A stretch of DNA of 23,345 nt, taken from positions 1 through 23,345 of the IMG/VR virus record IMGVR_UViG_3300043427_000802. The stretch is one strand, 5' to 3'. Below are positions 1 through 23,345 of the stretch, piece by piece; the stretch's first letter is position 1; the number at the start of each line of letters is the position of its first letter. The position numbers were made by a program, and so were the translations under genes. The stretch is from a virus. The notes below the pieces were generated by a model that was given only the letters and a program-made list of their open reading frames with translations, was not told the origin of the DNA and did no database searches.

Positions 1-1523
1 TTTTCTGCTTGCTTACGCTTAGCATAATCCATATAAGATTCGCCTGGTTTTAGTTGACCCTCAAAGACTTGAGTTTCTTCATTACGTACTGAAGCAAGTA
101 AATCATCTAACTTACTAGACTTCTTTTTCTTAGCAGGTGCTTTTGCCTTTGGTTTTGCAGTTGCTTTTGGTGCAGATGCTTTTGGTGCAGATACTTTTTT
201 AGTTGCTGCCTTTGCTTTCGGTGGAGTTGTTGCACTACCTTCCCAAGGATCAGAAGGTTTTTCAGCTTTCTTTGGTGCTGCTTTTGGTGATTCTACTTTT
301 TTAGTCTCTCCACCTTCCATCTTGCGAGCAACATTTCTCGCTCCTCTAGAAACTGATCTTGCACCACTTGCGACTGCTTTTCTAAGTCCACTCTTTAGTT
401 TGGAACCAATTCTGGAAAGCAATCCTGGACGCTTCTCTGAACTAGAAGATGTAGAGGAACTTGAAGATGATCCCGAACCTGAAGAAGAACCACCTTTTCC
501 TCTTTCATATCCTTTTCCAAACTCTCTTTTAACTGCTCTTGCTCCTCTTACAGCAGCACCAGCAGCATAACCAGCACCACGAGCAACAGCACCACCAACT
601 TTCTTAACAGCAGTTTTTACTTTTTCAACTCTATCACTTTTGATTTTAGTATCATGGCCTAAAGTAACTTTTGCTTCATTTAGTAAGTCAGTAGAAAAAT
701 CAAGAGATTCAATCAATAAATCTTCAACTTCTTCTACATCGTATCCCTCCTCAAGACACTCATAGAAGAACTCTTCAACAACTTCTTCAATTAAAGAATC
801 TGAAAGAAGCACGAGTTCATTATCAGTAAACTCATCAAGAACTCCAGAAACTTCAACCATTTCAAGAAGAGTTCCGCCAATCTCCTCAACTGTTTCAGTC
901 AGTTTAGGATTGATCGTGATTTTATTTTCTACCTTCTTTTCTTTAATCTTTTTGTTTGCTTCAACATCATCCATAACTTCAGAAAGATCTTGTCTCCAAT
1001 TAGAGAAACCCTCTTTCATTCCCTTCTTCTGAGAGATTGCTTTTCCAATTGCCTTACGACGTTTATGGAGATACTTATCAGACTTATCACTATCCCCATC
1101 ATTATCAATATCAGCATCCTCTTGGCCTACTGGATCCAATGCTTCCTTAGTTACCAATCCAACAACGTTCTTGTTTTTCTTAGTAACTTTATCCATAAAA
1201 GCAATACTTTGCTTTTGTTGATTTGCATAATCTTTTCCTTTAGAAGGAGAAAGTCTCTTATCACCAGTCTTTCTTTCAGCAGATGCTGCTCTTCTCATTT
1301 CAGGATCAGAACCTTTTACTGCTTCATCTATTTCAGACTCTTCTTTAATTTTATTCTTTTCTCTCATTGCCTTTGCTTTTGCAAGAGTTCTTTCTCTTGC
1401 AGCATCTTGCTCAGACTTTGGAATAGCAGTTACAGCACCAAGACGCTCTGCAGGTTTACCGGGAACTGCAGATTCAGCAATGTTCTCCAAGTAAACCTTA
1501 GAGAGATCGTTAAGATGAGTCAT
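1..1523 (-). CDS. Large virion/prohead-precursor-like protein, 3' end beyond window (partial)
   Basis: Open frame from ATG at 1523 with no stop before the window edge, about 507 codons seen. The N-terminus reads MTHLNDLSKVYLENIAES, with an IAE tripeptide at residues 15-17 that fits the T4 gp21 prohead-protease consensus (I/L-x-E). Residues 138-149 form a full EF-hand/dockerin-type loop (Asp at loop positions 1, 3, 5, 7, 9 and 12, Gly at 6), followed by a basic helix. Residues about 205-285 are acidic and helical. Then come a Gly/Ala/Arg stretch, a Ser-rich linker (about 346-362) and a Lys/Ala/Pro-rich tail (about 410-475) with repeated APKAS/APKAT units. I recognise no enzyme domain. Proteins of this style in T4-like marine phages are usually annotated as virion structural. 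The late-promoter box just upstream and the neighbouring putative capsid-targeted gene support a structural or prohead-core role, which is inference. Confidence 0.8.
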   Translation of the reverse strand, partial: MTHLNDLSKVYLENIAESAVPGKPAERLGAVTAIPKSEQDAARERTLAKAKAMREKNKIKEESEIDEAVKGSDPEMRRAASAERKTGDKRLSPSKGKDYANQQKQSIAFMDKVTKKNKNVVGLVTKEALDPVGQEDADIDNDGDSDKSDKYLHKRRKAIGKAISQKKGMKEGFSNWRQDLSEVMDDVEANKKIKEKKVENKITINPKLTETVEEIGGTLLEMVEVSGVLDEFTDNELVLLSDSLIEEVVEEFFYECLEEGYDVEEVEDLLIESLDFSTDLLNEAKVTLGHDTKIKSDRVEKVKTAVKKVGGAVARGAGYAAGAAVRGARAVKREFGKGYERGKGGSSSGSGSSSSSSTSSSSEKRPGLLSRIGSKLKSGLRKAVASGARSVSRGARNVARKMEGGETKKVESPKAAPKKAEKPSDPWEGSATTPPKAKAATKKVSAPKASAPKATAKPKAKAPAKKKKSSKLDDLLASVRNEETQVFEGQLKPGESYMDYAKRKQAE

Positions 1524-1534
1524 GAGTATAAGTT

Positions 1535-2827
1535 TTACTTTTTAACCTTATATTTATTTATGAATTCCTTAATTTGTTTATATCCACTATAAGGTTTTGC
1601 TCCATACTGTAGATTTGTTTTGTCTCCTTTTTCAAATCCAGGAGTCATATCAACGGCATGTTTAAAATATCCACCTGTTCCAACGAGTGTGTTTGGTTTC
1701 CCAGGAGCTCTCATTTTCTTTTCAACCTTCACTTCAGTATATTCCATCACGTCTCTTATCCATGATTTGAACATACACTCTTCTTCAGTAACACAAATCA
1801 GGTAGTTTGTTCCTCTACGAATAATCTTCCCTACAAGACCAGTGTTTAAGTTCTCTACAATATCACCAATTCTAAAAATTTTTCCTTTCAGATAATTTTC
1901 ACGAAGAGTTTCTACATCATACTTTGGAGCAATCTGCCAAAGTTCTGCAACCTCTTTTTTCTTTTTCTTTGCACCCATTCCTTGACGAACTGCATCAAAG
2001 AGTGCTTGCGTATCACCATCATCAAGTGTCTTTGGTGTTCCTCTACGGAATGATTTAAAGTCATCATCAATAACTGCTTTTCTCATTTTGGATGCAGACA
2101 TTCCTTCTACACCCTCTGCATCAGCATCACGAACACCAGCAGAAATTACACGAATCAAATCAAAGTTATAAAGATCTCCATTGTATTTTTGAGCTAAGTT
2201 TTCAAATTCTGCTTGACGATCAGAACCCACAACAATATTAACATTTACATATCCCGATTCTGCGGCTGCAATCAATACATTAAATATCGATTTCATTTCA
2301 TCATCATTAATAATGTTCTCTTTAAAATCAGGGAACATCTTCTTCATAAACGAAATCTTCATATCAGGGTCTAATGGATTCTTTTTGGGATCCTGAGTTC
2401 TTGAAGGATAGATCTTAAGATCTCCATCAGTTGCTGCTTTTCTTGCAGCCTTTAATAGTTTCTCATGTCCTACTGTTGGGGGATTAAAACGACCAAATGC
2501 AACTGTTAAAGTATCACTACCAGTATCAACACCACCAGTTGGAGGTGCTGCTTTTGCTGGTGCTTTTGGTACTGGTTCTGCTTTTGGTTTTGCTGCTTTT
2601 TTTTCTGGTGCTGGTGATTTTCCTACTGCATCTTTTGGTTGATCTTTTCCACCTTCTACTCTACCTTTATCATAAAATACTAGTTTCCCCTTTTCTGTTT
2701 TCGCAACAAATTCTCCACGACTGTCCAACCAACCGCCATGGCCATCACTCTTGAGATTTAACTTCTTCGCTTGCAGTGATGCTTGCGTTTGAGTTGCCTC
2801 ATTTAGAAATTGGAAAAAACTCTTCAT
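1535..2827 (-). CDS. Nucleotidyltransferase-like protein with capsid-targeting-like N-terminus and SH3/KOW-like C-terminal domain
   Basis: 430 aa. Residues 1-11 read MKSFFQFLNEA, closely resembling the T4 internal-protein capsid-targeting sequence MKTYQEFIAEA; LNE at 8-10 fits gp21 cleavage after Glu10. A basic Lys/Ala/Pro linker (about 65-100) leads to a nucleotidylyltransferase core of the HxGH superfamily: GRFNPPTVGHEKLL carries TVGH in place of HxGH, and GMSASKMRKA corresponds to the ISSTKIR-type motif. The family transfers a nucleotidyl group (NMNAT, cytidylyltransferases), but the substrate here is unknown. A segment beginning FRIGDIVENLNTGLVGKIIRRG resembles an SH3/KOW-like beta barrel. 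It has its own late-promoter box and lies between virion-like genes. The fold call is fairly firm; packaging into the head is inference. Confidence 0.82.
   Translation of the reverse strand: MKSFFQFLNEATQTQASLQAKKLNLKSDGHGGWLDSRGEFVAKTEKGKLVFYDKGRVEGGKDQPKDAVGKSPAPEKKAAKPKAEPVPKAPAKAAPPTGGVDTGSDTLTVAFGRFNPPTVGHEKLLKAARKAATDGDLKIYPSRTQDPKKNPLDPDMKISFMKKMFPDFKENIINDDEMKSIFNVLIAAAESGYVNVNIVVGSDRQAEFENLAQKYNGDLYNFDLIRVISAGVRDADAEGVEGMSASKMRKAVIDDDFKSFRRGTPKTLDDGDTQALFDAVRQGMGAKKKKKEVAELWQIAPKYDVETLRENYLKGKIFRIGDIVENLNTGLVGKIIRRGTNYLICVTEEECMFKSWIRDVMEYTEVKVEKKMRAPGKPNTLVGTGGYFKHAVDMTPGFEKGDKTNLQYGAKPYSGYKQIKEFINKYKVKK
1551..1557 (-). promoter_or_regulatory. T4-type late promoter box (ATAAATA)
   Basis: Minus-strand ATAAATA 28 nt upstream of the ATG at 1523, inside the last codons of the nucleotidyltransferase gene. 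It matches the late -10 element used by T4-like phages (TATAAATA in T4, NATAAATA in cyanophages). No -35 is expected for this class. Confidence 0.5.
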
Positions 2828-2847
2828 ATTGTTTATTAATATACTTT

Positions 2848-2854
2848 TATTTAT
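2848..2854 (-). promoter_or_regulatory. T4-type late promoter box (ATAAATA)
   Basis: Minus-strand ATAAATA 20 nt upstream of the nucleotidyltransferase ATG (2827), touching the stop codon of the upstream gene. The spacing allows a very short leader. Confidence 0.55.
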
Positions 2855-4164
2855 TAAATGCCAGTATCACCTATTTTTATTAAATCTTTAAATTCTGGAG
2901 TAATGCCAGCAAAAAATTGTGGGAAGGCTGCAAAATCTCCCTTATATCTCAATTCAATATCCAAAACAGGAGTATCTCCTTTCGATAAAGTAAAGAAAAC
3001 TTTAGCTGCATTTTTAGATAAAGTTTTTTGTTTATCTAAAACCATCTTGGTTTCTTGTCTTGATAGTTTTGCCATGGCTATCATAATACTATGAACATTT
3101 AGAACATTTGCACTTCCAATATTAGGTGATAGGTTTTTGTCTACAGTACCAACACCCTCTGTTAAATAAAATCCAAATTCATACTCATCCCAAGTGTCTA
3201 AAACATCTAGTAAATTGAGTTTTAACACTCTAGTCAGTAAAACATCAGCAAGATTATCTTTTACATCTTCCTGATTCATAATATCAAGAAAACCTTGATA
3301 AAGTGGATTTAGTGTATTACCAGTACTTTGAAGTTTCTTATTTACAAAATCTCTAAAACTTTCCTGAGATGGATCGTTTCCAGATTGTTTAATTAAACCA
3401 TTTGGATCTTTTAAATCAGATTCCGATTTTAAATTAATTAAAGGAATTGGTTTTCCATCTTTCTTCCTAATAACACGCATATCCCACAAAGCTTTTGCAT
3501 CTGCTTTATTATTTGGATTCAAACTAGAAATTTTTTTATTTCCGGAGAGTGCAAATCTTTCTAATGGACCACCAGGACCACAAGCTTCTTTAATTACTCC
3601 AGCAAAAAATTTAATTCTATGATCATTCAGTTTATCTCTTGTTGATTTAAACTGAGGTCCTTCAATGTACGCAGAGAATGCATTATTAATTAATGTAGGA
3701 CTTGCTGAATTTGCTTTTGGTTTCTTTTTTAAAGAAATTCCAACAAAATCATTACCATTTAGTTTTAAAATAACATCAGATGAATTATAATCAGACATTC
3801 CAAATGCTTTAACTTTAAAAGGTTCAACATCAGGATGCCATTTATTGCCGGTAAGATATACTTTTGATGGAATCTTATCTTTTTTAAGTTTTTGTCTAGT
3901 TCCCAAAACTGCAGATATTGATGCAGCAAGATCTCCATAAATGTCTTGTGGACTTTTTGAAGATGTATCAAGATCAATAATTTTGATCATTCCATTTTTT
4001 GTAGCATTTCCTGCAGCATCTAAAACTTTATTGCTCTTCAAATTTTCAAGAGCAATAAAGTATAGTTGTTTAAACTTATCAGTATCATTTTTTGCTGCAT
4101 TCAAATCCGCAGTTGGTACGAATGATAAACCAGCATATAATCCTTCCGATGGTTCAAATGCCAT
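2854..4164 (-). CDS. Conserved-looking protein of unknown function, possible PD-(D/E)xK-like core
   Basis: 436 aa, starting MAFEPSEGLYAGLSF. I do not recognise the family with confidence. Residues 128-148 contain Asp130 followed, after a beta-strand-like stretch, by VGISLKKK, which resembles a nuclease-type D...(x)xK arrangement. The residue before xK is Ser rather than Asp/Glu, so catalysis is doubtful. PTLINNAF follows. The rest is mixed alpha/beta, and the C-terminus (DTPVLDIELRYKGDF) is strand-rich. There is no signal peptide or membrane segment. The ATG follows the tRNA-Ala gene and a short hairpin, with no clear Shine-Dalgarno. Its place between virion-like genes suggests late expression. 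A nuclease role would be speculation. Confidence 0.72.
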   Translation of the reverse strand: MAFEPSEGLYAGLSFVPTADLNAAKNDTDKFKQLYFIALENLKSNKVLDAAGNATKNGMIKIIDLDTSSKSPQDIYGDLAASISAVLGTRQKLKKDKIPSKVYLTGNKWHPDVEPFKVKAFGMSDYNSSDVILKLNGNDFVGISLKKKPKANSASPTLINNAFSAYIEGPQFKSTRDKLNDHRIKFFAGVIKEACGPGGPLERFALSGNKKISSLNPNNKADAKALWDMRVIRKKDGKPIPLINLKSESDLKDPNGLIKQSGNDPSQESFRDFVNKKLQSTGNTLNPLYQGFLDIMNQEDVKDNLADVLLTRVLKLNLLDVLDTWDEYEFGFYLTEGVGTVDKNLSPNIGSANVLNVHSIMIAMAKLSRQETKMVLDKQKTLSKNAAKVFFTLSKGDTPVLDIELRYKGDFAAFPQFFAGITPEFKDLIKIGDTGI

Positions 4165-4172
4165 TTATACAC

Positions 4173-4192
4173 AAATACTCTTTCAAGTATTT
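4173..4192 (-). other. Hairpin between tRNA-Ala and the 436-aa gene
   Basis: A perfect 7-bp inverted repeat (AAATACT / AGTATTT) with a 6-nt loop lies 5 nt downstream of the tRNA 3' end and 8 nt upstream of the next ATG. There is no U-tract, so it is more likely a tRNA 3' processing or mRNA 5' structure than a terminator. Confidence 0.4.
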
Positions 4193-4197
4193 AGAAG

Positions 4198-4271
4198 TGG
4201 AAGATATCGGACTCGAACCGATGACATCTTGCTTGCAAAGCAAGTGCTACTACCAACTGAGCTAATCTCCC
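4198..4271 (-). tRNA. tRNA-Ala (anticodon TGC)
   Basis: A full cloverleaf can be folded on the minus strand: a 7-bp acceptor stem (GGGAGAT with ATCTTCC), a D arm with AGTTGGTAG, an anticodon stem CTTGC/GCAAG around loop TTTGCAA (anticodon TGC), and a T arm ATCGG/CCGAT around TTCGAGT. The third acceptor pair is G3:U70, the main alanine identity element. The discriminator is A, and CCA is not encoded. The D arm carries one extra nucleotide near its 3' side. It reads GCN alanine codons and probably supplements host decoding. Confidence 0.95.
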
Positions 4272-4280
4272 AATTTAAAG

Positions 4281-4309
4281 ATTATAAAACCCACTCAACT
4301 AAAAGTCAA
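4281..4309 (-). promoter_or_regulatory. Sigma70-type promoter driving tRNA-Ala
   Basis: Minus strand: TTGACT (4309-4304), a 17-nt spacer, then TATAAT (4286-4281). A start about 7-9 nt after the -10 falls at the tRNA 5' end (4271). The hexamers and spacing are near consensus for host vegetative RNA polymerase, which suggests early expression. The promoter lies mostly inside the inverted repeat at 4288-4316. Confidence 0.65.
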
Positions 4310-4316
4310 GTGGGTT
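4288..4316 (-). terminator. Stem-loop, probable terminator of the 325-aa gene
   Basis: 12-bp stem with two G-T pairs (AACCCACTTGAC / GTTGAGTGGGTT), loop TTTTA, followed on the minus strand by TTATAAT. It begins 25 nt after the upstream stop codon. The T-run is short, so termination may be partial. It shares bases with the tRNA promoter. Confidence 0.55.
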
Positions 4317-4334
4317 AGAGCAACCTTCCGTGGT

Positions 4335-4341
4335 TATTTAT
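4335..4341 (-). promoter_or_regulatory. Possible late promoter box (ATAAATA)
   Basis: Minus-strand ATAAATA starting at the last base of the stop codon of the 325-aa gene. It could serve the tRNA and the 436-aa gene, but transcripts would first cross the hairpin at 4316-4288. Confidence 0.35.
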
Positions 4342-5318
4342 CAGTCTTCATATCTAGTGTTTGGAACTGATTTACCTGCTCTCCTTGCTGCCTTATTTCC
4401 TGCTCCTCTATCTCTAGTTGGACCAGCATTTCCAGCCCAATATGCTGCGTTTTTAGCACGATTAGGACCTTTTCCAACTCTCTCGTCAGCAGGAGCATTC
4501 GTCCCACCACGCTTTCTTACCGGATTATCTTTTGATCCAGTTTCATCTCTTTTTATAAGAAGACCAAATGCCTGGTCTCCTGTTTTTGTATGATACTTCT
4601 TACGTGGATTTTGTCCTTTTGACTTATCACCTTTTACAACTTCTCTGTCCATAATCGCACGAAGTTTCTTTCTACTTTCAGGATTTCTGATTGCCTCATC
4701 AAGTTTCTCTTCTTTATCATCTTCTTCTTTTTCTTTCTTACTCTTCTTTCCCTTTTTCATTTCTTCCTCATCATCTTCATCTTCATCTTCATGCATCGCT
4801 TCAAGGATAATATCAATCACTTCTTTATCAAGAAGATTTGCCATCATCCACTGTGCTTCTTCCAGAGTTTCTGCATATCCTTCTGCTTGGAGGAACTCAA
4901 GAACTACATCAAAGATATCAAACTCTTCTCTATTAAGTTGCTTCTTCTCATTAGGAGTTAGAGCGCCTCTTTGTGCTCCTCTTGCTGCCTGCTTTGCCTT
5001 TACCTTAGGATCATCAGACTTGTGAGTATAACCATGAAGACCAGGAGAGGAAGAAGTAGTCTTACGGAAATCACCTCTTTGCTTTCTAGCAAGGTCTTGC
5101 CTTTGCTTTGCCTTTTTAGCATCACCGAAAGTTGATTTCTTCTCTAGTGCAGATGCTCTATCTGCAGCTTCACCACCACCAGTTGACTTAGCAATCTTTT
5201 GGCGAATAGGTGCTTCATCATAACCACGCTTTGCCATTGCAGTTGCTTCATCAACTTCTTGTGGAGCATTAATCTGCTGATATGCTTCCACCAATCCTCT
5301 AAGATCTTTGATATCCAT
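4341..5318 (-). CDS. Charged virion/prohead-like protein of unknown function
   Basis: 325 aa. The N-terminus MDIKDLRGLVEAYQQ holds LVE followed by Ala at residues 9-12, a fit to gp21-type (I/L)xE cleavage; a second LDE-Ala site lies near residue 207. Residues about 134-170 are helical and acidic (LEFLQAEGYAETLEEAQW). About 170-205 is a dense Glu/Asp/Lys block, and the C-terminal 80 residues are basic and Gly/Asn/Arg-rich, ending NTRYED. The acidic helical segment resembles one in the protein that runs off the left edge, which suggests a shared class. No enzyme motif is seen. It has a consensus late promoter, and its leader directly follows the module-ending terminator. The structural or prohead-core call is inference. 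Confidence 0.78.
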   Translation of the reverse strand: MDIKDLRGLVEAYQQINAPQEVDEATAMAKRGYDEAPIRQKIAKSTGGGEAADRASALEKKSTFGDAKKAKQRQDLARKQRGDFRKTTSSSPGLHGYTHKSDDPKVKAKQAARGAQRGALTPNEKKQLNREEFDIFDVVLEFLQAEGYAETLEEAQWMMANLLDKEVIDIILEAMHEDEDEDDEEEMKKGKKSKKEKEEDDKEEKLDEAIRNPESRKKLRAIMDREVVKGDKSKGQNPRKKYHTKTGDQAFGLLIKRDETGSKDNPVRKRGGTNAPADERVGKGPNRAKNAAYWAGNAGPTRDRGAGNKAARRAGKSVPNTRYED

Positions 5319-5338
5319 TTTGCAAATAGTTTTTTATT

Positions 5339-5346
5339 TATTTATA
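5339..5346 (-). promoter_or_regulatory. T4 late promoter, full consensus TATAAATA
   Basis: Exact TATAAATA on the minus strand, ending 20 nt before the ATG at 5318. It abuts the T-run of the terminator at 5346-5366, so one transcription unit ends and the next begins with no gap. Confidence 0.65.
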
Positions 5347-5366
5347 AAAAAAGACCCCGAAGGGTC
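5346..5366 (-). terminator. Rho-independent terminator with UUCG tetraloop
   Basis: The minus strand reads GACCC, then TTCG, then GGGTC, followed by seven T. The C(UUCG)G loop is an extra-stable tetraloop. The stem overlaps the last two bases of the 57-aa gene's stop codon. It closes the replication module. Confidence 0.85.
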
Positions 5367-5538
5367 ACTCAACTACTTGACTGATTGCATCATCAAGGTC
5401 AGCAATTACTTCACGAAGTTCAAAGATACGAGGTGGAGTGCTTACAATATCACTCGTGTATCCTTTTTGCGCTTCAAAAAGAACTTGACGAACTGCAGCT
5501 GCAGAACGAACATCCATTTCAATAGTTACTTTACTCAT
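5365..5538 (-). CDS. Small conserved-looking protein, 57 aa, unknown function
   Basis: Encodes MSKVTIEMDVRSAAAVRQVL... ending AISQVVE. The start is well supported: GGAGGGAG lies just upstream, and the ATG overlaps the MazG-like gene's stop (ATGA). The pattern suggests one strand and two helices. The stop codon touches the terminator stem, so this is the last gene of the operon. I know no function; coupling to the pyrophosphohydrolase suggests co-regulation only. Confidence 0.75.
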   Translation of the reverse strand: MSKVTIEMDVRSAAAVRQVLFEAQKGYTSDIVSTPPRIFELREVIADLDDAISQVVE

Positions 5539-5954
5539 AGGTCTCCCTCCTTACGATTTTCAGAACGGTATACATCAAATGCTCCTTCAGGATAACGAGC
5601 ACTCAGTTTCTCATAGTTCATTTCCATAATCTCACGGAAGTTGGTATCAAGTGCCATACATGCTTGAGCAATGTACCAACAAATATCTCCAAGTTCACGT
5701 TTCATATGAAAGACATTCTCTTCGGTATAAGGCTTACCTTGAAGAATAATCTTTTTAACAACCTCAGTAAACTCACCTGCTTCTGCACTCATACCAAGAG
5801 CAGCAGTCAAAAGACGAGGAACATCAGCATCATCGTTTGCTTCAAGTTCAGTCATTCGTGCCAGAAGTTGTGCAAAGTCACTGCTTGCAGGACTTGTGGT
5901 TTGACGAACAAACTCAATATACTTATCACTATCAATAACTTTTTTATCAGTCAT
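5535..5954 (-). CDS. mazG: MazG-like nucleoside triphosphate pyrophosphohydrolase
   Basis: 139 aa, all-alpha NTP-pyrophosphatase family. The metal-binding signature is visible: EAGEFTE (Glu58, Glu61, Glu64) and, about 23 residues later, ELGD (Glu87, Asp90). The C-terminal NYEKLSARYP is the usual family tail. Members hydrolyse (d)NTPs to monophosphate and pyrophosphate; cyanophage MazG has been proposed to act on the nucleotide pool or on (p)ppGpp, and the substrate cannot be read from sequence. It starts inside the stop of gene 41 (TAATG) and overlaps the next gene by 4 nt, so it is co-translated with the helicase. This short form is one MazG domain, not the two-domain E. coli enzyme. Confidence 0.88.
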   Translation of the reverse strand: MTDKKVIDSDKYIEFVRQTTSPASSDFAQLLARMTELEANDDADVPRLLTAALGMSAEAGEFTEVVKKIILQGKPYTEENVFHMKRELGDICWYIAQACMALDTNFREIMEMNYEKLSARYPEGAFDVYRSENRKEGDL

Positions 5955-7330
5955 TAGAATTTAAATCCCTCAAATGTTTTTTTAGGTTTCTTTTCTTCAT
6001 AATCATACTCTTCATCCTTTCCATTGTCAAGGATGTCTTGTTGAGCAGATTGTTCGCAGTCATAAAGACGCATTTTAGCCCTATCAATACCAATCACGAA
6101 ACGCTTATGAATGGTAGGGTCATTGTATCGATTCTTAAGTTGCTTAACCAAAATTTGACCAAGACCCTCAAGTTCTTCTGTAGAAATCAATGCAAACATT
6201 AAGTCAGCAGTTGCAGGAAGACCGAAAGACTCGGAAGTATCAGTTAGTTCCACATCAGAAGATCCATAACCAGAACGAGTTGTCTGAGTAGCACTCACAA
6301 TAGGCACATTAAACTCCACAGCAAGACCACGAAGTTCTTCTGCGATTGATTTCACGAAAGTATAAGAGTTGATATTACTACCACCACGATACCTTGAAGA
6401 TGCACAAATATTCAGATAGTCAATAAAGATAATATCTGGACGAAAAGACTTCTTCAGTGCAAGTTCATTCAAAAGTGCTTTAAAGTGGCCCGAATGTGCA
6501 GAAGCAGTTGGATACTCTTTAATAATCAGTTGACCTTGAGTTTTCTTTGCAAGGTTTGTAACCTTGTTCTCAAACATCTGCTTAGGAAGTTCTGCAATGT
6601 CCTGAATGGGAACATTCAAGAGGTTTGCGTCAATTCGTTCAGCAATTCGTTCCTCCGCCATTTCAAGAGTGATGTACAAAACGTTCCTGCCTTGCAGTAA
6701 GACGGAAGAAGCCACATGGCACATAAAGAGACTCTTTCCGACACCCGTACCAGCCAAAGCGATATTAAGAGTCTTATTAGGTAAACCACCTTTTGTAATC
6801 TTGTTAAAGTATTCAAGGTCGAACTCAATCTTGTCTTCCTTTTTGTGATAGGATTCATAGCGTTTTTCATAATCTAACAAATAATCATGACCAATATGAG
6901 TATCAAAAGATACTGCTAGGGCATCCGATAGAATACTAGGAATACTATCACGATTTTTCTTCTCATCTTTACCATCTGCAATATGGATGGATTCCATAAG
7001 AGCAAGATAGATGGCTCGATCTCTACACCACTTCTCAGTAGTATTAACTAACCAATTAAATTCACTGGGTTCATCATCAAGATAACTGATGATTTGAGTA
7101 ATTTCTTTGAACGAAGTTTCATTAATATCTTGACGATTCTCTATCTCAATACAAAGAACTTCTTTTGTTGCTGGTTGATTATATTCTTGAACAAACTTAA
7201 GTATTTCTTCAAATACAATTTTTTGATTCTGATCTTCAAAATATTCAGATTTGATGAATGGAATTACTTTTCTTACATATTCCTCATTATGGAGAAGATT
7301 ACGAAGGATTAAAAATTCAACTTTTTCCAT
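5954..7330 (-). CDS. 41: gp41-type replicative DNA helicase
   Basis: 458 aa, DnaB/RecA-fold hexameric helicase matching T4 gp41, which unwinds DNA at the fork and works with the gp61 primase. The N-terminal 150 residues are the helical DnaB-N-like domain. Walker A is AGTGVGKS (residues 193-200). Walker B is in DIIFIDYLNI (about residue 300), and SATQTTRSG corresponds to the DnaB H3/Q-loop region. The acidic/basic C-terminus ends FEGFKF. It starts at a TAATG junction with the upstream oxygenase gene and ends at a TAATG junction with mazG. Length is close to T4 gp41 (475 aa). Confidence 0.95.
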   Translation of the reverse strand: MEKVEFLILRNLLHNEEYVRKVIPFIKSEYFEDQNQKIVFEEILKFVQEYNQPATKEVLCIEIENRQDINETSFKEITQIISYLDDEPSEFNWLVNTTEKWCRDRAIYLALMESIHIADGKDEKKNRDSIPSILSDALAVSFDTHIGHDYLLDYEKRYESYHKKEDKIEFDLEYFNKITKGGLPNKTLNIALAGTGVGKSLFMCHVASSVLLQGRNVLYITLEMAEERIAERIDANLLNVPIQDIAELPKQMFENKVTNLAKKTQGQLIIKEYPTASAHSGHFKALLNELALKKSFRPDIIFIDYLNICASSRYRGGSNINSYTFVKSIAEELRGLAVEFNVPIVSATQTTRSGYGSSDVELTDTSESFGLPATADLMFALISTEELEGLGQILVKQLKNRYNDPTIHKRFVIGIDRAKMRLYDCEQSAQQDILDNGKDEEYDYEEKKPKKTFEGFKF

Positions 7331-7887
7331 TACTTATAATGCAAATATGTACTAATAATATACTTGTTATTACTTATTGGTGCTTTACCATAATGAGGAA
7401 ACATCCACAATGGAGGGAACACAATAAGTTTACCAGCTTCTGGTTTAATTACCAAATCATCAAATACAGTTTCTCCACCTTCATCAACGGTATTTAAATA
7501 CCAGAAGAATGAAAGAAACCTTCTTGCACTTGGGTGATCAATAACATCAACGTGACAGTCAAACGCATCATTACCATCATTCAAGTATCTTTTAATCCGA
7601 AACTGTTCAAAAGCATTTGATTGGGGAAAACATCTTTCATCAACAAAAGCATAATAATCTTTCTTATGCTCAAGAGTTTTTCTAATAAGAATTTGATGAA
7701 TGTTATTAATCTCTTCCGTTTCTTGATGTATTTCAGTTAAATTGAGTTGAGTGAAGTTTGGTTTCCTTTCATTATCAATTCTTTCTTGTCTGTCTTTAAG
7801 ACTTTCAAATATATCAATCAGTTTCTCACAAACTCCACTCTCTAAAGAGTTATCATAAACTCTAATTAAATCAGACAACTCAACCAT
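7330..7887 (-). CDS. 2OG-Fe(II) oxygenase (prolyl-4-hydroxylase-like)
   Basis: 185 aa from the ATG at 7887; an ATG at 7917 would add 10 residues and overlap uvsX by 38 nt, so the later start (8-nt overlap) is preferred. From 7887 the iron ligands are His112-x-Asp114 (CHVDVIDH) and His165 (FPHYGKAP), with Lys175 ten residues on as the likely 2-oxoglutarate anchor. EGGETVF and GKLIVFPP are typical of the P4H-type double-stranded beta helix. Such enzymes hydroxylate protein or small-molecule substrates using oxygen and 2-oxoglutarate; the substrate is unknown. It sits between uvsX and 41, a cargo slot among replication genes. Confidence 0.85.
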   Translation of the reverse strand: MVELSDLIRVYDNSLESGVCEKLIDIFESLKDRQERIDNERKPNFTQLNLTEIHQETEEINNIHQILIRKTLEHKKDYYAFVDERCFPQSNAFEQFRIKRYLNDGNDAFDCHVDVIDHPSARRFLSFFWYLNTVDEGGETVFDDLVIKPEAGKLIVFPPLWMFPHYGKAPISNNKYIISTYLHYK

Positions 7888-8881
7888 AACTGAATTCTTG
7901 TTTAGCAATTTCATCAAGTTGTTGCATCACTTCTTCAGTGAAGTACAGTTCAGGTTCTTTGAGAATCTGTTTGGCATAGATCTTCTTACCATCAATCTCA
8001 TATCGACCTGCTACATTCTTCCAAAGTCCACCAATCTCACCGAGTTCAAGAAGACCATAATATCGATCAAGACCACGCTCATCATAATAAAGACGAACTT
8101 CAACATCTTTATTCTCCTTACTCAGACGCGACTTAGCAGTCTTAGCTTTGATAATATTGCCGACCACTTCCGTTCCATCTTTTTCTTTCTTTTTGCTGAG
8201 ATAGATGATTGTAGATGCTGCATATTTGAGTCCAGAACCTCCGCCCATTTCTTTCGTTGGTACGTAAGCTCCGATGACATCGTATGTATGATTTGTGACA
8301 ATGAGCGGTACATTTGCCTGTCCAAGTTTAAGTGTTAACATTCGGAAAGCACCTTTGACAAGTTGTGATTTAGTCATATCACGTACTTGCTTATCGTTCA
8401 GTGCATCAGTAATTTCTTTCTCTGTGGAAAGCATACCCAGAGAGTCTAGCACAAACATACAAGGTTTGCGTTCCTCAATTGGTTTTTTAAGATACATATC
8501 AACTGCTTTAAGTGCCTTACCACGAAATTCTTCAATGGTAACAACATTAACTACAACAAGACGACTAGTATCAATTCCACGAGATTCTACAAGTGATTTG
8601 GTGATAGCAGCCTCAGTATCAAAATAGAGACAATACCCATCGGGATTGGAATCAAGAAAATTCTTAACAACGGCAAGGCTGAAGAAAGTCTTTCCAGTAG
8701 AAGACTCTCCAGCAATAGCAGTAATCTTGTTCCCAGATACACCACCAAATATGCTACCTGAAACCAGTGCATTAAAAATGTACGAACCTGTATCAACATA
8801 AGTTTCTGTTTCGTCAATATCTGATGCTAACTTAGTGAAGTCATCACCAATTTCTTTTACAATATCTTTTAGAAAATCCAT
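7880..8881 (-). CDS. uvsX: UvsX recombinase (RecA-like)
   Basis: 333 aa from the ATG at 8881, which lies 4 nt after the upstream stop; a longer reading to 9019 would run through the end of the JmjC-like gene and encodes no family sequence. Walker A is GESSTGKT (58-65), Walker B is in CMFVLDSLG, and VTNHTYD with EMGGGSGLKY corresponds to the DNA-binding/L2 region. UvsX forms filaments on single-stranded DNA for strand exchange and recombination-dependent replication, loaded by UvsY. The C-terminus (EEVMQQLDEIAKQEFSYG) is acidic, as in the family. Length is a little under T4 UvsX. Confidence 0.95.
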   Translation of the reverse strand: MDFLKDIVKEIGDDFTKLASDIDETETYVDTGSYIFNALVSGSIFGGVSGNKITAIAGESSTGKTFFSLAVVKNFLDSNPDGYCLYFDTEAAITKSLVESRGIDTSRLVVVNVVTIEEFRGKALKAVDMYLKKPIEERKPCMFVLDSLGMLSTEKEITDALNDKQVRDMTKSQLVKGAFRMLTLKLGQANVPLIVTNHTYDVIGAYVPTKEMGGGSGLKYAASTIIYLSKKKEKDGTEVVGNIIKAKTAKSRLSKENKDVEVRLYYDERGLDRYYGLLELGEIGGLWKNVAGRYEIDGKKIYAKQILKEPELYFTEEVMQQLDEIAKQEFSYG

Positions 8882-8885
8882 AATT

Positions 8886-9614
8886 TTATTTTTTGAATGT
8901 GTACCAATCTCTAGGAGATACTTTTGCCTTTTCAGACATTCTACCATAATCATCAAGAACTTGCCAACAGGAACTGATTGATAATCTCTTGTTTTTTGGC
9001 AAGCATTTGTGAAGAACACCTTGAGGAATGTATATACTATCCCCTGGTGTTAACATTTCATCAATCACTAAATTTAACCCAACTTCGCTGGATTGTGGAA
9101 GCATTACTGATCCATCAAATAAGCAATCATAAACTTTCCAATCACACTCACCATCCACTTGCATTATGATGTTGTGGCTTACATCTGAATGTGCATAAAA
9201 AGATTGACTTTTATTGCCAAGTCCACAATACAAATGAAAATCCAAATCAACAGTAGGACTTAAGTTTTCTTCAATTTCTAAAGAAAGTTTATTTAGATTT
9301 TTATTGAACCTATTCATATTCAATAATATGAATGAATAATCCTTATTGATTAATTCAAATACTTGAGAAACCAAGTATCTAGGTTCTCCACAATAAGGAT
9401 AATATGCTCTCGATGGAAATATTTTAGATCCACTATCGGAGATAAACTCTACATTATTTAAATAAGAGTATGGATTATTTAAATAGTTTTCCAGATCTTC
9501 CCACAGTATAATATTTTCATATTTAAATGAGTCTTTAAACACTTTAGGAGTATTTGGATTCTCCTCAATATGTTTAAAGACTTCAAAGTTCAAATAATTA
9601 TGCTGCGATCCCAT
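8886..9614 (-). CDS. JmjC/cupin-like Fe(II)-2OG oxygenase
   Basis: 242 aa. The C-terminal half shows a JmjC/Cupin_4 (ribosomal-oxygenase-like) core: HSD at His142-x-Asp144 in FYAHSDVSHNI, a strand with Lys160 (DWKVYD), and the distal His202 in TPGDSIYIPQGVLHKC. The family hydroxylates protein side chains, for example ribosomal proteins, or demethylates; the substrate here is unknown. The N-terminal 100 residues are Asn/Tyr-rich and not recognised. The start overlaps the 54-aa gene by 17 nt with AGAGGAG immediately before the ATG, tighter than usual. Its AT-rich composition (Asn, Ile, Lys) exceeds that of the flanking replication genes, compatible with recent acquisition. Confidence 0.75.
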   Translation of the reverse strand: MGSQHNYLNFEVFKHIEENPNTPKVFKDSFKYENIILWEDLENYLNNPYSYLNNVEFISDSGSKIFPSRAYYPYCGEPRYLVSQVFELINKDYSFILLNMNRFNKNLNKLSLEIEENLSPTVDLDFHLYCGLGNKSQSFYAHSDVSHNIIMQVDGECDWKVYDCLFDGSVMLPQSSEVGLNLVIDEMLTPGDSIYIPQGVLHKCLPKNKRLSISSCWQVLDDYGRMSEKAKVSPRDWYTFKK

Positions 9615-9762
9615 ACTCCTCTCTAAGTATTTTTTTGTAAGGTAGACCTTGATCTCTAAGTTCTTTTACCAGTTTGAGTTTGTGATAGAGAGCAGCATCT
9701 CCACCAAATCCCAAAGCTTTTACAATAGTATTCAGTTCTTCGTCGTTAACAGGCAAATCCAT
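9598..9762 (-). CDS. Small conserved-looking protein, 54 aa, unknown function
   Basis: MDLPVNDEELNTIVKALGFG... ending REEYGIAA. The ATG at 9762 shares one base with the DNA polymerase stop (TAATG); a 15-codon extension into gene 43 is possible but not needed. The sequence looks helical (AALYHKLKLVKELRDQG). T4-like cyanophages commonly carry a short gene between 43 and uvsX, which matches this position; function unknown. Confidence 0.72.
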   Translation of the reverse strand: MDLPVNDEELNTIVKALGFGGDAALYHKLKLVKELRDQGLPYKKILREEYGIAA

Positions 9763-12263
9763 TAGGAAAAAAAGAGTTCTAGGTTTACGGTTTTTTCTAC
9801 ATTCCACCCAATCGCATCAAGAATAATCTTGAGTGGTTCTAGAAATGCTTTCTCAAATTGTAGGTCATAATCAATGTATTTGTCAAGATTAAGTTCCTTT
9901 GGAAACTCTTGAATGAATGAAATAATATTCTCATGAATACTATTTGGTTTCTTCAAGTAGATAAACTTAATCTTCTCACCATTTTGAATAAGCGAATATT
10001 TGTTGGTTAGTTTATTCTGCTTTATGTAATGATTAAACAGAAGTGCTCCACGAACGTGAATTGGTGTTCCTTTAGTATAAATGTCTGAAGATGATTGATA
10101 CTTTTGAACATCAGATGCTGAACGAGGGAATGAGATTTGTTCGGGAGGAAGAGACTTAAATTCTTTTCTTGCATTCTCAATAAACTCAATCACATCATCC
10201 TCAGTCCCATTCATCATCAACTTCAGAGCATCCTTAATCATTTTACGACAAGGTGCAGGGGTAGATGATTTAACGGCTTCAATACCCATCATTTTAAGTT
10301 TGGGTTCTTCATAACGAACACCTTCACTATCCCAGACATTAAGGATATAACGCTTCTTTGCAGTCCAGATGCCACGATCAGCAATATTTTCACGCTTCAT
10401 CTGCATCTTCTGGGCATAAGCATTTACATACTCCGCCAGTTCTTGGTAAGAACTCTCAATATATTTTTCAAGTTCCATCGAAGCGACCTTATCAAGGAAC
10501 GTAACAATGCTTTCAGTAGTTTTCTCTCTTCCTTTGAATACAGTTTGAACCAAAGGACCCATATTAAGGTAAATAGAATCGGTATCTGAAGCAATGACAT
10601 AATCAACATTATCTGTTTTAAGAATTTTGTTTAAGTAAGAGTTCATCTTACCTTCAATCCAACGAATGGAAACTTGGCCACTCAGAGTGATTGCCTCAGC
10701 ATTTTCCAGTTTATAATAACGAAAATACTGATTACCAATCGCACCATAAGCAGAGTTCAAAGAAATTTTCTTTGCCATCTGAATATTATTACAGCGAGCA
10801 ATCTCTTTTACAAGTTCTTTGTTCTTAGTTTTTTCATATTCTTTCTTCGCTTCGATCATTTTCTTTTTGAAGATGACACGATCCTGATACATCTTCTCCA
10901 TCAGTTCAGGAAGAAATCCACGAATATCCTTTCGGAACATTGCACCATTCGCACACACTGCATAATCATTATACAGTTCAAAACTGATTTGTTGATTTAA
11001 AATTTTATCAACAGTTACGGATGGGTGCCTTTCATCAATCAAAGTTTCTGGTGAAATATTATATTGCATAATTAGGTGAGGATACAGTGAGTTAAGGTCA
11101 AAGTTCACTACCCAATCGTACTTTCCAGGAATAGGTTCCTTTACATATGCACCAGCATACTTTTCATTCTTCTGAGATTTGTTCTTTGGTGGAATGACAA
11201 TGTTGCGCTTCTTGAGATAGTTGTAAATAATATTATCCCACATACGCACCTGATAAAATACATCTGCATAGTTCACTTTGGCATCATATGCCATCGTCAG
11301 AGCAAGCTCAATCAGTTTCATCTTGTCTTCCAAACGGTCAACAAGTTCCACGTCAACGATGTTGTACTCAATAAACTTCTGCCATCCCTGAGTATAGAAA
11401 TCCTTGAAGGTATCAAACTCAGAGTGATCTAGTTTTTTCTGTCCAAGTTCAACTTCAGCAATGTAATCCAAACGATAAGATTCTTGTGCCTTATAAGTAA
11501 ACTTTTTATAAAGGTCAAGATAATCAAGTTGAGTCAATCCACCAACATCAAATGTTGTGTGTTTACGGCCATTGATGAAAACTTCTCCTTCAGTAACAAG
11601 TCCCCAGTTAGAGAAACGCTTCATTAGTTTCTCACCAAGAACACGGTTAAGTCGTTTGCAAATGTAAGGAATATCATACATCTGAATGTTCCATCCAGTC
11701 ACAACATCAGGAACATCAACCATCCAATAGTTAATAAAGTGATTGAGAAGTTCATACTCACTTGGGCAATGATGATAAGTCACATTGCTCTGTTTATTAT
11801 TAAATGGTCTTACTCCCCAAGTAATAATCTTTTTAGTTGTATAATCTTGAATAGTAATCGCAAGGATTTCTTCGGAACAAGATTCAACGTCAGGGAATCC
11901 CTGTTCAGAGGCAACCTCAATATCCAGAGTTACAAGTTTGATTTTACTAATATCAAACTTGATTTCATCCTCTGGATATTTTTCGGAGATGTATTGGTAG
12001 ATATAGCGATCATTTCCATAGATCTCAAACCCGTCAATCTCATCATATTTCTTATAGAACTCACGACAATCCTTTACAGTTCCAGGATTGATTGGTTCTA
12101 CAGCTTCACCACTTAATGTTCTATACTTAGAATCTTTTTTAGTTTTTACAAAGAGAGTTGGAAAAAACTCATCTCTTGTCTCAAATCGTTTGCCATCATC
12201 TACTCCACGAACCAAAAATTGATTTCCAATCAACTGAACATTAGTATAAAAGCGTTGTGTCAT
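9762..12263 (-). CDS. 43: DNA polymerase gp43 (family B)
   Basis: 833 aa. The 3'-5' exonuclease motifs are present: Exo I LDIE (Asp114, Glu116), Exo II in VTGWNIQMYDIPY, Exo III in YNIVDVELVD. The polymerase motifs follow: A DLNSLYPHL, B KISLNSAYGAIGN, C ASDTDSIY (Asp560, Asp562). All catalytic acids are intact, so it should be an active proofreading replicase, acting with clamp gp45 and loader gp44/62. The C-terminus ends NLELFFS, a likely clamp-binding tail, as T4 gp43 binds gp45 by its C-terminus. It starts at an ATGA overlap with the small Sm-like gene. It is slightly shorter than T4 gp43 (898 aa), and no intein or split is seen. Confidence 0.97.
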   Translation of the reverse strand: MTQRFYTNVQLIGNQFLVRGVDDGKRFETRDEFFPTLFVKTKKDSKYRTLSGEAVEPINPGTVKDCREFYKKYDEIDGFEIYGNDRYIYQYISEKYPEDEIKFDISKIKLVTLDIEVASEQGFPDVESCSEEILAITIQDYTTKKIITWGVRPFNNKQSNVTYHHCPSEYELLNHFINYWMVDVPDVVTGWNIQMYDIPYICKRLNRVLGEKLMKRFSNWGLVTEGEVFINGRKHTTFDVGGLTQLDYLDLYKKFTYKAQESYRLDYIAEVELGQKKLDHSEFDTFKDFYTQGWQKFIEYNIVDVELVDRLEDKMKLIELALTMAYDAKVNYADVFYQVRMWDNIIYNYLKKRNIVIPPKNKSQKNEKYAGAYVKEPIPGKYDWVVNFDLNSLYPHLIMQYNISPETLIDERHPSVTVDKILNQQISFELYNDYAVCANGAMFRKDIRGFLPELMEKMYQDRVIFKKKMIEAKKEYEKTKNKELVKEIARCNNIQMAKKISLNSAYGAIGNQYFRYYKLENAEAITLSGQVSIRWIEGKMNSYLNKILKTDNVDYVIASDTDSIYLNMGPLVQTVFKGREKTTESIVTFLDKVASMELEKYIESSYQELAEYVNAYAQKMQMKRENIADRGIWTAKKRYILNVWDSEGVRYEEPKLKMMGIEAVKSSTPAPCRKMIKDALKLMMNGTEDDVIEFIENARKEFKSLPPEQISFPRSASDVQKYQSSSDIYTKGTPIHVRGALLFNHYIKQNKLTNKYSLIQNGEKIKFIYLKKPNSIHENIISFIQEFPKELNLDKYIDYDLQFEKAFLEPLKIILDAIGWNVEKTVNLELFFS

Positions 12264-12523
12264 TCTTTAATCAAGTCCTCATATTTTTCAAGTAGAGTTG
12301 GGGTCGGATCAGCAAGTGTCAAAATCTTATCCGAACTCATCATAAAAGTTTTTTCCTTTGTATATCCACAAAGAAATGGTTCTAAAGTTTGGTCGCTTCT
12401 TACCACAAATGGATTAACCAGTTTACAATCTGGTTCCCCAATATCTGCACCTACTTCTTCAATCTGTGTTATCAGAATCAGATTGTTCAGTAGTACTAGA
12501 ATTTTCGTCTGCTTTGCTTCCAT
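12260..12523 (-). CDS. Sm-like (LSm-fold) protein, shorter paralogue
   Basis: 87 aa: MEAKQTKILVLLNNLILITQ... ending EKYEDLIKE. The layout (strand, LILITQIEEV strand, DCKLVNPFVV, FLCGYT, KILTLADPTPTLLEKY) parallels the upstream 127-aa protein, whose end reads TDWVITMVEPVQGLKEMY. Both fit a short five-strand barrel followed by a helix. I recall an Sm-like structure of putative cyanophage origin solved from environmental DNA, which this resembles. The family suggests oligomeric RNA binding, not shown here. The ATG gives a 65-nt out-of-frame overlap with the upstream gene; there is no later in-frame ATG before residue 61, so either the overlap is real or a non-ATG start is used. Confidence 0.68.
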   Translation of the reverse strand: MEAKQTKILVLLNNLILITQIEEVGADIGEPDCKLVNPFVVRSDQTLEPFLCGYTKEKTFMMSSDKILTLADPTPTLLEKYEDLIKE

Positions 12524-12842
12524 TTTTATTTAAAACATCGTTTACATACATTTCCTTAAGGCCTTGCACAGGTTCAACCATAGTAATAACCCAATCCGTT
12601 GGAACTGGGATGGTTTCGTCTTTGGACAAAGGAATCCACGGATAAAGACTTACACTAAATCCTGCGGTTTTCCTTTCACCTTCTTGCTTAACAAGATTTG
12701 GATTCCTCATTTTAACGAGACAAGGCTTTGTAAGATAATATCCAACAACTCTCGAAGTCTCCTCATTCTCCCCAACGACCATTTCTTGCACATCTGCAAT
12801 AAGTTCTTCGTTGGACTTTAAAAACAAAAGTTTAATGGTCAT
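12459..12842 (-). CDS. Sm-like (LSm-fold) protein, longer paralogue
   Basis: 127 aa. The N-terminal 95 residues look Sm-like: LLFLKSNEELIADVQEM strands, GYYLTKPCLVKM, GFSVSLYPWIPLS, VITMVEP. The last 25 residues are Asn/Ser/Asp/Glu-rich and disordered. AAGGAGGT lies 11 nt before the ATG, a long but usable spacing; a nearer ATG in another frame reaches a stop after four codons. It opens the operon that runs through gene 43 to the 57-aa gene, directly after the hsp20 terminator. Lacking an obvious promoter in the 32 nt between terminator and ATG, it may depend on readthrough or an unrecognised middle promoter. Confidence 0.7.
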   Translation of the reverse strand: MTIKLLFLKSNEELIADVQEMVVGENEETSRVVGYYLTKPCLVKMRNPNLVKQEGERKTAGFSVSLYPWIPLSKDETIPVPTDWVITMVEPVQGLKEMYVNDVLNKNGSKADENSSTTEQSDSDNTD

Positions 12843-12874
12843 AAGTCAATCATACCTCCTTCCATTCTACCAAC

Positions 12875-12916
12875 AAAAAAAGGAGGAGTCAACCTGGATT
12901 TTGCCAGGTGCTCCTC
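12875..12916 (-). terminator. Strong rho-independent terminator after hsp20
   Basis: Minus strand: outer stem GAGGAG/CTCCTC, inner stem ACCTGG/CCAGGT with loop CAAAAT, a small asymmetric bulge between them, then C and a run of seven T. It starts 24 nt after the hsp20 stop. Confidence 0.85.
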
Positions 12917-12939
12917 GCGCCGACGATATTCTTTTCTAT

Positions 12940-13374
12940 TTAGAGATAATCCTTACGTGCATGGTGCTCTGGAACTATTTTCCCAAGTACGATCCGTAGA
13001 AGTCCGTCTTCGAATGTAACTTCTCTGACTTCTGTGTCGTCGGATAAAGTCCACGCTCGTTTAAAACTTCTGCTAGCCACTCCCTTGTGGATAAACGTCC
13101 TATCCGTTTCGGTATCTGCTTTTTGTCCTTCGACAAAAAGTTTTCCATACTCTGTGTACGCATGAACTTCCTCCTTCTTGAATCCTGCTAATGCGATTTC
13201 CAGATGGGATTCTACATTATTTACTTGAATAAGGTTATAAGGTGGATAATTTGTTGAAGTTTCATGAAGATTGAAAATACGATCAAAGTATTCATCCATT
13301 CCAATACTGTTTCTTGTGATCTTATCCATCAAAGCAGAAAGATCCGCAGCAGTATATCGTGCAAGGTTAGACAT
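12940..13374 (-). CDS. hsp20: Hsp20/IbpA-like small heat shock protein
   Basis: 144 aa from the ATG at 13374, chosen because AAAGGAG lies 9 nt upstream; an upstream reading to 13425 crosses this leader. Residues about 40-140 are an alpha-crystallin domain (NYPPYNLIQ, YGKLFVEGQK, FKRAWTLSDDTEV, EDGLLRIVL). ATP-independent holdase chaperones of this type are a hallmark of T4-like cyanophages, with proposed roles in protecting host photosystem or phage assembly proteins. The gene is a single transcription unit, with a terminator on each side and a TATAAT about 60 nt upstream. Confidence 0.93.
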   Translation of the reverse strand: MSNLARYTAADLSALMDKITRNSIGMDEYFDRIFNLHETSTNYPPYNLIQVNNVESHLEIALAGFKKEEVHAYTEYGKLFVEGQKADTETDRTFIHKGVASRSFKRAWTLSDDTEVREVTFEDGLLRIVLGKIVPEHHARKDYL

Positions 13375-13434
13375 TATGGTAGCTCCTTTAAAAGCGAGTT
13401 TGTGTTTTGTGGACCCTTTCGGCATCCATTACTA

Positions 13435-13440
13435 ATTATA
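13435..13440 (-). promoter_or_regulatory. Probable promoter -10 (TATAAT) of hsp20
   Basis: Minus-strand TATAAT preceded by TTG, 60 nt upstream of the hsp20 ATG and 11 nt past the preceding terminator stem. There is no recognisable -35 (GTTCCT at 17-nt spacing), so an activator or phage-modified polymerase may be needed. Confidence 0.5.
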
Positions 13441-13451
13441 CAAGAAACGAA

Positions 13452-13485
13452 AAAAAGAGGAACGGTGAAAACCGAACCTCTTTTT
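13452..13485 (-). terminator. Rho-independent terminator after regA, symmetrical
   Basis: 9-bp stem AAAAAGAGG/CCTCTTTTT, a 2x2 TT mismatch, then CGG/CCG around a 6-nt loop; T-run on the minus strand. A-runs and T-runs on both sides make it potentially bidirectional. It separates the 45-44-62-regA operon from hsp20. Confidence 0.82.
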
Positions 13486-13507
13486 AGGGTGTTCCGACTT
13501 TTGTAGA

Positions 13508-13525
13508 GTGCCGCACGAATGGCAC
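13508..13525 (-). other. Small hairpin just after regA
   Basis: 5-bp stem GTGCC/GGCAC with an 8-nt loop, 8 nt past the regA stop. No T-run follows. Possibly an mRNA 3'-end stabiliser placed before the main terminator. Confidence 0.3.
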
Positions 13526-13530
13526 ACTAA

Positions 13531-13537
13531 TATTTAT
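13531..13537 (-). promoter_or_regulatory. Isolated ATAAATA box at the regA stop codon
   Basis: The minus-strand ATAAATA spans the regA TAA. It is the only late-type box I found outside the left module. If active it would serve hsp20, but a strong terminator intervenes. Confidence 0.25.
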
Positions 13538-13971
13538 TCGGTTTCTACTGCTTTTCCTTTCTTACCAATGTTGTACTTCTGCTCCAGAATCCAATCATTC
13601 TTATCTTTATAAGCAAGAACTTTAATCTGGTTAAGTGGTGCAATATCAGTCACACAGTCTTCTTTGACAACCGTAATCAGTCCCCAGTCAGCCAAAAGGC
13701 GAACGATACGATTACGACGCTGCACATCATTCACAGTAAGGTTTGCGTGTTTGCCATCAAGAGCAAACAGTTCTTTAAAGTGAACAATAAAATATCTACC
13801 TTGCTTATGTAAAATGTGGCAAGATTGATAGAGTTTTTTCTCCTTTCTAGATGCTACTCCGATACGAGTCAAAGTCTCACGCACTTTTAGAAAGTCATCA
13901 GGTTCATTAAGAATAACTTCTACCATCTGGTCCTGAGACCAATCGACAGTAGGTTCTACCGTAGTAGTCAT
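13534..13971 (-). CDS. regA: RegA translational repressor
   Basis: 145 aa. Strong similarity to T4 RegA by eye: VILNEPDDFLKVRETLTRIG, LYQSCHILHKQGRYFIVHFKEL, RRNRIVRLLADWGLI. RegA binds AU-rich sequences around the start codons of early phage mRNAs and blocks translation, including its own and the 44/45 messages in T4. Here it ends the clamp/clamp-loader operon as in T4. It has a good Shine-Dalgarno (GGAGG) 7 nt before the ATG and a 4-nt ATGA overlap with gene 62. The N-terminus carries about 14 extra residues relative to T4. Confidence 0.95.
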   Translation of the reverse strand: MTTTVEPTVDWSQDQMVEVILNEPDDFLKVRETLTRIGVASRKEKKLYQSCHILHKQGRYFIVHFKELFALDGKHANLTVNDVQRRNRIVRLLADWGLITVVKEDCVTDIAPLNQIKVLAYKDKNDWILEQKYNIGKKGKAVETE

Positions 13972-14336
13972 TTTTTTCCTCCAATGTCAAGTCGTTGTTT
14001 GATGAAAGTTATTTGTTCTGGTGTTAGGATTTTCAGTGCTTGAGATGCTTTTTCATTACTATAACCATAGTATTGCTTTATACATTCTAAGTCCGTGATT
14101 TTATCCTTACGGAGCCAGGGAGAAAATCTCTTCCGTTTCCTAAGACTATTTAGATAAAACGAATATTGCATGTCCTTATCGAGTTGATGATGCATATTCA
14201 TTTCATTTGCATACATCACACAATCAATATGTCCAGATAAACAACGATTAATAATGTATGGTGGATAAGATTTAATATTTTCGGATAAATCCTCCTTTGT
14301 GTGGTTGATTGAATTCAACCAATCTTTTAATTCCAT
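13968..14336 (-). CDS. 62: gp62 clamp loader small subunit
   Basis: 122 aa. Recognised by YPPYIINRCLS, MYANEMNMHHQLDKDMQY, LRKRKRFSPWL and IKQYYGYSNEKASQAL, which parallel T4 gp62. One gp62 joins four gp44 subunits to load the gp45 clamp. It is shorter than T4 gp62 (187 aa), as usual in cyanophages. Unlike T4, it is separated from gene 44 by the DruA-like gene. It begins at a TAATG junction with that gene. Confidence 0.92.
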   Translation of the reverse strand: MELKDWLNSINHTKEDLSENIKSYPPYIINRCLSGHIDCVMYANEMNMHHQLDKDMQYSFYLNSLRKRKRFSPWLRKDKITDLECIKQYYGYSNEKASQALKILTPEQITFIKQRLDIGGKK

Positions 14337-15493
14337 TATCTAATAATTTGAATTTCGTCATCATCAGTCCAGAGTTCGACCTTCGTTCTGAACCTATTTT
14401 CTTCTTTCAGTTTTTCATATCTTTTTGCGGCTTTCTTTTTCCACCAAGAGATAATATTTTCCAAATAGAACTTATCCCAGTTTGGACCACGAACTAATTC
14501 TGTATGTTGACCAAGAATAACTTCGCGGACATTTGAATAACCATATTCACAAAAATATGTTCTCTTCTTTTGTGTAAGATCAAATGCAGCATCAATCACA
14601 GAATTGAATTCCTGCAACTTTTCATTCTGACCACACTCTTTCAAAGAATTTCTAATAATAGAAATCATTTTTGTTTGCCGCTTCATTTTTTTAGATGAAG
14701 CCTTATTATCAGTTAATGGCGTATTATTGTTTAAGAGAGTAAACCTATCATGAAGTTTATGAAATACTTCATCATGAAGAAGAGGAAGAAACTTACTTTC
14801 GGTTAAACCTTTATATCTCATGAATGGTTTGAGACCATCATACTGAGAGGCATCGGTAGTTGAACCATAAAGAGATGTTGTCTCAAAAAGAGCAATATCC
14901 TTTTCAAAGACTTCATTCAAAGTCTCACGAGCAAAATGAGAGCAACACAGAAGAGCAAGAAGTTTACCACCAAGATAATTGTATCCAAATGGTTGAGATG
15001 GAACGATCACAAATCCCATCGCAGCATGACGATTGAAGATTGAAAGATTTGGAGTTATAGATATTGGATTTCCTTTTTCATCAGTTTTTCCATCAGCTAG
15101 CCAAAGATTTCTTGGTTTTGAATTAATAGTAGGAGAACCAAAACGAATAAATCCAAGAACTTTTTGTGTATTTTTTTCAAATACCATCCAACGAAGTTCT
15201 CTACCTGGAATATTACTTTCATTGTTATGAGAGGAAACGACTCTCAACAAAGTGTTGTAATGTTCCTGTGGAATACTCTTAAAACGATCTCCAACAAACT
15301 TGATTTCAAACTCCATCTCTTCTGGATGAATATCCTCATTGAAGAACTCTTCATGCAAAGGGGCAAGAGTATTTGTGGACTTAATAACCTCTTTCTTCAC
15401 AAAACGCAAGTAGTCCTCAATATTTCCCATTTGAGAGAAATACTTGACAAACTCATCTGCAGCCCACTGAGCATCTTGTTCAGAAATAATCAT
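14336..15493 (-). CDS. DruA/DUF4338-like protein inserted between genes 44 and 62
   Basis: 385 aa. Residues about 98-235 follow the pattern of the DUF4338 (Druantia DruA) family: GRELRWMVFE, KVLGFIRFGSP, LWLADG, SIFNRHAAMGFVIVP, then LFETTSLYGSTTDASQYDG and MRYKGLTES. The match is by pattern, not a search. Biochemical activity of the family is not clear to me; DruA is a component of bacterial Druantia anti-phage systems. The C-terminal 150 residues are Lys-rich and include WWKKKAAKRYEKLKEENR, suggesting nucleic-acid contact. It is coupled to gene 44 (ATGA) and to gene 62 (TAATG), so it should be made at clamp-loader levels. It may instead be a replication accessory. Confidence 0.7.
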   Translation of the reverse strand: MIISEQDAQWAADEFVKYFSQMGNIEDYLRFVKKEVIKSTNTLAPLHEEFFNEDIHPEEMEFEIKFVGDRFKSIPQEHYNTLLRVVSSHNNESNIPGRELRWMVFEKNTQKVLGFIRFGSPTINSKPRNLWLADGKTDEKGNPISITPNLSIFNRHAAMGFVIVPSQPFGYNYLGGKLLALLCCSHFARETLNEVFEKDIALFETTSLYGSTTDASQYDGLKPFMRYKGLTESKFLPLLHDEVFHKLHDRFTLLNNNTPLTDNKASSKKMKRQTKMISIIRNSLKECGQNEKLQEFNSVIDAAFDLTQKKRTYFCEYGYSNVREVILGQHTELVRGPNWDKFYLENIISWWKKKAAKRYEKLKEENRFRTKVELWTDDDEIQIIR

Positions 15494-16437
15494 TTAAATT
15501 CACACTCCACCATAATCTCAGTTAATGCGGCAAGAAGATTTACTTCCTGGTCAGCCACGAACGCACATTGGTATTGATACTTAGCAATAATAAGCACGGC
15601 AGCAGGAATAGATTGGGGTGCAAGGCAATCATAAGAGGCGTCATAAACCCTGCGAAGAAGACTGCCAGCGTCATTGTCCAGGTTCCCGACCACCCACTTT
15701 CGGACTTCAGGAAAGTTTTTATCTTTAAGATACTTGATAAGATCATTAGTTTTTACATCAGAGAAAGAAGCAAGAATACCAGCATTAATTTCACCACCCG
15801 AAGAATATCTTTGACATTCATTAAGAACTCGACGCCAATCTGGAAAGTGTTTATTAATCAGTTCAATCAAGACTTTATTATCATACTTCACACTTTCTTT
15901 CTGAAGGATGTCTTGAAGGCGTCCATAAAAACCTGCAGCAAGGTTGGCCTTCTCCTTCCCTTTGATACTGAAGTCCACAACGGCGCATCGGGAGTGGAGA
16001 GGTTCAATAATTTTGTTTTTGTAGTTGCAGGTGAAGATGAATCGACAGTTGTTACTAAACTCCTCAATAGACGCCCGTAGGAGGAGTTGTACATCTGAGG
16101 TTGTGTTATCTGCCTCATCAATGATGATGACTTTGTGTTTAGCATCTGACGAAAGGCTGACGGTCGAAGCGAAGTTCTTCGCATTGTTTCGGACAGTATC
16201 GAGGAATCTACCTTCGTCGGATCCGTTGATGACATAGACATCTACTCCTAACTCGTTACATAGTGCCTTAGCAACTGTTGTTTTACCACAACCAGCTGGA
16301 CCAGCAAGAAGGAGGTTAGGAACCTCCCCTTTATCTAGGAAATCTTTAAAAGTTTTTTTAGTTGCATCTGGAAGAATGCAATCTTCAATTGTTTTGGGTC
16401 GATACTTCTCAACCCACAAAAATTCATCACGACTCAT
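15490..16437 (-). CDS. 44: gp44 clamp loader ATPase subunit
   Basis: 315 aa from the ATG at 16437, 5 nt after the upstream stop; an in-frame TTG five codons earlier is less likely. AAA+ motifs: WVEKYRPKTIEDC N-terminal box, Walker A GPAGCGKT (46-53), Walker B VIIIDEAD, and SRC with the arginine finger. Length and motifs match T4 gp44 (319 aa). With gp62 it opens the gp45 ring and places it on primer-template DNA, powered by ATP. Its C-terminus ends VECEFK and overlaps the DruA-like gene by 4 nt. Confidence 0.96.
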   Translation of the reverse strand: MSRDEFLWVEKYRPKTIEDCILPDATKKTFKDFLDKGEVPNLLLAGPAGCGKTTVAKALCNELGVDVYVINGSDEGRFLDTVRNNAKNFASTVSLSSDAKHKVIIIDEADNTTSDVQLLLRASIEEFSNNCRFIFTCNYKNKIIEPLHSRCAVVDFSIKGKEKANLAAGFYGRLQDILQKESVKYDNKVLIELINKHFPDWRRVLNECQRYSSGGEINAGILASFSDVKTNDLIKYLKDKNFPEVRKWVVGNLDNDAGSLLRRVYDASYDCLAPQSIPAAVLIIAKYQYQCAFVADQEVNLLAALTEIMVECEFK

Positions 16438-16442
16438 AATGT

Positions 16443-16955
16443 TTATACCCAATCAGGTTTTCGTTCTGGCATACGAAGATAATTAGATGCAACCCAAGGT
16501 TTGGATGCAATATACATCTTGTAAGCAGTAAAAGTGTCAATGCTTGCGTCAAGTTTATACTCATCTGGCATTGCTCTTGCGAATGGAGTTACTTCATTTA
16601 TTTTACCTTTTGGAAACAAATAATAGGCATCCACTAAAGTTTTGTAACAAGAGTGAGTTTTATTATACCGCAAAGTATATTCATCACACAAGTTTAATCC
16701 ATGTTTAATCAACCAATAGGCATTGTGAATACTTTCTATAGCCCACTTGGTACAGGGATGATTTCTAAATGCTCCCTTTTCAGTTTTATAAGGAGTATCA
16801 TCTGTTTTATAGAGATGACCATATCCATGACCCCATTTGTCAGATGCTACAATAGAGAGCATTTGACAGCACTCAAGGGGCATCTTAACAACATGTTTAT
16901 CGGGCAGGCAGATGGCACTCTCAGCAGGCCAAGGAGAAGTAACGAAGATGTTCAT
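16443..16955 (-). CDS. Conserved phage protein of unknown function
   Basis: 170 aa, MNIFVTSPWPAESAICLP.... The sequence is rich in conserved-looking Cys, His and Trp: LPDKHVVKMPLECCQML, FRNHPCTKWAIES, NAYWLIKHGLNLCDEY, RYNKTHSCY, and TPFARAMPDEYK near the end. The motif density suggests an enzyme with a metal or nucleotide site, but I cannot name the family with confidence. No signal or membrane segment. It starts at the base after the oxygenase stop and ends 5 nt before gene 44, inside the clamp operon. Confidence 0.75.
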   Translation of the reverse strand: MNIFVTSPWPAESAICLPDKHVVKMPLECCQMLSIVASDKWGHGYGHLYKTDDTPYKTEKGAFRNHPCTKWAIESIHNAYWLIKHGLNLCDEYTLRYNKTHSCYKTLVDAYYLFPKGKINEVTPFARAMPDEYKLDASIDTFTAYKMYIASKPWVASNYLRMPERKPDWV

Positions 16956-17519
16956 TTAAACAAGATCAGTGTTAATGATTATTCTGTGTCTATGCTCTGA
17001 AGGAGAGTGTCCTGTATGAAGTAAATGTCCATCAAAAAATAACAATCTATTTTCTTTAGGAGTAATTTTAGTTTTAATAGTCAAGTCCAACAAGTCCATA
17101 CTAATGTATTGTTCATAAGAGTAACATTTTTCTTCAAACAATACAGTTTCCGCATCAGAGTTTGTCACATAAAAAACACAAGCAATATGATCTTCCCACA
17201 AATCAACATGTGGGGAGTGTTGGTATTTTTCTTGGGAGTACAAAGTTATATCAGCTCTGCACTTAGAAACTTTAGATGCTCCAGTTACTTGCAAAAGTTG
17301 TCCAAGAAACCCAGTCAACAATAAAGCAAAATCTTTGTGATTTTGTACTCCATTGTCGATAGCAAAATTATCAAATCCAAAGTTTCCCAAGCATCCATCT
17401 TTAGGTGATGGATATATGATATTTTTTTTGTAAAACCAAGGAAAATTGTGACCTTCTAAAAGATCTTTTATTTCTTCAAAATAAGGTCTTGGTAAAAAGT
17501 CATCAATTACTTCATACAT
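16956..17519 (-). CDS. 2OG-Fe(II) oxygenase
   Basis: 187 aa, MYEVIDDFLPRPYFEEI.... Ligands are His104-x-Asp106 in SPHVDLWEDH and His168 in LLHTGHSPSEHRHRI, with Arg177 or Arg179 as the 2-oxoglutarate anchor. LLFFDGHLLHTG is the usual strand before the distal His. DFLP near the N-terminus is common in this phage group. The target is unknown (protein, nucleic acid or small molecule). It overlaps gene 45 by 8 nt, so it is coupled to clamp translation. It differs clearly from the oxygenase at 7330-7887, so they are not recent duplicates. Confidence 0.85.
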   Translation of the reverse strand: MYEVIDDFLPRPYFEEIKDLLEGHNFPWFYKKNIIYPSPKDGCLGNFGFDNFAIDNGVQNHKDFALLLTGFLGQLLQVTGASKVSKCRADITLYSQEKYQHSPHVDLWEDHIACVFYVTNSDAETVLFEEKCYSYEQYISMDLLDLTIKTKITPKENRLLFFDGHLLHTGHSPSEHRHRIIINTDLV

Positions 17520-18180
17520 TGTATGTCGAATCTGGTTCTAATGCGATGTAATAACAGAGATCATGATTCTTACTAGTGAACCTAGAAAGAAGTTTTTGTG
17601 AGATGACTACTTCATAAGTTCCAGGAAGAATTTTGATATTCTCTACTTTGAAGTTAAACATAAACTCCGAGTTTGTTTCACCAACAACTTCTTCGTGAGC
17701 ATTAGAAGTATCATTCTTCTTGTCACGAACAACAAGTTTCACAACACCTGCTTCACCAACAGCCGAAATATCAGGAAGTTGAAGAACAGAAGCAGCTTTA
17801 AGGAGTTTATCCAGAACTTGAGTACTCAACTCAAAACAAACATCTTCTGTAGGAAGATTGATCGCTTTATCGGGAGGAGTGATAATAACGTTGGGGTCCG
17901 CAAAGAAATACTTTGACCGAGACTTACCTTCTCGAATAACAACATACCCATCGTTAGCAAAATCCAACTCAGGATTTTGGTGAAGACCAAGATTATTCAG
18001 AAACTGGTTGAGATCGTAAATACCAAAGTCTTTAGCAAATTCTTCGGTAATAGTTGCTTCTGCCAGAATATTCTTCATCACACTAATCGTGCGAAGTTTA
18101 TTACCTTCACGAAAAAGAATAGATTGGTTAATAGAAGAAAAGTTCTTGAGAACCGAAAGAGTTTTATCAGAGAGTTTCAT
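17512..18180 (-). CDS. 45: gp45 sliding clamp
   Basis: 222 aa from the ATG at 18180 (an in-frame TTG two codons earlier is possible). It aligns by eye with T4 gp45: MKLSDKTLSVLKNF at the start, IYDLNQFLNNLG, ADPNVIITPPDKAI, FNFKVENIKILPGTYEV, and the ending ALEPDSTYNV. The trimeric clamp tethers gp43 to DNA, and in T4 also activates late transcription through gp33/gp55. This links it to the ATAAATA late promoters in the left module. It follows the DUF3310 gene by 2 nt. Confidence 0.95.
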   Translation of the reverse strand: MKLSDKTLSVLKNFSSINQSILFREGNKLRTISVMKNILAEATITEEFAKDFGIYDLNQFLNNLGLHQNPELDFANDGYVVIREGKSRSKYFFADPNVIITPPDKAINLPTEDVCFELSTQVLDKLLKAASVLQLPDISAVGEAGVVKLVVRDKKNDTSNAHEEVVGETNSEFMFNFKVENIKILPGTYEVVISQKLLSRFTSKNHDLCYYIALEPDSTYNV

Positions 18181-18182
18181 AA

Positions 18183-18704
18183 TCAATAAGGAAAGTCAGA
18201 AGTAGTGTTTTTGTGAAGGCCAGCAAAGTGATACAGAAGAATGCAATAATGGATTGCCTTCAAAATGTCCATCTTAGATTTACCATTCTTTTTACCAAAG
18301 CGAGAAAGATATTTGATGGCATTTGAACGAGTAAATGCTTCTGCATCACCAATACTCTCAATCAAATCAAGAGTTTGAGTTTTAGATTGTTCGGAAGTGT
18401 AATGAGAATGATAAGTGCTGGAAAGATATTGCTCAACCTCCTTCAAAGTTTTGTCTTCTTCGTATTTCCAGAACCCATTTTTATTTGTATCTTCAGACAT
18501 ATTCAAATTGAAAGTAATTGTATCGGATGAAGTTGCTCCACTAATGAAAGAATGATTACCAAAGTAACCCAAAATATCATTAGCACCATAACTAGAAATA
18601 GTATCAGAAGAATTTCCAGAACTGATTACAGTATCAGTGAGATTGAGAGAAAATCCAGTATTTTTAAGACTATCTTCGTAACGGTCTTCAAAATTTTCAG
18701 ACAT
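18183..18704 (-). CDS. DUF3310-type protein (T7 gp1.7-like) with Ser/Asn-rich N-terminal region
   Basis: 173 aa. The C-terminal half carries the DUF3310 pattern: YHSHYTSEQSKTQTLDLIES, then FTRSNAIKYLSRFGKKNGKSKMDILKAIHY. In T7 the gp1.7 member is a nucleotide kinase acting on dGMP/dTMP, so a role in nucleotide supply is possible, though most members are untested. The first 70 residues are Ser/Thr/Asn/Gly-rich and strand-like, not part of the known domain. It lies directly upstream of gene 45, and a hairpin separates it from cobS. Confidence 0.72.
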   Translation of the reverse strand: MSENFEDRYEDSLKNTGFSLNLTDTVISSGNSSDTISSYGANDILGYFGNHSFISGATSSDTITFNLNMSEDTNKNGFWKYEEDKTLKEVEQYLSSTYHSHYTSEQSKTQTLDLIESIGDAEAFTRSNAIKYLSRFGKKNGKSKMDILKAIHYCILLYHFAGLHKNTTSDFPY

Positions 18705-18730
18705 TTTGTTTCATAGCAAAAGGGTAAAGA

Positions 18731-18752
18731 GAGGAGGCACATTGACCTCCTC
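18731..18752 (-). terminator. GC-rich hairpin after cobS
   Basis: 7-bp stem GAGGAGG/CCTCCTC with an 8-nt loop, 8 nt past the cobS stop, followed by TCTTT rather than a clean T-run. A weak terminator or attenuator is likely. The 5' arm contains GGAGG but is 48 nt from the next ATG, so it is not that gene's ribosome site. Confidence 0.5.
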
Positions 18753-18760
18753 ATATTCTA

Positions 18761-19852
18761 TCAGGATTGTTGTTCTTGGTCAACAGGCATCTGGAAATCA
18801 GCATCCACTTTATCGTACAGTTCTAGGAAGGCTTGTTTGGTTTCATCATCAAAACGATTCACACAAACTTGAATTGCCTTTGCCTTGTCCTGGAAGATGC
18901 TGTAAGCACGGATGATGTGAACCAGACGACGGGTGCTGATGATTTCCTCAATACCACCATCGTAGAAGGTCTTGCGGATGATATCTGCCCAGTCCACAAG
19001 GCGCTTACAGAAGTCTCGGTCTTCTACGCCAAGATCCAGAGCGATGCCTTCCAGGATCTTCTGCTCAGTGGCAGGGGCAGGATAGGACTGCTCAAAGGTC
19101 ACAGGGAAACGCTCAAGGAATGCCTCGTTGAGCACGTTGGTGCCGATGAAGCGGCCATCGTCAGAACCTTTGCCCTTAGTGTTGGCGGTAGCAATCACAT
19201 TAAAACCAGCGGCAGGTTTCACCCAGCGACCAATCTTTTTCAGGAAAACACCTTTACCTTCCAGAATAGATTGAAGACAGAGAATTTTGTTAGAAGCAAG
19301 ATCGATCTCATCAAGGAGAAGAACTGCTCCTCGTTCCAGTGCTTCAATTACAGGACCATTATGCCATGCGGTGCTTCCATCAATAAGCCTGAAACCACCA
19401 ATAAGATCGTCTTCATCAGTCTCGATCGTAATGTTTACACGAATCAGTTCACGCTTAAGTTGAGCACACGCTTGCTCAACACTGAACGTTTTACCGTTAC
19501 CCGAAAGACCCGTGATAAACGCAGGGTAGAAGATACGGGACTGAATAATTTTTTTAATATCACCAAAGTTACCAAACTTGACGAAGGTATCATCTTTATC
19601 AGGAATGAGATTTTGTTCGATAGGAGGGACCACTGCGGGTGCTTGGAAAGTACGTTCGATTTCTTCTACTTTTTGTTGTGTCACTTCAAGATTCCATTTA
19701 CCGCGGCTAACTTTAAACTGATCAAGTTTTTTAGTAACGGTTTGATAGTTAGCATCGTTCAGATTACACCAAGCACGAATATCAGCCCCAGTAATGGTGT
19801 TCCCATACAGGTTCTGAAGAGAAGTGCGGATGTAGTCGGAGGAGAGTGCCAT
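18761..19852 (-). CDS. cobS: CobS-like AAA+ ATPase (MoxR/chelatase type)
   Basis: 363 aa from the ATG at 19852; the 38 codons open upstream cross a hairpin and promoter-like element and are not family sequence. Walker A is GLSGNGKT (115-122), Walker B LLLDEID (178-184), followed by ATANTKGKG and the FLERFP sensor/arginine-finger region. The N-terminal 70 residues are helical, possibly a DNA- or partner-binding part. Bacterial CobS is the ATPase of aerobic cobaltochelatase, working with VWA protein CobT and CobN. Cyanophage copies are usually listed as cobalamin auxiliary genes. Here a CobT-like VWA gene lies three genes upstream and no CobN is seen, so another MoxR/VWA remodelling role is equally possible. 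Confidence 0.9.
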   Translation of the reverse strand: MALSSDYIRTSLQNLYGNTITGADIRAWCNLNDANYQTVTKKLDQFKVSRGKWNLEVTQQKVEEIERTFQAPAVVPPIEQNLIPDKDDTFVKFGNFGDIKKIIQSRIFYPAFITGLSGNGKTFSVEQACAQLKRELIRVNITIETDEDDLIGGFRLIDGSTAWHNGPVIEALERGAVLLLDEIDLASNKILCLQSILEGKGVFLKKIGRWVKPAAGFNVIATANTKGKGSDDGRFIGTNVLNEAFLERFPVTFEQSYPAPATEQKILEGIALDLGVEDRDFCKRLVDWADIIRKTFYDGGIEEIISTRRLVHIIRAYSIFQDKAKAIQVCVNRFDDETKQAFLELYDKVDADFQMPVDQEQQS

Positions 19853-19877
19853 TCGTTTGCTTTGTTTCAACCTAGTC

Positions 19878-19883
19878 ATTATA
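19878..19883 (-). promoter_or_regulatory. Possible promoter -10 (TATAAT) of cobS
   Basis: TATAAT on the minus strand 25 nt upstream of the cobS ATG, 8 nt past the hairpin at 19892-19912. No -35 consensus (CCCAGG at 17-nt spacing). Confidence 0.4.
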
Positions 19884-19891
19884 GACCAGAA

Positions 19892-19912
19892 AGGGGTCCT
19901 CCTGGGACCCCT
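19892..19912 (-). terminator. Terminator-like hairpin before cobS
   Basis: 8-bp perfect stem AGGGGTCC/GGACCCCT with a 5-nt loop, 4 nt past the 61-aa gene's stop. Only three T follow, so termination strength is uncertain. Confidence 0.6.
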
Positions 19913-19916
19913 GTGG

Positions 19917-20102
19917 TCAGTTTGCCAACTGGTTCTTGAGCCCTTCAAGGTACTCATCACTTGCAATGTGTCCAGTGTAACCTGGATAATATTTTTCTAC
20001 AAGTGCGGGAATACCCATGGCAGTTGTGCTGTTATTACACTTAATCCATACTTCTTTAGTGTCGTATTTTATTACGTGTTCAAGTGAAAATTTAGTTTTC
20101 AT
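19917..20102 (-). CDS. Small hypothetical protein, 61 aa
   Basis: MKTKFSLEHVIKYDTKEVWIKC... ending LEGLKNQLAN. The ATG at 20102 lies 13 nt after the previous stop; a longer reading to 20204 would overlap the 112-aa gene out of frame. It looks like two or three strands followed by a helix (YTGHIASDEYLEGLKNQL). No recognised family. It is the last gene before the hairpin upstream of cobS. Confidence 0.6.
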   Translation of the reverse strand: MKTKFSLEHVIKYDTKEVWIKCNNSTTAMGIPALVEKYYPGYTGHIASDEYLEGLKNQLAN

Positions 20103-20115
20103 TTTATATTCGAAA

Positions 20116-20454
20116 CTAATTAAGTTCTCCCATTGCTTTTTGCTTACGAATCTTCTTAGGATTCTTCGTCTTGTCTGCAGAGTAGTTATTATCATTATCA
20201 TCATCTGGGTCTACAGCACTACGATGTCTTGTGCGTCTTTCTTCATCATCAATCTTTGCACGACTTCTTTTTGCTTCATCAGGAGAATAGGTTCTACCAC
20301 TGTTGTACCATTCTTTACCAACATGACCTCTCTTCTTAGCATCAGCAGAAGCTTCTCTACGTTTGAGTTTTCTGCGATTTGCTTTGAAATCTTTGAGAGT
20401 CATTCCCTCTTCAATAGCGTATGCTTCGGTGATAAATTCTTGAAATGTCTTCAT
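20116..20454 (-). CDS. Internal-protein-like protein with capsid-targeting N-terminus
   Basis: 112 aa. Residues 1-11 read MKTFQEFITEA, identical at 9 of 11 positions to the T4 IPII/IPIII capsid-targeting sequence MKTYQEFIAEA; ITE at 8-10 fits gp21 cleavage after Glu10. The rest is highly charged (Lys/Arg/Glu/Asp, e.g. RRKLKRREASADAKKRG; VDPDDDNDNN) and probably disordered. In T4 such proteins are packed into the prohead, trimmed and injected with the DNA. It starts within the stop of the CobT-like gene (ATGA), so the two are coupled. Packaging is inferred from the N-terminus; the body gives no function. Confidence 0.75.
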   Translation of the reverse strand: MKTFQEFITEAYAIEEGMTLKDFKANRRKLKRREASADAKKRGHVGKEWYNSGRTYSPDEAKRSRAKIDDEERRTRHRSAVDPDDDNDNNYSADKTKNPKKIRKQKAMGELN

Positions 20455-22640
20455 GCTACCAAAGAAATAAATTCTCCTAATACTTTTTTATTTAGTTTCT
20501 TAGTCTTCAGAGACTTGACAAAAGCAGATTTAATTTGTGACTTAGTTGCATCATCAGCAACTTCAAATTCAGTATCCTGAGAAAGTGCAGAAGCAGATAG
20601 TCCAAAGTAAGCATCATAACCAGAGTTGGTAACAGTAAAACTTTTCAGTTTCCTCCAATCACTCTGAATTTTTTGATACTGCTTATCATTGTGAGAGTGA
20701 TACATACTCACAAATCGACTAAAGTTGCGGCTTTCAAGAACACGAATGCCAATGAAGTTCATCGTTGAAAACTTATCTTTCAAATTCCTCAGAAGAACAT
20801 CGGTAAATTCATGATATGCATATCCAAACTTATAGGTTGTCCCAAGTTTTCGATCACGAAGAAATGTAAGTTCAGGATAAACATATCCAGTACCAATATA
20901 AGTTTCTGTCGAATTATGACGACGATTTGACTCTTTGTGCCGAATAAGTTGATTTGCTTCACCGTCAGTCAGAATAATACACTGAACTTTTTGCAGTTTG
21001 TTTTCTTTTTGAAACTTAGGAAGAATTTGATGAAGAGTGATTAGTGCTTCATTCAGAGGAGTTCCTGAAAGGCAAAGACGACTGGGATAAGTGTAATGAG
21101 AACTGTAACTTCTAGCAAAGCAAAAAGCAAGACGCCAAATATTCAGCATTTGATTTTCAAGTTCTTTACCAGAAACTTTGCTGGTAAGAACATTCATCAT
21201 TGAAAAAGTTTCATCAACGACCAATAGCCCATCCTTTTTCTGATAATGAGGGATACGATCTGCAGAAAGATAACGGTCATTCTCATAATCATACTCACCA
21301 CGCCGCCACTCATTGGTAAAGGCATAAACCTCAAATGGAATAGATACCTTCTTACAGAACCACACAAGATTAAAGAGTTGTTTGCAAGTATCAAGCATAA
21401 CATCTGACATAGAACCACTCCAGTCCAAAACAAATACCAGACCATGATTCTTACCATCAGGAATCACAGAAACTTTCTTGAAGAGATCTTCATTGTACTT
21501 GTAAGTGTGAAGCCGTGAAGTATCAAGAACACCAGTGCGAGCAGTTGAAGCACGAGCATATTGATCTGCTGCCTTACGGCATTCAAACTCTTTCACAAGG
21601 TAGTTAACTTCTTTCTGTGCAGAGGACTTGAACTTCTTAAACTCAAGGTCAGATTCTTTGTAAAGGTTTGCTGGAGTAAATGCCTTATCTTTAGCATATT
21701 CATTGTGAAGTTTCTGTTGATGAGAAAAAGAAGAATCGATTTCCTTATGCACCTCAGAATTTTTGCCAATGATAGTGTCAAGATTGACTTGAGGAATCTC
21801 AACGTAAATATTTTCTTCACCAGTGTCTTTTACAAGATCACGGATCTTGTCCTCCAAAGATTCTGCAGTGCGAACTTCTGGGTCATCTTGATCTGCAGAT
21901 GATTCTACTGGAGTTTCTTCACCTTGAGCCGTACCACCATAAGACTCATCACCTTCTTTAGGTTGGGAGTTATTACTATCTCCATCTTGTTCAGAAGAGG
22001 AATCATTAGTCTCCACAATTTCGTTAGAAGGAGACTGCGAACTTCCCTGAGTTTCGTGAGAATCAAAGTCAGAAACCTTTTGTTCCTTTTCTTTTTCTTT
22101 CTTACAATACTTGTAAAGTTCTTCAGCAGCAATCAAAGTGTCTGCAAAAGTTTCAGTGGCATTGATAAGATCAATGATTTCCTGTTCCTCAGAGTTGAAA
22201 TTTAAGTTAACGAAATTACCGACTTTGAAATAAAGGTTAGCACGATCAGCTAAATTGAAGGAGGTAACGTCTTCTTCAGAAATCTGAAAGAAGTCTTCTT
22301 CGTTCAGTTCTTTATAACCATTAAAGAAAGTCTTAGCAAGTCCAGCATACTTGCGCTTCATCAACTTCTCAATACGTGCATCCTCAACAACATTCACAAA
22401 CTGTTGAGGAACTTTTGCGATTTCAGTCCAATCCTCATCAGGCGTAAAGAGAGCGTGGCCCACTTCATGACCCACCAGAAGGTCATACACAAGTCCACTT
22501 GCCCTTTCCCACAGAGGCAGAGTCAGTACACGAGTATGGACGTTGAAACAAGCAGTAGAGACTTTCTTGTGCTCCACTACAAGGTCTTCAGTAGCAAGCA
22601 GTTTGGCAAGTTGGGATTTGATTTCGTGACGGACTGCCAT
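20451..22640 (-). CDS. CobT-like VWA protein with HEVGH metalloprotease-like motif
   Basis: 729 aa. N-terminal domain: HEVGH at 58-62 and NVVEDARIE with Glu87, a zinc-peptidase-like H,H,E set. Residues about 175-260 are a Ser/Glu/Asp/Gln-rich linker. The C-terminal VWA domain has a MIDAS: DWSGS (Asp406, Ser408, Ser410), SGTPLNEAL with a candidate Thr, and LTDGEAN (Asp559). N-domain, acidic linker and C-terminal VWA is the CobT architecture. With CobS-like ATPases such proteins form MoxR/VWA assemblies that remodel substrates or insert metals. The intact HExxH...E pattern suggests a protease-like function; whether it cuts anything is unknown. Coupled by ATGA to the internal-protein-like gene. 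Confidence 0.85.
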   Translation of the reverse strand: MAVRHEIKSQLAKLLATEDLVVEHKKVSTACFNVHTRVLTLPLWERASGLVYDLLVGHEVGHALFTPDEDWTEIAKVPQQFVNVVEDARIEKLMKRKYAGLAKTFFNGYKELNEEDFFQISEEDVTSFNLADRANLYFKVGNFVNLNFNSEEQEIIDLINATETFADTLIAAEELYKYCKKEKEKEQKVSDFDSHETQGSSQSPSNEIVETNDSSSEQDGDSNNSQPKEGDESYGGTAQGEETPVESSADQDDPEVRTAESLEDKIRDLVKDTGEENIYVEIPQVNLDTIIGKNSEVHKEIDSSFSHQQKLHNEYAKDKAFTPANLYKESDLEFKKFKSSAQKEVNYLVKEFECRKAADQYARASTARTGVLDTSRLHTYKYNEDLFKKVSVIPDGKNHGLVFVLDWSGSMSDVMLDTCKQLFNLVWFCKKVSIPFEVYAFTNEWRRGEYDYENDRYLSADRIPHYQKKDGLLVVDETFSMMNVLTSKVSGKELENQMLNIWRLAFCFARSYSSHYTYPSRLCLSGTPLNEALITLHQILPKFQKENKLQKVQCIILTDGEANQLIRHKESNRRHNSTETYIGTGYVYPELTFLRDRKLGTTYKFGYAYHEFTDVLLRNLKDKFSTMNFIGIRVLESRNFSRFVSMYHSHNDKQYQKIQSDWRKLKSFTVTNSGYDAYFGLSASALSQDTEFEVADDATKSQIKSAFVKSLKTKKLNKKVLGEFISLVA

Positions 22641-22649
22641 TGGTTTGTT

Positions 22650-22808
22650 TCAGATGAGGCCATAATAAAACGAAAGGTCGCCCTTTGGACGACCCATGTG
22701 ACGCTTTTTGAACTGGGCGAGTCGTGCTTTGGCTTGCCTCAGTGCTTGCGGTTTTAGTTTTCGTTTCTGTTCTTTCTTGGAATGGTGTTTCCAGTTTGGG
22801 ACTTGCAT
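22650..22808 (-). CDS. Small basic protein, 52 aa, unknown function
   Basis: Encodes MQVPNWKHHSKKEQKRKLKP... ending LSFYYGLI. It has 15 Lys/Arg, mostly in the first 42 residues, and an HMGRPKGD segment. It fills the gap between gene 46 and the CobT-like gene almost exactly: ATG 14 nt after the gene 46 stop, TGA 9 nt before the next ATG. A longer reading in another frame overlaps both neighbours and is less likely. Basic character suggests nucleic-acid binding (inference). Confidence 0.65.
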   Translation of the reverse strand: MQVPNWKHHSKKEQKRKLKPQALRQAKARLAQFKKRHMGRPKGDLSFYYGLI

Positions 22809-22822
22809 TGTTCTTTGGTGGT

Positions 22823-23345
22823 TCAGGCCACCATACGCGAAAAACCTTTGACTTTCTCAAACTTTATGACACTTTCAAATTTGTCCTCTAGTCCAGTCTT
22901 GTGAGAGATGACAAAAATGTTTGCGTCTTTAATCACATAACGAATGATCTTGAGGAACTCTTCTGTTCCAAATCCATCAAGTGAACTATCAAACACCTCA
23001 TCCATAATCAGAAGGTTTGTATTGACTGAGTTCTTCATTCTTGCAACTTCTCTCCAAGTAAAGAGTAGAGCAAGGTCAATTCTCATTTTCTCCCCTTCAC
23101 TAAAAGAAGCATAAGAGAAATCTTCATGAATAGGTGACTGGACGGTTTCGTTGAATTCCTCATCAAGAGTAAAGTTGATGTAAAAGTCCATCATCTGCAA
23201 ATAACGATTAACTTGCTGATTGATGAGTGGCAAATACTTCTTAATGATTTTGGATTTTACTCCACCGTCTTTGAGCAAACTATACGAAAAATCGTAATAG
23301 TTGATAGTGTCCTTTCGGGAAGCGAGTTCGTCGTATGTAGTTTTT
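22823..23345 (-). CDS. 46: gp46 recombination endonuclease subunit, C-terminal part (partial)
   Basis: The last about 174 codons of an SbcC/Rad50-type ATPase, open to the window edge. The ABC signature is SEGEKMRIDLALLFTWR, Walker B NLLIMDEVFDSSLD, and the H-loop VISHK. Residues before these (KYLPLINQQVNRYLQMMDFYI) are the end of the coiled-coil arm. With gp47 nuclease it resects double-strand ends for UvsX recombination and degrades host DNA. A TTG at 23278 is only an internal codon. The upstream part, including Walker A, lies outside the window. Confidence 0.95.
   Translation of the reverse strand, partial: KTTYDELASRKDTINYYDFSYSLLKDGGVKSKIIKKYLPLINQQVNRYLQMMDFYINFTLDEEFNETVQSPIHEDFSYASFSEGEKMRIDLALLFTWREVARMKNSVNTNLLIMDEVFDSSLDGFGTEEFLKIIRYVIKDANIFVISHKTGLEDKFESVIKFEKVKGFSRMVA

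Follow-up and report, generated by a model that had tools for sequence, protein, structure and literature searches.

The window analysed here is a 23-kb IMG/VR fragment (23,345 nucleotides) from a T4-like cyanophage. Its minus strand encodes mazG, gp41, uvsX, gp43, regA and gp44-type genes, some of them named through synteny with S-SM2. Our analysis centred on a nucleotidyltransferase gene with the following features and surroundings:

1..1523, minus strand: neighbouring gene extending beyond the window, homologous to S-SCSM1 ORF92 (34% identity, E=9e-28)
1535..2827, minus strand: nucleotidyltransferase gene of phrog_395 / cyanophage T4-GC190, 430 aa, ATG start
1742..1915, minus strand: SH3-like beta domain, residues 305-362 (AlphaFold2 strands; phrog_4808 match)
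1973..2515, minus strand: nucleotidyltransferase domain, residues 105-285 (AlphaFold2 pLDDT ~93; Foldseek)
2081..2098, minus strand: SASKMR, residues 244-249, C-terminal nucleotide-binding motif of the ISxTxxR type (no variation at S244 or R249 across 72 homologues)
2465..2482, minus strand: PPTVGH, residues 116-121, (T/H)xGH catalytic motif (G120 and H121 the same in all 72 homologues)
2516..2662, minus strand: low-complexity linker, residues 56-104, predicted disordered (pLDDT <50 at 56-86 and 89-100; least conserved)
2663..2794, minus strand: DGHG mini-domain, residues 12-55, xxAxxLxLxSDGHGxWxDxxGxxVAKTxxGKLxF (AlphaFold2 pLDDT ~90; compact over 12-51)
2798..2827, minus strand: capsid-targeting-type N-terminus, residues 1-10, MKSFFQFLNE (predicted gp21 cut E10/A11, between 2798 and 2797)
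2848..2854, minus strand: ATAAATA, an element resembling a T4-type late promoter, which starts 27 nt ahead of the nucleotidyltransferase start codon (ATG)
4341..5318, minus strand: neighbouring gene, homologue of S-SCSM1 ORF89 (30% identity, E=1e-13)

The gene product matched the profile of phrog_395, named 'cytidyltransferase', over its catalytic domain (E=3e-103), and more weakly phrog_4808 (C-terminal domain) and the N-terminus of phrog_3561, a 934-aa family with no assigned function. Homologues were found in 536 phage records, chiefly of Synechococcus and Prochlorococcus phages. The family gene is labelled T4-GC190 in the S-SM2 and P-SSM2 records, and T4-GC190 was described as a core gene of cyanophages (PMC3037559). 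It is syntenic between mazG and primase/nrdA, with the mazG side visible in the window and the full order in S-SM2 and S-SCSM1. Profile and synteny thus both placed the gene among the phrog_395 / T4-GC190 nucleotidyltransferases. ORF89 and ORF92 of S-SCSM1, the homologues of the two listed neighbours, are virion proteins detected by mass spectrometry (MS) according to the S-SCSM1 annotation. An assignment of the gene at 2854-4164 to S-SCSM1 ORF90 was rejected, as blastp gave no match.

The original prediction, made from the sequence alone, had read residues 1-11 (MKSFFQFLNEA) as a mimic of the T4 capsid-targeting sequence with a gp21-type (I/L)xE tripeptide at 8-10. Both parts were confirmed. 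The tripeptide is present, and L8-N9-E10/A11 is the sole [ILV]xE[AS] site in the 430-aa protein; bare [IL]xE occurs at positions 8, 308, 323 and 419. Homologues were gathered with a catalytic-core query from which the N-terminus was excluded, so the tag was not selected for; an initial whole-protein scan with MKSFFQFL as one pattern was biased and was replaced by these core queries. In two core-only homologue sets the N-terminal motif occurred in 76/80 and 77/80 ORFs (153/160 in total), against a background of 158 in 87,720 windows (0.18%) elsewhere in the same proteins. The seven ORFs without the motif included two truncated contigs and four near-variants, e.g. MKTFINFIESLA. With the S-CREM2 enzyme as query, a third core-only search, a small one, gave the motif in 0/6 sequences; five of these were short, distant proteins beginning with MD and the other was a near-variant (MKNFGAFFEEA). 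Marine homologues with 40-45% identity, and an N-terminus of only ~17 residues, kept the tag (MKVKNFSDYIVEASKEI, MIKNFSQYLVEEEREV, MKVNSFKAYLKEDSGEV), as did homologues missing the DGHG module and linker, such as MKVKNFSDYIVEASKEI. A strict tag scan found the nucleotidyltransferase in all cyanophage genomes scanned (Syn9, S-SM2, S-H34, P-SSM2, S-SCSM1 and S-CREM2) and recovered IPII, IPIII and gp24 from T4 as positive control.

In an alignment of 72 sequences (effective number 44) the tag was conserved about as strongly as the catalytic domain (2.90 and 2.92 bits per column, versus 1.17 for the linker). Residues 1-11 did not vary freely. Constraint was found at position 4 (F, 98%), 7 (F/Y, 100%), 8 (mostly L/I, also M/V/F) and 10 (E, 98%), while positions 5, 6 and 9 were variable. 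Joint conservation of the tag with the TVGH and SASKMR motifs had been suggested as a check; in the 72 homologues, G120, H121, S244 and R249 were invariant. Residues 4-11 were modelled as a helix by AlphaFold2.

The pattern of constrained and free positions is that of T4 IPIII, for which genetics assigned residues 4 and 7 to targeting and residues 8 and 10 to processing (PMC9026906). In T4 the capsid tag serves injected proteins (PMC9026906). The window protein combines a putative propeptide of ~10 residues with hydrophobic/aromatic residues at 4 and 7, L/I at 8 and E at 10, and resembles T4 IPI, IPII and IPIII in tag length, N-terminal placement, the constrained positions 4, 7, 8 and 10 and the (L/I)xE/A form. 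It differs from them in having as cargo a 430-aa enzyme, encoded by a cyanophage-type genome, in the DGHG mini-domain and linker that follow the tag, and in that its cleavage is predicted only. The FLxE/A form of the cut is also common to major capsid proteins (T4 gp23 GSFLTE/AE, S-SCSM1 GSFLAE/AP). T4 Alt, a head-packaged and injected ADP-ribosyltransferase, shares an enzyme cargo, an N-terminal gp21 propeptide and nucleotide/NAD-related chemistry; its propeptide, however, has 7 residues, and it consumes NAD+ in modifying proteins, whereas the fold of the window protein would build a dinucleotide from a small metabolite.

A second tagged protein of the window (20116..20454, minus strand, 112 aa) starts with MKTFQEFITEA, which differs little from the IPII/IPIII tag of T4 (MKTYQEFIAEA) and is closer to it than MKSFFQFLNEA is. 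It showed weak N-terminal matches to the internal head proteins phrog_8765/2667 and is probably a basic internal head protein. In T4 itself, a 54-aa ORF (L099:18966-19130, minus strand; MKTFKEFIKED) also matches the tag pattern.

The virion association of the family is already published (S-SM1, 2010), and its virion presence is known through orthologues in published MS rather than from particles of the window phage itself. The family is not absent from purified virions, as orthologues were MS-detected in four phages: S-SM1 (T4-GC190 orthologue, PMC3037559), S-SCSM1 (ORF91, PMC9602691; 64% identical to the window protein), S-SZBM1 (S-SZBM1_140, 2 peptides, PMC9146016) and S-CREM2 (ORF154, 3 peptides, PMC10665884). 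NMNAT-like proteins were also reported from S-CBWM1 virions (PMC9602691). The window gene is thus comparable to these virion NMNAT/cytidylyltransferases (T4-GC190) of S-SM1, S-SCSM1, S-SZBM1 and S-CREM2 in orthology, genome position and virion presence of orthologues. All four detected T4-like orthologues carried the tag (MKKFSAFLNEA in S-SM1, MKSFLQFLKEA in S-SCSM1, MRFRQFIIEA in S-SZBM1 and MKNFSSFLTEA in S-CREM2). The S-PM2 homologue, a longer protein whose C-terminal end is formed by the enzyme domain, has no tag and was undetected in S-PM2 virions. This contrast is only suggestive of packaging following the tag, because the S-PM2 proteome was shallower and also missed seven T4-type structural proteins.

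The tag was also found on other proteins. Four of the 219 S-CREM2 proteins carried the strict tag, against 0.0045 expected from shuffled N-termini: besides the nucleotidyltransferase (gp154) these were a SAM lyase (gp6; Pfam S-AdoMet lyase, E=2e-19), the 78-aa gp13 and a kinase (gp14; sub-threshold kinase match in Pfam). All four were among the 52 proteins detected by MS (Fisher p=0.003). S-SCSM1 encoded a second strict-tag protein, the 106-aa ORF30, which was not marked as MS-detected, so the tag is an imperfect predictor of MS detection. Conservation at the T4 IPIII positions, the published MS of orthologues in virions and the tag on other virion-detected enzymes together strongly support the reading of the N-terminus as a T4-type capsid-targeting sequence.

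ATAAATA is the core of the T4 late promoter. It lies 27 nt upstream of the 4341-5318 gene as well, and was found upstream of 58/170 nucleotidyltransferase homologue genes, nearly always at 26-27 nt and mostly at exactly 27 nt. The motif alone was not rarer upstream of other ORFs (328/1107), so the constant spacing is the informative part. Within 70 nt of the 24 gene starts of the window, ATAAATA occurred only at 1535-2827, 4341-5318 and 1-1523, and at 0/20 genes outside this cluster (p=0.002, for a grouping chosen after seeing the data). The nucleotidyltransferase gene would accordingly be a candidate for late expression.

We consider it probable that the gene encodes a late-expressed nucleotidyltransferase that a T4-type capsid-targeting sequence directs into the phage head. 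Following this account, the gene would be transcribed late from the T4-type late promoter indicated by the motif, and residues 1-10, with their conserved IPIII-critical positions and the virion MS of orthologues, would dock the protein into the prohead core. The prohead protease gp21 would then cleave after E10 and leave a mature form starting at Ala11. The enzyme would be carried in the mature virion, as suggested by tagged orthologues in published MS, for which co-purification is named as an alternative in the S-SCSM1 and S-CREM2 papers, and by analogy with T4 Alt and the internal proteins it may enter the cell alongside the DNA. There it would act as an adenylyltransferase, as the fold suggests, on a small phosphate ester, most likely NMN/NaMN, and might support NAD(H) at the onset of infection, ahead of phage gene expression. 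The tag would also serve as the address of other cargo in marine T4-like phages, with DGHG as an optional second shared module.

Alternatively, the protein might be packaged without being an injected effector, as a component of the head core or of head maturation that stays in the capsid or is ejected incidentally. The surrounding gene cluster encodes virion proteins detected by MS (S-SCSM1 ORF89-92), and the cleavage motif is common to many T4 core proteins, both of which would suit such a role. We nevertheless regard it as unlikely: a structural filler would not need the catalytic motifs that are invariant in 72 homologues, T4 uses the tag for injected proteins (PMC9026906), and among the S-CREM2 proteins that share the tag are a kinase and what appears to be a SAM lyase. 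It is very unlikely that an ordinary intracellular enzyme merely co-purified with virions, its conserved N-terminus serving another use such as dimerisation. The authors of the S-SCSM1 and S-CREM2 studies raised co-purification, since CsCl preparations can hold abundant infection proteins (PMC9602691, PMC10665884), and the peptide counts were low (3 in S-CREM2, 2 in S-SZBM1); the predicted helix of the tag might also suit it. Detection was however reported for four independent phages with the tag present every time, the tag is also found on unrelated detected proteins (SAM lyase, kinase) and on the T4 internal proteins, and constraint is mainly at positions 4, 7, 8 and 10.

Regarding enzyme function, the original prediction of an HxGH-type nucleotidyltransferase core was right for the core fold (AlphaFold2, Foldseek); the motif in the window is T-V-G-H (118-121), a TxGH variant, and S-CREM2 and S-H34 have HxGH. 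Invariant in 72 homologues were GR..P..GH, KKNP, GxDR and S....R. The best PDB matches of the domain in Foldseek were NadM, NadD, NMNAT and PPAT (E ~1e-5), and CTP-type enzymes were not among the first 50. The nearest NCBIfam models were NadD, NadR and CoaD, besides the generic adenylyl/cytidyltransferase TIGR00125, all far below cut-off; for the NMN/NaMN adenylyltransferase families, TIGR00482 scored 14.8 bits (cut-off 112) and TIGR01526 13.2 bits (cut-off 341). An HMM search against PDB sequences gave nothing significant. Based on the fold matches, the invariant residues and the nearest NCBIfam models, the enzyme, with its NMN/NaMN adenylyltransferase fold and its (T/H)xGH and SxxxxR motifs, is by predicted fold probably an adenylyltransferase of NMN/NaMN/phosphopantetheine type and its 'cytidyltransferase' name a misnomer; adenylyl transfer to a small phosphate ester, with an NMN-like one as first guess, appears more likely than cytidyl transfer. 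A true cytidylyltransferase, e.g. of glycerol-3-phosphate or choline-phosphate type acting on lipid/wall precursors, would agree with the database names and with a Pfam match to CTP_transf_like that is weak and below cut-off (E=0.013), but is highly improbable given that the first 50 fold matches were adenylyltransferases and that the specific NCBIfam near-misses were NadD, NadR and CoaD. The earlier suggestion of a host molecule as the target of the injected enzyme is probably mistaken if it referred to a macromolecule, as the fold matches act on small metabolites.

A NAMPT/NadV-type partner (PF04095) was absent from 8 cyanophage genomes carrying the family gene, with bacterial controls positive. 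A complete phage-encoded salvage pathway is therefore not indicated, and host NMN would be the source of substrate. The enzyme has the HIGH-type adenylyltransferase fold in common with the NadM/NadR/NMNAT enzymes that serve phage NAD+ salvage (Iyer et al. PMC9503650). It differs from them in that it has no Nudix or kinase domain, no NadV partner was found, and its sequence is far under the family cut-offs. Namat (NARP1) was rejected as a relative, since its core is Nampt-like and of a different fold.

The tag is missing from the homologues of S-PM2, P-HM2, S-WAM2, Klebsiella K64-1 and Pseudomonas Cassandra, so the family also has modes other than packaging. In a core-domain tree the S-PM2, P-HM2 and S-WAM2 proteins, all untagged, grouped in a single clade (95/91), and the jumbo-phage proteins, likewise untagged, were placed on long basal branches. 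From these placements the tag is a removable address, probably lost once among marine phages or gained after the jumbo-phage split, the root being uncertain with such long branches.

The C-terminal part of the protein had been described as an SH3/KOW-like domain, and the AlphaFold2 model does contain five short strands at 323-362; a confirming fold match was not obtained. In S-PM2 and S-WAM2 this beta domain is encoded as a separate small gene. Roughly one third of the weighted homologues lacked the DGHG mini-domain, which is thus an optional module. Elsewhere in the genomes scanned it occurred only in tagged or tag-like cluster C phage proteins, twice in a kinase (S-CREM2 and S-H34) and once in a large 'Cas9' protein, and in S-CREM2 both the DGHG-bearing kinase and this large protein were MS-detected. 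A Foldseek search of the module alone against the PDB gave no fold match. The large protein, S-CREM2 gp12 (L085:7704-10313), is annotated as CRISPR-Cas9 nuclease and has both RFASFMAEA and the DGHG module close to its N-terminus; the 'Cas9' label was unsupported, as zero Pfam domains were found.

We tentatively propose that marine T4-like phages might possess a general head-delivery system, in which one N-terminal tag loads varied enzymes (the nucleotidyltransferase, SAM lyase, kinase and the ligase-like KxDG protein DUF6267) for injection before gene expression, with DGHG sometimes a second sorting or core-binding element; the evidence for this leaves it somewhat short of likely. If true, the effector set of a phage would be readable from its protein N-termini. 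For S-CREM2, the tag would group three probable early effectors, namely a kinase, a nucleotidyltransferase and a SAM lyase that could blunt restriction. T4-like cyanophages, which are among the most abundant viruses of the sea, have this family as a core gene, and its virion presence has stood without a mechanism since 2010. The tag would explain the recurrent finding of this enzyme in purified virus particles, suggests delivery with the viral DNA and offers a testable sorting rule that predicts the exact mature N-terminus (Ala11) and which unannotated proteins are head cargo. In the open literature searched, we saw no mention of the targeting tag, of several enzymes having it in common or of the ~40-residue DGHG mini-domain. 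Within that literature, papers on the cyanophage virion enzymes do not describe the tag, its sharing with other cargo or tag-less lineages, and capsid targeting was tied to cyanophages only by a passing co-mention.

Several further proteins deserve mention. S-CREM2 gp6 (L085:3837-5081), the SAM lyase with tag MKDFDSFLEE that was found in virions by MS, looks like an injected anti-restriction enzyme. Candidate head cargo are a 573-aa tagged protein of P-SSM2 (169737-171458, L144:9737-11458; MKSLSQFIIET) and a 193-aa tagged protein of S-SM2 (49522-50103, L119:9522-10103; MKTLGQFLAEA), neither of which gave a Pfam or PHROG match. DUF6267 proteins adjoining the nucleotidyltransferase (L197:1347-2564 and many group-B loci) have tag-like N-termini (MENFSSYITEQ) and contain both KxDG (VKWDGAPA) and EGYVV/VKLVDR, features that point to a covalent nucleotidyltransferase of ligase type. 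As phrog_455 covers both DUF6267 and the nucleotidyltransferase, fusions of the two exist; a gain or loss of the DUF6267 tag in step with that of the nucleotidyltransferase was not borne out. In the window, the gene between gp62 and gp44 (14336-15493, minus strand) matched phrog_19197, of unassigned function, and, above cut-off, the Pfam family DruA (Druantia protein DruA, E=1e-7).

Follow-up and report, generated by a model that had tools for sequence, protein, structure and literature searches.

A probable T4-type internal head protein gene at a cargo-swapping cassette site in a T4-like cyanophage

The locus and its gene neighbourhood

T4-like cyanophages are the dominant viruses of marine and freshwater picocyanobacteria, and the window analysed here, meaning the whole 23,345-base virus record, comes from such a phage; at the DNA level it most resembles phages of Synechococcus and Prochlorococcus and virus records from marine single cells, and no DNA match covers 80% of it. 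The replication arm lies on the minus strand, in the order SbcC-like (gp46-type) gene, small PHROG 3309 gene, 729-aa VWA/'peptidase' gene, the leader gene at 20116-20454, a 61-aa gene, a MoxR-type ATPase annotated CobS, a DUF3310 gene and gp45. The head cluster falls outside this 23-kb record; in the relative S-SZBM1, genes for portal, protease, core and capsid are present. The features around the leader gene are as follows.

20451..22640, minus strand: upstream 729-aa 'peptidase' gene with an HEVGH motif and a VWA-like part (PHROG 459, 7.5e-267)
20475..20483, minus strand: codon haplotype GTATTAGGA within the 3' end of the peptidase gene, associated with the ATGA-coupled cassette
20451..20454, minus strand: ATGA overlap of peptidase stop and leader gene start
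20116..20454, minus strand: 112-aa internal-protein-like gene, leader plus basic module
20425..20454, minus strand: leader codons 1-10, MKTFQEFITE, capsid-targeting-like
20407..20424, minus strand: codons 11-16, AYAIEE, second putative Glu cleavage site (IEE↓G) directly before the module
20119..20406, minus strand: basic module of 96 residues (GMTLKDFKANRR...KNPKKIRKQKAMGELN), pI about 10.1
19917..20102, minus strand: 61-aa MKTKF gene downstream, the opposite edge of the cassette site
18761..19852, minus strand: MoxR-type AAA+ ATPase, annotated CobS in cyanophages (PHROG 249; PF07728 and PF08406 CbbQ_C)

The first-pass annotation had described the upstream neighbour as CobT-like, a likeness that holds only loosely: the gene matches the PHROG 459 'peptidase' family, has no Pfam match over 20451-22640, and scores 12.7 bits against a curated NCBIfam cut-off of 779.45 for the putative cobaltochelatase TIGR02442. 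The ATPase at 18761-19852 likewise falls below its curated score (CobS TIGR01650, 68.8 against 558.55), and a cobalamin role for the pair is doubtful. As a side observation, the 'CobS' and 'peptidase' genes together resemble a MoxR ATPase (CbbQ_C) and a VWA protein (HEVGH).

Leader, putative processing sites and basic module

The gene at 20116-20454 opens with MKTFQEFITEAYAIEEGMTLKDFKANRR and encodes a protein starting MKTFQEFITEA. T4 IPII and IPIII, read from T4 itself, both begin MKTYQEFIAEA, so that nine of eleven residues are the same (differences Y4F and A9T), as the claim of near-identity to the T4 targeting peptide had it; the claimed translational coupling is equally present, the start codon overlapping the VWA/'peptidase' stop in the ATGA at 20451-20454. 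The T4 prohead protease follows the rule [I/L]-x-E. The targeting-peptide aromatics at positions 4 and 7 are retained (MKTFQEF against T4 MKTYQEF), as are a Glu at position 10 and a hydrophobic residue at position 8 (ITE↓A), followed by the second putative site IEE↓G. According to the available text of the source, the aromatics at 4 and 7 of T4 IPIII serve targeting and I8 and E10 serve processing, and F4, F7, I8 and E10 of the window's leader sit at these named positions (PMC9026906). Cutting after Glu is described for the T4, phiKZ and SPN3US proteases in the accessible part of another report (PMC5694885). The predicted mature product is small and basic, with 102 aa and pI 9.85 from residue 11, or 96 aa and pI 10.08 from residue 17.

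Database searches with the leader gene protein returned no Pfam (E 0.1), NCBIfam or PADLOC match, PADLOC being empty for all five proteins submitted, and only weak PHROG matches confined to the N-terminus (8765 'internal virion protein', E 0.027; 2667 'internal head protein', E 0.054). A search of 84,980 bacterial and archaeal genomes gave 174 stretches matching a pattern, none of which encodes a relative of the protein. The AF2 model is helical and of low confidence (pLDDT 64.3, pTM 0.27); it offered no usable fold.

A cassette site with exchanged cargo

Relatives were drawn from two sets, the best 80 of 311 records encoding a peptidase relative, in which the first gene after the peptidase was scored, and, for the module, the best 80 of 143 relatives together with these peptidase loci; the counts therefore describe close relatives. 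Identical rows were removed before the context, promoter and haplotype counts. Four of the 80 peptidase loci end too soon to be scored. In the remaining 76, a T4-like leader gene occupies the site in 39, whereas 37 are empty, the peptidase being followed directly by the 61-aa gene (30 loci) or by cobS (7 loci). The 39 leader genes make up 28 distinct proteins with several unrelated cargos. Conservation of the N-terminus among relatives, on which the first-pass annotation had made its proposal depend, is thus found at the same site in about half of the scorable loci, and the retention of the leader before unrelated cargo suggests a resemblance to T4 that is more than chance. The gene is nevertheless dispensable, as the 37 loci without it indicate, and in some relatives the gene at this site begins 17-25 nt past the peptidase stop, uncoupled.

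Labelled by cargo, the 77 rows including the window comprise SAM lyase (13), DWWHPDP type (8), KDF plus SAM (5), KDF alone (3), KDY plus SAM (3), SAM plus DWW (3), WVQ type (3), YNRR type (2) and none (37); the window's cassette is one of the three 'KDF alone' loci, and the label of locus L089 rests on a cut-short copy of 132 aa. A quick peptidase tree with 64 inner branches, 28 of them starred, requires at least 20 changes to account for presence or absence and at least 27 for the full set of labels; with shuffled presence labels the mean is 25.5 (range 20-31). Cassette presence is nearly independent of the peptidase tree, and even 99.2% identical peptidases can differ in cassette state (L113 against L111 and L112).

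Checks of the site in isolates were few. No leader gene was found there in Bellamy, SynMITS9220M01, RB11-B, S-SM1 or S-SZBM1, and one is present in P-TIM68 (with purM between) and in the single-cell record AG-345-L05.

Possible exchange at the peptidase 3' end

The boundary of the exchanged segment may reach into the peptidase gene itself. The window's GTATTAGGA differs from the alternative GTTCTTGGT by four synonymous bases located 25-31 nt before the peptidase gene end. Window-type bases occur in 21/21 coupled cassettes at three of these bases and in 20/21 at the fourth, but in only 1/32 empty sites. Cramer's V is 0.96 at the four bases, no other position among the last 60 exceeds 0.5, and further upstream, within the 453 bases examined, association is at most 0.47. 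The exception, L116, carries a cassette-haplotype peptidase end that runs into ATGAAGACTAAATTTCC, the start of the 61-aa gene, and looks like a clean cassette loss between two ATGAAGAC copies. The 61-aa gene starts with ATGAARAC in 26/31 cassette loci and in 12/30 empty loci where it was found, a distribution that fits exchange of a segment beginning inside the peptidase gene, with short repeats at both starts.

Whether GTATTAGGA is itself of use to the phage is finely balanced. At even odds, cassette turnover would proceed by homologous exchange from inside the peptidase 3' end, with GTATTAGGA as linked baggage and no regulatory role, as suggested by the drop in association from 0.96 at the four bases to 0.47 or less in blocks more than 60 nt upstream and by the apparent clean loss in L116. 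Against this, the synonymous differences create an AGGAG, resembling a ribosome-binding site, about 19 nt before the start codon, and selection on the mRNA is therefore possible.

SAM lyase as the commonest alternative cargo

The commonest alternative cargo is a SAM lyase. The curated cut-off of PF23780 (S-adenosylmethionine lyase) is reached by five of ten cassette proteins scanned (L083, L084, L105, L138, L146), while the other five gave no PF23780 match; the score given for the alternative cargo is 66.3 bits against a cut-off of 28. The window's own protein is not a SAM lyase, as it stays below the PF23780 cut-off and matches no Pfam family at E 0.1. An AF2 model of the SAM cargo from 16 sequences has low confidence (pLDDT 59.4, pTM 0.58), and the seven top-ranked Foldseek matches are all SAM lyases, led by T3 SAM lyase 8bb1 (E 4.8e-4), the sole match under E 0.001; when the cargo was searched by sequence against Protein Data Bank entries, singly and in profile form, only an unrelated kinase came back (E 0.45-0.57). 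G54, Y56, E70, S72 and Q98 are invariant in the 16 sequences and, by order and motifs in place of a residue-level alignment, may be read as Gly56, Tyr58, Glu69, Ser71 and Gln104 of Svi3-3, residues taken from the available text of PMC7877911.

A leader-like start stands on a SAM lyase protein in P-TIM68, S-H34, S-CREM2 and AG-345-L05, where the SAM lyase gene directly follows the peptidase. The alternative cargo shares fold, profile and catalytic-position residues with phage SAM lyases (T3 SAMase, Svi3-3; PF23780); we know of no description of T3 SAMase as a head protein. A homologous SAM-lyase-type protein starting MNFVQLLESE is also encoded by Alishewanella phage vB_AspM_Slickus01 (L194, 3001-3606), and its occurrence in a phage of a non-cyanobacterial host implies that the cargo is spread more widely than cyanophages.

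Basic modules and large polyproteins

The window's cargo, residues 17-112, belongs to the basic (KDF) module, which is rich in Lys and Arg. A profile of this module recognises 102 open frames among the retrieved loci, where the module is positioned behind a leader, behind other starts, or within frames of up to 1174 residues. The residue preceding it is Glu in 56/56 distinct contexts, with I, L or V at -3 in 55 and A in one; the P1' glycine in this count was set by the search pattern and hence is no test. The SAM lyase module is similarly preceded by Glu in 14/14 contexts, with I, L or V in 14/14, and the DWW module has its Glu one residue earlier in 12/13 and directly before in one. The SFCAR module (DUF6321-type) follows no Glu rule (Glu before it in 1/8 distinct contexts), so not every polyprotein module obeys.

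Among named isolates, the module was found only in SSZBM1_194 of Synechococcus phage S-SZBM1, which is 70% identical over residues 10-110 but differs from the window's protein in its length of about 707 aa, its DUF3008-like start, its lack of a leader and its location in the structural cluster beside the small terminase gene. In S-SM1, SSM1_115, encoded between gp16 and gp17, holds WVQ, DWW and SFCAR-type stretches. At its far end the window itself encodes two large modular proteins (4341-5318 and 1-1523), and in L003 the RNPESRKK module of the former is also found behind KDF. Modular proteins of this very basic kind, reaching 1174 aa, recur in this material (window 1-1523 and 4341-5318; L013, L024, L065), with repeated motifs such as LDPVGxEDxDxDNDGDxDxxDxYLxxRRK.

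Late boxes and timing of expression

The far end of the window also carries a second leader-bearing gene and several late boxes.

5335..5345, minus strand: overlapping ATAAATA boxes, 23-27 nt upstream of gene 4341-5318
4341..5318, minus strand: basic modular protein with the RNPESRKK module
2848..2854, minus strand: ATAAATA box, 27 nt upstream of gene 1535-2827
1535..2827, minus strand: second leader-bearing protein, MKSFFQFLNEA plus cytidylyltransferase, 43% identical to S-SM1 SSM1_190 (T4-GC190)
1551..1561, minus strand: overlapping ATAAATA boxes, 34-38 nt upstream of the 1-1523 polyprotein
1..1523, minus strand: modular polyprotein, cut by the window edge

ATAAATA occurs as seven overlapping minus-strand matches in the window, all away from the leader gene, and never on the plus strand, so the reported absence of a late box upstream of the leader gene is borne out. 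Elsewhere, the box lies within 200 nt in 31/45 distinct upstream stretches of module genes, compared with 2/27 at peptidase-site cassette genes; another eight module loci are flagged as preceded by a peptidase end, and six of these have the box, 25-31 nt upstream. Taken together, these counts indicate two forms of the site, one coupled and without a box, as in the window, and one spaced and partly with a box. The sequence ACTAAATA, 42 nt upstream, could pass for a degenerate late box, but it was rejected as a feature specific to cassettes, since most of the empty sites inspected have it too.

The first-pass annotation had further regarded an internal protein gene among early replication genes as an anomaly of timing. 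The missing box stands, but the anomaly itself is weakened on two counts. In T4, denV and e flank the ipII and ipIII genes and 57B adjoins ipI, all outside the late head cluster, with no TATAAATA in the 150 nt upstream of ipI, ipII or ipIII, and an internal-protein gene outside that cluster is therefore not strange; additionally, cyanophage virion proteins are already known from the same genome arm. Sigma-70 and terminator scans performed no better than shuffles, and accordingly no promoter is claimed for the operon or the T4 ip genes. Expression of the leader gene is probably by read-through from the peptidase operon, early or middle, with or instead of late.

Virion proteomes

Purified S-CREM2 particles contained 52 proteins by mass spectrometry, including the SAM hydrolase ORF6 with 19 unique peptides, according to the accessible text (PMC10665884). 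ORF6 starts MKDFDSFLEE. The core motif [FYL]xxF[ILVMF]xE, which was fixed after the N-termini of detected S-CREM2 proteins had been viewed, occurs within the first 30 residues of 8 of 219 annotated S-CREM2 proteins, 7/8 of which are in the virion as against 45/211 of the others (Fisher p 2e-4), and in only 4/1498 internal 30-residue windows; ORF122, one of the seven, is probably a chance match. This was one of four leader patterns tried on S-CREM2, the others being a start-anchored pattern (3/5 detected, p 0.088), the same plus a cleavage site (3/3, p 0.013) and a wider pattern (7/13, p 0.015). The S-CREM2 authors, in the part of their text available, caution that CsCl purification might have carried such proteins along as contaminants (PMC10665884).

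In S-SM1, SSM1_190 (T4-GC190) was detected in virions, as stated in the available text of PMC3037559. The S-SZBM1 virion list, taken from the accessible portion of PMC9146016, comprises 30 detected proteins; SSZBM1_194 is absent from it despite 30 tryptic peptides of 7-30 residues, as are the leader proteins SSZBM1_191 and SSZBM1_192, while SSZBM1_139 and SSZBM1_140 are present.

Comparison with T4 internal proteins and interpretation

T4 leader-tagged internal proteins are injected anti-restriction factors. The window's gene shares with IPI, IPII and IPIII a near-identical leader, a predicted Glu processing site, a small basic cargo and a leader kept while the cargo varies; it differs in that its cargo is another one, with no sequence relation seen beyond the leader, that it lies in the replication arm of a cyanophage and overlaps a VWA peptidase gene by ATGA, and that its module is common to large polyproteins. 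In the text available, the targeting sequence is given as the one conserved part of the otherwise highly diverse T-even internal proteins (PMC3012670), and Ip1-3 are described as inhibitors of type IV restriction enzymes (PMC12373910). S-CREM2 ORF6, a homologue of the alternative cargo with a leader-like start and virion detection, differs in adjoining a DNA adenine methylase gene and not a peptidase, and the accessible text of PMC10665884 names no targeting leader.

The window gene thus resembles T4-type internal proteins in every feature that can be tested from sequence, and the 'internal-protein-like' label originally given to it gains support from the kept leader, the exchanged cargo, the Glu-type site before the cargo and the virion homologues, by which are meant the homologues of the alternative SAM cargo and of the window's 1535-2827 protein that mass spectrometry detected in virions. 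We call membership probable and estimate at about 0.78 the probability that the product of 20116-20454 is an internal head protein of T4 type, its gene occupying a cassette in which cargo is swapped. On this reading, residues 1-10 would be the capsid-targeting leader and would carry the precursor into the core of the prohead. There the prohead protease (a gp21 homologue) would cleave behind E10 (ITE↓A), with a probable second cut behind E16 (IEE↓G), to leave a mature product about 96-102 residues long, basic and probably devoid of a stable fold, which would stay in the head with the DNA and then be ejected into the cell. The site between the peptidase and the 61-aa gene would constitute the cassette, in which the leader stays and the cargo is swapped or lost by recombination. 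For the window's protein itself, packaging, cleavage and injection are inferred.

Two competing explanations merit consideration. The protein could be a packaged core or DNA-condensing component and not an injected effector, its basic module filling the core, being freed by the protease and neutralising DNA charge; this is a tentative reading, somewhat below even odds. It accommodates the recurrence of the same module in many large basic polyproteins, often with late boxes (31/45) and always behind a Glu site, as well as the module's pI of about 10 and the AF2 result without a stable fold. It fares less well with the absence of the cassette from 37/76 relatives, although many of the empty phages may hold the module elsewhere, and a structural role leaves unexplained why an enzyme-like SAM lyase occupies the same place in others. 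Alternatively, an accessory protein of early or middle infection, translated with the VWA peptidase and the MoxR ATPase and remaining cytoplasmic, might resemble the T4 leader by accident. The ATGA coupling, the missing late box and the position inside the peptidase-cobS pair would all agree with such a partner, yet a peptidase partner should keep its body and not its first ten residues, whereas here the leader is kept and the cargo changes; moreover, presence hardly follows the peptidase tree (20 changes; shuffled mean 25.5, range 20-31), some relatives have uncoupled starts 17-25 nt after the stop, and a late box precedes the gene in 6/8 further module loci. We consider this explanation improbable.

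Within the preferred reading of an internal head protein, the role of the window's cargo is graded separately. As other cargos include SAM lyase, the site most likely delivers proteins that aid the phage at entry. For this particular protein, a DNA-associated basic filler or takeover factor would be conceivable at slightly less than even odds, and a specific counter-defence function marginally less so.

Wider significance

More broadly, T4-like cyanophages may run a modular head-delivery system, in which interchangeable basic modules and enzymes, each headed by a protease site, are placed in polyproteins of the structural arm and are also exchanged, singly or in pairs behind a targeting leader, at a hot-swap site of the replication arm, with the prohead protease as processor and a changing protein set, including SAM lyase, ejected into the host; we regard the evidence for this generalisation as evenly poised. 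The open-access literature searched contained no report of a leader-tagged cargo site in cyanophages and none pairing a cyanophage with S-adenosylmethionine lyase, and named capsid targeting only in one reference list. The S-CREM2 virion SAM hydrolase has already been published, together with the idea that it protects entering DNA, in the accessible text of PMC10665884. What appears to be new is how three elements are linked: the leader, a hot-swap site next to the peptidase gene, and protease-delimited modules that also occur in polyproteins.

If the T4 logic of leader-tagged, injected factors also holds in these cyanophages, an N-terminal motif and one syntenic site would provide a route to injected counter-defence proteins in viruses of hosts whose defences are little known; SAM lyase, for its part, destroys a molecule needed by bacterial defences. 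The leader-like starts in S-CREM2 would also give a testable reason for the presence of non-structural proteins (SAM hydrolase, cytidylyltransferase, kinase) in cyanophage virion proteomes, and for a prohead protease, delimiting the packaged modules of a polyprotein would be an unusual task.

Two further proteins came to attention. T4 gp61.1 (54 aa; NC_000866 18966-19130, L168) starts MKTFKEFIKED and, like the window's gene, sits in a replication cluster, where it adjoins primase gene 61, although its cargo is unrelated; to our knowledge it has not been described as packaged, and it may be an unrecognised leader-tagged protein. S-CREM2 ORF12 (L192/L196), a virion protein annotated as Cas9, carries the leader-like LRFASFMAEA near its N-terminus, and as a possible packaged nuclease-like cargo it would be worth attention.
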